DNA from: Chthoniobacterales bacterium
GTDB taxonomy: Bacteria > Verrucomicrobiota > Verrucomicrobiia > Chthoniobacterales > DASVRZ01
Assembly (NCBI GenBank): GCA_039930045.1
Contig: JBDSQB010000015.1
Location: 1 to 64,000, forward strand
Length of the DNA stretch: 64,000 bases
Reading direction: 5' to 3'
Shown in pieces: positions 1 through 64,000 of the stretch. The translations under genes and the position numbers were made by a program. Every line of letters starts with the position of its first letter. The first letter of the stretch is position 1. The notes below the pieces were generated by a model. It had not been told where the DNA came from. It did not search any database and saw only the letters and a list, made by a program, of their open reading frames with translations.

Positions 1-3000
1 GCGCCGATCCCTACGCCGGCGGCACGGCCTACTCGCGCAGCGGGTCGACGGTCACGCCCCTGTCCGGCGACCGGGTGTTCCAGGTGAACATGACGGCATC
101 GACGACGCCCTATGCGCCCTTTGTGCACCCGGGCGCCTTGCACACGGAGGCCGACTTCGACCGCATGAAGGCCAAGATCGCCGCGGGCACCGCGCCGTGG
201 AAAACCAGCTATGACCAGCTTACGGGCGCCCGCTTCGCGTCAACGGGCTGGGGGCCCACGCCGGCCCAGTATATCAATCGAGGCGGCACAGCGGCCGACA
301 ACTACACCCGCGCCCAGTGGGACGCGCAGTCACTCTACGAACTCTCCCTGCGCTGGAAACTCACCGGCGACGTGGCCTATGCAAACCAAGCCGTGTGGAT
401 CGCCAACGCTTGGTCGGGCACGCTTCTCGGCATCACGGGCGACAGCAATCAATCCCTCGCCTCCGGCATCTGCGGTTATCTCTTCGCCACCGGCGGCGAA
501 ATCCTCAGCACCTACCCCGGCTGGCCTGCGGCGCAAAAGCAGGCCTACAAGGATATGATGATGCGCGTGTTCTACATCGCGAACGAAGAGTATCTTTGGT
601 ATCACTTCGGCACGCCCGTGAACGCTGGCGGCAACACGCACTACCGGCTGAACTGGGACGCGGACAACCTGGCCTCGATGGCCGCCATCGGCATCCTTTG
701 CGACAACCGGGCGGTTTACCAGCAGGCTGTGGACTACTTCAAATTCGGCTCGGGCAACGGACGCGTGGAACGCGCGGCGTGGTACATCCACCCCGACGGC
801 ACCTCGCAGACCGAGGAGAGCGGGCGCGACCAGTTCCACAATGAGGGCGGCTGGTATTCGATGGGGCTGCTTTGCCAGATGGCGTGGAACCAGGGCGACG
901 ACCTCTTCGGCTACGACAACAACCGGGTGCTGCGCGCCTACGAATACATCGCGAAATACAACCTCGGCAACGATGACGTGTCCTGGGTCTATCACAGCAA
1001 CACCGATACCGCCACCAACGAGACGCTCTCGAGCACCGGCCGATGGGTGGGCAACTACCCCGCCTGGGAGCTGGTTTACAACCACTACGCAAACGTCCAA
1101 GGTGTCGCCGCGCCGTGGAGCAAGATCGCGATGAACGTGATCCGGCCCGAGGGGTTCCCCACGCTCACCAGCCCTGCCTCCGCAGCGGATTCCCTCGGCC
1201 TCGGCAGCCTCACTTACGCACGGGACGACACGACCACCAGCGCCGCGCCCAGCGGCCTGCTCGCGCAATGGAGCAAGAACCAGCTCATTCTGAATTGGTG
1301 GGGCAGCCCCACCGCGACGAGCTACCAGATTCAGAGAACCGCCAGCGGTGCCAGCGCCGCCGGTCCCTACGCGACGCTCGGCACAGCCGTCGAACCCAAC
1401 CTCAATTTCACGGACACCACGGTGGTGAACGGCGGCAGCTATTACTACAAAGTCGTCGCCATTACTCCGACGGGCAACCTCGAGAGCCCCCCGCTGCTCG
1501 CGAACCAGGCGCTCGTTGCCAGCTACAGCTTCGAAGGAAATACGAACGACGGCACCGGCACCCGCCACGCGACCGCCGGGGGCGGTGTCACCGCCCCCGG
1601 CTACGCCGCCGGCTTCGGCGGCGGGCAGGCGATTTCGCTCAACGGCACCGACCAATACGTCCAGCTCCCGGTCAACTCCGGCCTCTCCCGCGACGTCACC
1701 CTCGCCGGCTGGGTCTATTGGAACGGCGGCAACGCCAACCAGCGCGTGTTCGATTTCGGCAGCGAAATCGAGAAGTTCATGATGCTCACCGTCAAAAACG
1801 GCAGCGGCAAATTGCAATTTCAGATGACGACTTCCCGCGTCAACAACGGCACGATCACCCTCGTCGGCCCTACGATGCCGACCGCCACCTGGACGCACCT
1901 CGCCGTCACCTTCAACGGCGAAACCGCCACCCTTTACGTGAATGGCAAGCCCGTCGCGTCCGGCTCCTCGCCCCGGCTCGCCCCGATGTTCAGCCAGCCC
2001 TTCTGCTACCTCGGCCGTAGCATGTGGAACCCCGACGCCTACTTCAGCGGGCGCATCGACAACTTCCGCATCGCCAATTACGGCATGACCGGAAAGGAAA
2101 TCTACAACCTCTGGGGCCAGGGAGGTGCCAACGCCGCTCCCGTCTTCACCGCCAACCCGATCAAGCCCGTCGATGCCACGCAGGGCATCAATTACAGCGG
2201 CTCCGCGCAGACGCTCGCCAGCCTGGCCACTGATGCCAATGGCGGCACGCTCACCTACTCCAAAGTCACCGGCCCCGCGTGGCTCACGGTCGCCAGCAAC
2301 GGCGCACTCAGCGGTACGCCTGCGAACGGCGATGTGGGTGTAAACGCCTTTGTTGTCCGCGTGACCGACTCCTCCGGCGCCACCGACGACGCTAACCTCT
2401 ATATCACCGTCGCCAACGTGAACGACGCTCCGACTTGGAGCACGAACCCCATCTACAAGCTCTCCGTCACGCAGAACATCGCCTACATTGGAACGCTGGC
2501 GAACGACGCTTCCGATGTTGATGTCGGCGACACGATCTCCTTCAGCAAGGTCAGCGGCCCCGCGTGGCTGGCGGTCGCCGCCAACGGCACGCTCTCCGGC
2601 ACGCCCGCCGCGGCCAACGTCGGGGTGAACAGCTTCGTCGTGCGCGCAACCGACTCCTCCGGCGCCTTCAACGACGCGACCCTCACGATCTCGGTCCTCG
2701 CGCCCGCCCTGCAAACGCGTTTCCTCCTCGACGGCTCTGCATCCGACAGTCTGGGCGCGACCACCGCGACCCTGACAGGCACCCCGTCGTATGGGACCGG
2801 TGTGTTCAACCAATCGCTCCTTCTCGACGGCACCACCAATTATGTGACCCTCGGAACGCTTTCCGGGATGACCTACAACGACTTCACGGTTGCCACCTGG
2901 GTTTATTGGAATGGCGGGAACGCCCCGCAGCGCATCTTCGATTTCGGCAGCGGCACCGACGAATACATCTATCTCACGCCCTCCAACGGCTCGAACATGC

Positions 3001-6000
3001 GTTTCCTCATCCGGGAAAACGGCGTGGACCAATACGTGGACACCGCCCCGCTACCGAAGAACCAATGGGTGCATGTCGCGGTGACCCTTAACGGCAGCAC
3101 CGCCACCATTTACGTGAACGGCGTGGCCAAGGCGTCCAACAGCGCCGTCACCAACGAGCCGGCCAACATCAGCCTGACGCTGAACTACATCGGCAAAAGC
3201 CAGTATGCGTCCGACCCGCTTCTCAATGGCCAGATCGATGACTTCCGCCTCTACAATTACGCGCTCAGCGCCTCGGAAGTCACCGCGCTGCTGAGCGGCG
3301 TCCCCGCCATTATGCCGACGGGCGTCCTCGCCGTTCCTGCGTCCAGCAAGATCACGCTGACCTGGAACACGAGCGCCACGGCGCAGAGCTATAGCGTCAA
3401 GCGCGGCACCACCAGCGGCGGCCCCTACACGACGATCGCCTCGGGCCTCACCGCCACCAACTACACCGACACCAGCGGGCTCTCCATCGGTGTCACCTAC
3501 TACTACGTGGTCTCCGCCACCAATACCCTTGGGGAAAGTGCCAATTCAGACGAGGACAGCGTCGTCCTTTCTGATCTCATTGCCTACCTCAAGTTGGATG
3601 AGACCTCCGGCACCACCGCCGCCGATTCCAGTGGCAACGGTTTCGACGCCACTCTCGTCAACACCCCGACACGGATCTCCGGCCTCTACGGGAACGCGGT
3701 CAACCTGGCCTCCGGGTCGAGCCAGTATGCGACGCTGCCCGCCGGAGTGATGAACGGTCAGACTGATTTCACCCTCTCGGCCTGGGTAAAACTCGGCAGC
3801 ATTTCGACCTGGGCGCGGATCTTCGACTTCGGGACGGGAACGACGAACTACATGTTCCTTTGCCCCGCGCCTTCGACCGCGAACAAAATGCGCTTCGCCA
3901 TCCGCACGCCATCGGTGACGGAGCAACAGATCAACAGCGGCACCATCGTGACCACGACCGGGGTCTGGACCCATGTGGCGGTGACCCTCTCCGGGTCCGT
4001 GGGCACGCTCTACATCAACGGCGTGGTCGCCGGGACGAACTCGGCGATGACGCTCACCCCGTCGAGCCTCGGGTCCACCACGCTAAATTACATCGGCAAA
4101 TCACAGTTCAACGACCCGTATCTCAACGGTGCGGTCGATGAGTTCCGCATCTACAACCGCGCGCTCACCGCGGCGGAAGTTCTCGCCCAAGCCACTCCCG
4201 CTCCCACCGTTCCCGCGGCACTCACCGCGACGGGCAATGACGGCTACGTGACCTTGAGCTGGCCTCAAGCCGACGCCGCCACCTCCTACACCGTCAAACG
4301 CGCCACCGTCAGCGGCGGACCTTACGCCACAGTCACCAACGGCTCGGCGGTGACCGCCACCACCTTCCTCGACACTGGTCTGACCAACGGCAGCACCTAT
4401 TACTACGTGGTCAGCGCCAACAACTGGCTCGGCTCAAGCGCCGATTCCACGGAAGCGTTTGGCATCCCCTACGCGATTTCCTGGAGCGGTCAGGATATCG
4501 GCGCCGTGGCCGCCGCTGGAAGCAGCAGTTACGCGACCGGCACCTACACGGTGATCGGCTCCGGAGCCGATATCTGGAGCACGCTGGATGAGTTTTACTT
4601 CCGCAGCGTGCTGGTCGGTGGCGACTGCAGCCTCACCGCCCGGGTGGTGAGCGTGCAAAACACCAATGCCTGGGCCAAGGCCGGCGTGATGGTTCGAAGC
4701 TCGCTGGCGGCCAACGCCTCGAACGCCGCCGTCCTGCTCACCCCGACGACCACCAACGGAGTCACATGGCAGACGCGGACGACCGACGGTGGAACCTCCG
4801 CCAGCAGCAACACCACCGGCATTGCCCCTCCTTATTGGGTGCGCGTCGTGCGCGCCGGCAACACGCTCCAAGGCTACCGCTCGGCGGACGGATCGACCTG
4901 GGTTTCCACCGGCAGCGCGACGATCACCCTGGGCACCAACGTCTATATCGGGCTGGCGGTGACCAGCCACCTCGATGGCACTCCCTGCACGGCGACGTTT
5001 GACAATGTCACCCTCGTCTCGCTCCCCGTCGCTCCCGCCGCCCTCACCGCCACCGCCGGCTACCAGGCCGCGTCACTCGGCTGGACGGCTTCCGACGGCG
5101 CGACTTCCTACAACATTAAACGCGCGCTCGTCAGCGGAGGACCTTACACGGTTCTGGCCACGGGGGTAAGTGCCCTCAGTTACGCGGACGCCAACCTCAC
5201 CGCCGGCACGACGTATTATTATGTGGTGTCGCCCGTAAACGCGGCCGGCGAAGGTCTTGATTCCCCCGAGGCATCCGTCATCCCGCTAACCCCCGGCACG
5301 ACGGTCACCTTCAACTCCGCCTCCGCGCAGGATGGCTATGTGCGCGAGTCGAGCGAGACGAGCAACGCGGGGGGCACGATCACATCAACCAGCCTGCGCA
5401 TCGGCGACGACTCGTCGGACCGGCAATACAAGACGATCGTCTCCTTCGATACCTCCTCGATTCCAGATGACGCCACCATCATCTCGGCGACCCTGAAGAT
5501 GCGGCGCTCCGGAGGCAGCGGAACCAATCCCTTCACCACCCACGGAACCTGTTACGTCGATGTCAAATCAGGCTCCGGTTACTCCGCAAGCACCACCTTG
5601 CAGATCGGCGATTTCGAAGCCACGGCCGATGTCGCGACGGTGGCTACGATGAGCAATGCGGCGAGCACCGGCGCCTGGTCCACCGGCAGCCTGAATCAAG
5701 CGGGACGGGGATTGATCAACAAGACCGGCACCACGCAATGCCGCGTCTATTTCACCCTCGATGATAACGACGACCGAGGGAATGACTACGTCAGCTTCAA
5801 CTCCGGCGAGGATTCCGCCAGCGGTTATGCGCCGGTGCTGGAGGTGACCTACAATCAGGACGCTCCCGGCATGCAGCCCAACGTCAGCCTGCATTTCAAC
5901 GAGACCACGGGCACGACGGCGGCGGATTCATCGGGCAACGGTTGGAACGGAACGCTGGTGAACGGCCCCGCCTGGACGACCGGAAAATTCGCCAACGCCG

Positions 6001-7124
6001 TCAGCCTCGATGGCACCAATGATCACGTAACCCTACCGGCCGGCGTCGTCAGCAGTCTCAACGATTGCACGATTTCCGCCTGGGTGAAGCTGAACAGCGT
6101 GACCGCCTGGACGCGCATCTTCGACTTCGGCACCGGCACGGCGAACTACATGTTACTGACGCCCACCAACGGCTCCGGCGTCCGTTTCGCGATTAAGACG
6201 ACCCCTTCCGCCGAACAAGTGATCACCGGCAACACCGCGATCGCCGCCGGCGCTTGGACGCACGTGGCGGTGGTCTTGTCCGGCTCGACCGGGACTCTCT
6301 ACGTCAACGGCGTCTCCGTCGGGACCAACACGGCCATGACGCTCAGGCCCTCCAGTCTCGGTGCCACGACCTTGAATTACCTCGGTCGATCACAGTTCTC
6401 CGCCGACCCGTATCTCAACGGCGTGATCGATGAATTCCAGATCCACGGCTACGCGATGAGCGTGTCCGAGATCACCGCGCTGGCCACGCCCCCCGCGGCT
6501 CCCACCGGAGTCATTGCCACGGCGGGCGACGCCCTGGTCGCAACGATTTGGAATGCCTCGACGCGCGCCACCGGCTACAACGTCAAGTGCGCCACCACCA
6601 GCGGCGGTCCCTATACGACCGCGGCCGCCGGCGTGACGACGACTGCGTTCAGCGACTCCGGACTGACCAATGGCACGACCTATTATTATGTCGTCAGCGC
6701 GCTCAATGCCATCGGTGAGAGCGCCAATTCAGCGGAAACCAGCGCACGGCCGCTCTCTGCCGTGCAGACGTGGCGGCAAACCTATTTCGGCATGATCGAC
6801 AGCGTCAGCACCGCCGCCGACACGGCCGACCCGGATGGCGACGGCTGGACCAACGCCCAGGAGTTCCTCACCGGCACCGATCCCACGAACGCCACCAGCA
6901 CGCTGAAAATCAGCGAACTCCAAGTGAGCGGCAACGACTTCGTGGTAAGCTTTCCGTCCGTATCCGGAAAAACCTACCGCGTGGAGCGCTCCGACACGCT
7001 GCAAGCCGGCTCATGGACCACCCTGCTGAACAACATCGCCGGAACGGGCGGCGTCGTGCAGATCACCGACGCTGGCGGGGCCACGCAGAGCAAACATTTT
7101 TACCGAGTCGTCCTTCTTCCATAA
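1..7124 (+). CDS. Giant secreted modular protein with alginate-lyase-like domain (5' end outside window)
   Basis: The frame is open to the window edge (first full codon at 3), so the true start lies upstream; a GTG at 75 would give 2349 residues but is not convincing. Numbered from 75, an alginate-lyase/heparinase-type alpha-toroid lies at about 18-384. It is followed by FN3 (392-476), LamG (479-686), two cadherin-like/putative-Ig repeats (687-876), LamG (880-1076), FN3, LamG (1168-1374), FN3, a DUF1349-like beta-sandwich (1468-1653), FN3, a DNRLRE-like region (1741-1929), LamG (1936-2139) and FN3. Near the C-terminus is a thrombospondin-3/EF-hand-like segment, DPDGDGWTNAQEF, then a short beta-rich tail. 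The residues encoded before 75 (DPYAGGTAY) look like the end of another beta-sandwich domain. Probably an exported polysaccharide lyase with many glycan-binding modules; the substrate is not determinable. Leads the carbohydrate island. Confidence 0.85.
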   Translation, partial: ADPYAGGTAYSRSGSTVTPLSGDRVFQVNMTASTTPYAPFVHPGALHTEADFDRMKAKIAAGTAPWKTSYDQLTGARFASTGWGPTPAQYINRGGTAADNYTRAQWDAQSLYELSLRWKLTGDVAYANQAVWIANAWSGTLLGITGDSNQSLASGICGYLFATGGEILSTYPGWPAAQKQAYKDMMMRVFYIANEEYLWYHFGTPVNAGGNTHYRLNWDADNLASMAAIGILCDNRAVYQQAVDYFKFGSGNGRVERAAWYIHPDGTSQTEESGRDQFHNEGGWYSMGLLCQMAWNQGDDLFGYDNNRVLRAYEYIAKYNLGNDDVSWVYHSNTDTATNETLSSTGRWVGNYPAWELVYNHYANVQGVAAPWSKIAMNVIRPEGFPTLTSPASAADSLGLGSLTYARDDTTTSAAPSGLLAQWSKNQLILNWWGSPTATSYQIQRTASGASAAGPYATLGTAVEPNLNFTDTTVVNGGSYYYKVVAITPTGNLESPPLLANQALVASYSFEGNTNDGTGTRHATAGGGVTAPGYAAGFGGGQAISLNGTDQYVQLPVNSGLSRDVTLAGWVYWNGGNANQRVFDFGSEIEKFMMLTVKNGSGKLQFQMTTSRVNNGTITLVGPTMPTATWTHLAVTFNGETATLYVNGKPVASGSSPRLAPMFSQPFCYLGRSMWNPDAYFSGRIDNFRIANYGMTGKEIYNLWGQGGANAAPVFTANPIKPVDATQGINYSGSAQTLASLATDANGGTLTYSKVTGPAWLTVASNGALSGTPANGDVGVNAFVVRVTDSSGATDDANLYITVANVNDAPTWSTNPIYKLSVTQNIAYIGTLANDASDVDVGDTISFSKVSGPAWLAVAANGTLSGTPAAANVGVNSFVVRATDSSGAFNDATLTISVLAPALQTRFLLDGSASDSLGATTATLTGTPSYGTGVFNQSLLLDGTTNYVTLGTLSGMTYNDFTVATWVYWNGGNAPQRIFDFGSGTDEYIYLTPSNGSNMRFLIRENGVDQYVDTAPLPKNQWVHVAVTLNGSTATIYVNGVAKASNSAVTNEPANISLTLNYIGKSQYASDPLLNGQIDDFRLYNYALSASEVTALLSGVPAIMPTGVLAVPASSKITLTWNTSATAQSYSVKRGTTSGGPYTTIASGLTATNYTDTSGLSIGVTYYYVVSATNTLGESANSDEDSVVLSDLIAYLKLDETSGTTAADSSGNGFDATLVNTPTRISGLYGNAVNLASGSSQYATLPAGVMNGQTDFTLSAWVKLGSISTWARIFDFGTGTTNYMFLCPAPSTANKMRFAIRTPSVTEQQINSGTIVTTTGVWTHVAVTLSGSVGTLYINGVVAGTNSAMTLTPSSLGSTTLNYIGKSQFNDPYLNGAVDEFRIYNRALTAAEVLAQATPAPTVPAALTATGNDGYVTLSWPQADAATSYTVKRATVSGGPYATVTNGSAVTATTFLDTGLTNGSTYYYVVSANNWLGSSADSTEAFGIPYAISWSGQDIGAVAAAGSSSYATGTYTVIGSGADIWSTLDEFYFRSVLVGGDCSLTARVVSVQNTNAWAKAGVMVRSSLAANASNAAVLLTPTTTNGVTWQTRTTDGGTSASSNTTGIAPPYWVRVVRAGNTLQGYRSADGSTWVSTGSATITLGTNVYIGLAVTSHLDGTPCTATFDNVTLVSLPVAPAALTATAGYQAASLGWTASDGATSYNIKRALVSGGPYTVLATGVSALSYADANLTAGTTYYYVVSPVNAAGEGLDSPEASVIPLTPGTTVTFNSASAQDGYVRESSETSNAGGTITSTSLRIGDDSSDRQYKTIVSFDTSSIPDDATIISATLKMRRSGGSGTNPFTTHGTCYVDVKSGSGYSASTTLQIGDFEATADVATVATMSNAASTGAWSTGSLNQAGRGLINKTGTTQCRVYFTLDDNDDRGNDYVSFNSGEDSASGYAPVLEVTYNQDAPGMQPNVSLHFNETTGTTAADSSGNGWNGTLVNGPAWTTGKFANAVSLDGTNDHVTLPAGVVSSLNDCTISAWVKLNSVTAWTRIFDFGTGTANYMLLTPTNGSGVRFAIKTTPSAEQVITGNTAIAAGAWTHVAVVLSGSTGTLYVNGVSVGTNTAMTLRPSSLGATTLNYLGRSQFSADPYLNGVIDEFQIHGYAMSVSEITALATPPAAPTGVIATAGDALVATIWNASTRATGYNVKCATTSGGPYTTAAAGVTTTAFSDSGLTNGTTYYYVVSALNAIGESANSAETSARPLSAVQTWRQTYFGMIDSVSTAADTADPDGDGWTNAQEFLTGTDPTNATSTLKISELQVSGNDFVVSFPSVSGKTYRVERSDTLQAGSWTTLLNNIAGTGGVVQITDAGGATQSKHFYRVVLLP

Positions 7125-7127
7125 TCT

Positions 7128-7490
7128 ATGAAACTCATTTGCCCGCATTGCACTCAGAACCTCGAAGTCGCCGACGAATGGGCGGGCCACGCCGTGGATT
7201 GCCCGAGCTGCCAGCAGGTGCTCACCGTGCCAGCCGTGGGAGAGGCGATTCCGCTTCGCTGCGGCAGCCCCGAAGCCTCCGACGCCCACGCTACGCCGTT
7301 CCGTGCCGGGCACTTCCTCGCCGTCGAAGCCGCCGCAGCGAAGCGGGGGTGGGGGATTTGGGGGATTTCTGCTGATGATCTCATTCTCGCGGACGGAGAG
7401 TTCGGTTACCGCATTCGCGCCTACAACACCGGAGGCTACTCTGCCTACTCGAACGTCGCTCCGGGCGCGCCCGCGCCGCAGACCAAATGA
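7128..7490 (+). CDS. Chimeric small ORF: zinc-ribbon N-terminus joined to an FN3-type tail (probable scar)
   Basis: Residues 1-37 form a zinc ribbon with two CxxC pairs (CPHC and CPSC), a common N-terminal module in verrucomicrobial proteins. The last 30 residues (ending around GYRIRAYNTGGYSAYSN) look like the final strands of a fibronectin type III domain and do not belong with a zinc ribbon. The two parts are joined across a 96-base inverted-repeat element (7251-7346) and a G-rich stretch. It starts three bases after the giant protein's stop. I read it as a recombination or insertion scar that happens to stay open, not as a conserved gene. Translation is possible, function unknown. Confidence 0.45.
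   Translation: MKLICPHCTQNLEVADEWAGHAVDCPSCQQVLTVPAVGEAIPLRCGSPEASDAHATPFRAGHFLAVEAAAAKRGWGIWGISADDLILADGEFGYRIRAYNTGGYSAYSNVAPGAPAPQTK
7251..7346. repeat. REP/REPIN-like inverted repeat, two 15-bp arms
   Basis: CCGCTTCGCTGCGGC at 7251-7265 is the exact reverse complement of 7332-7346, with a 66-bp spacer. Each arm can itself fold (CCGC pairs with GCGG around a 6-base loop), so the whole resembles two inverted REP units. A G-rich stretch follows (7345-7368). I saw no second copy in this window, so its dispersed nature is inferred. Confidence 0.45.
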
Positions 7491-7546
7491 GCCGCGCGCC
7501 CCGCATGACCGCCACCACCATCCACCAACGCCCGTAAGCAATCCCC

Positions 7547-8995
7547 ATGGACACCTCTTCTGCTCACCCGCATCACCACGAAACCGCGCTGAAGGATCGC
7601 GTGCCGCTGCGCGAAAAAATAGGCCTCGGCTGCGGCCGCATGGTCGTCGAAGGCACCCACGGCTCCCAATACGTCCTCGCGAATCCGATCTACAACATGA
7701 CGATGGGCATGAGCCCCGCGTTGCTCAGCCTGATCGACTTCATCAAGCGCATCTGGGACGCGATGATCGACCCGGTCATCGGTCAATTCTCCGATAATTT
7801 TCGCTCCCGCTGGGGCCGGCGCCTTCCGTTGATGGCCGTCTCACTCGTGCCGTTGACGTTGCTTTTTGCCGCGTTGTGGTGGTTTCCCCGCGACGCCTCG
7901 GGCACAGGGCTCTTCTGGCATCTGCTGATCGTCTCCCTGGCCTTCTATGCCTGCTACGCGCTGTTCTCGATGCCGTTGAACGGACTGCTGCTGGAAGCGA
8001 CCGACGATTATCACGAGCGCAGCCGCATCGTAGGCGTGTCGCTCGCCTTCGGGTTCGTCATCCAGATCGGCAGCCAGTGGCTGCCGTGGCTCGTTTATCA
8101 ATTTCACAATTCCGCGACCGGCGCAGCCGATCCCATCACCGGCATCCGCTGGGTCTCGGCGGGTTGTGTCGTCTTTTTTGTCGCGCTTGGCCTCGTGCCG
8201 CTCCTGCTCTGCCGCGAGCGCAACTACCACCGCGTGGCCGCCCGTCAGGAAAAAATCGCGCTCCTGGCCAGCCTCCGTGCTGTCTGGCACAACAGCCAGT
8301 TCATGACTGTGCTCTGGGCGCGGTTCATCTTCTGTTTCTGCTTCAGCCTCGTCGGCATCATGTCGAGCTACATGAACGTCTATTACGTCTTCGGCGGCGA
8401 CAAGCAGGCCGCGTTCTCCGCACTGCGTTTCATCGGCTCGTCCTATCACGTCGCCGCGCTGCTCACCTCGCTTTTCTTTTTTCCGTGGCTCGCCCGCCGC
8501 ATCGGGAAAAAGGCCGCGCTGCAAACCGCCGCCGGGCTGCTCATCGTCGGCTGCGTCTGCAAACTCTTCCTCTACATCCCCGGCCAGCCGTGGTGGCAGC
8601 TCATCGTCCTCTCGTTCAACGGCGTAGCCAACGCCGGCTTCACGCTCATCCCCACTTCAATGATCGCCGACCTCGCCGATGAGGACGAATACGCCACCGG
8701 CCTGCGCCGCGAGGCTGTCTTCGGCTCGCTGCTCGCCTGGTTCGAGAAAGCGGGCAGTTCCCTTGGCGGCCTCATCTCAGGCCTCCTCCTCGTCTGGATC
8801 GGCTTCAACGCCAAATCCACCGGCGGCGTCCAAACGCCTCACACCTTGGAATTGATGAAGTTCAGCTACTTCGCCGCGCCCGCCATCGGCGCCGTGACCG
8901 CGCTAGTTCTCCTCCGCCGCTACACCCTCACCGAGGCGCGCGCCTACGAAATCGAAGCCGCGCTCAAACAACGCCGCGCCTCTGCCGCGCAATAA
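7547..8995 (+). CDS. GPH-family sugar:cation symporter (MFS)
   Basis: A 482-residue polytopic membrane protein of the glycoside-pentoside-hexuronide:cation symporter family (MelB/YicJ type). The family signature after TM2 is clear: DPVIGQFSDNFRSRWGRRLP places the conserved Asp and the RWGRR loop at about residues 75-90. About twelve hydrophobic segments follow. The cytosolic N-terminus is His-rich (HPHHH). In this island, which has no SusC/SusD pair, it is the only visible importer and probably takes up mono- or oligosaccharides or uronates released by the neighbouring enzymes. The family is certain; the substrate is inferred from context only. The start ATG is 56 bp after the preceding ORF, and GH28 follows after 7 bp. 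Confidence 0.88.
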   Translation: MDTSSAHPHHHETALKDRVPLREKIGLGCGRMVVEGTHGSQYVLANPIYNMTMGMSPALLSLIDFIKRIWDAMIDPVIGQFSDNFRSRWGRRLPLMAVSLVPLTLLFAALWWFPRDASGTGLFWHLLIVSLAFYACYALFSMPLNGLLLEATDDYHERSRIVGVSLAFGFVIQIGSQWLPWLVYQFHNSATGAADPITGIRWVSAGCVVFFVALGLVPLLLCRERNYHRVAARQEKIALLASLRAVWHNSQFMTVLWARFIFCFCFSLVGIMSSYMNVYYVFGGDKQAAFSALRFIGSSYHVAALLTSLFFFPWLARRIGKKAALQTAAGLLIVGCVCKLFLYIPGQPWWQLIVLSFNGVANAGFTLIPTSMIADLADEDEYATGLRREAVFGSLLAWFEKAGSSLGGLISGLLLVWIGFNAKSTGGVQTPHTLELMKFSYFAAPAIGAVTALVLLRRYTLTEARAYEIEAALKQRRASAAQ

Positions 8996-9002
8996 AAATC
9001 CC

Positions 9003-10472
9003 GTGACCGCACTTCAAAAAATCAGTCTCCTGCTTTCTGTGATCCTGCCGCTTTCGGCGTTCGCGCAGTCCCCGGATTGGGAAGCCCCGTTGCGTGCATC
9101 CCTTGAAGTCATGGCCGACACGCTCACGAAAACGGTGAAGCCCTGGCCCGTCCCGGATCGCGTCTTCCGCGTCGCGGAGTTCGGAGCCGTCGGCGATGGC
9201 GCGACCGTCAACACCACCGCGATTCAAAAAGCTATCGACGCCTGCACCACGGCGGGCGGTGGAGTCGTCCTCGTGGAAAAAGGCGACTACGTCACCGGCA
9301 CCCTCGTCCTGAAAAACGGCGTGATGCTCGAAGTAGCCAAAGGCGCGCAACTCCTCGGCAGCACCAATCTCGCCGACTACCCCGACCATGTGCCCGCGCG
9401 CCTCACGGTCATGGACACATGGATGAAGATGAAGCAGTCGCTCATCTACGCGGAGAACTGCGAGCGCATCGGCATCCGCGGCGCAGGCGTGATCGACGGC
9501 CGCGGCACGCAGCAAAACTTCCCCGGCAAAGCCACCATCGCCGAGACACCGGGACGTCCGTTCATGATTCGTATTCTCGACAGCCGCAAAGTCGTCATCG
9601 ACGGCATCACCCTGCGCAACCCCGCCTGCTGGACGGAAAACTACCTCGGCTGCGACGATCTCATCATCCAAGGCATCCACGTCGAGAGTCAGGTCAACGG
9701 GAACAACGACGGCATCGACATCGACAGCTGCCGCAACGTGATCGTCCGCGACAGCCTCATTAACTCCGAGGACGACGGCCTTTGCTTCAAGGGTGCCGGA
9801 CTGCGCACGATGGAAAACGTGCTCGTCGAAAACTGCAAAATTTACAGCACCTGCAACGCGATCAAGTTCGGCACCGATTCACAGGGCGGGTTTCGCAACG
9901 TTCTCATTCGAAACGTCGAAATCGGCGGCGTCCCCGCCAACATGGCGGCCTATCGCCGCACCCGCAGTATTTCCGGTATTTCATGGGGCGCGGTGGACGG
10001 CGGCACGGTTGAAAACATTCTCGTTTCCAATGTGAAGATCGATCGTGCGAACGCACCGTTTTGCGTGCGCCTCGGCGACCGTGGCCGCGTGAAACCCGAC
10101 ATGGCCAAGCCTGCGCCAGGCTCCATCCGCCGCCTCGTTTTTGAACACATCACCGGTGGAGACAATGGCTCGTTCGGCTCCCTCATTTCAGGCATTCCCA
10201 GCGCGCTTGTGCAGGACGTGATGTTCCGCGACGTTACACTCACCGTGGGTGGCGGCGGCACCGAACAAGATGCCACGCGCAATGTGCCTGAACTCATCAA
10301 CGCCTACCCCGATGCCTTCAGCTTCGGAAAAACGGTGCCCGCCTACGGCTTCTGGATTCGCCACGCCGCCGGCATCACCTTCGACCGCGTCACGATCACC
10401 CCGCAAAAGCCCGACGCCCGCCCTTGCTTCGTCGCCGGCCTGGACACCGCCGAGATAGTGATTCCCCGGTAA
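9003..10472 (+). CDS. Glycoside hydrolase family 28 (polygalacturonase-like)
   Basis: A 489-residue exported right-handed beta-helix protein. A signal peptide (about residues 1-22, ending AFAQ) precedes the GH28 entry motif FGAVGDGATVNTTAIQKAI. Catalytic-region motifs are present in divergent form: NNDGIDIDSC (family N-x-D), EDDGLCFKG (DD pair) and NAIKFGTDS where classical enzymes have the GHG loop. The missing GHG suggests an exo-acting or rhamnogalacturonan-type member rather than a classical endo-polygalacturonase. The start is GTG, 7 bp after the symporter stop; DUF2264 follows 7 bp downstream, so these genes look co-transcribed. Likely role: hydrolysis of galacturonosyl linkages in pectic backbone. 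Confidence 0.87.
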   Translation: MTALQKISLLLSVILPLSAFAQSPDWEAPLRASLEVMADTLTKTVKPWPVPDRVFRVAEFGAVGDGATVNTTAIQKAIDACTTAGGGVVLVEKGDYVTGTLVLKNGVMLEVAKGAQLLGSTNLADYPDHVPARLTVMDTWMKMKQSLIYAENCERIGIRGAGVIDGRGTQQNFPGKATIAETPGRPFMIRILDSRKVVIDGITLRNPACWTENYLGCDDLIIQGIHVESQVNGNNDGIDIDSCRNVIVRDSLINSEDDGLCFKGAGLRTMENVLVENCKIYSTCNAIKFGTDSQGGFRNVLIRNVEIGGVPANMAAYRRTRSISGISWGAVDGGTVENILVSNVKIDRANAPFCVRLGDRGRVKPDMAKPAPGSIRRLVFEHITGGDNGSFGSLISGIPSALVQDVMFRDVTLTVGGGGTEQDATRNVPELINAYPDAFSFGKTVPAYGFWIRHAAGITFDRVTITPQKPDARPCFVAGLDTAEIVIPR

Positions 10473-10479
10473 AATCCCG

Positions 10480-12297
10480 ATGACCGCCCTTCCCTTCGCC
10501 GCCAATCCTCTGCGCACCCGTGCTGATTTGCAGCAACTCGCCCGCGATCTCGCCGCGCCGCTCGTGGCGCATTTTTCACCCGGTCGCGCCCAGGTAAAAC
10601 TTGGTGCGGGACTCGGTCATTTCGGCGAACAGCCCGGCTGGCTGGAAGGTTTCGCCCGCCCGCTTTGGGGTCTCGTGCCGCTGTCGGCGGGCGGTGGTGA
10701 GTTTGAGCACTGGTCGCTCTGGCAGCAGGGAATCGCCTCCGGCGTTGATCCCGCACACTCTGAATACTGGGGCCTGGCCGGCGACTACGACCAACGCAGC
10801 GTCGAACAGGCCGCTTTCGCTTTTGCGCTCCTGCTCGCGCCGGAAAAATTCTGGGAACCGCTCTCCACCGATACCCGCGAGCAGCTCGCGTCGTGGCTGC
10901 TCCGCATCAACGAGGTGAAAGTCGTCCAGAGCAACTGGCTCTACTTCCGCATCCTGGTGAACCTCGCCCTGCGCCGCTGCGGCCAGACGTTTTCCCAGAA
11001 ACAAATCGACGCCGATCTCGCGCTAGCCGACACGTTTCACCTCGGCGACGGCTGGTATTCCGACGGCGCCGACAGCGCGCATCATCGCGACGGCCGCACT
11101 GGCGATTACTATGTGCCGATGGCGTTTCAATTCTACGCGCTCATCTACGCCAAACTCGCGGGCGATACCGCGCGCGCGGCCGTGTTAACCGAACGCGCCC
11201 GGGCGTTTGCGCAAGACTTCCAACATTACTTCGCCGCCGACGGCTCCGCGCTGCCCTTCGGTCGCAGCCTCGCCTATCGTTTCGCCCAGGGTGCCTTCTG
11301 GGGCGCGCTCGCCTTCGCCGATGTCGAGGCGTTGCCGTGGGGCGTGATGAAGGGACTCTACCTGCGCCACCTGCGTTGGTGGATGCGTAAGCCGATTTTT
11401 TCCGAAACCGGACTGCTAACCATCGGCTACACGTATCCGAATCTGCTCATGGCCGAAAGCTACAACTCCCCCGGCTCGCCCTACTGGGCGATGAAAGCCC
11501 TGCTCCCGCTCGCCCTGCCCGAAAGCCACCCTTTCTGGCAAGCCGAGGAAGCCCCGCTGCCGCCGCGCCCTTCGGTGCATACCGTGCCCGGCGCAAATCT
11601 GATCCTCACCACCAACCCAACCGGCGACGTCACCGCCCTCAGCCCCGGCCAGCCCTGCCTCGACTGGCCGCGCAACGCCCCGCACAAATATTCCAAAATC
11701 GCCTACTCGACGCGCTTCGGTTTCAGCGTCCCCGCCAGCGTGACGACGCCCGCCGAGGGCGGCCTCGACAGCGTGCTCTCGCTCAGCGACGACGGACGTT
11801 TCTTCCGCCACCGCGAACACTGTCTCGACGCCACCGTGCACGACGGCGTGGCCTATTCCCGCTGGCAACCGTGGCCCGACGTCGAGGTGCGCACCTGGCT
11901 CATCGCCGACGCCACCGGTCACATCCGCGTCCACCACCTGCGCACCACCCGCAAACTCTGGGCACTCGACGCCGGCTTCGCCGTCAACTGGACCACCCGC
12001 GCGCATCTCGAAATCGGCCCGACCGAAGTGCGCACCCCGGCCGGTGTGTCGTCGTTGAAAAACCTCCTCGGCGAACGCGAATCCGGCAGTGTGGATCTCG
12101 GCGCGAACAGCCATCTGCTCGGCTCGCTCTCGACCATGCCCGTGCTGCGTTCCTTACATCAATCCGGTGAACACTGGCTCGCTTGCCGCGTGGGCGGCGA
12201 GCCGGACGAAGGCGCCATCTTCTCCGTCCGCGTGGAATCGAACCGCTGCGCCCTCTTCCGCAATCACGAACTCATATGGAACTCCGCCGACGCATGA
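10480..12297 (+). CDS. DUF2264 domain protein
   Basis: A 605-residue protein matching the DUF2264 family throughout: an alpha-toroid-like first half with a W-rich segment (residues about 60-330, with GDGWYSDG and YWAMKALLPLALP) and a beta-rich second half (about 355-600). No signal peptide is evident, so it may act in the cytoplasm. The family has no firmly assigned reaction that I can state, but its fold and position between GH28 and GH78 suggest processing of pectin-derived oligosaccharides, for instance unsaturated uronyl or rhamnosyl units. It overlaps the next start by 4 bp (ATGA), indicating translational coupling. Confidence 0.8.
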   Translation: MTALPFAANPLRTRADLQQLARDLAAPLVAHFSPGRAQVKLGAGLGHFGEQPGWLEGFARPLWGLVPLSAGGGEFEHWSLWQQGIASGVDPAHSEYWGLAGDYDQRSVEQAAFAFALLLAPEKFWEPLSTDTREQLASWLLRINEVKVVQSNWLYFRILVNLALRRCGQTFSQKQIDADLALADTFHLGDGWYSDGADSAHHRDGRTGDYYVPMAFQFYALIYAKLAGDTARAAVLTERARAFAQDFQHYFAADGSALPFGRSLAYRFAQGAFWGALAFADVEALPWGVMKGLYLRHLRWWMRKPIFSETGLLTIGYTYPNLLMAESYNSPGSPYWAMKALLPLALPESHPFWQAEEAPLPPRPSVHTVPGANLILTTNPTGDVTALSPGQPCLDWPRNAPHKYSKIAYSTRFGFSVPASVTTPAEGGLDSVLSLSDDGRFFRHREHCLDATVHDGVAYSRWQPWPDVEVRTWLIADATGHIRVHHLRTTRKLWALDAGFAVNWTTRAHLEIGPTEVRTPAGVSSLKNLLGERESGSVDLGANSHLLGSLSTMPVLRSLHQSGEHWLACRVGGEPDEGAIFSVRVESNRCALFRNHELIWNSADA

Positions 12298-14014
12298 AAA
12301 AATCCTACTGTCTTTACTTCACACTCGCGGGCGCGTGGCTGGCCACGCTCGCCAGCGCTTTCGCCCAGACCGTGCCGTTGCAAGTGACGCCGCTCGCGCC
12401 CGTGCGGGCGGAAACGCGCGGCCCCGTCACATTCGCCGACTTCGGCCAAGATGCCTACGGCAACCTCCAGATCACGATCCCCGCGTTGGCCCGCGCCGCC
12501 ACCCTCACCGTGCGTCTCGGTGAAAAACTCGCCACCAACGGCACCCTCGACCGCAAGCCGCCAGGCAGCGTCAACTACCGGGAAATCCAACTCGTCACGC
12601 GCGACGGCGGCGGCGTTTATAAGCTGACCCTACCATCAAAGAAATTCCATCTCGGCGACGCCTCGGTGAAAATGCCCGCGTCCATCGGCGAAGTGACGCC
12701 CTTCCGTTACGTCGAAATCGAAAATTCCCCCGTCCCGCTCACCGCCGAAAACCTGCGTCAGCTCGCCGTCGCCGCGCCGTTCAACGACGACGCCTCCGCC
12801 TTCACCTGCTCCGACGAAACCCTCAATGCCATCTGGTCCCTATGTAAGCACACGATGAAGGCGACGAGCGCGTTCGGCGTTTACATCGATGGCGAACGCG
12901 AACGCATCCCCTACGAGGCCGACGCCTATCTCAACCAACTCTCGCACTATGCCTGCGATCTCGATCCAAGCGTGGCCCGCGCCACCTTCGCCCATCTGCT
13001 CGCCCATCCCACCTGGCCGACCGAGTGGAGCCTGCACATGCCCATGATAGCCGAAGCCGATTACGTTGCGACCGGCGACCCCGTGCTCGCCGCGAAAAAC
13101 TTCGAGGCGATCAAAAAGAAACTCCTCATGAACAAGGCCGGCCCCGACGGCCTCCTGCGCGCCTCCGCCATTGTGGACTGGCCCGCCGTCGAGCGCGACG
13201 GCTACAACGACGGCGTCGTCGATCCGAAGGAGAAAAAGCAAGTCGGTCCCGAGATAAACACCGTCGCCAACGCCTTCTATTATCGCGCCCTCCGCGCCAC
13301 CGCCCGCCTCGCCACCGCCCTCAAAAAAGACGACGAGGCCCGCGACCTGAGCGCCAAAGCCGACACCGTTTACGCGGCTTTCAACGCCACGTTATTCGAC
13401 GCGACGCGCGGGATTTATATCGACGGACAAGGCTCCGCCCACGCCTCGCTTCACGCGAATATGTTCCCGCTCGCCTTCGGCCTCGTGCCCGCCGAACGCC
13501 AATCCTCCGTCGCCGACTTCGTCCAATCGCGCGGCATGGCGTGCAGTGTTTACGGTGCGCAGTATCTGCTCGAAGCGCTCTACGAAACCGGCCGCGCCGA
13601 CTACGCGCTAAGCCTCATGACCGCGCGCACCAAACGCGGTTGGTGGCACATGCTGGAGCAAGGTTCTACCATGACACTCGAAGCGTGGGACGCGAAAGCG
13701 AAGCCCAACCTCACCTGGAATCACGCGTGGGGCGCGGCTCCGGCCAACATCATCGCGCGCTACGTCCTCGGCGTGCGCCGCTCTCGCCCGGCTACGACCG
13801 CATCCTCATCGCACCGCAACCCGGCACGTTGATCTGGATGTCCGGCAAAGTCCCCACTCCGCACGGCCCCGTCGGCGTTGCATGGGAAAAATCTCCCTCG
13901 CCCCGGTTTACGATCGATGTGCCCCAAGGCGCCACCGCCGAGTTCGTGCTCCCCGGTTGCCCCCCGGAAACCCTCTCGCCCGGCCGCCACATCATCCCTT
14001 TTCAAAAACCGTAA
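12294..14014 (+). CDS. Glycoside hydrolase family 78 alpha-L-rhamnosidase, interrupted by a frameshift
   Basis: Starts at ATG 12294, overlapping the DUF2264 stop; a signal peptide covers residues 1-24 (ending SAFAQ). The (alpha/alpha)6 barrel carries GH78 features: DGERERIPYEADAY, the EWSLHMPM segment and WNHAWGAAPANII near the end. The reading frame then breaks around 13776-13783: the in-frame product stops at 13832 after a nonsense tail, while the expected C-terminal beta domain (SPGYDRILIAPQPG to HIIPFQKP) continues in another frame to 14014. Inserting one C into gtgcgccgctc would restore the family's usual sequence. Either a genuine inactivating deletion or a sequencing error; the catalytic barrel itself is intact. 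Confidence 0.85.
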
Positions 14015-14018
14015 ACCC

Positions 14019-14429
14019 GTGAAGCTTTTCGCCCTCGTCCCCGTCGAGCTCGATCCCTCCGGCATGGCCGACGGCCAGGTAGCCGGCCGCTGCCTCTACA
14101 ATCGGAACTGCGCCACCATCGCGGTGCGCCACAAGCAAGGCGCGCTCGTGGTCGAGACCGCGCACAACCAGACGATCCTGCGCGGCCCCGCCGTCGCTGC
14201 GAAACCGCTCTGGCTGCGCTCCGAGTGGGGTTGGACGCTGTCTGCCGCTTCTCCTATAGCGCCGACGACAAAACCTTCGAGCCACTCGGCGAGCCCTACC
14301 GCTTCGGTTGGGCTGATTACCGGCGAACGCATGGGCCTTTTTTCCTACAACAACCAAGGCGACGCCGGTTACACTGACTTCGGCTTGTTCACTTATCGCT
14401 CCCACACGCTGATGCCCACTCCATTATGA
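14019..14429 (+). pseudogene. Orphan C-terminal beta-sandwich of a GH43 xylosidase/arabinofuranosidase (remnant)
   Basis: The translation from GTG 14019 reads as the C-terminal concanavalin-like domain that follows GH43 catalytic domains (GH43_C2 type): DGQVAGRCLYNRNCATIAVR, then WLRSEWG, and later GERMGLFSYNNQGDAGYTDF. No catalytic propeller precedes it. Between about 14233 and 14321 the frame is wrong; the family-like stretch (CRFSYSADDKTFEPLGEPY, then FGWADY) sits in another frame, so two indels (about -1, then -2 or +1) cancel. The end overlaps the next ATG by 4 bp. Best explained as a truncated relic left by recombination. Confidence 0.7.
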
Positions 14430-16825
14430 TTTCCCACTCCTTCAAATATCTCGCCTTTTCCATGGTCACTACCTGCTCGGCCTTTGCCTCCACCATACTC
14501 GACGCCGTTCCGGTCAAACTTCAGGCCGAGCCGTTCCCCCTCTCGCGCATCCGCCTGCTCGACGGTCCGTTCAAGGAACGCCAGGATCTCGACGCACGCT
14601 ACCTGCTGGACGTGGTCGAGCCCGACCGCCTCCTCTCGGGCTTTCGCGCCCAGGCCGGTCTCCCCGAAAAAGCGAAACGCTACGGCGGCTGGGAAGCGCG
14701 CGGCATCAACGGCCACAGCCTCGGCCACTACCTCACCGCCGTCTCCGCCCTCTACGCCTCCACCGGCGATCCGCGCGCGCTCGAACGCGTCCGCTACGTC
14801 GTCTCCGAACTCGCCGACTGCCAGCAGGCCAACGGCGACGGCTACGTCCTCCCCGTCGCAAAAAAAATCTACGAGGACCTGCGCGCCGGAAAAATCCAGG
14901 CCACCGCCTTCTCCCTCAACGGCGAATGGGTTCCCAATTACACCCTGCACAAAGTCCTCGCCGGCCTCCGTGACGCCTACCGCTTCGCCGGCTCGACCCA
15001 GGCCCTCGACATCGAACACCGCCTCGCCGACTACCTCGCCGGCGTTTACGCCAAACTCACCCCCGCCCAAGCCCAGCAAACCCTCCAGTCCGAGCACGGC
15101 GGCATGAACGAGGTCTTCGCCGACCTCTCCGCCGACACCGGCGATCCGCGTTACCTGAAGCTCGCCGAAACCACCTTCAACCAAGATGCCGTCCTCAGCC
15201 CCCTCGAACACGGCCGCGACGAACTGGACGGCAAGCACGCCAACACCCAGATTCCCAAGATCATCGGCCTGGCTCGCGAGTATCAGCTCACCGGCGACGA
15301 AACCGACCTCGCCGGCGCAAACACGTTCTGGCGCAGTGTCGTCGGGCAACGCTCCTTCGCCAACGGCTCCCATGGCGAAGGCGAGCACTTTTTCCCGCCC
15401 GCGCAGTTCCCCCAAAAGCTCAAGCCGCACACCGGCGAGACCTGCGGCTCTTACAACATGATCAAGCTGGGCGGCCTCCTGTTCTCCGTTGAGCCCAAGG
15501 CGGACCAGATGGATTTCGTGGAGCGCGCCCTCCTCAATCACATCCTCGCCAACCTCGGCCGCCAGCCCGGCGAATTCGGCTACTTTCTCGGCTTGGAATC
15601 CGTCGGCGTGAAGGTCTTCTCCACCCCGGACGATTCCTGGTGGTGCTGCGTCGGCACCGGCATAGAAAACCCCGCCCGCTACGGCGAACAGGTGTATTTC
15701 CACCGCCCCGACACGCTCTGGGTCAACCTCTACATGGCCAGCACCCTCGACTGGCGCGAGCGCGGCGTGACCCTCCGCCAGGAAACCAAATTCCCAGAAG
15801 GCGACACTGTCTCCTTCACCATCGCCGCCGCCCAGCCCGCCCGTTTCACCCTCAAGCTCCGCCACCCCTACTGGTGCGCGCAGCCCGAAGTCACCGTCAA
15901 CGGCCAGCCCGTCGCCGTGACCTCCTCGCCTTCGTCCTACCTCACGCTTGATCGCACCTGGAAAACCGGCGACCGCATCCAGCTTCGTCTTCCCATGACG
16001 CTGCGCACCGAGCCGCTGCCTAATTCCGGCGGCAAAACCGTCGCCCTCCTTTATGGCCCGCTCGTGCTTGCCGGCGTCGTCCCTACTCCGTCCGGCGCAC
16101 CCGATCCCGCGAAACAACGTTTCTCCGACCACCTCAAAGGCCGCGGCCTGACCGATCAGCCCCCGCCCGTGCTCGTCGCCGCCGACACCGCCGATCTCCT
16201 CGCGCATCTCCGGCCCGACGGCAACACCTTCGCCTCCTTCCGCAGCGACGGCGTGGTCAAGTCCTCCGATCTCGCCTTCGTCCCGCTCTACCTCATCTAC
16301 GAGGAACACTACGCGGTTTATTTCCCCCTGCTCACCCCCGCCGACTGGACCGCCCGCGAGGCGTCCATTCGCGCCGAAGACGAACAACGCGCCCGGCTCG
16401 CCGCCGCCACGCTCGACACCGTCGAACCCGGTTTCCAGCAATCCGAAGTCGAACACAAATTCGCCTCCGACCGCAGCGAGACGGGTGATTTCCGCAACCG
16501 CAAGTGGCGCGACGCGCTCCCCGGCGGCTGGTTCTCCTACGAGATGGCCGTCGATCCGGCCAAACCCATCGCGCTGGTAGCCACGTATTGGAGCGACGAC
16601 CGCGGCCGCGAATTCGACATTGAGATCGACGGACGCCGCCTCGTCACCGCCAAGCCGTCGTATAACAAAGCCCTCTCCTTCTACGAAGCCACCTACGCAA
16701 TTCCCCCCGAGCTTACGCGGGGTAAGACCACGGTGACTGTCCGCTTGGTCGCCACCCACGGTCGAATCGGCACCTTCGGCTTCCGCACCATGCTTGCCGC
16801 CTCGCTCAATCCCCAAGACCACTAA
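14426..16825 (+). CDS. GH127/GH146-type beta-L-arabinofuranosidase (DUF1680)
   Basis: A 799-residue exported protein (signal peptide about 1-22, ending CSAFA). Residues about 35-560 form the family (alpha/alpha)6 barrel plus beta-sandwich, with GHSLGHYL and a conserved zinc-thiolate site: Glu338 and Cys340 in GETCGSYNMIK, and Cys407-Cys408 in WWCCVGTGIEN. In characterised GH127 enzymes the first cysteine of such a CC pair is the nucleophile. The ETCxxYNM and CCVGTGxEN signatures are closer to GH146 than to bifidobacterial GH127. The C-terminus carries the additional beta domains common in such proteins. Likely releases beta-L-arabinofuranose from pectic arabinan or arabinoglycan side chains. 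All four zinc/nucleophile positions are intact. Confidence 0.88.
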   Translation: MISHSFKYLAFSMVTTCSAFASTILDAVPVKLQAEPFPLSRIRLLDGPFKERQDLDARYLLDVVEPDRLLSGFRAQAGLPEKAKRYGGWEARGINGHSLGHYLTAVSALYASTGDPRALERVRYVVSELADCQQANGDGYVLPVAKKIYEDLRAGKIQATAFSLNGEWVPNYTLHKVLAGLRDAYRFAGSTQALDIEHRLADYLAGVYAKLTPAQAQQTLQSEHGGMNEVFADLSADTGDPRYLKLAETTFNQDAVLSPLEHGRDELDGKHANTQIPKIIGLAREYQLTGDETDLAGANTFWRSVVGQRSFANGSHGEGEHFFPPAQFPQKLKPHTGETCGSYNMIKLGGLLFSVEPKADQMDFVERALLNHILANLGRQPGEFGYFLGLESVGVKVFSTPDDSWWCCVGTGIENPARYGEQVYFHRPDTLWVNLYMASTLDWRERGVTLRQETKFPEGDTVSFTIAAAQPARFTLKLRHPYWCAQPEVTVNGQPVAVTSSPSSYLTLDRTWKTGDRIQLRLPMTLRTEPLPNSGGKTVALLYGPLVLAGVVPTPSGAPDPAKQRFSDHLKGRGLTDQPPPVLVAADTADLLAHLRPDGNTFASFRSDGVVKSSDLAFVPLYLIYEEHYAVYFPLLTPADWTAREASIRAEDEQRARLAAATLDTVEPGFQQSEVEHKFASDRSETGDFRNRKWRDALPGGWFSYEMAVDPAKPIALVATYWSDDRGREFDIEIDGRRLVTAKPSYNKALSFYEATYAIPPELTRGKTTVTVRLVATHGRIGTFGFRTMLAASLNPQDH

Positions 16826-16838
16826 TCCGCGAAATGCC

Positions 16839-18224
16839 ATGACCTTGCGCCTTCCTTTTGTTTTTGCCGCCGGCCTGCTGGCCTCCGGCGCCTCGGCCCT
16901 CGCAGCCACCACATCTCCATTTGGGCGCCCGCTCATCCCCGACATGGTGGCCGACGCGAGCATCGTTGATATCGACGGCGTCTTTTATTGCTATGCCACG
17001 ACCGATGGCTGGGGCCAGGGACTCAAAACTTCGGGCACTCCGGTCGTCTGGAAATCGAAGGACTTCCTGAACTGGAGCTTCGAAGGCTCCATTTTCCCCA
17101 ACAACTTCAATGTCAAATACTGGGCGCCCAGCGCTCCGGTGAAGCACGACGGCCGCTACTACCTTTTCCCGACGCTGGACGGAAAAATCACCGCCACCGT
17201 TGCAGACCATCTGACCGGCCCCTTCCACACGCTGGACGGCAAGGACATCTTCCCCGGCTCGGGCTGGAGCCCGTTTCCCATCGATCAAAAATCCGCGATC
17301 GACGCGGAGATCTTCCGCGACGACGACGGACAATCCTACATGTTCTATTCTCGCCGCCGCATGGTGAAGCTCAAGCCCGACCTGTCCGGCCCCGACGGCC
17401 CTGTCGTCACCTTGAACACGGGCGAAACCCAATACTCCGAAGGCCCGGCAATTTTCAAACGCAAGGGCATCTATTACTACCTCTACACGCTCGGCGGAGA
17501 TGAAAAATATGTTTACTCCTACGTGATGAGCCCCACGTCCGTGGAGGGTCCTTGGTCGATCCCGACGGAGAAAATCATCGCCAAGACCGACGCCTCGGTC
17601 GGCCTTTACGGCCCTGGCCACGGCAGCTTCTTTCACCCGGAAGGCACGGACGACTGGTATTTCGTCCACCTCGAATACGGGCGCGGCAGCGCCAACCGCC
17701 AGACCTTCGCCCAGAAAATGACGTTCAATGCGGACGGCACGATCCAGCCGATCACGTTGACCAACCAAGGCGTCGGCGCACTTCGCAAAGTCTCCTCGCG
17801 TTGTCCCAACCTCGCGCTTGCCGGCACCGCCACGGCGTCCTCGGTCCGTACGGATCTCAAGGTGAAGCCGAACCAAGACCCTTCACTCAACCGCACAGAG
17901 ACCTTTGCTCCCGATCTCGCTCTTGATGACTCCAACGGCAGCCGCTGGATGGCCGCCGACGGCGATGCCTCGCCCTGGTGGCAGATCGATTTGGGCGCTC
18001 CGCGCGACATCGTGGGCACCGAAGCCTACTTCGTGAAACCGGCCGCCTGCCACGCCTATCGCCTGGAGTCCTCACTCGATGGCCAAACCTGGACGCCCTA
18101 CGGCGGCCATGAGGAACTCGCACTCCGTTCGCCGCACGTTGATCAAAAGCCGGTTCGCGCCCGTTACTTGAAACTCACGATCCTCCAAGGCTCCCCGGGA
18201 TTGTGGGAGTTCCGCGTCTATTGA
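16839..18224 (+). CDS. Glycoside hydrolase family 43 with C-terminal F5/8 type C domain
   Basis: A 461-residue exported enzyme; I chose ATG 16839 because it gives a clean signal peptide (1-22, ending ALAA). Residues about 30-325 form the five-bladed GH43 propeller with its three acidic residues visible: Asp39 in ADASIV (base), Asp155 in AIDAEIF (pKa modulator) and Glu201 in SEGPAIF (acid). Residues about 335-461 are a discoidin/coagulation-factor-5/8-like galactose-binding module (LDDSNGSRWMAADG, WWQIDLG, WEFRVY). Substrate is probably an arabinan, xylan or galactan side chain. Follows GH127/146 by 13 bp, so the two likely act together on arabinose-bearing glycan. Confidence 0.88.
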   Translation: MTLRLPFVFAAGLLASGASALAATTSPFGRPLIPDMVADASIVDIDGVFYCYATTDGWGQGLKTSGTPVVWKSKDFLNWSFEGSIFPNNFNVKYWAPSAPVKHDGRYYLFPTLDGKITATVADHLTGPFHTLDGKDIFPGSGWSPFPIDQKSAIDAEIFRDDDGQSYMFYSRRRMVKLKPDLSGPDGPVVTLNTGETQYSEGPAIFKRKGIYYYLYTLGGDEKYVYSYVMSPTSVEGPWSIPTEKIIAKTDASVGLYGPGHGSFFHPEGTDDWYFVHLEYGRGSANRQTFAQKMTFNADGTIQPITLTNQGVGALRKVSSRCPNLALAGTATASSVRTDLKVKPNQDPSLNRTETFAPDLALDDSNGSRWMAADGDASPWWQIDLGAPRDIVGTEAYFVKPAACHAYRLESSLDGQTWTPYGGHEELALRSPHVDQKPVRARYLKLTILQGSPGLWEFRVY

Positions 18225-18387
18225 GTAAGCCGCATTGGATTTCTCGTTACCTCATGAATCTGAATCATACAATTCTTGATTGCCTGATGTTAACCGGCTC
18301 GGCAAATTCCCAAGTGTGCCTTTCCCCGACCGGCGGTTGCGCTGCTTTGCTCTCGCCCGCCTCCCGAGCTGAACCATCCATCGCGCC

Positions 18388-20049
18388 ATGAAACGATCTC
18401 TCTGCCTCCTGCTCACGAGCCTCGCGTGCATGATTTGCGCGGCTCCCATGCCGACTGCGGCGTCCTCCGATTGGCAATGGTCCGTGCCGATGGGCAAGGG
18501 CCGCGCGTTCCTCTGGATTCCGCCGGAGTGCAAACAACTGCGCGCTGTGGTCGTCGCGCAGAACAACATGATCGAGCAGGGCATCCTCGAGCATCCGGAC
18601 TTCCGCCGGGCGCTGGCGGCCGAAGGCATCGGCGAGGTGTTCATCGCGCCGATTGCGGATCTGGTTTTCGAGTTCGAGCAGGGCGCCGGCGAGCGGTTCG
18701 ACGATCTGATGAATCGACTGGCCGCCGTGTCCGGCTACACGGAGCTGAAATTCGCGCCGGTCGTGCCGCTCGGGCACTCGGCGTGCGCGAGCTTCCCGTG
18801 GAATTTCGCGGCGTGGAATCCCGGCCGCACGCTGGCCGTGCTGTCCGTTCACGGCGACGCGCCGCAGACGAATCTCACGGGCAGCGGGCGGCCGAACCCC
18901 GATTGGGGGACGCGCAACATCGACGGCGTGCCCGGCCTGATGGTGATGGGCGAGTATGAATGGGGCGACAACGAGCATGGCGTTGATCGCCTCTCTCCGG
19001 CGCTGACCTTCCGGCAGAAGCATCCGAAGACGCCGCTCGCGATGCTGGCCGAGCCTGGCAGCGGGCATTTCAATTACTCAGACCAGCTCGTCCGCTTTCT
19101 CGCAATGTTCGTGCGCAAGGCCGCGGCGGAGCGGCTCCCGACCGAAATGCTGCTGGATCGACCAGCGGTGCTGAAGCCAGTCGATCCCACGAAAGGCTGG
19201 CTCGTCCAACGCTGGCACTTGAACCAGCCGCGGACGGTCGAGCCAGCGCCGTGGGCCGCCTACAAGAGCGACCCGAAGGAGGCGTTCTGGGCGTTCGACG
19301 AGGAGACGTCCCGTGCGATTCAGGACTACGGAGCGGATCAGCCCGGCAAACAGCCGCAGCTCGTGAGCGTCACCGCGGGTGGCCAGCTTCCGGGCGAAGG
19401 ATGCGGGGAGCCGGTGGAGCCGGCGTTTCTTCCCGATGCGGACGGTGTGACGTTCCATTTAAAAGCGGCGTTCCTGGACGCCGTTCCCGGCGACGCGACT
19501 CACAACCAGAATCCTGCGCGTTGGACGTATTTGTCGGCTGGCTCACTGCTCGAACACGCCACCGGCGGCGGCCCGATCACGCTGCGCAAAATCGTCGGCC
19601 CCGCGATCCAGATCGACGCGAACACCTTCCAATTCGCGATGAACCGGCTCAACTCGACCGAAGACCGCCGCAACTTGGACATCTGGGTCTGGGCCAGCCA
19701 TCCGGGCGACGCGAAGTTCAAAAGCATTGTGCAGCAGGCCATGATTCGCGTGCCGCAAAACATCGAAGGCGCGGAGCAATGCATCACCTTTCCTGGGATT
19801 CCCGACCAGCGGGCGGGAGCGAAATCAGTGAAGCTCGCCGCCACCTCCGACGCAGGCACGCAGGTGCGCTATTACGTGCTCGAAGGTCCGGCGGAAGTGG
19901 ACGGCGACGTGCTGAAATTCACGCCTATCCCGCCGCGCGCAAAATTCCCGATCAAAGTAACCGTGGTCGCGTGGCAGCGCGGCCTCTCCGGCGAAACTAA
20001 AATTCGTGCCGCCGAGTCCGTCGTCCGGGAATTCAATCTCACCCAATAA
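18388..20049 (+). CDS. Secreted alpha/beta-hydrolase-fold protein, putative carbohydrate esterase
   Basis: A 553-residue protein with signal peptide (1-25). The N-terminal half has an alpha/beta-hydrolase arrangement: nucleophile elbow PLGHSACAS with Ser131, and a late histidine His227 in [11 protein letters not shown] after a central sheet strand ([15 protein letters not shown], candidate acid residues). The C-terminal half (about 255-550) is beta-rich and unassigned. The context of pectinolytic hydrolases suggests deacetylation or deacylation of glycan; this is inference. A 163-bp gap separates it from GH43, so a new transcript may start here. Confidence 0.65.
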
Positions 20050-20059
20050 CATCCAACTC

Positions 20060-22462
20060 ATGATCCTCCACCGTCTCATTTCAAACGTTTGCGCCGCCAT
20101 GTTCGTTTCCATAGCTTCACTCTCTGCGAATACCGACGTTCCCAATCCCTCCACCGCGCTGTGGTATGACAAGCCCGCCTCGCAATGGATCGAGGCGCTG
20201 CCGCTGGGCAACGGCCGCTTCGGTGCGATGGTCTTCGGCGACCCGGTGAAGGAACGCATCGTGCTCAACGACATCACTGTCTGGTCTGGCGGCCCGCAGC
20301 CGAAAGCGAACAACCCCGATGGCTGGACGCACCTCGCCGACATTCGCAAGGTGATCCGCGAGGGGCGCTACGACGAGGCGGAAAAGCTCTGCAACCAGTT
20401 CCTTACCTGCCAGGCAAACTACGACGAGAACAAATATCAGATGCTCGGCGATCTGAATCTCGACTTTCAGCCGCCCCTCGGGGCGGTGAGCGATTACCGG
20501 CGCTGGCTGAATCTCGAAACGGCCGAGGCCGGTGTGCAATATAAGGCAGGCGGGGTGAGCTACGAACGCGAGTTGTTTTGCAGTGCGCCCGACAAGGTGC
20601 TCGTCCAGCGAATGTCCGCGAGCCGGCCCGGAGCCTTGAGTTTCAGCATGAAGCTCGGGCGGCCCGAGAAGGCGCAGACGAAGTTCGTCGCGCCAGACAT
20701 GCTCGTGATGACGGGCAACACAGGCGCGAACCTCGACTATCAGGTAAACGTTCGAGTGCTACTCAAGGGCGGCAAAATCACGGGCGAGGGGAATACGTTA
20801 AAAATCGAGGGCGCGACCGAAGCCCTTGTCCTCGCGACCGCGAACACGTCCTACGTGATGGACTATGCGAAAGGCTACAAAGGTGCCGATCCCGCCGTCG
20901 CGGCGAAAGAACTCCAAGCCGCCGCGGCGAAGAGCTTCGCGCAGCTCAAGGCCGCACACCTCGCCGATTACCAGAAATATTTTAGTCGCGTGAAACTCGA
21001 CCTTGGCAAGACTCCCGCTGCGAACAAGCCCACGGACGAGCGCCTCCGTGCCTATGGCGACGGCAATGGCGACCCCGCGCTCGTAGCGTTGTTCTTCCAA
21101 TACGGCCGGTATTTATTGATCTCGTGCAGCCGTCCCGACAATCCCGCGCCCGCGAATTTGCAGGGTCTGTGGGCCGACGGCCTCAGCACGCCGTGGAACG
21201 GCGACTACACGATTAACATCAACTTCGAGATGAACTACTGGCCCGCCGAGCCGACGGGTTTGAGCGAGATGCACACGCCGATGCTCCGCCACATCGAGAG
21301 CCTCGCCGAGCCCGGTGCCAAGACGGCCAAAGCGTATTTCGGGCCAAACGCGCCCGGCTGGGTGACTGGACCAAAGAGCAACGTCTGGGGCTGGGCGAGC
21401 CCCGGTGCGCGCCTCTCGTGGGGCGTGTGGTTCGGCTCGAACGGCTGGCTCTGCCAGCATTTCTGGGAGCATTACGCGTTTACGGGCGATAGCGAGTATT
21501 TGCGCTCGGCTTACCCAACGATGAAGGGCGCGTGCGAGTTCTGGCTGGCCGAGCTGGTCGAAGGTGAGGACGGCAAATTGATTACCTCGCCTTCCAGTTC
21601 ACCAGAGAACTTCTTCTTCACCGACACGCACCTGAGATCAAGCGTGTGCGAAGGCGCTGAGATGGAGAAAGCAATCGTGTGGGATCTTTTCGACAACACA
21701 GCCCAAGCCTGTGCCGCGCTTGGCATTGACGCTGATTTCAAAGCGAAAATTCAAGCTGCGCGCGACCGCATTCGCCCTCCGCAGATCGGCAAGGCCGGCC
21801 AACTCATGGAGTGGGGAGGGGATTGGGACATGAATTCCAATGACATGCACCATCGCCACGTCTCGCACCTCTATGGACTGCATCCCGGCCACCAAATTAC
21901 CGCTCTCGGCACACCGGAACTGGCTGCAGCGGCAAAGAAGACTCTGGAGCTTCGCGGCGACGAAGGCACCGGCTGGAGCAAGGCATGGAAGATCAACTTC
22001 TGGGTGCGGCTGCGTGATGGTGATCATGCTTTTAAAATTCTCGCCGAGCAGCTTCGACCGACCGAGGAATTGAAGGTGGTGATGAGCAAAGGCGGCACCT
22101 ATCCGAATCTTTTCGACGCGCATCCTCCTTTTCAAATTGATGGCAACTTCGGAGCGACCGCCGGCATCTCCGAGATGCTGTTGCAAAGCCAAGAGCGTTA
22201 CACCGATCCCGCCGCGCCGGATCAGGCGAGCTACATCATTGACCTCCTGCCCGCACTGCCGAGCGCATGGCAAAATGGTTCCGTCCAAGGCCTGCGCGCG
22301 CGGGGCGGCTTTGAGGTTGATCTAAGTTGGAAGGACGGAAAGCTCACGTCGGCGACGATTCGTTCACTGCTCGGTCGCTCTGCCAAACTTCGATCCGGAC
22401 TTACCACGCGCGAAGTAAAACTCAAAAAAGGTGAATCGCTAACGTGGGACGGACGTTTGTAA
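20060..22462 (+). CDS. Glycoside hydrolase family 95 (alpha-L-fucosidase / alpha-L-galactosidase)
   Basis: An 800-residue exported protein; ATG 20060 is chosen because it starts a signal peptide (about 1-26) 10 bp after the previous stop. The N-terminal beta domain has the family opening ([15 protein letters not shown], then [11 protein letters not shown]). The (alpha/alpha)6 barrel holds [13 protein letters not shown] around residue 386 (the Asn pair that activates water), [10 protein letters not shown] around 515 (expected acid Glu) and [12 protein letters not shown] with Asp around 692. All GH95 catalytic positions appear present. Removes alpha-1,2-linked L-fucose or L-galactose from side chains. 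Confidence 0.92.
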
Positions 22463-22481
22463 TCCCCAGTCACAGAATCAA

Positions 22482-25427
22482 ATGAAACTCAAAACTACTC
22501 CATCCATTCTCCTCGCTGGTGCCTTGTTCATTCATGCCGTTGGTGCCCTCGCGCAAGTGCCGACGGGAATCAATGACGCCGGACAGCTTGTAGAAATTGC
22601 CAGCGTGGAGACGCCCGGATTCACTTTTGCCAAACTCCAAAGCGGCGTCCAAATCCGCGTCGGTGGCCTGACCAAAAACATCCTCTTTTACGGACCCGGC
22701 ATCGTCCGCGTGAATGCCAACCCCGGCAAGGCAGACACCACTCAGCCGAGTCTCACGATTATGACGCAGCCCGCTGCTGTGCCGTTTGAAACCAAAGATA
22801 CCGCCAATACGCTGACGATTTCCTCGGAAAAGCTGCACGTGCTGGCGGACAAGAAAACCGGTGCGCTAACCTTTCAACGACCCGACGGAACGGTCATCAC
22901 ACGCGAGAAATCAGCGGAAGTTAAGGAGGTCACCATCTCCGACGCTCCGACTTATGAAGTGCGGCAGACGTTCACGCTCACGCCCGATGAATCACTCTAC
23001 GGTCTCGGCCAATATAATCAGCGCTACATGGATTATCGCGGCAAGGAAGTGTTGCTCGTGCAGACCAATATCGGTATCGTCATCCCGCTGCTCGTCTCCA
23101 CGAACCGCTACGGCATCCTCTGGGACATTTATTCCAAGAGCATCTTCAAAGACAACGCTTCCGGCGCATCGTTCTGGGCCGAGAGCGCACCCGCTGGCGT
23201 GGATTATTACTTCATCGCCGGGCAGGACATGGATGGCGTGATCGCGGGCTACCGCCAGCTCACCGGCAAGGCACCGATGTTTGCAAAATCCGCCTTCGGC
23301 CTCTGGATGAGCAAGGAGCGCTACAAAACGCAGGATCGGCTGATCGAAGTGGTGCGCGAATTTCGCAAGCAGCAGATACCCCTCGATAACATCGTGCAGG
23401 ATTGGCAATACTGGGGCGGCCACATCGGCGCGAGAGATGATTGGAAGGCTCCTTGGGACGACAAGTGGAGCGGCATGATCTGGGACAAGGAACGCTTTCC
23501 CGATCCCGTCGCGCTGACGAAAACGCTACACGACGAGCTGCATGTGAAGCTCATGAACTCGATCTGGCCGTCCATCGGAAACGGCACCGAGCTGGCGCAC
23601 GAACTCGACGCGAAAGGGTTGCGCTTCGAGCCGCTGCACTGGATCACGAAGCAGGCACGCATCTACGATGCGTTCAGCGCCGAGGGCCGTGAGATTTATT
23701 TCAAGCACGTCAAAAAAGGTCTGCTCGATGTCGGCGTGGACGCGCTCTGGATGGACGGCACCGAGGTCGAGGTGGGCAGTGCCTGCCACGACGCGGCCAA
23801 GGTCGAGGCGGATATTAAAAGCCTCGGGAAAAACGCTCTGGGTGACTTCACCCGCTACCTGAATCCTTACAGTCTGGAAACTACCAAGGGCGTCTATGAG
23901 GGCCAGCGAGCGAACGGCAACAAGCGCGTGCTCACCCTCACGCGTTCGTCGTGGGCGGGCCAGCAGCGCTACGCGGCGCTCCCGTGGTCGGGCGATACCA
24001 CTTCAAGCTGGCAGACATTTCGCGATCAAATTGCTGGCGGCATCAACGTCGCATTCGCGGGTCACCCGTATTGGACTCAGGACACGGGCGGCTTTTTCGT
24101 CCCGGGCAACTGGCGCAAAGGCCGCGAAACCACGCCTGAATACAACGAACTCTTCGCCCGCTGGAACCAGTTCGGCGCGTTCAACCCGATCTACCGCATC
24201 CACGGCGCCGACATCGAGCGCGAGCCGTATGTTTTCAAGGACGCCGACCCGGAGGTCTTCCAGTCGCTCATCGCCACCAATCATCTGCGCTACCGCCTGC
24301 TGCCCTACATTTACAGCCTCGCCTGGATGAGCACCGCGCAGGATTACACCATGATGCGCGGTCTGCCGATGGACTTTCCAGATGACAAAGCGGCGCGCAA
24401 GCTCGACGACGAGTTCATGTTTGGTCCTGCCTTTCTCGTGCATCCGGTGACGCGCGCAATGGTTCGCGTGCCGACTCCTCCGCCGGGCACAATTCCAGCC
24501 GCAGTCTTTCGTACGCCCGACGGCAAGCCCGGCATTGAGGTGCAATACTTCGAGGGCAGGAATTTTGAAAAACCCGCAGGCAAGATCATCGAGGCGAAAG
24601 TGGATCACACCTGGCCCGGGCCGCCGCTGGCCGAACCGCCCGCCGGACTGAAAAGCTGCGACAATTTCTCCGCTCGTTGGGAGGCGACCATCACCATGCC
24701 GGAGGATGGCGAATACGAGATCGGCGCGGAGGGCGACGATGGCGTGCGAGTGTGGCTCGACGGCAAGCTCACCGTGGACGATTGGGGCACGCATGCAATG
24801 CGGTGGAAAGGGCAGAAGCTCACATTTCGCAAAGGGCAGCAGGTCGCCCTAAAGATCGACTACAATCAAGGCAGCGGAGATCGCGGTTTGCGCCTCGGAT
24901 GGCGGACACCAAGCGAACTAAAAGACCCGACGGGCAAGAAAGTGGCCGATGCGCAGGAAACCTACCTGCCATCGGGCGCGGACTGGTATGACTTCTGGAC
25001 GAACGTGCGCCACCCCGGCGGCCAGACTGTGAAGCAATCAGTGCCGCTCGACCGGATGCCGTTGTTCGTCCGAGCCGGTTCCATCGTGCCCTTTGGCCCT
25101 GTCGTGCAATACGCCACAGAAAAGCCGGACGCTCCTTATGAAGTGCGGGTGTATCCCGGTGCTAACGCAACGTTCACCCTCTACGAGGACGACAACGAAA
25201 CCTACGACTATGAGAAGGGGCGTCGCGACACCTGCACACTCTCGTGGAATGATGCGGAGCGCACCCTCACCATTGGAGAACGCAAGGGCTCTTTCCCCGG
25301 CATGATCTCCACGCGCACGCTGAACATCGTGCTAGCCGCGCCAGACCAGAACGCGGGCATTACCGCCGCTCCGCAGGCTGTGAAATCCATCACTTACACA
25401 GGCAAGCCGATCGCGGTGAAATTCTGA
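22482..25427 (+). CDS. Glycoside hydrolase family 31 with PA14 insertion (alpha-xylosidase-like)
   Basis: A 981-residue exported enzyme with signal peptide (1-25, ending GALAQ). An N-terminal beta domain (galactose-mutarotase-like; LYGLGQYNQRYMDYRG) precedes the TIM barrel with nucleophile Asp425 in DALWMDGTE and acid/base Asp505 in PWSGDTTSSW. A PA14 domain (about 684-808; YEIGAEGDDGVRVWLDG, then GLRLGW) lies between barrel and C-terminal beta domains, inserted within the post-barrel region. PA14 modules occur in xyloglucan-active GH31 alpha-xylosidases, though at the N-terminal side in the characterised case I know. Alpha-xylosidase is therefore the favoured but unproven specificity. Starts 19 bp after GH95. 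Confidence 0.9.
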   Translation: MKLKTTPSILLAGALFIHAVGALAQVPTGINDAGQLVEIASVETPGFTFAKLQSGVQIRVGGLTKNILFYGPGIVRVNANPGKADTTQPSLTIMTQPAAVPFETKDTANTLTISSEKLHVLADKKTGALTFQRPDGTVITREKSAEVKEVTISDAPTYEVRQTFTLTPDESLYGLGQYNQRYMDYRGKEVLLVQTNIGIVIPLLVSTNRYGILWDIYSKSIFKDNASGASFWAESAPAGVDYYFIAGQDMDGVIAGYRQLTGKAPMFAKSAFGLWMSKERYKTQDRLIEVVREFRKQQIPLDNIVQDWQYWGGHIGARDDWKAPWDDKWSGMIWDKERFPDPVALTKTLHDELHVKLMNSIWPSIGNGTELAHELDAKGLRFEPLHWITKQARIYDAFSAEGREIYFKHVKKGLLDVGVDALWMDGTEVEVGSACHDAAKVEADIKSLGKNALGDFTRYLNPYSLETTKGVYEGQRANGNKRVLTLTRSSWAGQQRYAALPWSGDTTSSWQTFRDQIAGGINVAFAGHPYWTQDTGGFFVPGNWRKGRETTPEYNELFARWNQFGAFNPIYRIHGADIEREPYVFKDADPEVFQSLIATNHLRYRLLPYIYSLAWMSTAQDYTMMRGLPMDFPDDKAARKLDDEFMFGPAFLVHPVTRAMVRVPTPPPGTIPAAVFRTPDGKPGIEVQYFEGRNFEKPAGKIIEAKVDHTWPGPPLAEPPAGLKSCDNFSARWEATITMPEDGEYEIGAEGDDGVRVWLDGKLTVDDWGTHAMRWKGQKLTFRKGQQVALKIDYNQGSGDRGLRLGWRTPSELKDPTGKKVADAQETYLPSGADWYDFWTNVRHPGGQTVKQSVPLDRMPLFVRAGSIVPFGPVVQYATEKPDAPYEVRVYPGANATFTLYEDDNETYDYEKGRRDTCTLSWNDAERTLTIGERKGSFPGMISTRTLNIVLAAPDQNAGITAAPQAVKSITYTGKPIAVKF

Positions 25428-25790
25428 GTTCCGGCAAACCGAAAGCCCGTGATACGAACTCCATTTTCGCCGTCGGCGTGCTGACCAGCTCGCTCGCCGT
25501 TGCTGAAGACAGCCAGCAAACTCTGGCGTCCGCCTCCCTCTTGGCGGGGCGCAGTTTGAAACTGGAGTGGAATCGAAGTCGCGGCTGATGGCGCGACGCT
25601 GAAGGTTCCCGGTGAGGCAGTTTTCACGGTGCATGCCGTTTGAAAAATGTTCCTGGCGAGGCGCCCGCCAGATGATGGGCGCGTGCAGGAACTGAAACTA
25701 ACCGGACTCTCCGACAATGGCCGGGATCTAAGTGTGCAAATTCCAGAGCTTAAAAATGGGGCGGTTGTCCGCACCGAGGAAAGCAAATGA
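25428..25790 (+). pseudogene. Degraded coding debris after GH31
   Basis: The stretch has no intact gene but reads as decayed protein. One frame has DGATLKVPGEAVFTVHAV then a stop; a shifted frame continues with VPGEAPAR. A third segment (47 codons from ATG 25647 to TGA 25790) ends DGRVQELKLTGLSDNGRD and on to VVRTEESK, resembling the C-terminal strand of a secreted beta-sandwich protein. Upstream, AVGVLTSSLAVAEDSQQ resembles a signal peptide. I see a secreted protein gene reduced by deletion and frameshift, parent family unresolved. No other function is evident in the gap up to 25808. Confidence 0.4.
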
Positions 25791-25808
25791 AGCGGCCAGT
25801 GAGCGGGG

Positions 25809-26678
25809 TTAGAATAGATTCGCCAGCGCCTTTGGCAACGGCGAGGTGAAGTGCATTTCCTTGCCTGTAACGGGGTGGGGGAAACGCAGCGAGGTGGCGT
25901 GGAGTCCGAGTCGTTTCGCGGGATCGCTGACGGCTCCATATTTGTTGTCGCCGATGATCGGATGCCCGGCGTCGGAAAGATGGACGCGAATCTGGTGGCG
26001 GCGTCCGGTGCCGAGGGTGAGTTCGACCAAAGTCCGCCAGGTCGTGCGGGCGAGCACGCGAAAATGCGTGACCGCATAGCGCGTGACATCGCTCTCCGGC
26101 GCGCTGTGGACCTTGTAGGGATTCGTCTCGTCGAGATGGCTGTCGAACGTGCCAGAGTCGAGTTTCATGCGATTCTCGGCGACGGCCTCGTATTTTTTTT
26201 CGGCCTGATCCCAGTTGGATTGCAATGTCTCCTTGGCCTGCGGCGTCTTGGCGAAAATCATCAGGCCCGAAGTCTCGCGGTCGAGTCGATGAACAATCCA
26301 GACGCGTTCCTTCGCCTTCGCTTGCCCTTGGCGGAGATACTCGGTGAGCTGAAAGTAAGCCGTTTTTTCCGGTTCCGCCTCGCTGGCGATGCTCAGGAGA
26401 TTGGACGGTTTGTCGATCACGAGAATGTGCGCGTCCTCGAAGTAAATCTTGATGCCCGCACCGACGGTCGTCTTCGGAATAGCAAACCGATCTCCGCGAA
26501 TGCCGACGACATCGCCGGGCTTGAGAGCGTGATCAAACTGGCTGATCGGCCGGTCATTCACGATCACGGCTTGATGCTTCAGCCACGTGCGGATTTGCTT
26601 CTTTTTTTCCGCCGGCCAGGCTTCAAACAAACTGGCCAGAAGCGGGCCGGGCTGGGCAACGGTAAACGGGGCGGGCAT
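25809..26678 (-). CDS. RluA-family RNA pseudouridine synthase
   Basis: A 289-residue cytoplasmic enzyme isomerising uridine to pseudouridine in RNA. An N-terminal S4-like RNA-binding segment (about 12-70) precedes the catalytic core. The catalytic aspartate is Asp133 in VHRLDRETSGLMIFAK, and the C-terminal motifs HQIRVHLSDAGHPIIGD and GLHATSLRFPHP are typical of RluA/RluC/RluD. The target site cannot be read from sequence. It ends at the boundary of the carbohydrate island, facing it tail-to-tail, and lies 6 bp downstream of the carboxypeptidase gene. Confidence 0.92.
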   Translation of the reverse strand: MPAPFTVAQPGPLLASLFEAWPAEKKKQIRTWLKHQAVIVNDRPISQFDHALKPGDVVGIRGDRFAIPKTTVGAGIKIYFEDAHILVIDKPSNLLSIASEAEPEKTAYFQLTEYLRQGQAKAKERVWIVHRLDRETSGLMIFAKTPQAKETLQSNWDQAEKKYEAVAENRMKLDSGTFDSHLDETNPYKVHSAPESDVTRYAVTHFRVLARTTWRTLVELTLGTGRRHQIRVHLSDAGHPIIGDNKYGAVSDPAKRLGLHATSLRFPHPVTGKEMHFTSPLPKALANLF

Positions 26679-26684
26679 GGGCCG

Positions 26685-27539
26685 CTAGATTCCCAGACTC
26701 CAGGAGAGCAGGCGATAAGAATCGGACCAAACTCCGGCCTTGGTGCAGTGCATGACGACCACGATGGAATCGCGCAGCGCACTGCGTCCACTGGAGGCGA
26801 GGCAGAAGCCGGCGAGTTCGGTGTAACCCGTTTTCAGCCCGTTGCAGAGCGGGTAGGTGACGAGGAGTTTGTTGGTGTTTCTGTAAGTAACAATGCCGCG
26901 TCCGGGGCGTCGGAAATCGAGCGTTTTCATCGAGGTGATACGCCGGACCACGGGGTTGCTGTAGGCGGTGCGGGCGATGATCGCGATGTCGCGGGCGCAG
27001 GAATACTGGCCCTCGGCAGGGAGTCCGTTGGGGTTCAGAAAATGGGAATTAACCGCGCCGAGTTCGCGGGCGAGCTGGTTCATTTTTACCGCAAACGCCG
27101 GGAGCGAACCCGCGTTGTCACGAGCTAGGGCGCGGGCGCAATCGTTGCCGCTGTGGACGAGCAGCGCCTCGAGCAATGCCATGCGCGTGTAGGTTTCCCC
27201 GGCTTGCAGATAGACCTTGCTCGGCTCGCAAAGGGTGTCCGTTTCCTGAATCGTGACCGTGCGCGAAAGGTCGCCATCGCGGATGATAACGAGCGCGGTG
27301 AGCAGTTTTTGCATGCTCGCGGCGGGTTGGTGAAAGGTGGAGTTTTTCTCGTAAAGAATCGTCCCGGTGCGGGCGTCGATCACCAGCGCGCTGCGGGCGG
27401 AAACCTTCGGGGCGTTGTCGCGGGTGTTGGTCGCGGAAAATGAGCGCAGCGGCACCGAGGTCAGCTCCGCCTGCGTCTGGCCGGTGGCCGACCACAGAAT
27501 GGCGAGGGCGATGAAAGTGCGAAAAAGCCGGACAAGCAT
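26685..27539 (-). CDS. D-alanyl-D-alanine carboxypeptidase (peptidase S11, DacA-like)
   Basis: A 284-residue low-molecular-weight penicillin-binding protein that trims the terminal D-Ala of peptidoglycan stem peptides in the periplasm. ATG 27539 gives a clean signal peptide (1-24); an upstream in-frame start would add a non-signal extension. The three active-site motifs are intact: S75-MQ-K78, S130-G-N132 and K236-T-G238. It lacks the long C-terminal beta domain and amphipathic anchor of E. coli PBP5, so it may be soluble. Transcribed divergently from the UBact operon; the 133-bp gap (27540-27672) should hold both promoters. Confidence 0.92.
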   Translation of the reverse strand: MLVRLFRTFIALAILWSATGQTQAELTSVPLRSFSATNTRDNAPKVSARSALVIDARTGTILYEKNSTFHQPAASMQKLLTALVIIRDGDLSRTVTIQETDTLCEPSKVYLQAGETYTRMALLEALLVHSGNDCARALARDNAGSLPAFAVKMNQLARELGAVNSHFLNPNGLPAEGQYSCARDIAIIARTAYSNPVVRRITSMKTLDFRRPGRGIVTYRNTNKLLVTYPLCNGLKTGYTELAGFCLASSGRSALRDSIVVVMHCTKAGVWSDSYRLLSWSLGI

Positions 27540-27672
27540 GATAATCGGCGGGACTCTGCGGAAGGTTGGGCCCGCTGTCAATGCGCAGGGCTGGAGAAGT
27601 CGCAAAAACCCGCCTGAATCAGGCCGCGGCCACCTTGCCAAGAGTGCGAATGAGGTTAATTTGATTTCCATT

Positions 27673-27849
27673 ATGCCAGACCGATTGCAAAAGCCGTTGG
27701 TTCCCATGCCGGGCGGCCCAAATCATCCCTCCGACCAAGGCCCGAAATCGCCGACCGCGCCGCGTCCCGACACTCAGGAGTTGCTCAAGCGCATGCGCAA
27801 AGTGGACCCCGAGCAATCGAAGCGTTACCGCCAGCGCACCGGGCAATAA
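27673..27849 (+). CDS. ubact: Ubiquitin-like protein UBact (Pup-like proteasome tag)
   Basis: A 58-residue protein, rich in Pro and charged residues and probably disordered, ending KVDPEQSKRYRQRTGQ. This tail matches the UBact family, the Pup-like modifier reported in Verrucomicrobia, Nitrospirae and a few other Gram-negative phyla. It ends in Gly-Gln, so by analogy with Pup the glutamine would need deamidation by a Dop-like enzyme before PafA-like ligation to substrate lysines. Its stop codon abuts the prcB start with no spacer, strong support for a shared operon. No SD consensus is obvious upstream. No pafA, dop or mpa/ARC gene lies in this window. Confidence 0.93.
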   Translation: MPDRLQKPLVPMPGGPNHPSDQGPKSPTAPRPDTQELLKRMRKVDPEQSKRYRQRTGQ

Positions 27850-28647
27850 ATGTCTGACTCCGCCCAGTTTTCCGGTAGCGGCATTTCGGGCGATTTCCCG
27901 GAGGTGTTGCAGCGTTATGGAGTCACGTCGCTGCCCTCACTTTCGTTGCATGGAAAAGAATTTACCCAGACGCAGGCTACGACCATTCTCGCCATCAAAT
28001 ACGCGGGCGGCGTCCTTATCGCCGGTGATCGCCGCGCGACTGCCGGAAATGTGGTCGTCTATGATCGCGCCGATAAGGTTCTGGAGATCGACCGTTTCTC
28101 CGTCATGGCCATCGCGGGTGTCCCGGCGACGGCTTGGGAAATGGCGCGGGTGCTGGAGCATTCGTTTCACTTCTATCGGCGCACGCAGCTTCAGGAAATG
28201 AGCGTCGATGGCAAGGTCCGCACGCTCTCGAAATTGCTCCGCGACAACCTCGGGCTCGCTCTGCAAGGCGTCGGCGTCGTGGTGCCGATTTTCGCCGTCT
28301 ATGATAAGGATGCAACTCCGGGCGAGCGCCTCTATTTTTACGACGTGATGGGTGCGCAATTCGAGGTCGCCGATTTTGCGGTCAGCGGCTCGGGGTCACC
28401 CGCCGTTCGTGCCGTGCTGAATTACGAGAATCGCTGGGGCAAAAAACCGCTCGCCGACCGCAACGAAAAGGAAGCGATCTCACTGGCCCTCCGCGCCTTG
28501 GAAACGGCCGCCGAAACGGACACTGCGACCGGTGGATTCGACCGGCGTGCGAACATTCTGCCCATTCTAAAAACCGTCACCAAACTCGGCGTGCAGACGG
28601 TCGCTGATAACGTTCTAACTCCGCTCTACAAGAAAGGCCTCGCATGA
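27850..28647 (+). CDS. prcB: 20S proteasome beta subunit
   Basis: A 265-residue N-terminal-nucleophile protease subunit. A 43-residue propeptide ends before TTILAIKYAGGVLIAGDRR, so Thr44 becomes mature Thr1 after autocleavage. Catalytic partners are in register: Asp17 (GDRR, residue 60) and Lys33 (DRADK, residue 76). This predicts an active threonine protease rather than an HslV-like or decayed copy; the long propeptide and actinobacterial-like TTIxAxKYxGG motif fit PrcB, not HslV. It directly follows ubact and overlaps prcA by 4 bp (ATGA), giving the ubact-prcB-prcA order. Confidence 0.95.
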   Translation: MSDSAQFSGSGISGDFPEVLQRYGVTSLPSLSLHGKEFTQTQATTILAIKYAGGVLIAGDRRATAGNVVVYDRADKVLEIDRFSVMAIAGVPATAWEMARVLEHSFHFYRRTQLQEMSVDGKVRTLSKLLRDNLGLALQGVGVVVPIFAVYDKDATPGERLYFYDVMGAQFEVADFAVSGSGSPAVRAVLNYENRWGKKPLADRNEKEAISLALRALETAAETDTATGGFDRRANILPILKTVTKLGVQTVADNVLTPLYKKGLA

Positions 28648-29417
28648 CGGACGAGCCCTACCGTTACGTCGAGGCGATGGCGAATCGCCGTGAGTACGTT
28701 GAAACTCAACTCGTCGCCGCCAGCCCGGTCGTGGCCCTGAATTACAACGGCGGAATCCTCTTTCTAACCATTGCGCCGGAGCCGCAGAAAATCTTCGAGA
28801 TCTACGACCGCATCGCCCTCGGAGCGATGGGGCATCCGGGCGATGTCGAACGGCTGCGGATGACGGCCATTGAAATCGCCAGCGCGGAGGGATTTACGCG
28901 TTCGCCGGCGGATGTGTCGCTGCGGCGACTTGCGAATTTTTCCTTCAGTCCGCTGCTAAAAAACACCTTCGAGCAGGTCTATGGCTCGGTCTTCATCGTG
29001 CGCCTGCTTTTCGCGGAGTTAGGTGCGACTTCGAAGACGGATTTGTTTGTCCGAGTGGACTTCGATGGAACTCTGCAAACCGGCGGCGGCGCAACGAGGA
29101 AATCCTTCGGAGTATTAGGCGGAACCACGACGGCAGAGCAGGCGATGAATCAGTTTCTCCTAACCAAAGCGAAGCCCAATCTAACCTTGGACGCCGCCCT
29201 GCAAATCGCCCTCCTCACCTGGGCTGTTGGAAGCCAGGTCGAGCCCGTTGATTCACCAGACGAGGGGAAACTGACCGAGATCCTCCGCGACGCGCTGTCC
29301 TCGAAAGTGGTCGAGGCCGCCGTTCTCGATAGAAACACTGGCAGCAAGGTGAGCTATCGGACTTTAAATGAAATGGAACTCCGCAAAACCGTGAACCGGA
29401 TCACCCGAGAGCGTTGA
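28644..29417 (+). CDS. prcA: 20S proteasome alpha subunit
   Basis: A 257-residue subunit forming the outer gating rings of the 20S core. SVVALxYxGGxLF-type strands of the alpha family appear as SPVVALNYNGGILFLTIAP, then KIFEIYDRIALGAMGHPGD and, later, GGTTTAEQAMNQFL. It lacks an N-terminal Thr nucleophile, as expected. The N-terminus before the fold (MTDEPYRYVEAMANRREY) would form the gate and H0 helix. The C-terminus ends ITRER. Overlaps prcB by 4 bp. The following gene starts about 36 bp downstream and may be on the same transcript. Confidence 0.93.
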   Translation: MTDEPYRYVEAMANRREYVETQLVAASPVVALNYNGGILFLTIAPEPQKIFEIYDRIALGAMGHPGDVERLRMTAIEIASAEGFTRSPADVSLRRLANFSFSPLLKNTFEQVYGSVFIVRLLFAELGATSKTDLFVRVDFDGTLQTGGGATRKSFGVLGGTTTAEQAMNQFLLTKAKPNLTLDAALQIALLTWAVGSQVEPVDSPDEGKLTEILRDALSSKVVEAAVLDRNTGSKVSYRTLNEMELRKTVNRITRER

Positions 29418-29452
29418 ATAAACCCCTGACTCGACGCGTCGTAAATTCTCGC

Positions 29453-30127
29453 ATGAAAAAATATCTCCCTCTCTTGCTGCTCCCGTTTTTTTCCGTCAGT
29501 TGCCTGGCAGACGAGCAGACGCGCCAGGTGCAGGCGGCCTTGAGCGAGGCGGGTTTCTATTATGGCACTGCCGACGGCCAGATGGGCGAGGAGACGCGCG
29601 CCGCGCTGCGTCGGTTTCAGATTCGCAATGGGCTCGACGTGAGCGGCTCGATGACGCCTGAGACCCTGGCAGCGCTTAAGTTAAAGAAAAAAGAAACCCG
29701 CAGCGTCGCCTCCGAGGACGAGGCGCAGGTCGCGGCCACGGCGAAAAATCCCGATGCTTTTCTTGCGCCACAAAGCCGCCGTCCGGCTCCCACTCCGCCG
29801 CCCCGCTCACCGGTGCGCGAGTCTTTTGCCGACACCGATCTGGCGGAATCCACGTCGCGGGATCAATCCGCGACCCTGCTCAACGCCCAGCGCAAGCTCC
29901 TGCAACTCGGCTATTACAAATCCGCCCCAAATGGATTGTCCGGACCTGAGACGGAGACGGCGCTGCTCCGTTTCCAGCACGCGATGCATCTGCGGCTTAC
30001 CGGCACGCTCGACTCCGACACGCGCGAGGCGCTCTTCGACACGCCGCCGCCGGTGCCGACAAAACCGTTTCGTGCGTCGAAAAATCGTCCGCCGGGCACG
30101 GTTTTACGCGGAGTCTGGGTGCAGTGA
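29453..30127 (+). CDS. Secreted protein with two peptidoglycan-binding domains
   Basis: A 224-residue envelope protein. I prefer ATG 29453, which starts a signal peptide (PLLLLPFFSVSC, cysteine 17 possibly lipidated although the lipobox is not canonical), over a TTG that overlaps prcA. Two PG_binding_1-like helical domains are visible at about 22-74 (VQAALSEAGFYYGTADGQMG) and 140-195 (AQRKLLQLGYYKSAPNGLSG), separated by a Pro/Arg-rich linker. No enzymatic domain. Probably anchors to the cell wall. Any link with the adjacent proteasome genes is only positional. Confidence 0.8.
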   Translation: MKKYLPLLLLPFFSVSCLADEQTRQVQAALSEAGFYYGTADGQMGEETRAALRRFQIRNGLDVSGSMTPETLAALKLKKKETRSVASEDEAQVAATAKNPDAFLAPQSRRPAPTPPPRSPVRESFADTDLAESTSRDQSATLLNAQRKLLQLGYYKSAPNGLSGPETETALLRFQHAMHLRLTGTLDSDTREALFDTPPPVPTKPFRASKNRPPGTVLRGVWVQ

Positions 30128-30170
30128 TTTCCTTTCGCATTCGAGTTCGATCCTGATCTATAAACGCGGC

Positions 30171-31184
30171 GTGAAAATCGCGTTTTACTCGTATGCCTTT
30201 TACCCGTTGGTCGGCGGCATCGAATCTGTCTCGATGGTTCTGGCGACGGAATTTGCCCGGCTCGGGCACGAGGTTCGGGTGATCACGACGACGCCGGCGG
30301 CGGTCGAGTTGGATTCAAATCTGCCGTTTCCAGTGCTGCGGAATCCCTCGCGAAATGAACTCAGCGCCACGATTCGCTGGAGCGACGTTTACTTTCAAAA
30401 CAACATCAGCCTGCCCGCGCTCTGGCCCGCACTCGTTTTCCACAAACCTTGGGTCGTGGCGCATCAGACCTGGCTGCGAGCGGTTGATGGACACGTCGAT
30501 CTGGCGGCGCGGCTCAAGCTGATAACCACCCGACTCGCCTCGGCCTCGGTCTCGATCAGCCAGGCGATGGCGGATCAATTTTCGACGAAACAGGAACTGA
30601 TCGGAAACTCCTACGACGCCACGGTTTTTCGCGAGATCAGCGGCATTTCGCGAGATCGGGATTTCATTTTTGTGGGCCGCCTGGTCTCGGACAAAGGCGT
30701 CGATACGCTGCTCGATGCGTTTGCGTTGCACGTCCAAAAACATCCGGAGTCGCATTTGACTGTCGTCGGCGGCGGCGATGACGAGCCGGTTTTGCGCGAA
30801 CAAACCACGCGGCTGGGACTTCAGGAACGCGTCGAGTTTGCCGGCGTGAAACGCGGCGAGGAATTGACCCGGCTGCTGAACCAGCATCGCGTGCTCGTCG
30901 TCCCATCGCGCTGGGAGGAGCCGTATGGAATCGTCGCTCTGGAGGGGCTGGCCTGTGGTTGTTTGGTTGTCGGATCGGAGCGCGGCGGGCTCAAAGACGC
31001 GATCGGACCGGGTGGCCTGACGTTTCCCAATGGCGACGTGGCCGCGCTGGCGGCGGCGTTGGAGAAATCGCTGGTCACGACCCGCGACGAGGCTGCGGTG
31101 CGGGCGCACTTGGAGCGCCAGTCGCCCGCCTCGGTGGCGCAGGCGTATCTCGAAATCTTCCAACGGGTTGCCCGCCAGTCGTAA
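30171..31184 (+). CDS. Glycosyltransferase family 4
   Basis: A 337-residue GT-B fold glycosyltransferase. The GTG start at 30171 matches the usual GT4 N-terminus (VKIAFYSYAFYPLVGGIES); the open frame extends further upstream but overlaps the preceding gene without homology. The C-terminal nucleotide-sugar domain shows the family ExxxxxxxE pattern in EEPYGIVALEGLACG and the FVGRLVSDKGVDTL strand-loop. Likely transfers a sugar in envelope polysaccharide or lipopolysaccharide synthesis; donor and acceptor unknown. Ends 44 bp before the cobA-hemD fusion. Confidence 0.85.
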   Translation: MKIAFYSYAFYPLVGGIESVSMVLATEFARLGHEVRVITTTPAAVELDSNLPFPVLRNPSRNELSATIRWSDVYFQNNISLPALWPALVFHKPWVVAHQTWLRAVDGHVDLAARLKLITTRLASASVSISQAMADQFSTKQELIGNSYDATVFREISGISRDRDFIFVGRLVSDKGVDTLLDAFALHVQKHPESHLTVVGGGDDEPVLREQTTRLGLQERVEFAGVKRGEELTRLLNQHRVLVVPSRWEEPYGIVALEGLACGCLVVGSERGGLKDAIGPGGLTFPNGDVAALAAALEKSLVTTRDEAAVRAHLERQSPASVAQAYLEIFQRVARQS

Positions 31185-31228
31185 TCGTTTATGTTACGCG
31201 CCGCCCAAAAACCGGCGGACATTTTTCC

Positions 31229-32767
31229 ATGAGCAAATCCAAAAAAACTACTGGTCATTGTTTCCTCGTCGGCGCCGGACCGGGCGATCTGGGGCTGGTG
31301 ACATTGCGAGCGAAGGAGGCGGTCGAACTCGGCGATGTGCTGATTTACGACTACCTCTGCAACCCGGCGATGCTCCTTTGGGCGAAGCCGGACGCGGAGA
31401 AAATCTACGTCGGCAAAAAAGCCGGAGCGCACACGCTGACTCAGGATGAAATCAATGAATTGCTCGTCAAAAAGACGGCGGCCGGACTGCAAGTAGTGCG
31501 GTTGAAGGGTGGCGATCCTTTCATTTTTGGCCGGGGAGGGGAGGAGGCGCTGGCGCTGGCCGGTGCGAAATTGTCCTTCGAGATCGTGCCCGGAGTCAGC
31601 TCGGCGATCGCCGCACCAGCTTACGCAGGCATCCCGCTGACACATCGCGGACTGGCCACGCAGGTGACGTTTTTTACGGGTCACGAGGACCCGGCGAAAA
31701 CGGAGTCGAGTCTGGACTTTATGGAACTCGCCCGGCTGAAAGGGACCAAAGTCATGCTCATGGGAGTCGAACGGCTCAGCATTATCACAGGGAAATTTCT
31801 CGAAAATGGCGCGTCGCCAGAGACTCCAGTGACGCTGATTCGCTGGGGCACGACGCCGCGCCAGGAGACGCTTTCCGGCACTTTGGCCGACATCGCGGAA
31901 CTGGCGGAAAAGGCGAATTTCCAGGCTCCGGCGGTCGCTGTTTTTGGCGAAGTCGCGAAACTGCGAAACGAGTTGCAGTGGTATGACAACCGCCCGCTTT
32001 ACGGCAAGCGCATCGTCGTCACCCGCAGTCGCAAACAGGCCGGAGTCCTCACGAAAAGCCTCACCGACCTCGGCGCTGACGTCATCGAAATCCCCACAAT
32101 TCGCACGGAGCCGCCGACGAATCTCCGGGAGTTTGCCGAGATGGTTCGCGACGCGCACACTTACGACTGGCTGATTTTCACGAGTCCGAACGCAGTCGAG
32201 GCGTTCTTTGAAATGTTTTACCGCATCTATCGGGATGCCCGGGAAATCGGCGGCACGCGCATTGCGGCGGTCGGCCCGGCCACGGCCAAAAAAATCACCG
32301 AATATCACCTCAAAGTGGACGTGCAACCGGATGAATTTGTCCCGGAAGCCATCGTTGATGCCCTGCGGAAAGAGGGCGACATCGAAAATTTGCGCGTCCT
32401 CATTCCACGAGCCGAAGTGACCCGGGAAATCCTGGCCACCATGCTGACCAAGCTCGGCGCGATCGTGGACGAGACCATCGCCTACCGGACCGTTCCGGAA
32501 ACGGAGGACACCTCGGGTGCGCTGGCGAGGTTCGATGCGGGGGAGGCGGATTTGATCACCTTCACCAGTTCCTCGACCGTGGAAAACTTCCTCGCGCTGC
32601 GTCCGAAGCTTCCCAAGACTCTCAAAACTGCAAGCATCGGGCCGCAGACCACGCAAACTTTGCGAAAAGCGGGGATCGTTCCAGACATGGAGGCGGTGAA
32701 GCACGACGTGCCGGGTTTGGTCACCGTCATCCTGCGAGAGCTGGGCCAGGCGCGTTCTTCTCGATAG
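31229..32767 (+). CDS. cobA-hemD: Uroporphyrinogen-III C-methyltransferase / uroporphyrinogen-III synthase fusion
   Basis: A 512-residue bifunctional tetrapyrrole enzyme. Residues about 10-245 are the SAM-dependent SUMT domain (VGAGPGDLGLVTLRA, LKGGDPFIFGRGGEE, VPGVSSAIAAPAYAGIPLTH), making precorrin-2 for siroheme and cobalamin. Residues about 262-505 are HemD (RIVVTRSRKQAG, TSPNAVEAFF, TFTSSSTVENFL), which closes hydroxymethylbilane into uroporphyrinogen III. The ATG at 31229 begins the SUMT domain. Such fusions are known in several phyla. No other heme or cobalamin gene is nearby. Confidence 0.93.
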   Translation: MSKSKKTTGHCFLVGAGPGDLGLVTLRAKEAVELGDVLIYDYLCNPAMLLWAKPDAEKIYVGKKAGAHTLTQDEINELLVKKTAAGLQVVRLKGGDPFIFGRGGEEALALAGAKLSFEIVPGVSSAIAAPAYAGIPLTHRGLATQVTFFTGHEDPAKTESSLDFMELARLKGTKVMLMGVERLSIITGKFLENGASPETPVTLIRWGTTPRQETLSGTLADIAELAEKANFQAPAVAVFGEVAKLRNELQWYDNRPLYGKRIVVTRSRKQAGVLTKSLTDLGADVIEIPTIRTEPPTNLREFAEMVRDAHTYDWLIFTSPNAVEAFFEMFYRIYRDAREIGGTRIAAVGPATAKKITEYHLKVDVQPDEFVPEAIVDALRKEGDIENLRVLIPRAEVTREILATMLTKLGAIVDETIAYRTVPETEDTSGALARFDAGEADLITFTSSSTVENFLALRPKLPKTLKTASIGPQTTQTLRKAGIVPDMEAVKHDVPGLVTVILRELGQARSSR

Positions 32768-32828
32768 GAGTTTAATAATTATCGTCAAATCTGCCGAGTT
32801 GGCCCGAAAACGGCTAATACTAGAGGGC

Positions 32829-33797
32829 ATGGTCGGCGATGACATTATCAGCTCACAAAAAAACACCCCCTCGAACTCCGAAAACGACGTCGTGATCAAC
32901 GTTCCCTTTCCCTACACCCCGGAAACGGACGAACCAGTCGCGCCAACTTCGGAACCAACCCTGAAAATCGATTACACCGCGATTGAGATTCCGCCGCCGA
33001 AGAAAACGATCCCGGTTCGCCGCACGGCGCAGCAAACCCGGCTCGTGCGCCTCGAAAACAGCCTGAACGCCGACATTTCCAAACCGCCGGAAATCATTCC
33101 ATCTCCGATCAAAAAAACGCCGCACGCACCGGAGCCGGAGCCGAGTGGAGATATTTCCGAGACGATTCATAAACTGGTAAAAAGCGTGGGATCGATCAGC
33201 CTCGCGACCCAGGAAAACCAGCGTCAATACGCCGCCATTGCCACTTCGCTGGAGAAACAATCAGGGGCGCTGCCGAAACTGGAGGCGCTCCAAAAACACC
33301 TCGACCACAGTCACAAAGTCGAGACGGCCAACCAGCGTCTTTTCGACGTAATGCACAGCGAGTTGAAGGGGTACAAGGACAATTTCCTCTTCGACGCCCT
33401 GCAAAAACCCGTCATTCGCGACCTGCTTGCGCTCTTCGACGACCTCTGCGGGCAAGGTCGGCGCATCGGGCGTTTTCTAAAGGAGAATGCGATGGAACCC
33501 GACTCAGCGGTGAACTGGAGCACCGAGTTGCAGTCGTCCCAGGACAACATCAACAACACCGTTTTCTTCATCATCGAAGTCCTTAATCGTCTCGACGTCA
33601 TCATGATGGAGGGCGACAACACCGTCCTCGACCTGAAGCTGCACAAGGTCGTCGGCGTCGAGCCCACGAGCGATCTGGCGGAGAAAAATCAGGTCGTCCG
33701 CGTCGTGCGCCCCGGTTTCATCTGGAAAGATCGCGTTTTGCGCCCGACTGAGGTCATTATCAAAAAATACACCGCGCCGGAAGCCGACGTCGCCTAA
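32829..33797 (+). CDS. GrpE-like nucleotide exchange factor with long N-terminal extension
   Basis: A 322-residue protein. ATG 32829 is chosen (purine-rich AGAGGG just upstream) over a TTG 30 bp earlier. Residues 1-110 are Pro/Lys/Glu-rich, probably disordered. Residues about 120-200 form a likely coiled coil, and the end shows the GrpE beta-domain pattern: VVRPGFIWKDRVLRPTEVII. The helical core is longer and more divergent than in canonical ~200-residue GrpE, so this may be a specialised exchange factor for the adjacent Hsp70. The gene is 33 bp upstream of the Hsp70 gene. Family assignment rests on pattern and context. Confidence 0.72.
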   Translation: MVGDDIISSQKNTPSNSENDVVINVPFPYTPETDEPVAPTSEPTLKIDYTAIEIPPPKKTIPVRRTAQQTRLVRLENSLNADISKPPEIIPSPIKKTPHAPEPEPSGDISETIHKLVKSVGSISLATQENQRQYAAIATSLEKQSGALPKLEALQKHLDHSHKVETANQRLFDVMHSELKGYKDNFLFDALQKPVIRDLLALFDDLCGQGRRIGRFLKENAMEPDSAVNWSTELQSSQDNINNTVFFIIEVLNRLDVIMMEGDNTVLDLKLHKVVGVEPTSDLAEKNQVVRVVRPGFIWKDRVLRPTEVIIKKYTAPEADVA

Positions 33798-33830
33798 ATC
33801 CTTTCTTCAATACCTTAAAACCACACGAGT

Positions 33831-35396
33831 ATGTCTGACACACGCAAAGCAGTAGGAATCGATTTGGGCACCACCTTTTCGGCCATCGCCCACATCGACG
33901 CCTACGGAAAACCGCAAATCATTCCCAATGCCGAGAGCGAACGCATCACGCCATCGGTGATTCTTTTCGACGGCAGTAACGCCATTGTCGGCACGCTGGC
34001 CAAGCAAAATTCCGTCGCCGAGCCGGAGAAAATCGTCGATTTCGTCAAACGCGAAATGGGCAAAAGCAAGACCGCCTTTCATCGCGAATTCGACGGGCGC
34101 ACCTTCTCCGCCGAGGAACTTTCCGCGCTGATTCTCAAGAAACTCAAGATCGACGCGGAGAAATATCTCGGCGAATCCGTCACCGACGCCGTGATCACGG
34201 TCCCGGCCTATTTCAACGACGCCGAACGTCTCGCCACGATTCACGCGGGCCAGCTTGCGGGTTTCAACGTCCTGCAAATCATCAACGAGCCGACTGCCGG
34301 TTCGCTCGCCTACGGCCTCGACAAACTGGACGAGGACCAGACCGTTTTCGTCTTCGATTTGGGCGGGGGCACCTTCGACGTCACGATCATGCGGATCGAA
34401 AATCATCACATCCAGATGATCGCCACCAACGGCGACCACCGTCTCGGCGGCAAGGATTGGGACGACATCATTGTCAATCTGGTCGCGGACGAGTTTGATC
34501 GCGTTCACGGGGAAAATCCGCTGCTCGACTTGCAGAGTTATCAGGATCTCCAAAGCCGCGCGCTCGCCGCCAAAATCCAGCTTTCCAGCCGTCAGCGCAC
34601 GGCGCTCGTTCACAGTTACAACGGCAAAAGCGTTAAGATCGAGCTCACCCGTCAGGACTTTGAAAACCTTTCCGGCCACCTCATCGAGAAGTGCAAATCC
34701 ATCTGCGAAATCGTCATGCAGGAAGCCAAAATGAACTGGGGCCAAATCGACAAAGTCCTGCTCGTTGGCGGCATGACTCGCATGCCGATGGTCCGCGACA
34801 TGATCGCCGCTCTCAGCAACGCCCCGACGGCCGACGAGGTCAGTCCCGACGAGGCCGTGTCCCTTGGCGCGGCGATTCAGGCGATTTTGCTCGTCCTCGG
34901 CGAAGAAGACACCTCCGGCCAGCACACGCTCCCGGCAGAAACGCGCCAGCAATTTTCCAATCGCGACGGCTCGCTCATCAAGGTCTCGAACATCACCTCG
35001 CACACCCTCGGAGTGGTCCTCTGGGACGACAATCGCATGGAGGAATACGTCTTCCCGATGATCAACAAAATGACCGCGATTCCGTGCGAATTGAAGAATT
35101 CCTTCGGCACCGCCACGGCCAACATGAAGAGCGTCGTCGTCCGCGTCGTCGAGGGCGAAAGCTCACTTCCCAGCGAATGCACGCCGCTCGGCACCGCCGC
35201 ATTTGAGTTGCCTCCGTATCTGCCGAAAGGCTCGCCGGTGGAATTGACTTATCGCTACAACGCGAGCCAGATTCTCGAAGTCGTCGTGGATGGTTTTGGC
35301 AAGCAAAAGGTCATCGAGATTCAACGAAACATGGGGCTTTCCGAGGAGGAAATCGCCCAGGCCACAGCCAACATGTCGCTTATTCGCGTAGAATAA
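33831..35396 (+). CDS. Hsp70-family chaperone, lid-less (DnaK-like)
   Basis: A 521-residue protein. The nucleotide-binding domain is intact: GIDLGTTFSAIAHID (phosphate 1), NEPTAGSLAYGLD, FDLGGGTFDVTIM (phosphate 2) and LVGGMTRMPMVR (adenosine motif). A beta-type substrate-binding domain follows (about 375-500), but the helical lid and EEVD-like tail of ~610-640-residue DnaK are absent. This fits the shortened Hsp70 homologues of the HscA/YegD-like spread, not the housekeeping DnaK. It sits between a GrpE-like gene and a J-like/FGE-like gene. No dnaJ proper is present. Confidence 0.88.
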   Translation: MSDTRKAVGIDLGTTFSAIAHIDAYGKPQIIPNAESERITPSVILFDGSNAIVGTLAKQNSVAEPEKIVDFVKREMGKSKTAFHREFDGRTFSAEELSALILKKLKIDAEKYLGESVTDAVITVPAYFNDAERLATIHAGQLAGFNVLQIINEPTAGSLAYGLDKLDEDQTVFVFDLGGGTFDVTIMRIENHHIQMIATNGDHRLGGKDWDDIIVNLVADEFDRVHGENPLLDLQSYQDLQSRALAAKIQLSSRQRTALVHSYNGKSVKIELTRQDFENLSGHLIEKCKSICEIVMQEAKMNWGQIDKVLLVGGMTRMPMVRDMIAALSNAPTADEVSPDEAVSLGAAIQAILLVLGEEDTSGQHTLPAETRQQFSNRDGSLIKVSNITSHTLGVVLWDDNRMEEYVFPMINKMTAIPCELKNSFGTATANMKSVVVRVVEGESSLPSECTPLGTAAFELPPYLPKGSPVELTYRYNASQILEVVVDGFGKQKVIEIQRNMGLSEEEIAQATANMSLIRVE

Positions 35397-35428
35397 ATCC
35401 ACTCTTCGTCCCCCTTTAGAGTTTACCC

Positions 35429-37069
35429 ATGTCGCTGCCGTCTCCACTCCCAGATGACCCCCGCAAATGGACTGGTTGGAAGAACTACAACTCGCAAAAT
35501 TTCTACGAGCGTCTCTGCCTCAGCGTTGAGCAAAATCCGAGCAACGAGCTGATCGAGGATCACACCCGACAGCTCCTGGTCTGGTGGCAAAAGAAGCTCC
35601 CGCTGAAGAACCAGCCGAGCAATCCGCTCGCTCAGATCCTGCGCGACGGGCTCGATGTTGCCCCGAGTTTTCTGGCCGAGGCGCGCCTGGGACTTTGCAA
35701 TCCAGTCACCCGCAAGACGATTGACGAGAGCCTTCTCGCCTCGGCGAAAACGTCGATGACGGCGGAGTTTCGCCGTGTGTTTTCCATCATCGCCGCCGGC
35801 AACGAACTGAGCGAGGACGGCGAGGCGAGTCTGCTGCGCTTCGGGCTGAAACATGGCTTTTCCGAAGAGGAAGTTGCCGCGTTGATCGGGGAGGAAATGG
35901 CCTCGCAAAACGTCACCCGCATCGTCCGGGAAGCCGCCCCGCCGCCGCCACAGGCGAGTTCCATTCCAATCTCCAGCGCCGCACCCGGTGGCAACGACCC
36001 GGTTGCCGAGTTTAAGCGTTTTCTAAAACTGAGCGGTCTCGACAGTGACAGCATGACGGACGATCAGCGCGACGCCCTCATCAACATGGCCGAAAACCTC
36101 GGTCTCAACGGCGGCGACGCCGAGGACATCGTGGACGATTACCTGGAGGAACTCGACTCGCAGCCGCAGAAGCCCGGTGCCACGGTGCCACCTCCGACGC
36201 CATTGCGCTCGCCCTCGCCCGCCCCCATCAAATCGAGTCCCGTCGCCAAACCGGGCGCGCCCGCCGCCGTCCGTCCGAATACCCCGCGCATCACCACCAC
36301 CATTTCTCCGGCGGAAGAGCGCAGCAAATACCCGAATTTCACCAACACCCTCGGCCAGCAACTCCTCCTCGTCCCCTCCGGCACCTTCCTCATGGGCAGC
36401 ACGGAACCCGACGCCGCGCCCAACGAAGGCCCGTGCAACAAGGTCACCGTGAGCCGCTTTTACATGAGCCGCCACCCAGCGACGTGCGCCGTTTACGAGC
36501 AATTCAGTCCGGCGCACCGGTCGAATCGCATCCCGCTCGCGGGGGATAATCACCCCGTGCTCTACGTCAGCAGCGCTGATGCGATCAAGTTTTGCCAGTG
36601 GCTCAGTCAAAAGGAACGCCGCAAGTATCGGCTGCCGACTGAGGCCGAATGGGAATACGCCGCGCGCGGCACCGACAATCGTATCTACCCTTGGGGCGAC
36701 CATCTCAACAACCCAGGCGCGCTGGGCAATTTCGCGGACGCCAACACGAAGTTTTCCTGGAGCGACATGGAGGTGAACGACGGATTCGCCGAGACGTCGC
36801 CCGTCGGCCAATATCCGCGCGGAGCCAGCGCCTTCGGCATCGAAGACATGGCTGGGAACGTCTGGGAATGGTGCAACGACTACTTTGAAAACTACAAACC
36901 GAACGACCGCATAAATCCCAAGGGGCCGATGAACGGCACGAAACGCGTCTATCGCGGCGGAAGCTGGAAGTCGCGTTTCAGCAGCCTCCGGGCGACCAGC
37001 CGCAACTCGAACACGGTCGATTACCGCTGCAACGACCTCGGTTTCCGGATCGTCTGCGAGTGCGAGTAA
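35429..37069 (+). CDS. J-domain-like / tandem helical repeat / FGE-sulfatase-fold protein
   Basis: A 546-residue protein with four parts. Residues 23-101 (FYERLCLS, IEDHTRQLLVWWQKKLP, then NPVTRKTID) follow a J-domain layout, but the HPD position is not conserved. Residues 111-160 and 191-243 are two similar helical repeats (EFRRVFSIIAAGNELSEDGE and EFKRFLKLSGLDSDSMTDDQ). A Pro-rich linker runs from about 244 to 300. Residues 303-545 are an FGE/SUMF1 fold (YRLPTEAEWEYAARG, DMAGNVWEWCND, YRGGSWKSRF). The cysteines that catalyse formylglycine formation are replaced, Ser and Leu standing at the human C336/C341 positions, so it is unlikely to activate sulfatases. Probably a cochaperone or binding protein of the preceding Hsp70. 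Confidence 0.8.
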   Translation: MSLPSPLPDDPRKWTGWKNYNSQNFYERLCLSVEQNPSNELIEDHTRQLLVWWQKKLPLKNQPSNPLAQILRDGLDVAPSFLAEARLGLCNPVTRKTIDESLLASAKTSMTAEFRRVFSIIAAGNELSEDGEASLLRFGLKHGFSEEEVAALIGEEMASQNVTRIVREAAPPPPQASSIPISSAAPGGNDPVAEFKRFLKLSGLDSDSMTDDQRDALINMAENLGLNGGDAEDIVDDYLEELDSQPQKPGATVPPPTPLRSPSPAPIKSSPVAKPGAPAAVRPNTPRITTTISPAEERSKYPNFTNTLGQQLLLVPSGTFLMGSTEPDAAPNEGPCNKVTVSRFYMSRHPATCAVYEQFSPAHRSNRIPLAGDNHPVLYVSSADAIKFCQWLSQKERRKYRLPTEAEWEYAARGTDNRIYPWGDHLNNPGALGNFADANTKFSWSDMEVNDGFAETSPVGQYPRGASAFGIEDMAGNVWEWCNDYFENYKPNDRINPKGPMNGTKRVYRGGSWKSRFSSLRATSRNSNTVDYRCNDLGFRIVCECE

Positions 37070-37218
37070 AATTTCGCCCGCGTTTTCTGCACATTGCGCT
37101 TGCACGCCTTTCCGCGTTTCCCTAGTTTTCGCCAAGTCCCGATGTGCCGAAGAGGCCGCCGGGACTGTTTCGCGTTTTAGGACCGGGGACAGCAGCTCAA
37201 CATTACTCTCTAACTCAC

Positions 37219-38487
37219 ATGGCAAATACAATTCTCGTCGGCGCTCAATGGGGCGACGAAGGCAAAGGCAAAATCATCGATTTCCTCACCGAGGACGCCG
37301 ACATCGTCGTTCGCAGCCAGGGCGGCAACAACGCTGGCCACACCGTTGTCCTCGGCGAAACGAAATACATTCTCCACCTCATTCCCTCGGGTATCCTGCG
37401 CCGCGAAAAAGTCTGCGTCATCGGCAACGGCGTCGTCATCGATCCTGTTGCGCTCGTCAAGGAACTCGATGGACTCGCCGAAAAAGGCATGGCCGTCGAT
37501 GGCAATCTCCTCATCAGCGACTGCGCCCACCTCGTTTTCCCGTATCACCGCCTTATCGACGAGCAGAGGGAAGTTTTGAAGGGCAAAAACAAAATCGGCA
37601 CCACCAAGCGCGGCATCGGGCCGGCCTACGGTGACAAGGCCGCCCGCGTCGGACTCCGTATTTGCGATCTCATGCAGCCCGAGGTCTTTGCGGAAAAGCT
37701 GGCCCTCCGCATTGAGGAAAACAATCAGGTCCTCAAGGCACTCGGCGCGGCCACAGTCGAGTTCCAGTCGATTCTCGACACCTACCTCGCCGCCGCCGAG
37801 CGGTTGCGTCCGTTCGTCGCCAACACCGTCGTTTACCTCCACGAAGCCATTCGCGCGGGTAAAGACATCCTCTTCGAGGGCGCTCAGGGCACCTTCCTCG
37901 ACCTCGACCACGGCACCTATCCCTACGTCACGAGTTCCAACACCACCGCTGGCGGCGCCTGCACCGGCTCCGGCGTGCCCCCGCATCGCATGGACCGCGT
38001 TTTCGGCGTCATGAAAGCCTACATGACCCGCGTCGGCGAAGGCCCATTTCCCTCGGAGTCGGCTGAAGTTTCCGATCTTCTCCACGGCATGGGCCGTGAA
38101 TACGGCTCCACCACCGGACGCGCCCGCCGCTGCGGCTGGTTCGACGCCGTGGCCACGCGCTACGCCACCATGATCAACGGCATCGACGAACTCGCTGTCA
38201 CCAATCTCGACGGCCTCGACACCGTCGAAACGCTCCATATTTGCTGCGGCTACCTCTACCAGGGCGAAATTCTCCAGGTGCCGCCCTCCGACGTTTTCCA
38301 ATTGGGAATCTGCGAGCCCGTTTATGAATCCATGCCCGGCTGGAAATGCTCCACCGAGAACGTGAAATCCTTCGCCGAACTCCCCATCGAGGCGCAAAAT
38401 TATCTTAACCGCATCGCCGAATTGACCGACGCCCGCCTCAGCATCGTCAGCGTCGGCCCGAGCCGCGCGCAGACGTTCGTGCTTTAG
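37219..38487 (+). CDS. purA: Adenylosuccinate synthetase
   Basis: A 422-residue enzyme joining IMP and aspartate with GTP in AMP synthesis. The N-terminus MANTILVGAQWGDEGKGK carries catalytic Asp13, and His41 lies in NAGHTVV; both numbers match the E. coli enzyme. ATG 37219 is the family start; an upstream in-frame ATG adds an unrelated 25 residues. Its stop overlaps, by 4 bp, the end of a small gene on the opposite strand. Confidence 0.97.
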   Translation: MANTILVGAQWGDEGKGKIIDFLTEDADIVVRSQGGNNAGHTVVLGETKYILHLIPSGILRREKVCVIGNGVVIDPVALVKELDGLAEKGMAVDGNLLISDCAHLVFPYHRLIDEQREVLKGKNKIGTTKRGIGPAYGDKAARVGLRICDLMQPEVFAEKLALRIEENNQVLKALGAATVEFQSILDTYLAAAERLRPFVANTVVYLHEAIRAGKDILFEGAQGTFLDLDHGTYPYVTSSNTTAGGACTGSGVPPHRMDRVFGVMKAYMTRVGEGPFPSESAEVSDLLHGMGREYGSTTGRARRCGWFDAVATRYATMINGIDELAVTNLDGLDTVETLHICCGYLYQGEILQVPPSDVFQLGICEPVYESMPGWKCSTENVKSFAELPIEAQNYLNRIAELTDARLSIVSVGPSRAQTFVL

Positions 38488-38705
38488 CGCGGTTTGTGGG
38501 GTGGTGTCGGGGATGGCGTCGGCGTCGCAGTAGCGATGGCGGTCGATTGGCTGTCCCCGGGCACTTCATTGTTGCCAACTGGACCGCCGTTGGCCGCGTC
38601 ACCGGTGGTTTGCCCGCCCGCAAACTTTGGAGTGGGGGACGGATCGACCGCGAAGGCTGCTGATACGAATGAAAGTCCGATGGCAAGTGCGAGGAGCGTC
38701 TTCAT
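38484..38705 (-). CDS. Small secreted proline/threonine-rich protein
   Basis: A 73-residue product with a clear signal peptide (MKTLLALAIGLSFVSAAFAV; cleavage after AFA) and a mature part of about 54 residues dominated by Pro, Thr, Ser, Gly and Ala (TATPTPSPTPPHK). No recognisable domain. The gene is tail-to-tail with purA, sharing 4 bp. Coding status rests on the signal peptide and biased composition; role unknown. Confidence 0.6.
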   Translation of the reverse strand: MKTLLALAIGLSFVSAAFAVDPSPTPKFAGGQTTGDAANGGPVGNNEVPGDSQSTAIATATPTPSPTPPHKPR

Positions 38706-38804
38706 ATTCCTGAAACGATCTACCCGAGCCGCGCGGTCTTATCGATCGCACGGAGTTAAAGGAGGATTGCGTTTCCACGGCTGGGCTGGTTTAGTGTGCG
38801 CCCT

Positions 38805-40091
38805 ATGGATTATCCGACGCCCTACCAGAAAAAAACCCTCTGGGCGGCCCTGACTGGACTCGCGATGTTATCCATCGGCGCGATGGTCGTTCTGGGAATC
38901 TGGGTCACGGGACGCACGCTTTCGTTTCTCCAGCCGCTGCTCTTTCCCGTCGCCGCCGCCGGAGTCATGGCCTATCTGCTCGACCCGGTGGTGGTGTGGA
39001 TGGTGCGTCATCGGATTCCTCGTTTCCGGGCGGTGATAATGGTGTTTGCACTGGTGACGCTCGCGAGTGTGGCGATGCTCCTCTGGCTGGTGCCGACGAT
39101 TTATTCGCAGACGATCCGCCTCGGTAGCGCAGTGCCCGTTTACGCCGCAAAAGCCCGCGTGATGCTCGATTACGAAATCAAACGCTACGGCAACAAGCTG
39201 CCAAACTTCGGCCCCTTCAAACGCGCTACTCCCGAGCCGACCCAATCCACTCCGACTTCGATCCCACTCACGCCATTGGCTCCGCTGGTGCCGCTGAATG
39301 TGGTGACGACGCCCCCGGCTCCCGATGAATTGGAAATCGAGGCGGCAAAAGATCCCTACAAAGTCCTTTTCGGCCCGAACGCCCAGGCATGGATTCAGCA
39401 GCAAGTGCCTGAGATTTCCGCGAAAGCCTGGAGCATCGTCAGGGGCAGCATTGGCGGTTTCGTGGGCATTTTTGGGTTCACCGTCGGGCTGTTCATCATC
39501 CCGGTTTACCTGTTTTTCTTTCTCGCGGAGACGGACAATATTGCGAAAAACTGGACCGGCTTCCTGCCGTTGCGCGACTCGAAGTTTAAGGACGAGGTGG
39601 TGATCGTCATCGGCCAGATCAACGACTACATCATCGCGTTTTTTCGAGGCCAGTTGCTGGTCAGCATCATCGACGGCCTGCTTGTCGGCACAGCACTGCT
39701 CCTCATGGGACTACCGTTTGCCTTGCTCATCGGGTTGATGGTCTGCTTCCTCTGCATCATCCCGTATCTCGGCGTGGTCATTTGCTGGATTCCGGCGGTG
39801 ATCATTGCTGCGGTGGAGTTTAAGGACTGGCAGCATCCGCTCGCTGTGACTGCGATTTTTATCGCGGTACAACAGATCGAGGGCTTCTTTGTCGCGCCGA
39901 AAATCATCGGCAACTCCGTGGGCTTGCACCCGATGACGATCATCATCTCGGTCTTTGCCTGGAGCTTGCTGCTGGGCGGTTTGCTCGGCGCGCTGCTGGC
40001 GATTCCATTGACGGCCACGCTGAAGGTTTTGCTCAGCCGCTACGTCTGGCAGCGTCAAAGCGCCGAGGCCATTTTGCTCTTCACCGAGTAG
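38805..40091 (+). CDS. AI-2E family transporter (PerM/YdiK-like membrane protein)
   Basis: A 428-residue polytopic protein of the AI-2E transporter family. N-terminal helices (about 15-90) are followed by a ~100-residue extramembrane region with a Pro/Thr-rich loop (PEPTQSTPTSIPLTPLAPL). The conserved C-terminal helices follow (GLPFALLIGLMVCFLCIIPY and QQIEGFFVAPKIIG, typical of the family). Named for quorum signal export, but most members have no proven substrate. A near-perfect AAAGGAGG at 38758-38765 lies about 40 bases upstream of the ATG, too far to serve it; no in-frame start sits closer to it. Confidence 0.87.
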   Translation: MDYPTPYQKKTLWAALTGLAMLSIGAMVVLGIWVTGRTLSFLQPLLFPVAAAGVMAYLLDPVVVWMVRHRIPRFRAVIMVFALVTLASVAMLLWLVPTIYSQTIRLGSAVPVYAAKARVMLDYEIKRYGNKLPNFGPFKRATPEPTQSTPTSIPLTPLAPLVPLNVVTTPPAPDELEIEAAKDPYKVLFGPNAQAWIQQQVPEISAKAWSIVRGSIGGFVGIFGFTVGLFIIPVYLFFFLAETDNIAKNWTGFLPLRDSKFKDEVVIVIGQINDYIIAFFRGQLLVSIIDGLLVGTALLLMGLPFALLIGLMVCFLCIIPYLGVVICWIPAVIIAAVEFKDWQHPLAVTAIFIAVQQIEGFFVAPKIIGNSVGLHPMTIIISVFAWSLLLGGLLGALLAIPLTATLKVLLSRYVWQRQSAEAILLFTE

Positions 40092-40094
40092 CTC

Positions 40095-40469
40095 ATGTCC
40101 GCCACCCCTCCAGACTCGCGCCGGGTCATTTCGTCCGGGGCCAGCAAACGCGAAATCATCCTCGCGGTGCTCGGAGCCTTGCTGGTGATCGCGCTCGTCG
40201 GTTTCGCCGTGATGAAGCTCGGCAACAACTCGAGTGAGACAGCCATCACGGGCCAGGTCGTGGCGAAAAAATTTGTACCGCGCCCCGAAACACAGGTGAC
40301 CATCGGGGGCGGGGGAGTGCAGCGGAACGACCAGGCGGGGCTCTATTATCTGAGCGTGAAAGCCCGCGACACGCAGGAAATTTATAGCGTTCTCCTCAGC
40401 GAGGAAGATTATAACCGGGTGAAAATCGGCGACACCTATCAGATCCCGAAGGCGTCGCTGGTGCCTTAA
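40095..40469 (+). CDS. Hypothetical single-span membrane protein
   Basis: A 124-residue protein starting 3 bp after the AI-2E family gene, so probably co-transcribed. One transmembrane helix (about 21-42, EIILAVLGALLVIALVGFAV) follows a short basic N-terminus; the rest (about 50-124) is predicted beta-rich and extracytoplasmic (YYLSVKARDTQEIYSVLLSE, then DTYQIPKASLVP). No family recognised. Its end overlaps by 4 bp the end of rluB on the other strand. Confidence 0.6.
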   Translation: MSATPPDSRRVISSGASKREIILAVLGALLVIALVGFAVMKLGNNSSETAITGQVVAKKFVPRPETQVTIGGGGVQRNDQAGLYYLSVKARDTQEIYSVLLSEEDYNRVKIGDTYQIPKASLVP

Positions 40470-41206
40470 TTTTTAGTCTCGGCGTGACGAATCCGCTCGA
40501 TGGCGGGCTTTTGCGTCAGATGCTCGTGAATCAAACGCAACTCGCGCGTGGTCAAAAGCCGGTAGCTGCCGGAAGGTAGCTCCCCAAGTCGAATCGGGCC
40601 GATTCGCGTGCGGCAAAGTCGCATCACTTCGTAGCCAATGGAGGCAAACATGAGACGAATCTGACGCTTCATGCCCTGTGCCAGGACCACACGCAGGTGG
40701 TGGGGTTTAACGATTTGCAGGCGCTCGATTTTGGCCCGACCCTGCTCGAGGACGATGCCTTTTATGAGCTTGGGAGTTAGATCTGAATCGTAAGGTTTGT
40801 CGAGGAGCACCTCGTATTCCTTTTCGATCTTGTGCCGGGGATGGGTCAGCTTCTGGGCGAGTTCGCCGTCGTTTGTGAGCAAAAGCAGTCCCTCGCTATC
40901 CATGTCGAGTCGGCCCACATGAAAAAGCCGGGGCCAGTTTCTCGGGAGTAAATCCTCGATCGTGCGACGGCCAAATTCATCGTCCATCGTCGTCACGTAG
41001 CCGCGCGGCTTGTTCAATAACACGTAAGTCGGCTGCTCAACGTGGACGAGTTTATTACCGACCTTGACGTGGTCTTCCGGCGCAACTTCCGTGGCGAGGG
41101 CCACGCAGACCCGGCCATTGATGGTTACTTTTCCCTCGCTGATGAGGGTTTCGCAGGAGCGGCGCGAGCCGAGTCCGGCTGACGCCAGAAAGCGGTTCAG
41201 GCGCAT
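40466..41206 (-). CDS. rluB: RsuA/RluB-family pseudouridine synthase
   Basis: A 246-residue enzyme. An S4 domain (1-60, MRLNRFLASAGLGSRRSCE) binds RNA; the catalytic domain has LLNKPRGYVTT and HVGRLDMDSEGLLLLTNDG with catalytic Asp101, then GMKRQIRLMFASIGYEVMRL. The pattern is closest to RluB, which modifies 23S rRNA helix 80-93 uridines, though RsuA/RluE cannot be excluded. Located downstream of the small basic protein gene on the same strand (17 bp gap), compatible with a ribosome-related operon. Confidence 0.9.
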   Translation of the reverse strand: MRLNRFLASAGLGSRRSCETLISEGKVTINGRVCVALATEVAPEDHVKVGNKLVHVEQPTYVLLNKPRGYVTTMDDEFGRRTIEDLLPRNWPRLFHVGRLDMDSEGLLLLTNDGELAQKLTHPRHKIEKEYEVLLDKPYDSDLTPKLIKGIVLEQGRAKIERLQIVKPHHLRVVLAQGMKRQIRLMFASIGYEVMRLCRTRIGPIRLGELPSGSYRLLTTRELRLIHEHLTQKPAIERIRHAETKN

Positions 41207-41222
41207 GGAACTCGAATGAAAA

Positions 41223-41378
41223 TTAGGCCTCGGGCAAGGTCTTTGTCAGACCCATGACCTTGTCGCCATCTTTGAATTGACCGCGTTTTTTCAGCAGGTC
41301 AACGCGTTCGAAACGCTTGAGGACATTACGTTTTGCGGCAATTTTGCTGGCACCTTTGAGACTGCGATGTTGGGACAT
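41223..41378 (-). CDS. Chlamydia/Verrucomicrobia small basic protein
   Basis: A 51-residue Lys/Arg-rich protein beginning MSQHRSLKGASKIAAKRNVL and ending KTLPEA. It matches the small basic protein family found in Chlamydiae and Verrucomicrobia and suspected to be ribosome-associated. The ATG on the minus strand (41378) gives a product aligning over the family's full length. Located just upstream of an rRNA pseudouridine synthase gene on the same strand. This gene is a strong phylum marker. Confidence 0.88.
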   Translation of the reverse strand: MSQHRSLKGASKIAAKRNVLKRFERVDLLKKRGQFKDGDKVMGLTKTLPEA

Positions 41379-41517
41379 AAACTTGGTAGAGTGAGGTTTT
41401 CGAGGGGCGGGAAGTTAGACAGGTTTTGCCACCTCCGCAACTGGAAATTACCCATGGGAAAAGATAAATCCATGGCTCCACTTGCCCTCGCTGCAAGTCT
41501 CTGATAACCAGTGAGAA

Positions 41518-42327
41518 ATGGTGAAGTTTCAGAAAATGAATGGCGCGGGCAACGATTTCGTGATGTTCGACAATCGCGACGGTGCGCTGCAACTCAGCGG
41601 CGGCCAGATCGCGCGCATTTGCGACCGGCATCGCGGCGTGGGAGCGGATGGAATTTTGCTGGTTGAACCCGCTCAAAACGGAGCCAATTTTCGGATGCGC
41701 TATTACAACAGCGACGGCGGCGAGGCCGAGATGTGCGGCAACGGCGCGCGCTGTTTTGCCCGGTTTGCGCATCAGATCTCGGGTTCGGCTCCGATGCTCA
41801 CCTTTGAAACGCTGGCCGGCGTGATCGAAGCGCGGATCTCTGACGAACAGGTCACGCTCACTATGTCGTCGCCGCACGACCTGCGCCTGGATCGCAGCCT
41901 CCCGGTGGAAGACGAAACGGCGCAAATCCATTTCATCAACACAGGCGTGCCGCACGCGGTCGAGTTTGTGGACCATCTGGAGCGGGTCGATGTCGTCAAG
42001 CGTGGCGGTGCCCTGCGTTATCACCCTGCTTTCCAGCCTCGCGGGACGAACGCCAATTTCGTCAAAAAACTTTCCGATCACGTCATCGCCATTCGCACCT
42101 ACGAACGCGGCGTGGAAGGCGAGACGCTTGCCTGCGGCACCGGCGTCGTCGCGTCCGCCCTGCTCCATGCGCTCGTCCATGGCATTGGAAGTCCGATCTC
42201 GGTCGAAGTCCGCGGTGGCGACACACTGGAAGTGGGATTTGTGCGGACCGGGGAGCACTTTGAAAATGTGACGCTGACCGGCCCGGCGGATTTCGTCTTC
42301 GAGGGCGAAATCGAAATCGGCGGTTGA
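41518..42327 (+). CDS. dapF: Diaminopimelate epimerase
   Basis: A 269-residue enzyme converting LL- to meso-diaminopimelate for peptidoglycan and lysine. Both catalytic cysteines are present: Cys73 in MCGNGARC and Cys206 in ACGTG. The N-terminus KMNGAGNDFV is typical. First gene of a + strand run dapF-dapA-dapB-folK-panB-glycosyltransferase; dapA follows after 30 bp. The gap of 139 bp upstream, facing the small basic protein gene, should hold the operon promoter. Confidence 0.96.
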   Translation: MVKFQKMNGAGNDFVMFDNRDGALQLSGGQIARICDRHRGVGADGILLVEPAQNGANFRMRYYNSDGGEAEMCGNGARCFARFAHQISGSAPMLTFETLAGVIEARISDEQVTLTMSSPHDLRLDRSLPVEDETAQIHFINTGVPHAVEFVDHLERVDVVKRGGALRYHPAFQPRGTNANFVKKLSDHVIAIRTYERGVEGETLACGTGVVASALLHALVHGIGSPISVEVRGGDTLEVGFVRTGEHFENVTLTGPADFVFEGEIEIGG

Positions 42328-42357
42328 TCTTTTTCCTCTCAACCCCGAAAGAAAAGC

Positions 42358-43233
42358 ATGTTTACAGGCACCTACACGGCACTCGTCTCCCCGTTTCGCG
42401 ATGGGAAAATCGACGAGGCTGCATTTGAAGAATTGATCGAGGGCCAGATCGCTGGTGGCGTCGATGGCATTGTCCCGGTCGGCACCACCGGCGAGTCGCC
42501 CACGGTTGATCTCGACGAACACGTGCGCCTCATCGAACTCGCGGTTCGTTACGCCAAAGGCCGGGTGAAAGTCATCGCGGGCACGGGTTCCAACTCCACT
42601 TCCGAAGCCATCTGGCAATCAGAGCAAGCCGCCGACAAAGGTGCGGACGGGTTGCTCATCGTCAATCCCTATTACAACAAGCCATCGCAGGAAGGCCTCT
42701 TTCGCCATTACCAAGCCATCGCCCAAGCCGTACCGCTGCCGATCATGCTCTACAGCATTCCGGGTCGTACCGGAGGGGAAATCGCCATCGAAACGGTCGT
42801 CCGCCTCGCTGGAATTCCCAACATCGTCTCGCTCAAGGAAGCCGGCGGCAGCGTGGATCGCAGCAGCCAGCTTTGCATGGCCGTGCCCGAGGGTTTCACC
42901 ATCCTTTCCGGCGACGACTCACTGACCCTTCCATTTCTCAGCGTCGGAGCTGTCGGCGTGGTCAGCGTCGCCTCCAACATCATCCCCGGAGAGGTGGCAA
43001 AAATGGTCGCCGCATATCGTGCCGGTCGCACTGCCGAGGCGCTCGCGCTCCATCGCTTCTACGCGCCGCTTTTCAAAAACCTCTTCATCGAGCCCAATCC
43101 GGTTCCGACCAAGACCGCCCTGCAATGGATGGGAAAAATGACCGCCGAAGTGCGCCTGCCGCTTTGCGAAATGGCTCCTGCGACGGCCAAAGTTCTCCGC
43201 GACACGCTCGAAAAACTCCAGCTCGTTTCCTAA
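42358..43233 (+). CDS. dapA: 4-hydroxy-tetrahydrodipicolinate synthase
   Basis: A 291-residue TIM-barrel aldolase condensing pyruvate and aspartate semialdehyde. Schiff-base lysine Lys160 lies in VSLKEAGG, Tyr132 in IMLYSIPGR, and the GTTGES loop at 42-47. Start ATG 42358 follows a GAAAGAAAAG purine stretch. Its TAA abuts the dapB ATG without a spacer, consistent with translational coupling of the lysine pathway genes. Confidence 0.97.
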   Translation: MFTGTYTALVSPFRDGKIDEAAFEELIEGQIAGGVDGIVPVGTTGESPTVDLDEHVRLIELAVRYAKGRVKVIAGTGSNSTSEAIWQSEQAADKGADGLLIVNPYYNKPSQEGLFRHYQAIAQAVPLPIMLYSIPGRTGGEIAIETVVRLAGIPNIVSLKEAGGSVDRSSQLCMAVPEGFTILSGDDSLTLPFLSVGAVGVVSVASNIIPGEVAKMVAAYRAGRTAEALALHRFYAPLFKNLFIEPNPVPTKTALQWMGKMTAEVRLPLCEMAPATAKVLRDTLEKLQLVS

Positions 43234-43974
43234 ATGCAGCCGCTTCGACTCCTCATCAACGGCGCCCGTGGCCGCATGGGCCGCGCCATCATCGGCTGCG
43301 CCGAAACCGATCCCTCCGTTGAAGTCAGCGGCGAGGCCGAATCAGACGCGGAACTCGTTGCATCGCTCCCTCACTCGGATGCGGTCATCGATTTTTCCCA
43401 CGCCGACGTCACCGTTCGAGTGCTTGAACGCTGCGTGGACGCGGAAAAAATCCTCATCATCGGCACCACCGGCCAATCTGAAGCCGTCCGCGCGCAGATC
43501 GCCGAGGCCGGAAAAATCATTCCCATCGTCTTCGCGCCCAATTACAGCGTCGGCGTGAACACCCTCTTCTGGCTCACCCGCAAAGCTGCGGAAATTCTTG
43601 GACCCGAGTTCGATCTCGAGGTCGTCGAGATGCATCATCGACTCAAAAAAGACGCGCCCAGCGGCACCGCGCGCGGACTCGCCGAGATACTGACCGAAGT
43701 CCGGAACCTGCAATACGCCAGCGACATTCGCCACGGACGCGAAGGCATGGTCGGTGAGCGGACTGCCAATGAAATCGGGATGCACGCCATTCGCGGCGGC
43801 GACGTCGTGGGCGATCACACCGTCATTTTTGCCAATGTCGGCGAACGCGTCGAACTCACGCACAAAGCCTCCAGCCGCGACACGTTTGCCAAAGGCTCCA
43901 TCCACGCTGCAAAATGGGCGAGCCGCCAGCCGCCCGGGCTTTACACCATGCAGCACGTCCTCGGATTGGAGTAG
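43234..43974 (+). CDS. dapB: 4-hydroxy-tetrahydrodipicolinate reductase
   Basis: A 246-residue NAD(P)H-dependent reductase following DapA in the pathway. The N-terminal Rossmann motif reads NGARGRMGRAI; the substrate-binding and catalytic segment EMHHRLKKDAPSGTA is intact. The start immediately follows the dapA stop, and folK begins 5 bp after its own stop. Confidence 0.97.
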   Translation: MQPLRLLINGARGRMGRAIIGCAETDPSVEVSGEAESDAELVASLPHSDAVIDFSHADVTVRVLERCVDAEKILIIGTTGQSEAVRAQIAEAGKIIPIVFAPNYSVGVNTLFWLTRKAAEILGPEFDLEVVEMHHRLKKDAPSGTARGLAEILTEVRNLQYASDIRHGREGMVGERTANEIGMHAIRGGDVVGDHTVIFANVGERVELTHKASSRDTFAKGSIHAAKWASRQPPGLYTMQHVLGLE

Positions 43975-43979
43975 CCGAC

Positions 43980-44480
43980 ATGCGCACGGGCATCGCCTTG
44001 GGCACCAATCTGGGCGACCGTCTGGCCAATTTGCGCCTGGGTCGCGACGCTGTTCTGGCCCAGCCCGGCATCAGCGGCCCCGCTCTTTTTTCCGGTGTTT
44101 ATGAAACCGCCCCAGTCGATTGCGCACCGGGCACGCCCTCCTATCTCAACGCCGTCATGGAAGTCGAATACCACGGCCATGTCGCCGCACTGCTCGACGC
44201 CTTGCAAGCCATCGAGCGCCAGATGGGACGCCCCGACAAACGCCCGCGCAACGCCTCGCGTCCCATCGACCTCGACATCCTTTATTGCGGAAATCTCACC
44301 TTGAACAACGAGGAAGTCATCATCCCGCATCCGCGTCTGCACCAGCGGAGGTTCGTGCTGGAACCACTCGCAGAGATCGCTCCTGAAAAAATTCTACCGG
44401 GGAAAAATGTGAGCATCGCCGACTTGCTAACTTCGCTGCCACCGGACACCGAGATTCACTCATTGGGAGTCAGGTTATGA
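43980..44480 (+). CDS. folK: 2-amino-4-hydroxy-6-hydroxymethyldihydropteridine pyrophosphokinase
   Basis: A 166-residue HPPK enzyme of folate synthesis. ATG 43980 gives the family N-terminus MRTGIALGTNLGDRLANL. The signature segment RPRNASRPIDLDILYCG (RxxDxDIL-like metal and ATP binding) and PHPRLHQRRFVLEPL are intact. Its stop overlaps the panB start by 4 bp. Inserted between lysine and pantothenate genes, so the operon mixes cofactor and amino-acid pathways. Confidence 0.93.
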   Translation: MRTGIALGTNLGDRLANLRLGRDAVLAQPGISGPALFSGVYETAPVDCAPGTPSYLNAVMEVEYHGHVAALLDALQAIERQMGRPDKRPRNASRPIDLDILYCGNLTLNNEEVIIPHPRLHQRRFVLEPLAEIAPEKILPGKNVSIADLLTSLPPDTEIHSLGVRL

Positions 44481-45235
44481 TCGTCTCCGCTCCGAGTTTG
44501 ATAGAAATGAAGCGGGCCGGACATCGCATTTCGGCGCTCACCGCCTACGATTTTCCCACTGCCAAACTACTCGATGAAGCCGGCATCGACCTCTTGTTAG
44601 TAGGCGATTCGTTAGGAATGGTCGTATTAGGAATGCCCGACACCACGGAAGTCACGCTCGCTGACATCATTCACCACACACGCCCCGTCGCCCGTGCTGC
44701 CCAACGCGCTCTGGTGGTCGCCGATCTCCCTTTCGGCTCCTACGATTCACCGGAGATGGCCATGGAATCCGCCCGCCAGTTGATCGAAGCCGGCGCGAAA
44801 GCAGTCAAACTCGAGGGCGCTCACATCGCGGAAATCTACGCTCTCACCCGACACGGAATCCCCACCATCGCGCACCTCGGAATGCTCCCGCAGCACGTGC
44901 GCGAGGAGGGCGGCTACAAGATCAAGGGCAAGTCGGAGGCCGACGCGGCTCGATTGTTAGAAGAGGCGCTCGCCGTCGAAAAAGCCGGGGCGAGCGCCAT
45001 TGTATTGGAACTCATCGTGCCCGATGTCGCGCGGCTCATCAGCCAGGCCGTGGCCATTCCCACCATCGGCATCGGCGCTGGAAAAGAATGCGACGGACAG
45101 ATTCTGGTCACGCACGATTTGATCGGATTTTTCCCGTGGTTCACGCCCAAGTTTGCCACCGTGCGAGCCGACGTGGCCGGTCAGATCAGCCAGGCCGCGA
45201 GGGATTTTCTGGCGGCTCTCGCGGAAGAGAAATGA
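44477..45235 (+). CDS. panB: 3-methyl-2-oxobutanoate hydroxymethyltransferase
   Basis: A 252-residue TIM-barrel enzyme making ketopantoate, first step of pantothenate and CoA synthesis. Motifs LTAYDFPTAKLLDEAGID, VGDSLGMVVLG, AVKLEGA, HLGMLPQ and GIGAGKECDGQILV are typical PanB. Overlaps folK upstream and the glycosyltransferase downstream, each by 4 bp (ATGA), showing tight coupling. panC and panD are not in the window. Confidence 0.96.
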   Translation: MIVSAPSLIEMKRAGHRISALTAYDFPTAKLLDEAGIDLLLVGDSLGMVVLGMPDTTEVTLADIIHHTRPVARAAQRALVVADLPFGSYDSPEMAMESARQLIEAGAKAVKLEGAHIAEIYALTRHGIPTIAHLGMLPQHVREEGGYKIKGKSEADAARLLEEALAVEKAGASAIVLELIVPDVARLISQAVAIPTIGIGAGKECDGQILVTHDLIGFFPWFTPKFATVRADVAGQISQAARDFLAALAEEK

Positions 45236-46413
45236 GCGACGTCATTTTTCTCTATCACCTGCTCGTGGTGTTAGTACTAGTGACGATCCTCATCAATTTC
45301 CTGCTCAATCAACTGGCCGTTCCCCGGCTGACGGGTGGAAAAACACATCCGGCTCAAAGTCCGCTCGTGTCCATTCTGGTTCCCGCGCGCAACGAGGAGG
45401 CGGGCATCGCACGCTGCCTAAGTTCGCTTCAAACCCAAGATTATCCTAACTACGAAATCCTCCTGCTCGACGATCAATCCAGCGACCGCACCGCAGAAAT
45501 CGCAGGCGAGTTAGGTTTCATTCCCGGCGAGGGAAAATGTCGGATTCTCTCGGGTCAGCCGCTCCCCGCTGGCTGGGTCGGAAAACCATGGGCGTGCCAT
45601 CAACTTTCCCAGGCTGCGCGTGGTGAATATCTGCTCTTCACCGACGCGGATACTCACCATTCGCCACAGGCGCTCGGTGCCGTCATGGCGGAGGCATTTG
45701 AGTCCAAGTCCGATCTGCTCACCTTGTGGCCCGCGCAGGAAACGAAAACCTGGAGCGAAAAGCTGGTCATCCCTATTCTCTTCGTGGCTGCGGCGGGAAT
45801 GCTGCCTCACTGGCTGCTAGTAATAGCGCAGAAAAATTCCTCCATTCGCCAGCGTCTCTCTGCCAGGCAATGGCGCATGTTAGGAGTCGCCAACGGCCAA
45901 TATGTCCTCTTCACCCGTCGAGCTTATGATCAGATCGGCGGCCACGAGGCGGTAAAAAACCACATGGTGGAAGATGTGGCTCTCGGTCGTCTCGTCGCCA
46001 GTAAAACGCACGAGGGAATGATCCTGCGAAATTGCGATGGCGGCGCTGTGGTTAGCACGCGGATGTATCAATCGTTCGACCAGCTCTGGGAAGGTTTCAG
46101 CAAAAATGCATGGCCCATTTTCGAGGGAGATTTCCGGCTCTTCTGTATCGGAAATGTAGGGATGATTCTAGTCTTCGTCGGCCCCTTTCTTTTCCTCCCT
46201 TTCTCCAGCGTTTCGTGGCTGATGCTTCTCTTCCAAATCGGGCTGATCGCCTTCATTCGCATCGTCATCACACTGCGCTACCAGTCGAGCTGGCACAGCG
46301 CAGTGCTGCATCCAGTAGCCTTTCTTCTAGCCACCGCGATTTCCATCAACAGCCACCGCCAAAATAGGAAACAGGGACTCACTTGGAAAGGTAGAACCTA
46401 CCAAGTGAATTAA
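45232..46413 (+). CDS. Membrane-anchored glycosyltransferase family 2
   Basis: A 393-residue inner-membrane enzyme. ATG 45232 overlaps panB; the first 25 residues form a membrane anchor (YHLLVVLVLVTILINFLL). The GT-A catalytic domain follows: SILVPARNEEAGIARCLSSL, LLDDQSSDRT and FTDADTHHSP with the DxD metal motif. Acceptor-site EDVALG plus C-terminal helices (about 310-375) resemble processive or carotenoid/hopanoid-type GT2 proteins of the CrtQ group. Substrate unknown. Ends 1 bp from the tail of the opposing TPR gene. Confidence 0.87.
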   Translation: MSDVIFLYHLLVVLVLVTILINFLLNQLAVPRLTGGKTHPAQSPLVSILVPARNEEAGIARCLSSLQTQDYPNYEILLLDDQSSDRTAEIAGELGFIPGEGKCRILSGQPLPAGWVGKPWACHQLSQAARGEYLLFTDADTHHSPQALGAVMAEAFESKSDLLTLWPAQETKTWSEKLVIPILFVAAAGMLPHWLLVIAQKNSSIRQRLSARQWRMLGVANGQYVLFTRRAYDQIGGHEAVKNHMVEDVALGRLVASKTHEGMILRNCDGGAVVSTRMYQSFDQLWEGFSKNAWPIFEGDFRLFCIGNVGMILVFVGPFLFLPFSSVSWLMLLFQIGLIAFIRIVITLRYQSSWHSAVLHPVAFLLATAISINSHRQNRKQGLTWKGRTYQVN

Positions 46414-48813
46414 CTATTTCTCCCAGATGAAATGCTCCAGTCGCAGGCGCTTGATGCGTTCCGTTGCCTCGCCGGAACGCGGGCCTTTGGCATCGGCGAG
46501 CTTGCGGTAAATGGCGATGGCCGCCTCCCATTGTTCATCGGATTCGAGGCTCTCCGCCGCGTCAAATCCAGCACGATAAAACCAGTAGTAATCGGGAGTT
46601 TCATTCGTATCAGCGGGCAGCGCGAGGGCGTCGTAGTAGGCGGCCAGCATCTCGTCCTTCTTGCCCAGCCATTCGAGACCCTTGCCCTTCTTGTAGAGCG
46701 CCAGATTTTTCCAGTAGCGCGAGACATTGGGAAGTGTGGCCAGTTGATTGAAAGTCTCGACAGAAACGGCAATTTTCTTTGGATCGCTGCTGCCCTGCAA
46801 GTAGAGCGTCTCAGCCTTGGCCGCCAAAGTGGAAGCTAACAAATCGGGAGGCAAAGTCTGGCTGAGCAAGTCGTCATACAAGACAATCGCCTCGTCGTAA
46901 GCGGCGCTGCTTTTCTTAACCGTAGCCTGCTCAAAACGCGCATAAGTCTGGAGCGCACCCTTCATGTGCACGACTTGCTCGAAGAGAGAAATGGCACCAT
47001 CGACGGCGCTTGGATTCATCGTGCGAATGGCCGATTGACCGGCGAGAAAACGTGCCTGCTCCAGCAACGGCGAGTCGGGGAATTTCGTCGAAATCAATTC
47101 GAATTGCGTGCCTGCTGTTGTGTAATCCTTCTCGGCAAACTGGGCTTCACCTAACTTAAATCGCACGTCCGCCTCGAAGATCGAGTTGGGATACTCCTTG
47201 AGAAAAGTCTCGCACTCCTCGATCTGTTTTTTGACGTCGATTTGCTGGACAAATTTTAGATAAGCAGCGCGCTCCGCCGTCTCTGGTGCAGGATGCGATT
47301 GCGAGACGAGAACAAGCTGTTGCTCCGCTTCGGCGGGAGCGCTTTGCGTGGAGATTTCAGCCAGGGCGAGGTGTGCGTCTGGAATACGCGGATGCTCCGG
47401 GAAGTCGCGAATGAACAAGTTTAAAGTGCTTTGTGCCTTCTCCATTTCGTGGGTGCGGGCTTGGAAAAATCCTTCCTCCATCAGAAGGTCGCGGCGCAGG
47501 TTGCTCTCTGGAAAAAGACTGCTGAAATTCTGGTAAGCCGTGAGAAACTCCTTGAAGTTAGAATCTCTCAACCAGCAAAGGGCGCTGTTGTAGAGAAGGT
47601 TCTGCGCGGAGTTGTTTAGGAGTTCCGAGGCTTTCTGAAAATGCGAGGCTGCCTGCGCGAAATGATTGTTGGCAAAAAGGGCACGAGCCAGAGTCGCATG
47701 TAACTCGCCCGTGGTTGTCGGCAGCGAGGACAAGGCGAGTCCCTCGTTCAGGCGACGCACACTTTCCTGGAGTTTGTTTTCGGAGATGAGTTGTTCGCCA
47801 TACTTCAGCAAGACGCTGGCCCGAAGCGGATGAGTCGGAAACTTGTCCAGCCAACTGGAAAGAGTTGCGAGAGCGGTATCGGAGCCTTTGTCGCGCAGAT
47901 CGAACTGGGATTGATAGTAGATAGCCAAAGCCTGGCGCGCCGGATTGGTGGCATCGCGGCTCCAGTGACGCAGTGGGTTTTGCGATGGGTTACTTTGCTT
48001 TTGATAGATTGTGTTGAGTTCGACAAATATCTCGGGAAGCTGCTCTTGGCACGGACGTTCCTCGATAAATTTCTCCAACAAATCACCGGCGTCATCGAGG
48101 TGATTTTGCTCCGCGAGGGCGCGCGCCAGGCCCAAATGTATCGTTGCGTATTGGGAGGAGGCGAGTCCTGCTGGATTGTCTAGCAATGAGCGGAAATGGC
48201 GCTCGGCATTGGGGTAATCCTTGGTTAGGAGGAAACTTTGAGCAGTCAATAAAGTGGCAGCGGGTGAAAGATATTTTGAGGCACTTAGCTTCACCGAAAC
48301 TGAGGGAGTTGTTTGCAGGGAAATATCCGCCTTTCGCAGGCGGGCGGCGTCTCCTAACATCGGATCAGCCTCGATTAGTTCATAATCTTCGCTGGCAGAT
48401 TTGAGTTGTCCCAAGCCGCGTTTTGCCTCGGCGCGAGCGAAGACATCGCGCGCATAAAATGCGGAATCTGTGGATGGCAGAGTGTCTAGCTTTTGGATAA
48501 CTGCGTGCCAGTTTCGGTCAGTTAGATACGACTGGGCCAGCCAATAGTTCACGTCTTCGCCGGAAGAAATCCTGGCTAACAGTTCACGCGCGGCGTCCGT
48601 CTTCTTGATGGAAAGGTAAGCTTGGGCCAGTTCCAGATTCACGCGCCGGGTTTGTTCCGCAGATAGATTTTGAGTTAGATACGACTGCAACTTCTGTATG
48701 CCGACTTGGGGAATTCCCTCGCGCAGCGCCGCCTCGGCTGCTTGGAACAAGGGAGCATCCTCCGCGAGCAAGGCGGAGGTTAGAAAAAGTAGGCTGGCGA
48801 CGGCAGTTTTCAT
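46414..48813 (-). CDS. Large secreted TPR-repeat protein
   Basis: A 799-residue protein with a signal peptide (1-17, ending ALLAED). The rest is almost entirely helical hairpins of TPR/Sel1-like type, for example ANNHFAQAASHFQKASELLN, KFKLGEAQFAEKDYTTAGTQ and FPDSPLLEQARFLAGQSA. Such proteins are usually periplasmic scaffolds, of the YbgF/BamD-like sort. Its start overlaps the uvrA stop by 4 bp, so it is probably transcribed with uvrA, without a known functional link. The specific partner is not deducible. Confidence 0.78.
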   Translation of the reverse strand: MKTAVASLLFLTSALLAEDAPLFQAAEAALREGIPQVGIQKLQSYLTQNLSAEQTRRVNLELAQAYLSIKKTDAARELLARISSGEDVNYWLAQSYLTDRNWHAVIQKLDTLPSTDSAFYARDVFARAEAKRGLGQLKSASEDYELIEADPMLGDAARLRKADISLQTTPSVSVKLSASKYLSPAATLLTAQSFLLTKDYPNAERHFRSLLDNPAGLASSQYATIHLGLARALAEQNHLDDAGDLLEKFIEERPCQEQLPEIFVELNTIYQKQSNPSQNPLRHWSRDATNPARQALAIYYQSQFDLRDKGSDTALATLSSWLDKFPTHPLRASVLLKYGEQLISENKLQESVRRLNEGLALSSLPTTTGELHATLARALFANNHFAQAASHFQKASELLNNSAQNLLYNSALCWLRDSNFKEFLTAYQNFSSLFPESNLRRDLLMEEGFFQARTHEMEKAQSTLNLFIRDFPEHPRIPDAHLALAEISTQSAPAEAEQQLVLVSQSHPAPETAERAAYLKFVQQIDVKKQIEECETFLKEYPNSIFEADVRFKLGEAQFAEKDYTTAGTQFELISTKFPDSPLLEQARFLAGQSAIRTMNPSAVDGAISLFEQVVHMKGALQTYARFEQATVKKSSAAYDEAIVLYDDLLSQTLPPDLLASTLAAKAETLYLQGSSDPKKIAVSVETFNQLATLPNVSRYWKNLALYKKGKGLEWLGKKDEMLAAYYDALALPADTNETPDYYWFYRAGFDAAESLESDEQWEAAIAIYRKLADAKGPRSGEATERIKRLRLEHFIWEK

Positions 48814-51695
48814 GAAAGGTAGCGACGAAGGTAGCGCCCGGTTTCGCTGGCGGGTGTTTTGGCGATGACTTCAGGTGGTCCGGCGGCAACGATCTGACCG
48901 CCGCCCGAGCCGCCTTCGGGGCCAAGGTCGATGATCCAGTCGGCGCATTTGATGACTTCCAGATTGTGTTCGATGACGATGAGGGTGTTGCCGCTCGAAC
49001 GCAGGCGGAGGAGCACTTCGAGCAATTTTTCTATGTCCGCAAAATGAAGGCCGGTCGTGGGTTCGTCGAGAATATAGACGGTGCGGCCGGTGGCTTTTTT
49101 GGCGAGTTCGGTGGCGAGCTTCACCCGTTGCGCCTCGCCGCCGGAGAGCGTGGTGCCGGATTGTCCGAGTCGCAGGTAGCCGAGTCCGACTTGTTCCAGC
49201 GCGACGAGTTTGTCGGAAATGGCCGGGACTTGGCGAAAGAACCGGCTCGCCTCGTCGATGCTCATGGCTAGTACGTCGGCGATGTTTTTACCTTTGAAAG
49301 TAACTTCCAAAGTCTCGCGATTGTAGCGTTTCCCCACGCAGACTTCGCACTCCACATACACGTCGGCGAGGAAGTGCATTTCGATCCGAATCAAGCCGTC
49401 GCCCTGGCAATTTTCGCAGCGTCCGCCTTTGACATTGAAGCTGAACCGCCCCGAGCCGTAGCCACGAATCCGGGAAATCGGCAGCGCGGCAAACAGATCA
49501 CGAATCGGCCCAAACGCCCCGGTGTAAGTCGCCGGATTCGAGCGCGGGGTGCGGCCGATCGGCGTCTGGTCGATGACGATTGCCTTGTCCACTTGATCGA
49601 GGCCGACAATGTTAGTATGAGCGCCGGGTTTTTCCTTGGAGCGATAGAAGCTGCGAAATAAGGCGCGCCGCAGAATGTCATCGACCAAGGTGGATTTTCC
49701 GCTGCCAGAAACTCCGGTGACGCAGGTGAGGAGGCCGAGGGGAAACGCGGCGGTGACGTTTCTGAGATTGTTTTCACTGGCACCCACGATGGTAAGCCAA
49801 CCGACGGAGCGGCTCGGGTCGGCCAGCAAATCCTCACGTGGATGATGGCGCTCACGAGGCACATTGATCTTTTGGCGACCAGAGAGAAACGCGCCGGTCA
49901 ATGAGGTGGGCGATGTTAGGATTTCTTCGATGGTTCCCTGCGCGACTAACTGTCCGCCGCGCGGGCCGGCTCCGGGTCCCATGTCGAAAATATAGTCGGC
50001 GGCGCGAATCGTGTCCTCGTCGTGCTCGACCACGATCACGCTGTTACCCAAATCGCGGAGGCGGCGCAGAGTTCCTAACAATCTATCGTTGTCACGCTGA
50101 TGCAGCCCGATGCTCGGCTCGTCGAGCACATAGAGCACACCCGCGAGGCCGGAGCCGATTTGCGTCGCGAGCCTGATGCGTTGTGCTTCGCCGCCGGAGA
50201 GCGTGCCGCTTTCGCGATTCAAGGAAAGATAGCCGAGGCCGACTTCTGATAGGAATCCAAGTCGATTGCGAATTTCCCGAAGGACTTCCTCGGTGATCTG
50301 CAGTTGCTGAGTGGTGACGGCGAGTTTCGTCATGAAATCTGCCGCCTCGGCGATAGTGAGCTGGCAGAAGGTGTGAATGTTCAGCTCCTTGCCGTCGGTC
50401 GAGCGAATCGTAACGGCGAGAATTTCCGGCTTGAGCCGGGCTCCCTGGCAAACGGGGCAGGGGTGACGCGACATAAATCCGCGAATGCGCACCTTGGTGA
50501 ATTCACTTTCAGTCGTCTCATAGAGCCGCTCCATCTGCGGGAGCACGCCCTCAAATGGCTTGTGCACCGTCTTGCCATTGGCGGTCATTTTGATGGCAAT
50601 GTCCTCGTCACCCGTTCCAAAAAGCACGGCGCGGCGAAATTTTTCGGGCAGCTTCGACCACGGCTTGTCCATCGGGACCTGGTAGTGTGCGACCAGCGCT
50701 CCGAGCAAAATCCGGTAGTAGGCCACCATGCGTTTCGTGCCCTTGTTCCAGGGAGTGATGGCTCCCTCGGCGAGCGTTTTGTCGAAATCGGAAATCATCA
50801 AATCCGGGTCGCAGACTTGCTGCGTGCCGAGGCCGTGACACACCGGACACGCCCCGAGATGCGAGTTGAAGGAAAAATGCTTTGGCGCGGGAGGCGTCAT
50901 GGTGAAGCCGGTGCGCGGGTTCGAGAAATTCGTTGAAAATTTCTCGTCCTTCCACTGCGCGTCGTCGGGAGACTGGACGAGAAGTTGCAGTTGATTCGCG
51001 CTCCACTTCAGCGTCGTCTCGACAGAATCCGCCAGCCGCGACCGGACGCCTTCCCGCACGACGAGTCGATCCACGACAGCCTCGATGGTGTGCGGTTTGT
51101 TCTTTGCCAGACGTGGAATTTCCGGCGTGCTGATTTCGATCATTTCGCCGTCGATGCGGACGCGGACAAAGCCCTCACGCTTTATTTTTTCCAGCACGTC
51201 GCGAAATTCGCCGGTCTGATTTTCCACCAGCGGCGCGAGGAGGACGAGCTTGGTGCCCTCGGCGTGCTCGAGAATGCGATCCACGATTTGCTGCGGCGTC
51301 TGCTTGCGGATTTCCTCACCCGTCGCCGGATCGTGCGGCTGGCCAATCGAGGAAAAAAGCAGGCGCAGGTAGTCGAAAATCTCCGTGGTCGTGGCAATCG
51401 TCGAACGCGGATTCGCCCCGGAAGAGCGCTGTTCGATCGCTATCGCCGGTGATAATCCCTCGATAAAGTCCACGTCGGGCTTCTGCATTTGATCGAGAAA
51501 TTGCCGGGCGTAGGCGGACAGACTCTCGACGTAACGGCGCTGGCCCTCGGCGTAAAGCGTGTCGAAGGCGAGCGACGATTTGCCCGAACCGCTCATGCCC
51601 GTGATCACAACCAGTTTGTCCCGCGGAATTTCCACCGTCAGGTTTTTTAGATTGTGCTGGCGAGCACCGGTGATTTTGATAATTTGAGCTGGCAT
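48810..51695 (-). CDS. uvrA: Excinuclease ABC subunit A
   Basis: A 961-residue damage-recognition ATPase of nucleotide excision repair. Two ABC modules: Walker [16 protein letters not shown] near residue 33 and [15 protein letters not shown] around 665; signatures [12 protein letters not shown] and [12 protein letters not shown]; Walker B segments [13 protein letters not shown] and [12 protein letters not shown]. Zinc-binding cysteine pairs are present ([26 protein letters not shown]). Full length compared with the ~940-residue E. coli protein. A shift of insertion lengths is all that distinguishes it. Confidence 0.98.
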
Positions 51696-51762
51696 CGGGC
51701 GTGAAACCTCGAATCAGCAACCTAAGCACAAGCCCACGCCAGTCACCAGAATCTTTTCCGTT

Positions 51763-52014
51763 ATGAGCCAATCCGACAAAGCCCTTCCCACTCCCGAGGA
51801 GTATGCCGATCTCGTGCTTTATTACAGAAAAATGAAACACGACATCAATAACTCGCTCGCCGTAATGATGGCCTTGGCCGAGCTTTCCCAGCGCCGCGCG
51901 GAGCACGTGCCGAAGTTGATCGACATCGTTCTGGAAAAAGCCACCAAAACTGCGGACGACTTGAAGCTTTTTCAAGCCAAGCTGAACGCGCTTTTGCCAG
52001 CCGTTCCAGAATAA
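51763..52014 (+). CDS. Small all-helical protein resembling a histidine-kinase DHp segment
   Basis: An 83-residue protein. YYRKMKHDINNSLAVMMALA carries an H-D-I-N-N pattern like the H-box of HisKA-type dimerisation helices; a second helix follows (HVPKLIDIVLEKATKTADDL). There is no HATPase domain and no signal peptide, so it would be a stand-alone phosphotransfer or dimerisation module at most. Divergent from uvrA (67 bp gap) and 28 bp upstream of a secreted protein gene. The kinase link is inferred from the motif alone. Confidence 0.6.
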   Translation: MSQSDKALPTPEEYADLVLYYRKMKHDINNSLAVMMALAELSQRRAEHVPKLIDIVLEKATKTADDLKLFQAKLNALLPAVPE

Positions 52015-52042
52015 GCCGATTTCCCATTTCCTCCCCCACAAC

Positions 52043-52963
52043 ATGAAAAAATCTGCCGCGACTCCGGTCGCTTTCGCCGCTTCTGTCGCCTTGGTTTTTT
52101 TTGCATGGGAGTTTTATGCGTCTGCGGCCGACGTGGCCCCGCTTGATCCGCATCAGATTTTGCAGGAGTTGGAGGATATTCAGACGAAGCAGAAGACTGT
52201 TTCCAGCACGATCCAAAAGCGAAACATGGATCTGGTTTTCAAGGCTGCGGGCAGCAAAGAGGCGGCGATGGCGCTCTATGAAGAGGCGTTGATGGCGACG
52301 CAATTTCAAGGCGTGAATCGGGAAAATACCCAGTTTCGCGACTGGAAGAAGGCTCACGAGGAGCAACTCAAGAACAGCGATTTCCGCGAGTCTGTCCGAC
52401 TGCATCTTTTCTATCTCGGTCTCAGCTTGAGGAAAGCCGCCGATGCCAAGCCCGAAGATCTCGTGCCGCAAGTGTCCGATTATTTGAGAATCCTCGACGC
52501 CTCCTGGGAGGCCGTTGACGTAAAGGAATCGCTCCTAAAAAGCTCGGTCTCCGATGGAATTTTTTCCAAATGGCTGGGACTTGGACCCGAATTGGCGAAG
52601 GCGGAAAACTGGGAAATGAACCCCGGCAAGTCCGACGCCATCGCCGCAAAATATCTACTGCCCCAATGGCGCAAACAGAAGAATCCCGCATTGCTGTCTT
52701 ACTGGGATGCACGGCTCGCCCGCGAGGCTGCGGTGTCGGGCAATGCCAAGCTCGACTTTCAGGAAAAGAATTTCGCCACGGTGCGCAGGCCCGAGTTGCT
52801 CTGGCAGCGCTCCCAGGAACTGGTGGTTCTCGATCAGCCAAATCGTGCGGCACAGGAGATGTTTTCGTTAATTAAGAACTACCCGAACCATCCGAAAATC
52901 ACGGAGTGGATTGCCACTTTGCAGAAGCTCCTGCAACCGGAATCGGCTCCGAAGGCTGAGTAA
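52043..52963 (+). CDS. Secreted helical hypothetical protein
   Basis: A 306-residue protein with a signal peptide or N-terminal anchor (about 1-28, PVAFAASVALVFFAWEFY, ending ASAAD). The mature part is helical with no recognised domain; LDPHQILQELEDIQTKQKTV may be coiled coil, and the C-terminus (LVVLDQPNRAAQEMFSLIKN) has a TPR-like look. Starts 28 bp after the DHp-like gene. Function unknown. Confidence 0.65.
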   Translation: MKKSAATPVAFAASVALVFFAWEFYASAADVAPLDPHQILQELEDIQTKQKTVSSTIQKRNMDLVFKAAGSKEAAMALYEEALMATQFQGVNRENTQFRDWKKAHEEQLKNSDFRESVRLHLFYLGLSLRKAADAKPEDLVPQVSDYLRILDASWEAVDVKESLLKSSVSDGIFSKWLGLGPELAKAENWEMNPGKSDAIAAKYLLPQWRKQKNPALLSYWDARLAREAAVSGNAKLDFQEKNFATVRRPELLWQRSQELVVLDQPNRAAQEMFSLIKNYPNHPKITEWIATLQKLLQPESAPKAE

Positions 52964-53049
52964 GAGCGAACTTAGCCGAAGTTTCGCTTGGAGTCGAATG
53001 CACTCGCCTGTGGCGGGTTAGTGAGAAAACTCGCAAGCTGCGAGTTAGT

Positions 53050-53133
53050 TGGTGCTCACGAGAGGACTTGAACCTCCACTCTGTTAGGAATACGATTCTG
53101 AGTCGTACGCGTCTGCCATTCCGCCACGTGAGC
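53050..53133 (-). tRNA. tRNA-Leu (anticodon CAG)
   Basis: An 84-nt class II tRNA on the minus strand, CCA included. The acceptor stem pairs GCTCACG with CGTGAGC, discriminator A, then encoded CCA at 53050-53052. The anticodon stem TACGA/TCGTA closes loop CTCAGAA, giving anticodon CAG. The T arm reads GGAGG-TTCAAGT-CCTCT, and the extended variable region (about 13 nt) is as expected for leucine. Confidence 0.93.
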
Positions 53134-53186
53134 AATTTTGGAATTTTACTGATAGTCGAATTCCGCGACTTGAAAACTGATTTCTT

Positions 53187-54281
53187 CTACGAGATGCGCA
53201 TCGGCATCAGAACGTAAAGGAACGGCGTCTGGATTTTGATAACGCCGGGACTCATCTCATCAATCAGATCGAGGAAAACTTCGTCGTTCGGCAGGTTGCG
53301 CAGCGGCGCCATGAGGAATTCCGGATTGAAGGCAATCGCCATGTCCTTGCCCTTGTAGGTGACTGCGACAGACTCGCGGGCCTCGCCGACGTCGGGCGTG
53401 TTGGCCGTAATGTCGATGTTGTTTTTGCTGAAGATGAGTTTGACCGAGTTGGACTTATCGCTGGCGAGAATGGCGACGCGGCGCACGCAGTTGAGGAAGG
53501 ATTCGCGCTCCAGAATGACGCGCTCGCGAGCCTCGCCGGGGATCACCTGGCGATAGTTTGGGTAGTTTCCTTCGATCAGTTTGGAAATGAGTAGAGTGTT
53601 ATTCAACTCGAATGCAACCTGGTTGTCGGAGATGGAAACTTTCACCTCGCCGTCGTCCTTGAGCAGACGCGAAATCTCGGTAATCGCCTTGGTCGGAATG
53701 ATAACTTCCGTCTCCTGGCTGCGCGGGAATTCGAGTTCGATATCGACCAAAGCCAGACGGCGGCCATCGGTTGCAACGAGCGAAAGTTTGTTTTCCTTGA
53801 AGCTGTGTAGGACGCCATTCAGCACGTAGCGGGTTTCGTCCGTCGAAATGGCGTAAGCGGTTTTTTTGAGACCGTCCTTGAGTTCCTTTTGCTTAATGTT
53901 GAAGACGCGGGCGTTTTCAAAGCGGGAGAGGGGAGGAAATTCTTCCTCGGGCAAGCCGAGGATTTTGAAGAAGGAAGCGCCGCAACGAATCGAGGCGGAA
54001 TTTTTTGAATCAACATCGAACTGGATGTCCGAGGAAGGCAGTTCGCGAACGATGCTGGAAAGGCGGCGCGCCGGCAGTGTGGTGGCTCCGATTCTTTCCA
54101 CCGTCGCCTCGACTTGGATGCGAATTCCGACATCGAGGTCGGTTGTGGTCAGGGTCAAACCGCTTTCCGTGGCCTGAATCAGCACATTGGACAGAATTGG
54201 GAGGGTCGTGCGGGTGCTGACGACGTTCTGCACGGCTTGGAGGCCTTCGTTGAGTTTTTCTTTGCTAACGCTGAATTTCAT
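53187..54281 (-). CDS. dnaN: DNA polymerase III beta subunit (sliding clamp)
   Basis: A 364-residue clamp. ATG 54281 starts the family N-terminus MKFSVSKEKLNEGLQAVQNV; an in-frame ATG 66 bp upstream adds an unrelated leader. Three clamp domains are evident: LPILSNVLIQATESGLTLTT, then ISTDETRYVLNGVLHSFKEN, then DNIDITAN-like and a C-terminus ending FLYVLMPMRIS (the conserved C-terminal strand). Lies 92 bp downstream of dnaA in the classical dnaA-dnaN order. Confidence 0.97.
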   Translation of the reverse strand: MKFSVSKEKLNEGLQAVQNVVSTRTTLPILSNVLIQATESGLTLTTTDLDVGIRIQVEATVERIGATTLPARRLSSIVRELPSSDIQFDVDSKNSASIRCGASFFKILGLPEEEFPPLSRFENARVFNIKQKELKDGLKKTAYAISTDETRYVLNGVLHSFKENKLSLVATDGRRLALVDIELEFPRSQETEVIIPTKAITEISRLLKDDGEVKVSISDNQVAFELNNTLLISKLIEGNYPNYRQVIPGEARERVILERESFLNCVRRVAILASDKSNSVKLIFSKNNIDITANTPDVGEARESVAVTYKGKDMAIAFNPEFLMAPLRNLPNDEVFLDLIDEMSPGVIKIQTPFLYVLMPMRIS

Positions 54282-54373
54282 GAGTGGGTAAAAGTGCGGT
54301 TTGGGAAGAGGATGCGAAACTATGCGTGGAACGCTCGGCGTGTCCACTCTTTACGGGTGATTACTTGGTGTTT

Positions 54374-55732
54374 TTAACGCTGCAATTGCGAGTCGATGAG
54401 GGAAACGGCGCGCCGAGTGGTCTCGTCGTTGGCGATTTTCTCGTTCACCACCTTGCAGGCGTGGAGGACGGTGCCGTGATCGCGACCGCCGAACGCCTCT
54501 CCAATCTCATTGAGTGAGGATTTGGTGAGCTGACGGGCGAGATACATGGCGACCTGGCGCGGATAAGCGATGTTGGCGGGGCGGCGCTTGCTCGTCATGT
54601 CAGCAATGCGGACATCGTAATGTTCCGCCACGCGCCGCTGGATTTGATCGATCGTGACGGTTTTCTTGGCTTCCTCGTTGAGAATATCCTTGAGGAGATT
54701 TTCGATGACGTCGCGGTCCAAGTCCTTGCCGCTGAGCGACGCAAAAGACGCCACCCGCAGGAGGGCGCCTTCGAGTCGGCGGACATTGGTGCGAATGCGC
54801 TGCGCTAGAAATTCAAAAACCTTGGCGTCGAGCTTGATGCTGAGCGTCGCGGCTTTTTTCCGCAGAATCGCCATGCGCGTCTCGATGTCGGGCGGCTGCA
54901 ACTCCGCCGTCATGCCCCATTCGAATCGGGAAACGAGGCGATGCTCCAGATTGGCGATTTCGCTGGCTGGACGATCCGAGGACAGCACGATCTGTTTGTG
55001 CCCCTCGAAAAGCGTGTTGAACGTGTGGAAAAACTCCTCCTGCGAACGTTCCTTGCCCGCGAGAAACTGAATGTCGTCGATCAGCAGCACATCGGCCTGA
55101 CGATATTTCTTGCGAAACTTCACCAAGGAATTGTGCTGGATCGCGTCGATGAATTCGTTCGTGAATTTCTCGCTCGAGAGATACATCACCTTGGCGTTTT
55201 TCTTGTGGCCTTGGACGTATTGGCCGATCGATTGCATGAGGTGCGTCTTGCCGAGACCAACCTCGCCATAAACGAAGAGTGGATTGTAAGTCCGGGCTGG
55301 TGCCTGGGCGACCGCGATGGCGGCGGCATGAGCAAATTGATTGTTCGCCCCGACGACGAATGTCTCAAATGTGTTCCGCGGGTTCATCCCTGTGGCAGCG
55401 GCAGCGGCCTCGGGTTCCAGCGGAACCTCGGCAACGACTTCCACCGATTTCGGCGTGACTGGTTCCTTCGTCAGTGCTTTCGAGTCGGCATAGACGAAGC
55501 GAAGTTTGCGCGGCTGGCCGAGAATATTTGTGACGGCAGATTGCACCAAGGGCTGATAATTCGACTCGATCCAGACTTGGTAAATGTTGTTTGGAACACA
55601 GAGAGTCAGCGCCTCTTCATCTGCGGCAGTCAGTTGAATTTCAGCAAACCAGCGCTGGAAAGTATCGGGGCTCACCTGCGGGCGGATCGCCTCGGAGATA
55701 GGGTGCCAAATACGGTGCATGGAATCAGACAT
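54374..55732 (-). CDS. dnaA: Chromosomal replication initiator DnaA
   Basis: A 452-residue initiator; ATG 55732 is preferred over an in-frame GTG at 55747 whose codon falls within a DnaA box. Domain I is at 1-80 (MHRIWHPISEAIRPQVSPDT); a linker to about 110; AAA+ domain III with Walker A GEVGLGKTHLM, Walker B DVLLIDDIQFLAG and sensor motifs; domain IV with the DnaA signature GGRDHGTVLHACKVV. Full length. Sits next to the putative origin. Confidence 0.98.
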   Translation of the reverse strand: MSDSMHRIWHPISEAIRPQVSPDTFQRWFAEIQLTAADEEALTLCVPNNIYQVWIESNYQPLVQSAVTNILGQPRKLRFVYADSKALTKEPVTPKSVEVVAEVPLEPEAAAAATGMNPRNTFETFVVGANNQFAHAAAIAVAQAPARTYNPLFVYGEVGLGKTHLMQSIGQYVQGHKKNAKVMYLSSEKFTNEFIDAIQHNSLVKFRKKYRQADVLLIDDIQFLAGKERSQEEFFHTFNTLFEGHKQIVLSSDRPASEIANLEHRLVSRFEWGMTAELQPPDIETRMAILRKKAATLSIKLDAKVFEFLAQRIRTNVRRLEGALLRVASFASLSGKDLDRDVIENLLKDILNEEAKKTVTIDQIQRRVAEHYDVRIADMTSKRRPANIAYPRQVAMYLARQLTKSSLNEIGEAFGGRDHGTVLHACKVVNEKIANDETTRRAVSLIDSQLQR

Positions 55733-55739
55733 AGTAAAT

Positions 55740-55748
55740 TTATCCACA
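55740..55748 (+). promoter_or_regulatory. DnaA box, perfect consensus
   Basis: TTATCCACA, identical to the E. coli consensus, about 8 bp upstream of the chosen dnaA start. It could serve both origin function and dnaA autoregulation. Confidence 0.75.
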
Positions 55749-55893
55749 GAGAGGCGTCACGCAGATGTCACATTCTGTGCACTCTGTTTGCCGGTGGAAT
55801 ATGGAGGGAGGGGAAAGGTCATTTGCAGCCGAGGAGAGGGAAAATTTTAGTTAAAAAATTTGCAAGCCCTTGAAGATAAAGGGGTTACGTAAG

Positions 55894-55902
55894 TGTGAAA
55901 AA
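55894..55902 (-). promoter_or_regulatory. DnaA-box-like site
   Basis: TGTGAAAAA on the + strand, that is TTTTTCACA on the minus strand, matching the loose TTWTNCACA consensus. Mid-region of the putative origin. Confidence 0.4.
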
Positions 55903-55996
55903 AATAGATCCACTAGTGCATTCAGCGCCGAAACACCATTCAGTAATCGTTCGGAGTGAGGCACTTACCAAGAGTGGGGAGGATGTTTTACGCATT

Positions 55997-56016
55997 TTGT
56001 TCACAAGTTATTCACA
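55997..56016 (+). promoter_or_regulatory. Pair of DnaA-box-like sites
   Basis: TTGTTCACA (55997-56005) and TTATTCACA (56008-56016), two bases apart and on the same strand. The second fits TTWTNCACA; the first differs at one position. Close, same-orientation pairs are usual in origins. Confidence 0.55.
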
Positions 56017-56192
56017 GCTCCTTCTAGGGAGTTGCTGAGGGCAAGAGACTAAAATTCCGTGCTCCCATCGCCAAGGAAATTTTAGGAAAACAGCCGTTTT
56101 TATTTCAGCCTGAAGGCTGAATTCACCTTGACGCAGACCGTGGAAAATGCGCGCCGAATAACCTGTCATCGACCTCGGGTTATGGAACGCCC

Positions 56193-57806
56193 TCAGTTTG
56201 CAGCGCTTGCGTTCCGAATGTGATCCTCCGCCGCCCAAACCTGCTTTTCCGGCGTTCGAAATAAGATGGCGACTACAAATGTAACCACCGTTCCGAAAAG
56301 AATTCGCCAGGGAAATTCGATCTCAATAAATGGCCAGAGAGTTTTCCCGCTTGCCGTCGAGGGCAGCAGTCCGAGCAAAATCCCAATCGTGATGTGCAAG
56401 CCGCTCAAGAGCGCGGTGACGATAAACCCCGCGAGCATCGCCAGCACATTTCCCGTGTTGGAACCGCGGCGCTTGCTCAACATGCCGACCAGGAAAACGC
56501 CCAGCAACGATCCGTAAGTGTAGCCAAAAATCCCCAGCACAATCGGGATAATCCGCAGATGCAGCACGATTCGTCCGTAGGCAGTAAGGCCGCCGACTAC
56601 GATCAGCAGCACCGAAAACACCACCGTGGACCAGCGCGCCGCCCGGACGATTTGAGCCGAAGTCGCCTGCGGCTTGATATAGGCCACATACCAATCTTCC
56701 GTAAAACTTGTCGCCAATGCATTCAGCGCCGTGCTGAGCGAGCCCATTGCGGTCGCAAACAAGCCAGCCACGACCAGTCCACGAACTCCCGGCGGCATCT
56801 CGTGCACGATATACCAGGCGAAAACATCCTTCTTGGCCGGGTCTTGATAATGCACCCACAGCAACAGGCCGATTAGCAAAAAGCAGAGCACCACCGGGAT
56901 GTCGAGCAGGCCAGACAGCATCAGAGCGCGGCGACTGCGCCGAATGTCGGGCGCGGTCAGCATCCGTTGAACCATGTCCTGATCGGTCCCGTGCGTCGCC
57001 ATCGTGGTAAAAACCGAGCCCAGCAACGCCGCCCAGATCGTGTATTCGATTTCCAGAATCCCTTTCACATTCGCGCCGAAACTTTTCGTGTGATCGATTC
57101 CGCTGTCGAAAAACGCGGGAGCTTTCACCTGCGCCAGCACCGTGCTCCATCCGCCTGGCACTCCCTTGAAAAGCACAAAAATCGCAAACCCGATCGCGCC
57201 AAACATAATCGTCGCCTGAATCACATCCGTCCAAACCACCGCCTTGATCCCGCCGAGCGCGGTATAAACGGCTGTGATCGCCGTAATCAACACCAGAGCC
57301 GCCACATAGATCCAGATTTCCTGCATCGGCTGCAACTCGACTTGCGCGACCATTTCATAGGCAAAAACCAACACGATGGCCCCGACATAGAGGCGTGTGC
57401 CGCTGGCCAGCATTCGCGTGAAAAGGAAAATGAAGGACGCGCCATTTTTCGTCGTATTGCCGAAGCGCACCCGGAGAAAATCGTAGATCGAGACGACGCG
57501 ATAGTCGTAGTAAGGCTTGATAAAGATGTAACTCACCAGCACCCGCGCCAGCACCGTGCCGATGGCGAGCTGGGCGTAGGTGAAATTTCGCAAGCCGTAG
57601 CCTTCGCCCGGTGCACCCAAGAAAGTCGCCGCGCTCACCTCCGCCGCCAAAATCGATCCCAGCACCGCCCACCAAGGTAGATTCCGGTCGCCGACGGCGA
57701 AGCCTTCCATGTCCGAACTGCCTCGCCCCTTGTAAAGACCAATACCGACGATCGCGACGAAATAGACGACGATAATCAGGCCATCGAGGAGAAAAGGGGA
57801 ATTCAT
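56193..57806 (-). CDS. Sodium:solute symporter (SSS family)
   Basis: A 537-residue polytopic transporter with the SSS fold: GDRNLPWWAVLGSILAAEVS (TM1 sodium site region), YDFLRVRFGN, then ATHGTDQDMVQRML and LFATAMGSLSTALNALATSF (TM8 sodium-site pattern) with about 13 hydrophobic segments. Related to SGLT/PutP; the substrate (sugar, proline or an organic acid) cannot be read. The gene is last in a - strand run: small TM gene, phosphorylase-like gene, symporter (42 bp gap). Confidence 0.9.
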   Translation of the reverse strand: MNSPFLLDGLIIVVYFVAIVGIGLYKGRGSSDMEGFAVGDRNLPWWAVLGSILAAEVSAATFLGAPGEGYGLRNFTYAQLAIGTVLARVLVSYIFIKPYYDYRVVSIYDFLRVRFGNTTKNGASFIFLFTRMLASGTRLYVGAIVLVFAYEMVAQVELQPMQEIWIYVAALVLITAITAVYTALGGIKAVVWTDVIQATIMFGAIGFAIFVLFKGVPGGWSTVLAQVKAPAFFDSGIDHTKSFGANVKGILEIEYTIWAALLGSVFTTMATHGTDQDMVQRMLTAPDIRRSRRALMLSGLLDIPVVLCFLLIGLLLWVHYQDPAKKDVFAWYIVHEMPPGVRGLVVAGLFATAMGSLSTALNALATSFTEDWYVAYIKPQATSAQIVRAARWSTVVFSVLLIVVGGLTAYGRIVLHLRIIPIVLGIFGYTYGSLLGVFLVGMLSKRRGSNTGNVLAMLAGFIVTALLSGLHITIGILLGLLPSTASGKTLWPFIEIEFPWRILFGTVVTFVVAILFRTPEKQVWAAEDHIRNASAAN

Positions 57807-57848
57807 GCGGCGAAAAGAAGACCGTTTTTTCGTCGGGAAAGCAACCGG

Positions 57849-58457
57849 CTATTCGTGCTGGAGAATGTCGATCAAGGCAATGGTCAAAGACCGTCGGGCA
57901 CGCCGCAGATCTGTCAAAAATCTTGCGAACGCCAGCCAGCGCGCCGGATGCCGCGCCAGCCAGAGAAGAATGGAAGTCGCCTGTATTTTTTGACGTGCCA
58001 AATCGTAGGTCACGGCAAAGGGAATCGGAATCGGCTGGCCCGGCGTGTCGGAAATCGTCCGTAGCACGAGCAGGGGAACGCCCATGGACACGGCGATCTG
58101 CGCCACGGTGGCCGACTCCATATCGACGCAATCCGCCTGGGCGGCGAGACGGGCGTGATCCTTTTCGATAACACTGGAACTCGAATGCAAAACAGCTCCG
58201 CGCAACCTGGATGGAATCGTGGAAAAATTCGTCGCGCAAAAGACGTCGCCGATTTTCCACTCATCAGTCAGCGCCCCGGCGAATCCGCCAGCGACAAGCT
58301 GGCTGGGACGATGTTTCTCCAGAAGCGTCGGCAGTTTTGCGGAAACAGATTCCGCTCCAACTCCGATCAGCTCCATTTGAATGGAACTCGGATGGGTTCT
58401 CAGCCAGCGAGCGAAATCCCGCGCCTCGTGCTCCAGCGCGAAAACCACCAGAATCAT
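57849..58457 (-). CDS. Nucleoside phosphorylase/MTA-SAH nucleosidase-like protein
   Basis: A 202-residue member of the PNP/MTAN superfamily. The opening MILVVFALEHEARDFARWL and strand GVGAESVSAKL fit the superfamily; VDMESATVAQIA carries the conserved nucleoside-binding Met-Glu (compare VDMEGA in MTAN), and LRTISDTPGQP has the catalytic Asp position. About 30 residues shorter than MTAN, so hopanoid- or futalosine-pathway relatives are alternatives. Coupled by a 4-bp overlap to the upstream small gene. Confidence 0.72.
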   Translation of the reverse strand: MILVVFALEHEARDFARWLRTHPSSIQMELIGVGAESVSAKLPTLLEKHRPSQLVAGGFAGALTDEWKIGDVFCATNFSTIPSRLRGAVLHSSSSVIEKDHARLAAQADCVDMESATVAQIAVSMGVPLLVLRTISDTPGQPIPIPFAVTYDLARQKIQATSILLWLARHPARWLAFARFLTDLRRARRSLTIALIDILQHE

Positions 58458-58633
58458 GGCGTCGGCAGCGGCGTGGCTTCGAGCGTGGGGAGTGGGAGAT
58501 TGCGCTCGGCGGCCTGGTTGAGTTGGAGGCGCAGCTCGGGAAATTCCTTGCGCGGTGGCGTGCGTTGTTTCCAGAAAAACATCGCCGCCGCGCCCGCTGC
58601 GAACGCCAGCACGATGAGCAGGGTAGTTTTCAT
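58454..58633 (-). CDS. Small single-span membrane protein
   Basis: A 59-residue product: one N-terminal TM helix (TLLIVLAFAAGAAAMFFW), then a basic patch (KQRTPPRK) and a Pro/Leu-rich tail (NLPLPTLEATPLPTP). ATG 58633 is chosen for the helix; the stop overlaps the phosphorylase-like start (ATGA), supporting coding status. Function unknown. Divergent from hldD, with 83 bp between. Confidence 0.6.
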   Translation of the reverse strand: MKTTLLIVLAFAAGAAAMFFWKQRTPPRKEFPELRLQLNQAAERNLPLPTLEATPLPTP

Positions 58634-58716
58634 CGCGCCCAGTTTTCGCCGACTGCCCGTGGCTGGCAATGGGAAAATGGTTGCGAGCCGGCTGCGACTC
58701 GAATCAAACTCGACTC

Positions 58717-59721
58717 GTGAACACCCGACCACTCGACCACGGCAAAATCCTCGTTACCGGAGGCGCTGGCTTCATCGGCAGCGCGCTGGTTTGGGCGCTG
58801 AACCAGCGCGGACTCGAGAACATCGTCATCTGCGACATTCTCGGCTCCGACGAGAAATGGCGGAATCTGGTTCCGCTGCGTTACCTCGATTACGTGGAGG
58901 CGGCGGACGTGAAATCGCTCATCGAAACGAAGGCCGCGCCGTTGCGTGGAGTCGAGACGATTTTCCATCTCGGCGCGTGCTCGGCGACGACGGAAAAGGA
59001 CGCGAGTTACCTCATTCGGAACAATTTTGAATTCACCAAGCTGCTGGCAGGCTGGGCGTTGGAAAACGAGGCGCGTTTCGTTTATGCGTCCTCGGCAGCG
59101 ACTTACGGGGACGGCGCGCAGGGCATGAACGACCTCGATACGAATCTAACCCGGCTGCGTCCGTTGAACATGTATGGCTACTCGAAGCATCTCTTCGACG
59201 TTTACGCGCAGAAACACGGCTTCCTCGATCAGATCGTCGGGCTGAAATATTTCAACGTCTTTGGGCCAAACGAATGGCACAAGGGCGACATGCGCAGTCT
59301 GGTCAACAAAGCCTACGACCAGGTCCGCGCCACAGGCCGGTTGCAGCTTTTTCGGAGTCATCATTCCGAGTATCGCGATGGCGAGCAGATGCGCGATTTT
59401 CTCTATGTGAAGGACGCGGTGGAAATGACGATTCACCTCGCGGAAACGTCGTCGGCGGGCGGCTTGTTTAATCTCGGGTCCGGCGAGGCAAATACCTGGC
59501 TGACGCTGGCGAATTCGCTCTTCAGTGCGATGGAACTCGAACCAAAAATCGACTTCATCGACATGCCGGAATCGATTCGGCCGAACTATCAGTATTACAC
59601 CAAGGCCAGCATCGAAAAACTGCGCGGCACCGGCTACGAATCGACTGTAACTCCGCTCACGGAGGCGGTGACCGATTACACGAAAAACTACCTTATTCCG
59701 CGGCGTCACCTCGGCGCATAG
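58717..59721 (+). CDS. hldD: ADP-L-glycero-D-manno-heptose 6-epimerase
   Basis: A 334-residue short-chain dehydrogenase-fold epimerase of lipopolysaccharide core heptose synthesis. Start GTG 58717 gives ILVTGGAGFIGSALVWALNQ right after a short leader. Subfamily-specific motifs are FHLGACSATTEKD and KYFNVFGPNEWHKGDMRS, with catalytic Tyr/Lys in MYGYSKHLFD. Evidence for an outer membrane with heptose-containing LPS. Genes hldE and gmhA are outside. Confidence 0.93.
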   Translation: MNTRPLDHGKILVTGGAGFIGSALVWALNQRGLENIVICDILGSDEKWRNLVPLRYLDYVEAADVKSLIETKAAPLRGVETIFHLGACSATTEKDASYLIRNNFEFTKLLAGWALENEARFVYASSAATYGDGAQGMNDLDTNLTRLRPLNMYGYSKHLFDVYAQKHGFLDQIVGLKYFNVFGPNEWHKGDMRSLVNKAYDQVRATGRLQLFRSHHSEYRDGEQMRDFLYVKDAVEMTIHLAETSSAGGLFNLGSGEANTWLTLANSLFSAMELEPKIDFIDMPESIRPNYQYYTKASIEKLRGTGYESTVTPLTEAVTDYTKNYLIPRRHLGA

Positions 59722-59725
59722 AACT

Positions 59726-61399
59726 TTAACTCCACTGGCTGCGGCGGCAGCCGAGCCAGGCCACGAAAATCGCCACCACGATCTGGCTCCCGAGAAACCA
59801 GATGCAGGCAGGAGTGTCGGCGAGCGGAGTTTGCACGACGCGTTGCAGGATCGTGTAGTAGTTCGTTTCGCGGAAGGTTTGCAAGTAACCCGACCAAGCC
59901 CAGTAGGCGGCGATGAAAGGTTTCACCACATTCGCCAGCCAAAGCGGCAAGGCTAAAAAAGCGCCGGAAAGTGGAAGCTGGAATCCGACGAAATAGATCG
60001 AGGCGAGCGACGCTTGCTCGGGCGTTTTCAAGCAGGCGGAAAGGGCGAGCGAGATTGCGGTGACGGCGGCGTTGACCAGAAAAAGCAGGAACGCCTGGGT
60101 GGCGAGCGAGCCGGGAAGGTGGCAGACGATGTTCACAAAGGCGGCCATCCAGAGGCTTTGCGCGACGACCCAGAAACCGAGGTAGGCGAGTTTGCTGGCG
60201 AGGTAGGCGAGGGGACTGAGGCCGGCGAGTTTTTCTTTTTCGAAAATGGTGCGCTCGTTGGCGATCTCGCGTGCGCCGTTGTTCGAGGCCATGAGGGTGA
60301 GCAGGATGACCTGAAACATGGCGATGCCGGAGAGCAGGCTGCCGTCGCGGGTGGAGGATTGGATGTAGGCGTTGGCTTCGGCGAGCTGTCGAACGACGTT
60401 GGACTCAAACCGAAGGTTGAGGTTTTGGATTTCCGGCAGGCCGTGAATGGCGAAGATGACGACCAAAAGCGGGAAGCCGAAGAGCATGGCAAACTGCAAA
60501 ATACGTCCGCCAGAGTCGCGCCGCCAAAGGAGCCAGCGGCGGCTGAGCAAGGTGAAAAACTGCGAGAGGAAGCCGGGCGTGTCGAGCGGAGCGGAGGTTT
60601 CACCGGGGCTTTCCTGAGTCGAATCCAACTCGAATGCGGGGCCATGTTTTTTCCAGGAGGCGGACCATTTTTCCGGTTTGCGCTTGCCGAGGCGGTCGAA
60701 GATTTCCTCGTGGTGGAGGACGTCGAAGTAATGGGCGAGGTGCTCGGTCGGGCCGTGATACGCCACATTCCCTCCAGTGAGGACGGTGACGCTGTCGTAG
60801 AGTTCGAGGTGCGCGAGGCTGTGGGTGACGTTGAGAATGAGCCGGTTTCCATCCTTGGAAAGCCGGTGGAGCAGGTCGATGATTTCGCGCTCCGACTTGG
60901 GGTCGAGTCCGCTGAGGACTTCATCGCAAAGGAGCAGGCGCGGCGATGTGAGCATCTCGATGGCGAGGGACAGCCGGCGTTTTTGTCCGCCTGAAAGGAC
61001 GGCGACCGGACGGTCGGTGACGGCGTCGAGTCCGCAGTCGAGGAGCGTTTTTTCGATGCGCTCGGTTTGCTCGGCCTCGCGCAATTCCGCCACGCGCAGA
61101 CGCAGCGCGGAGGCGAGGGATTCGCGGACGGTCAGCGCGTCGTAGGCAATGCTGAATTGCGGCACGTAACCGATCTCACTAGGATGCAAGTCGCCCTCGG
61201 TCAGCAGGTCGCGGCCCTGCCAGAGGAGGGTGCCCTCGGAGGGGTTGTGCAGGCCGGCGATGAGGCGCAGCAGGGTGGTTTTTCCACAACCCGACGGCCC
61301 GAGAATCGCGCCGAAATGACTCGAGGGCCAATCCAGCGTGAGGTGCTGGAGCAGCGGCAACTCGCCTGCGTGATAGGAAATGTCGCGGAGTTCTAGCAC
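59726..61399 (-). CDS. ABC transporter with fused ATPase and permease (ABCG-like)
   Basis: A 557-residue half-transporter. The N-terminal ATPase has Walker A LGPSGCGKTTLLRL (about 34-47), signature LSGGQKRRLSLA and Walker B LLLCDEVLSGLD, then a linker (about 245-275). The C-terminal ABC-2 membrane domain has six hydrophobic segments, with NERTIFEKEKLAGLSPLAYL as the typical ABC-2 coupling region. This domain order (NBD then TMD) is that of eukaryotic WHITE/ABCG proteins and bacterial relatives. It likely dimerises for export. Substrate unknown. Tail-to-tail with hldD. Confidence 0.9.
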   Translation of the reverse strand: MLELRDISYHAGELPLLQHLTLDWPSSHFGAILGPSGCGKTTLLRLIAGLHNPSEGTLLWQGRDLLTEGDLHPSEIGYVPQFSIAYDALTVRESLASALRLRVAELREAEQTERIEKTLLDCGLDAVTDRPVAVLSGGQKRRLSLAIEMLTSPRLLLCDEVLSGLDPKSEREIIDLLHRLSKDGNRLILNVTHSLAHLELYDSVTVLTGGNVAYHGPTEHLAHYFDVLHHEEIFDRLGKRKPEKWSASWKKHGPAFELDSTQESPGETSAPLDTPGFLSQFFTLLSRRWLLWRRDSGGRILQFAMLFGFPLLVVIFAIHGLPEIQNLNLRFESNVVRQLAEANAYIQSSTRDGSLLSGIAMFQVILLTLMASNNGAREIANERTIFEKEKLAGLSPLAYLASKLAYLGFWVVAQSLWMAAFVNIVCHLPGSLATQAFLLFLVNAAVTAISLALSACLKTPEQASLASIYFVGFQLPLSGAFLALPLWLANVVKPFIAAYWAWSGYLQTFRETNYYTILQRVVQTPLADTPACIWFLGSQIVVAIFVAWLGCRRSQWS

Positions 61400-61426
61400 G
61401 GGATCAGGCTAGCGAGGGAGAACGCC

Positions 61427-61449
61427 GGGCGCACTGAGAAAAAGCGCCC
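61427..61449 (-). terminator. Hairpin just after a stop codon, possible terminator
   Basis: GGGCGC (61427-61432) and GCGCCC (61444-61449) form a 6-bp stem with an 11-base loop, overlapping the stop codon of the small secreted protein gene. No T-run follows on the minus strand, so a rho-independent terminator is doubtful. Confidence 0.25.
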
Positions 61450-61970
61450 TACTTGGCGTCCCAACCGCGCGTGGTGACGGTGCTGGGATTGGTGTATTCG
61501 CCGACGATTTTTCCGTCCTGCGAGACGCGCACCCAGACGCCTTTGACGGAGTCGGCCACCTTGATGCGACCGCCATTCGGAAAATAATAACTTCCGACGA
61601 GATTCGATTTGATGAGTTCGATGTCCTTGGTCGTCACAATCTGCGGCGACTTGTTCCTGAGCGATGGAATCGCCTGCGAACCCGTCACCCGCGCCACCAC
61701 GTCCTCATCCTTCTTTTTGCCGAGTTTCTGGTGCTCCACAAAGATGACGTAATTGAGCGTCAGCCCGGACAAATCGGCAAAGGTTCCATTCACGAGCTTG
61801 ATGTCGTAATTGACCTTGCTCACGAGTTTGGCGTCCGACCCTTGTCCTTCGGCACGCGGCTTCTCGCCCTTATCGACGGTCTTTTCGACCGTGATCTGCA
61901 CCGTGCCGAGAGCAGCGGCATTCGCCATCAAGCCTACTGCCATTAACCAACCGAGGAGCGTCTTCTTCAT
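61449..61970 (-). CDS. Small secreted protein of unknown function
   Basis: A 173-residue exported protein: signal peptide (MKKTLLGWLMAVGLMANAAA), then a mature domain with alternating beta-type strands (TVQITVEKTVDKGEK, NYDIKLVNGTFADLSGLTLN, YVIFVEHQKLG, YYFPNGGRIKVADSVKGVWV). Looks like an Ig-like/beta-sandwich domain. No family recognised. Upstream of the ABC transporter on the same strand (49 bp gap). Confidence 0.65.
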   Translation of the reverse strand: MKKTLLGWLMAVGLMANAAALGTVQITVEKTVDKGEKPRAEGQGSDAKLVSKVNYDIKLVNGTFADLSGLTLNYVIFVEHQKLGKKKDEDVVARVTGSQAIPSLRNKSPQIVTTKDIELIKSNLVGSYYFPNGGRIKVADSVKGVWVRVSQDGKIVGEYTNPSTVTTRGWDAK

Positions 61971-62050
61971 GCGAGTTGCATAGGGATCTGGCCCGGTTTG
62001 AACAAGCTATTTCGACTTGCGCTGCGGACATTCACCCCGGAAATAGGAGC

Positions 62051-63499
62051 ATGACTCCCACCCGCCGCCGCTATTTGAGTTGGATCTTAATTGGGCTGCC
62101 GGTCTTTCTCCTGATCGCCGCATTGATCGTCTTGATGCAGGCCAAGGCGTTTCTCCGCAGCGACCGCTTCCGGGCCTTCCTCAGCGGCAAAGTCTCCCAC
62201 ACCGTCCGGGCTCAGGGCGCATTTCGTCCGCTGCAATGGACCGAGTCGTCCTTCTACTCCGATGCCTACACCGCCACCGGCGAGGCGGGCGGACCTCTGG
62301 AAAGCATCGACGCCGAGCAAGTCCGCGCCAGTGTCAACCTGCAAGGTCTCTGGGAGCGCAAATGGCAGGTGGAGCACGTGGAAATAGAACGCCTCGCTCT
62401 CGTTCCTTCCGCCAAAAAAATGTCCCCGCCCAAGGAAGCTCCCAAGTCGGAAGACGATCAAACCGCCGCCTCTGCCCACGACTCGGTGACTTACTCCCAA
62501 TCGACTGAAAGTCCAATCCGGCCCAAACACCCCGAGGATCTGCGTCCGAAAACACCCGGTTTCATCGATTCCCTGCTGCCCAATCAAGTCGATGTGCAGC
62601 GCGTTTCCGTGTCAGATTTCACGCTCGACGGCAAACACCTGCGAGTTCCATTTCGCTTGCAGGGACTCAAAGTCGAGGCCACTCCCGATGGCAAGGCGTG
62701 GAACCTGACCGGCTCCGGAGGCAGCGCGATTTTTGAGAAACGTCCCAAGATTTCCATCAACGACGTGGCTGTTCGTTACGCGGACAAAACCTATTTCATC
62801 ACCCGCAGCGCCTTCACCGTCGAGGGCGGCGGCAGCGCCACAATCACCGGCAAGATCAACGAAAGAGCCAACTCCAACACCGACCTCAACGGCAAATTCG
62901 ACAAACTTCCCGCCGCCACCATTCTGCCCAAAGACTGGCGCGCGCGTTTGCACGGGCAGCTTTCAGCCGACTTGCATGCCGTTGGCGACGGCCAAAGTCT
63001 CGTCGTTTCCGGCCCGGTCACCCTGACCAATGGCGAACTCGAAGCGCTCCCGGTTTTGGATCAAGTCGCGCTCTTCACCCGCACGCAGCGTTTCCGGCAG
63101 TTGCACTTGGAAGCCGTCCACGCCGATGTGGAAATCCGCGATGGCCGGGTAAAAATTTCCAATCTCGACGCCGAATCCAGCGGCCTCGTGCGCATGACCG
63201 GTGGCTTCGTCATCGAGAACGGCATCATGACTGGTGAATTTCTCGTCGGCGTCACGCCCGCCAGCCTGCGCTGGATTCCCGGCTCGCAAACCAAGGTCTT
63301 CACCGACGAGCACGGCGGCTATCTCTGGACCCCAATGAAAGTCACCGGCCCGCTTGCGCACATGACGGAGGATCTCTCCGAACGCCTCGCCGTCGCCGCC
63401 GGCCAGGAGTTAATCGACACCATCCAAAAAGATCCGTCCAAACTGAAGGACACTCTCAAGGATGCCGCCGAGTCGCTGCTGGATTTCTTCAAAAAATAA
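62051..63499 (+). CDS. AsmA-like envelope protein
   Basis: A 482-residue protein. ATG 62051 is favoured by TAGGAG just upstream and an immediate membrane anchor (WILIGLPVFLLIAALIVLM). A periplasmic part of repeating beta-strands follows (DAEQVRASVNLQGLWERKWQ, FRLQGLKVEATPDG, ATITGKINERANSNTD, VHADVEIRDGRVKISN). This is like the AsmA/DUF3971 proteins of outer-membrane lipid transport. A 55-residue polar loop (about 130-180; KKMSPPKEAPKSEDDQ) interrupts. Specific role unproven. Confidence 0.72.
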   Translation: MTPTRRRYLSWILIGLPVFLLIAALIVLMQAKAFLRSDRFRAFLSGKVSHTVRAQGAFRPLQWTESSFYSDAYTATGEAGGPLESIDAEQVRASVNLQGLWERKWQVEHVEIERLALVPSAKKMSPPKEAPKSEDDQTAASAHDSVTYSQSTESPIRPKHPEDLRPKTPGFIDSLLPNQVDVQRVSVSDFTLDGKHLRVPFRLQGLKVEATPDGKAWNLTGSGGSAIFEKRPKISINDVAVRYADKTYFITRSAFTVEGGGSATITGKINERANSNTDLNGKFDKLPAATILPKDWRARLHGQLSADLHAVGDGQSLVVSGPVTLTNGELEALPVLDQVALFTRTQRFRQLHLEAVHADVEIRDGRVKISNLDAESSGLVRMTGGFVIENGIMTGEFLVGVTPASLRWIPGSQTKVFTDEHGGYLWTPMKVTGPLAHMTEDLSERLAVAAGQELIDTIQKDPSKLKDTLKDAAESLLDFFKK

Positions 63500-63583
63500 A
63501 CGGATCGACTGCAAGTTGATTCGACAGATTCAACATTATGCATGACCATCTGTCGCCCCATCAGAATTGTTAGAAGTGCCCCT

Positions 63584-64000
63584 ATGAAAAACCTCAATAC
63601 TACGCAACGTGGAGTCTTATTCCTCGTTTTACTGGCACTCGTTGCCATTCCATTTGTCTTACTCCGCTCTGGAAAAACTTCCTCTGAAGTAAAGGCAACC
63701 GCTGCACAAACGCCAGCAGCGCCGACGAGGTCATCGGTGGCAGCCTCCAGCACTCGGGCGACGACGCTGGTTGCCAATCTGCCTGCGGCAGTTCCCACCA
63801 AAAAAACCTGGCCAGCACCCGCAGAGACTTGGGGCGTAAAATTGCAGCCTCGCTCCGCTGCCTACGCGGCAGCCAAACGCTCCGGACAAGAGGTCAAGGG
63901 CAGAGCCGGTCCACTGGATGTGGCGGCAATGACCAGCCCAGCCAAGCTGCATGAGGGAGACGAACTAACGATTCCCCTGCTGGGTGGCGAGCAGGTGACG
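63584..64000 (+). CDS. N-terminus of a secreted protein, cut by window end
   Basis: ATG 63584 opens a frame that continues past the window end (139 codons seen). A signal anchor (GVLFLVLLALVAIPFVLL) is followed by an Ala/Thr-rich linker (ATAAQTPAAPTRSSVAAS) and the start of a mature domain ending LHEGDELTIPLLGGEQVT. That ending resembles propeptide strands of secreted metalloproteases, but too little is visible to be sure. The stretch 63500-63583 shows no clear terminator. Confidence 0.6.
   Translation, partial: MKNLNTTQRGVLFLVLLALVAIPFVLLRSGKTSSEVKATAAQTPAAPTRSSVAASSTRATTLVANLPAAVPTKKTWPAPAETWGVKLQPRSAAYAAAKRSGQEVKGRAGPLDVAAMTSPAKLHEGDELTIPLLGGEQVT

Follow-up and report, generated by a model that had tools for sequence, protein, structure and literature searches.

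The window analysed here, a stretch of 64,000 nucleotides from the start of contig JBDSQB010000015.1 of a Chthoniobacterales genome, contains the tag and core-protease part of what is, in our opinion, a complete Pup-type (UBact) proteasome system of a Gram-negative, soil-type bacterium; the combined analyses put the probability of this reading at roughly four in five. Judging from its sequences, the system is probably working or was so until recently. The genome (3.52 Mb, 23 contigs, 99.88% complete) encodes the whole set of six genes, i.e., UBact, PrcB, PrcA, ARC, Dop, and PafA, distributed over three loci on three contigs.

The first line of evidence is the organization of the tag-core operon, which lies on the forward strand. 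The ubact gene (27673..27849; ATG start, TAA stop) encodes a Pup-like tag of 58 aa with the C-terminus KRYRQRTGQ, its terminal Gln codon occupying positions 27844-27846. As stated in the original prediction, which was made from the DNA alone and gave the end of the tag as RYRQRTGQ, the tag gene abuts prcB (27850..28647; proteasome beta subunit, Pfam Proteasome E 2e-27) with a gap of 0 nt between stop and start, and prcB is overlapped over 4 nt by prcA (28644..29417; proteasome alpha subunit, PF00227 E 2.3e-6). The three genes form one tight unit, which is probably translationally coupled. Because the tag lies at −4 to +5 nt from prcB in 82 of the 86 cases among order tags with a readable tail, the adjacency is not due to chance. 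A scan for sigma-70-like promoters near the operon returned 0, with 0.5 expected.

The assignment of the tag to the UBact family is supported by two profiles that it passes, Pfam PF20513 (E 3.2e-19, 68.9 bits, cut-off 27.8) and NCBIfam NF033388 (E 5.2e-21, 74.6 bits, cut-off 35). In a Pfam scan of the tag at E ≤ 10, PF20513 was the sole family listed, the Pup family being absent. The N-terminal MPDR fits the MP[ED]R start of most relatives, and the C-terminal RTGQ supplies the Gly-Gln (alternatively Gly-Glu) ending that isopeptide formation is predicted to require. The tag is present in a single copy in the genome and, among the full-length tags sampled in the order, has the lowest score; a search of solved structures with it gave no match (best E 5.8).

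The core subunits are recognizable as a protease. PrcB begins with a 43-residue prosequence, after which the alignment places Thr1 (codon 27979-27981), Asp17 (28027-28029), and Lys33 (28075-28077) in the register originally predicted, and solved mature beta chains agree with it, aligning from Thr1 (for example, residue 44 of PrcB with residue 1 of 1q5q_H). This catalytic triad is identical in 85 of 85 aligned PrcB sequences of the order, own included, one of the 86 collected having been left out as too short. PrcA aligns with the solved PrcA of Mycobacterium tuberculosis (Mtb; E 2.6e-16). The two proteins would constitute a bacterial 20S proteasome with separate alpha and beta subunits, and processing of the beta subunit is predicted.

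The second line of evidence comes from the rest of the genome. The ligase, the deamidase, and the ATPase, correctly noted at the outset as missing from the window, all have homologues elsewhere: an ARC/Mpa-type ATPase and Dop are adjacent on contig C18, with Dop starting 2 nt after the ATPase gene, and one PafA-type gene is located on contig C23 (at about 60417-61804). The original prediction would have been contradicted by a genome devoid of pafA/dop homologues, which is not what is observed. The ATPase carries OB and AAA domains and aligns with solved Mpa (E 1.6e-102). Dop aligns over residues 2-457, across the Dop-loop region, with solved Dop 4b0r, its best solved match (E 6.8e-119). It should be noted that UBact alone passes its NCBIfam cut-off; the other five proteins are highly significant yet sub-threshold, namely ARC (TIGR03689, E 1.1e-137, 459.9 bits vs 504.75), Dop (TIGR03688, E 5.3e-146, 487.2 bits vs 492.3, a narrow miss of the equivalog cut-off), PrcB (TIGR03690, E 4e-50, 170.6 bits vs 191.9), PrcA (TIGR03691, E 1.1e-23, 83.9 bits vs 139.05), and the pieces of PafA (TIGR03686, best piece 206.5 bits vs 551.3). 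The genome encodes two proteasome-family (PF00227) proteins; therefore, no HslV is seen, and a third, HslV-type PF00227 protein was not found in the whole genome. A whole-genome search for a PAC2 protein/chaperone was likewise negative.

By analogy with the homologous actinobacterial pathway, Dop would convert the C-terminal Gln of UBact to Glu. PafA, using ATP, would then join the gamma-carboxylate of this Glu to lysines of target proteins, and Dop would also be expected to strip the tag. ARC would capture the tagged protein, dock on the alpha ring by its C-terminal tail, and thread the target into the barrel formed by PrcA and PrcB, to be cut there by PrcB once its prosequence has been removed at Thr1.

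The pafA gene is split over two frames (L013:6418 to ~6828, then ~6829-7805). Compared with 16 relatives, one base is missing, probably from a T run: five bases are found where six are expected before a conserved Phe-Thr, and the break falls at four consecutive T. When 98 kb were scanned for reading frame by codon usage, 30 same-strand frame switches were detected, and in pafA alone does the upstream frame continue beyond 52 nt after the switch, reaching 142 nt; the downstream frame has no start codon within 90 nt. On this ground, a generally error-ridden assembly was dismissed as the cause, a single error being possible; the same finding speaks for a real lesion. Decay of PafA found no support either. 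The protein departs from 8 of 175 columns invariant in 20 relatives, vs 10 of 201 columns invariant in 30 relatives for Dop, and PafA has therefore not been drifting. Most likely, either the base was lost by mutation very recently or the assembly contains a single error at this place; if the break is real, the strain would currently be unable to tag.

The alternative that the ligase has truly been lost from the strain, which would leave UBact, Dop, ARC, and PrcBA as a decaying proteasome or as a tag-independent one, with ARC or the bare core acting on untagged proteins, is in our view improbable, at odds of about one in a handful. It draws on the single-base break in the only PafA, on the absence of a comparable break elsewhere in the 98 kb, and on a relative (G022, described below) that has tag and core but lacks the other three. 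Against it, PafA is as constrained as Dop and contains no further stop or shift, all other parts are intact, and the draft relatives G195, G191, and G137 show indels in PafA or Dop too, as assembly errors would. The idea that translation crosses the break by a programmed −1 frameshift setting the level of the ligase would accommodate the four-T run, the frames that are both open around the site, and the halves that jointly cover the whole model. It is nevertheless very improbable, as no other genome was seen with a shift at that base, full-length PafA proteins of relatives are listed as single frames, and G195 and G191 owe their breaks to deletions of ~23 nt and ~49 nt, respectively. We also take the T-run site to be a poor slippery heptamer, which counts against the idea. 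A programmed frameshift common to the relatives was rejected, since no shared site was found in 20 rescanned genomes, most of them picked because they had at least three matches.

The two deletions just mentioned (L097/L098 pair) are both out of frame and affect PafA in G195 and Dop in G191. The former lies near the GCHxNYL motif, close to the region of the pafA break in the window genome, and the latter near the same motif region. Both sit in fragmented drafts, and the pieces found in another genome, G168, stop at contig ends. The accumulation of breaks around GCHxNYL in G195, G191, and the window genome may be a coincidence or an assembly weak spot.

The third line of evidence for a complete UBact-proteasome pathway is the joint occurrence of its genes in relatives. 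No other genome was found in the family of the window genome. In a sample of 197 genomes of the order, ligase-family (PF03136) genes are present in 105 and UBact in 99 (98 above cut-off); the two occur together in 97 genomes, PF03136 alone in 8, and UBact alone in 2. A phylum-wide sample gave UBact matches in 12 of 387 genomes. Ten of these matches exceed the cut-off; four belong to this order and six to f16, another family of the class, all six f16 genomes with UBact holding two PF03136 genes. Pup-like homologues in Verrucomicrobia are described as very sporadic in a passage of one published account (PMC7947786); by contrast with that description, the counts given above suggest that UBact-type tagging is common in one order.

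Two genomes of the order depart from the usual content. G022 (locus L105; 96% complete) keeps UBact, PrcB, and PrcA, has no PF03136 gene, and shows only a distant AAA match to the ATPase model, the full gene set being present in G091 of the same genus. Either the core is able to persist without the pathway or the draft is incomplete. G003 carries, beside the usual tag operon, a second UBact-like tag with the end RSGQ (L106; G003:C227 16653-16781), around which neither prcB nor prcA was found within 4.9 kb.

The fourth line of evidence is gene order, compared at 83 loci: the best 80 of 92 from a PrcB search, comprising 73 from Verrucomicrobiota/PVC (many of them Chthoniobacterales, Spartobacteria, and Udaeobacter) and seven from Nitrospirota, together with three chosen loci. 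The loci are not independent genomes, L108 and L239 being apparently the same contig and L230 and L235 belonging to one assembly. Among the matches listed, all seven Nitrospirota loci contain ARC-Dop-UBact-PrcB-PrcA in this order, with PafA next in the five whose sequence reaches that far. In f16, all six genes follow one another, in order, in one operon (4/4 loci). The three separated loci of the window genome are therefore read as one pathway. Throughout Chthoniobacterales the set is divided: UBact, prcB, and prcA stay together and PafA is mostly elsewhere; in three loci, chosen for sharing a contig, it lies no more than ~6 kb from the tag operon. ARC and Dop are adjacent in 19 of 30 Dop loci of the order, and the other 11 show no ATPase match within a flank of up to 1.5 kb; the adjacency is thus not universal in the order. 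For the genomes compared in one earlier study, the part of the text available describes gene order as rigidly conserved (PMC3511204). A separation of UBact-PrcB-PrcA from Dop, ARC, and PafA in function, the latter three serving something else and the proteasome acting chiefly with the linked cell-wall genes described below, would be in keeping with the three contigs and with a core operon that runs into cell-wall genes across the order, but is hardly credible in view of the joint occurrence of UBact and PF03136 and of the single operons of Nitrospirota and f16.

The ends of the tags bear on the role of Dop. Among 98 order tags read in 97 genomes, Gln is the last residue of 79 and Glu that of 19; the count leaves out two matches, a truncated tag in G181 and a weak one in G061, and no conservation of the tail is claimed from it, since 86 of the 98 tags were searched for with a pattern that itself contained [RK]QR. 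A Dop-type gene is listed for 17 of the 19 Glu-ended tags, the remaining two being those of G168, whose Dop is in fragments, and G070 (74% complete), for which no Dop is listed. Gln-ended tags are accompanied by a Dop-type gene in 69 of 79 cases, and the ten without one include drafts with broken or fragmentary Dop as well as G022. Dop is thus mostly kept where deamidation is not needed, and therefore tag removal, not only deamidation, probably maintains it: a depupylase role predicts retention of Dop regardless of the tag end. The original prediction had taken the terminal Gln to imply a deamidase step. The RTGQ end and the finding of Dop agree with this; the Gln itself turns out not to be special, order tags ending in either residue. 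Mixed Gln and Glu ends are mentioned for actinobacteria and beyond in passages of two earlier papers (PMC3511204; PMC2588565).

The ATPase tail and the alpha-ring pocket differ jointly from the mycobacterial pair. Published excerpts describe mycobacterial Mpa as ending in GQYL, with the Tyr contacting Arg26 or Glu119 of the alpha subunit and the carboxylate contacting Lys52 (PMC9599533; PMC8755798; PMC12288473). The ATPase of the window genome ends in SRII instead, and a [VI][VI] end is shared by 31 of 31 UBact-type ATPases whose tails were read (20 from the order, 7 from Nitrospirota among the matches listed, and 4 from f16). PrcA columns were examined in 84 loci plus the window, which yielded usable sequences from 71 order members (own included), 6 Nitrospirota, and 4 f16, the rest being dropped. 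The equivalents of Lys52 and Asp144 are Lys and Asp, respectively, in 81/81, and the equivalent of Arg26 is Arg in 0/81. In the PrcA of the window genome, aligned to Mtb PrcA, the pocket Lys is kept as K49 and the Arg26 position is occupied by Ala25; the Mtb numbering of the pocket residues is partly our assumption. Aliphatic tails, combined with a retained Lys and an absent Arg partner, suggest another docking code, i.e., one of their own for UBact-type proteasomes. The carboxylate of an aliphatic tail and the Lys of the alpha subunit would then carry the docking, with no role for a GQYL tail and its Tyr.

A further feature of the operon is its continuation into cell-wall genes. A PG_binding_1 protein with two such stretches (29453..30127, forward strand; PF01471 E 3.3e-30), secreted and a probable lipoprotein with a signal peptide read by eye as ...SVSC, is encoded next, 35 nt beyond the stop of prcA; a TTG further upstream, at 29414, could also serve as its start. 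Sixty order loci of the 83-locus set extend at least 2.5 kb past prcA. Among the matches listed, a PG-binding gene lies downstream of prcA on the same strand in 56/60 of them, an Amidase_3 gene is interposed between prcA and the PG-binding gene in 55/60, and both genes are present in 54/60; the amidase starts at most 50 nt after prcA in 58 of 59 measured loci, and all five amidases scanned belong to PF01520. No amidase match was obtained in the window, where the PG-binding gene alone remains after prcA. Among the matches listed, the PG-binding protein was found in none of the 6 Nitrospirota loci with prcA, and no prcA-linked amidase was found in the Nitrospirota or f16 loci compared. The linkage suggests shared expression with cell-wall genes. 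Neither an aliphatic ATPase tail nor a prcA-linked amidase was encountered in the literature searched, much of it available as extracts, which is weak evidence of absence.

We tentatively propose, at odds somewhat below even, that docking in UBact proteasomes follows a code of its own, with a tail of two aliphatic residues reaching the alpha-subunit Lys without a Tyr-Arg contact, and that the core operon of Chthoniobacterales has been rewired from conjugation genes to a periplasmic amidase/PG-binding module. If this is true, the rewired operon would express protein degradation and wall remodelling together.

Other genes surround the operon in the window. A D-alanyl-D-alanine carboxypeptidase (26685-27539; PF00768, 1.6e-51) is divergent and lies upstream of the tag; neither it nor the pseudouridine synthase and alpha-glucosidase encoded upstream in the window were seen next to the operon at any of the 83 loci compared, among the matches listed. 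Downstream, positions 33831-37069 encode a DnaK-like protein and, after it, a formylglycine-enzyme-like one, both read by eye.

The UBact-proteasome system of Gram-negative bacteria was reportedly named by Lehmann et al. in 2017. The system described here shares with it the tag family, the position of the tag beside prcB-prcA, and the presence of Dop, PafA, and ARC homologues in the genome; unlike the system reported in 2017, it is spread over three loci, has a broken pafA, and is adjoined by a PG-binding gene. The actinobacterial Pup system (Mpa, Dop, Pup, PrcB, PrcA, and PafA of Mycobacterium) resembles it in enzyme families, inferred chemistry, a Dop-type deamidase, a Gln/Glu C-terminus, the beta catalytic triad, and the alpha pocket Lys. 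It differs from that system in a tag that belongs to another Pfam family and ends in RTGQ instead of GGQ or GGE, in the aliphatic ATPase tail in place of GQYL, in the replaced Arg26 equivalent, and in the lack of a PAC2 match. Nitrospirota UBact loci (L249-L255) have the same genes, the [VI][VI] ATPase tail, and PrcB proteins 55-56% identical to that of the window genome, but theirs is one contiguous operon, with no amidase or PG-binding gene beside prcA among the matches listed. The f16 operon of the same class likewise encodes the same six genes, with the ATPase tail VV and the tag tail RYRQRTG[E], and unlike the set described here is contiguous, has a Glu-ended tag, and lacks a linked amidase.

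UBact in Verrucomicrobiota is already published, and the genome described here is a further member with variant features. Pup was named in Verrucomicrobia in 2008, as a passage in PMC2588565 has it, and proteasome genes are mentioned for Methylacidiphilum, a published verrucomicrobial case, in part of PMC2474590. Apparently new are how widely the system occurs in the order, the division of its operon, the signature formed by tail and pocket, and the link to cell-wall genes. The set offers concrete tests: the retention of Dop with either tag end, the tail/pocket pair, and the linkage between proteasome and cell wall. With UBact in about half of the 197 genomes sampled from the order, a tagging pathway that has received little study may be widespread in soil.

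Follow-up and report, generated by a model that had tools for sequence, protein, structure and literature searches.

The window, a stretch of 64,000 nucleotides from contig JBDSQB010000015.1 of a Chthoniobacterales bacterium (GCA_039930045.1), carries three adjacent genes on one strand (32829-37069), which encode a GrpE-like protein, an Hsp70 without a lid, and a protein that joins a J-like N-terminus to an FGE-type C-terminus. The intergenic gaps are 33 bp between the GrpE-like and Hsp70 genes and 32 bp between the Hsp70 and J-like/FGE genes, and a cobA/hemD fusion gene ends 61 bp ahead of the GrpE-like gene (Table 1). The first-pass annotation had proposed the trio as a possible chaperone system, and the reading frames, spacing and GrpE, Hsp70 and FGE domains it described agree with the coordinates, gaps and Pfam matches reported here.

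Table 1 Genes and features of the trio locus, with positions in the window.
Feature	Position	Strand	Size or basis
cobA/hemD fusion (uroporphyrinogen-III methyltransferase/synthase)	31229-32767	+	Pfam HEM4, TP_methylase
GrpE-like gene	32829-33797	+	322 aa; Pfam GrpE 2.6e-13
Lidless Hsp70 gene	33831-35396	+	521 aa; Pfam HSP70 1.6e-122
Q149 codon, equivalent to DnaK R167 (contacted by HPD-Asp)	34275-34277	+	Family alignment
R188 codon, equivalent to DnaK E206 (J-domain electrostatic contact), charge reversed	34392-34394	+	Family alignment
J-like/FGE gene	35429-37069	+	546 aa; Pfam FGE-sulfatase 4.4e-53
J-like domain, residues 20-103	35486-35737	+	VIA-align rows and end signature
LPL (residues 57-59), at the HPD tripeptide position	35597-35605	+	Family count and profile alignment
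Two related helical units, residues ~106-165 and ~188-246	35744-36166	+	hhalign
FGE-type (C-type-lectin-like) domain, residues 304-546, without the catalytic Cys pair	36338-37069	+	Foldseek

GrpE homology in the first protein covers residues 149-313 of 322 and scores above the Pfam cut-off (50.4 bits vs. 25.8), and the family profile matches the solved GrpE structures 1dkg and 4ani. By homology the protein is a GrpE-type nucleotide-exchange factor, with exchange activity predicted. The long, low-complexity N-terminus that had been pointed out is present, but relatives are mostly 204-300 aa long, and the very long tail is peculiar to the source genome.

Because the genome also encodes an ordinary dnaK (contig 2), dnaJ and grpE (adjoining on contig 5), the trio on contig 15 is an addition to the normal chaperone set. 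The only other J-domain gene is a DnaJ on contig 10, and HPD is present in both ordinary J proteins; the location of the two genes bears out the earlier remark that no dnaJ lies near the trio. A second full-length Hsp70 is found on contig 6, where a short HscB-like protein (L063:2838-3395), with no Pfam match and apparently without an HPD loop, is encoded directly upstream, and with this Hsp70 it may make up another degenerate J/Hsp70 pair. Within the window, the ubiquitin-like protein UBact (58 aa; NCBIfam UBact 5.2e-21, reaching its cut-off) is encoded directly before proteasome beta-like and alpha-like genes that score below their model cut-offs, and this region (27673-29417) is a known UBact-proteasome locus.

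The J-like domain and its partner Hsp70

We assessed the N-terminus of the third protein, which had been thought to resemble a J-domain, with models of both sequence and structure. The Pfam J model matched none of 23 members at E-values up to 5, and neither a J-domain nor a defence system was assigned by Pfam, NCBIfam or PADLOC. Searching PDB sequences with a profile of the N-terminus returned nothing credible, so a structure was needed. FGE matches dominated the Foldseek results for the full-length protein, and we therefore modelled the N-terminus by itself. For residues 1-168, AlphaFold2 gave a pLDDT of 93, and Foldseek placed J-domains at ranks 1-3 with probabilities of 0.85-0.97, albeit with non-significant E-values (0.87 at probability 0.97). 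In VIA-align comparisons of residues ~22-103, the first 27 rows were J-domains without exception, at Z 6.3-8.8 and with an rmsd of mostly 1.6-4.0 across 60-84 residues, and the next, unrelated row scored 5.3. The A-x3-L-x5-R-x3-D signature at the end of the domain was retained in 63 of 64 J-like domains. The nearly unbroken run of J-domains together with the retained signature makes the assignment credible, such that a four-helix J-like fold at the N-terminus is supported rather than proven by the model, with Z-scores that are middling for a small helical fold. The earlier suggestion is thereby upheld, as structure prediction and structural comparison both give a J-like fold.

The HPD tripeptide was absent from the first 200 residues of all 64 J-like/FGE proteins. 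Its position is occupied by LPL in 63 members and LRL in one, and a profile alignment sets LPLKNQ on HPDRNQ (a single comparison, E 0.016). As shown by these counts and alignments, the predicted J-like domain has lost HPD. In the J/Hsp70 pairs tested so far, HPD mutation has always abolished stimulation (PMC8215388), and the J-like domain may therefore not be a trigger at all.

The Hsp70 comprises a complete nucleotide-binding domain (NBD), a linker insertion of ~24 residues and the SBD-beta, and has no SBD-alpha lid. Its Pfam HSP70 match spans profile positions 1-512 of 599, with the DnaK alignment continuing through the beta sandwich, and only 24 residues lie past the site aligned with E. 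coli DnaK 502 in 60 of 60 members, compared to 145 in the source genome's own DnaK. The absence of the lid noted at first pass is shared by all 60 aligned members. Alignment with E. coli DnaK further showed that the catalytic residues D8, K70, E171, D194 and T199 are kept in all 60 members, and with these residues intact the Hsp70 looks ATPase-competent. Lidless Hsp70s formed one clade in a tree of the NBD (support 100/100), on a long stem and apart from DnaK and the second Hsp70, with the program's warning of possible attraction between the two long-branched groups. In G003, G011, G013 and other genomes from families that lack the trio, two long proteins (~610-620 and 910-945 aa) that partially match the Hsp70 NBD are encoded side by side; these are another specialised Hsp70-like system of the order.

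In DnaK, the HPD aspartate bonds with R167 and Q378, the HPD histidine bonds with L391, and the charged contacts include E206 (PMC8215388). In triggering the switch, the J-domain perturbs the contacts that R167 makes with D393 and D481 (PMC7289447). In the lidless family, the R167 equivalent was Q in 56 of 60 members and never R, E206 was replaced by R in 54 and D393 by N in 50, and the linker VLLLD was changed to I-(Q/K)-V-T-N with ~24 extra residues. As controls, 29 other full-length Hsp70s of the order kept R167, L391, L392 and D393 without exception and E206 in 27 cases. D481 carries no signal, since it is N in the lidless family and in the controls alike. The family alignment thus shows, at the level of residue identity, that the partner Hsp70 has lost the DnaK residues touched by HPD and helix II. 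Neither the loss of HPD nor the matching changes in the Hsp70 had been noticed in the first-pass annotation, and they are the most unusual part of the system. A reciprocal charge swap (helix II R22 to E43 against DnaK E206 to R188) was considered and set aside, as no evidence placed the two residues face to face.

A J-like fold with a degenerate HPD is also found in the type IV J-like proteins Pam16/Tim16 (Magmas). The J-like domain could accordingly serve in docking or regulation without driving the Hsp70 cycle, much like mitochondrial Pam16/Magmas, in which HPD is replaced by DKS and stimulation of its own Hsp70 is absent (PMC8605242), with one of the genome's two ordinary HPD-bearing J proteins acting as the ATPase trigger from elsewhere. 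Pam16, however, heterodimerises with the HPD-bearing Pam18 on an HPD-stimulated Hsp70 (PMC8605242), whereas no HPD-bearing J gene was found in the conserved trio cluster and the lidless Hsp70 is without the HPD contact residues. Having lost R167 and usually D393, through which an HPD J-domain acts on DnaK, this Hsp70 should respond poorly to an ordinary DnaJ, and these changes make help from one less likely. We consider a Pam16-like arrangement rather unlikely.

Conservation and gene neighbourhood

A peptide-pattern scan of 84,980 GTDB species genomes yielded 75 loci, with record titles of Chthoniobacterales/Spartobacteria or broader verrucomicrobial groups and a few binned as Prosthecobacter or only as PVC group; the named species Chthoniobacter flavus Ellin428 was among the genome records with a trio locus. 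The gene order GrpE-Hsp70-J-like/FGE was kept in 55 of the 75 loci. Another 14 contained only the Hsp70 and J-like/FGE genes (eight of them cut by contig ends) and six only the J-like/FGE gene, three of these cut by contig ends and three being stand-alone paralogues without adjacent Hsp70 or GrpE (L131, L135, L139). At least one of these paralogues, in L139, has LRL instead of LPL. In the Chthoniobacter flavus Ellin428 draft (L121), the Hsp70 gene and the J-like/FGE gene are both spread across more than one reading frame, through sequencing error or real decay.

Relatives of the J-like/FGE N-terminus were detected in 22 of 77 Chthoniobacterales genomes, and the lidless Hsp70 (presence threshold E below 1e-180) co-occurred with it in 22/22 carriers and 0/55 non-carriers (Fisher 1e-19, a statistic that ignores kinship among the genomes). 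The GrpE-like protein was found in 21 of the 22 pair-bearing genomes and in one fragmented genome. Its gene was absent beside the pair in six loci with room for it; in one genome it was on another contig, and one genome with such a locus had no GrpE of the family anywhere. In one subclade (L112, L113, L116, L126, L127), the GrpE-like gene has been lost from the cluster, and the lidless Hsp70 comes immediately after cobA/hemD. Conserved co-occurrence of the three genes, on which the initial proposal had depended, is therefore borne out by the 55 loci from other genomes and by the identical distribution of Hsp70 and J-like/FGE.

Profile searches of 286 genomes of the class recovered the full trio in one genome outside the order, and no further trio was revealed among 388 genomes searched from the phylum as a whole; besides this genome, the two sets of searches gave three chance-level matches. 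No relatives were found on the viral contigs scanned. By these searches the system is almost confined to Chthoniobacterales, with Planctomycetota covered by the peptide-pattern scan only, and the spread across Verrucomicrobiota and Planctomycetota first suggested was too wide.

We also assessed the genes flanking the trio. cobA/hemD was directly upstream in 52 of the 75 loci, often overlapping the GrpE-like gene or less than 60 bp from it, and was preceded by a hemC-like gene in 35 loci and a hemA-like gene in 34 (both named from sequence). These overlaps and short gaps, together with the preceding hemC-like and hemA-like genes, indicate that in many members the trio and the tetrapyrrole genes probably share a transcript. 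In the window, cobA/hemD and the trio probably belong to one operon. The trio, at the end of a hemA-hemC-cobA/hemD cluster, might be a chaperone dedicated to the tetrapyrrole (heme/siroheme) pathway, with an unstable enzyme such as HemA as a conceivable client. Seven loci with full upstream sequence (L078, L092, L093, L097, L108, L128, L130) lack cobA/hemD, such that the link is not obligatory; the genome outside the order showed no cobA/hemD next to its trio, there is no hemA or hemC near the trio in the window, and the shared position may reflect common descent only. A role specific to tetrapyrroles is in our view unlikely. Downstream of the J-like/FGE gene, a secDF-like gene (named from sequence only) recurs on the opposite strand in 23 loci.

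The FGE-type domain and a proposed dedicated machine

The J-like domain is followed by two helical units related to one another (hhalign E 4.5e-6) and by a C-terminal domain with an FGE fold, for which Foldseek matched human FGE (E ~2e-16) as well as PvdO and EgtB. The catalytic cysteine pair of FGE was found in none of 64 members; in the alignment to human FGE, the first (C336) is replaced by Ser and the second (C341) falls in a three-residue deletion. C389 and C482 are invariant across the family, and given these cysteines and the matches to PvdO and EgtB, the third protein could be an enzyme whose FGE-type fold catalyses another oxidation, like relatives of PvdO, EgtB and OvoA, with the Hsp70 pair helping its folding or activation. 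With the FGE pair gone and scores far below the cut-offs of the PvdO, EgtB and OvoA models, we regard such a catalytic role as improbable.

A fold without the activity has a precedent in SUMF2 (pFGE), the human FGE paralogue, to which both sequence and fold match (1y4j) and which lacks FGE activity. SUMF2 is a protein of the secreted pathway and is not known to be linked to an Hsp70 or a J-domain. True FGE binds unfolded sulfatase polypeptide. In the trio, the FGE-type C-terminus is among the most conserved regions of the third protein, which argues against a hypervariable target of a diversity-generating retroelement.

Hsp70, GrpE and J-fused partners also share neighbourhoods in GAP1-N2 systems, with FGE-type effectors in related systems; these centre on a GAP1-N2 GTPase and FNIII proteins, mainly in actinobacteria and firmicutes (PMC7159879), and neither element was seen beside the trio among the flanking window genes scanned. 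Although Kaur et al. 2020 described HSP70, GrpE and a DnaJ-fused FNIII protein in such neighbourhoods (PMC7159879), a conflict or anti-phage system of the GAP1-N2 or vWA-MoxR ternary type is very improbable here, as the window genes scanned included no GTPase, FNIII, MoxR, vWA or reverse-transcriptase gene, PADLOC gave no match, and the trio is vertically stable beside housekeeping genes with its would-be variable part, the FGE C-terminus, highly conserved.

Compared to canonical DnaK-DnaJ-GrpE, the trio has the same three roles by fold (an Hsp70 NBD with all catalytic residues, a J-type fold and GrpE). It differs from DnaK in lacking the lid, in its altered and lengthened linker and in the changes at R167 and E206, and from DnaJ in that the J partner is without HPD and an FGE-type domain replaces the client-binding domains. 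Cyanobacterial DnaK1-DnaJ3-GrpE likewise serves a single cellular process (type IV pilus and polysaccharide secretion), but it is described as being of DnaK type with a DnaJ partner, and the abstract of that study mentions no FGE fusion or lidless Hsp70 (PMC9239167). CoCoNuT systems and bacterial DnaK duplications were considered as matches and rejected, as the published accounts concern different Hsp70s. Text searches of the open-access literature found no description of the trio.

That the three proteins work together, as had been proposed, is well supported by their co-occurrence and by the matched changes on both sides of the J/Hsp70 interface, as read from alignments. We consider it likely that they form a dedicated, self-contained Hsp70-J-NEF machine in which the J-switch has been rewired and a pseudo-FGE module binds the client, both function and clients being inferred. 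In such a machine, the FGE-type fold would, in line with the earlier suggestion, hold one or a few specific clients and bring them to the lidless SBD-beta, while the J-like domain would dock on its own Hsp70 by a rewired interface that does not depend on HPD, with hydrolysis triggered by other contacts or the domain simply tethering the client. Without a lid, client dwell time would be short and set mainly by the FGE-type domain and GrpE-driven exchange, and the GrpE-like protein would reset the cycle. With its interface changed, the machine would be insulated from ordinary DnaJ and DnaK in the same cell. More tentatively, and with somewhat more doubt than belief, we suggest that the J partner activates its Hsp70 without HPD, through a co-evolved switch that makes the machine orthogonal and closed to ordinary J proteins, with a dead enzyme fold selecting the client in the lid's place.

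HPD is considered indispensable, yet here neither side of the contact is left and the ATPase site is intact, and this arrangement is kept across a bacterial order. The trio would show whether an Hsp70 cycle can run on another trigger or not, what the true need for the lid is, and how two Hsp70 machines may be insulated from one another, and it suggests polypeptide binding as a testable role for the inactive FGE-type fold, which is common.
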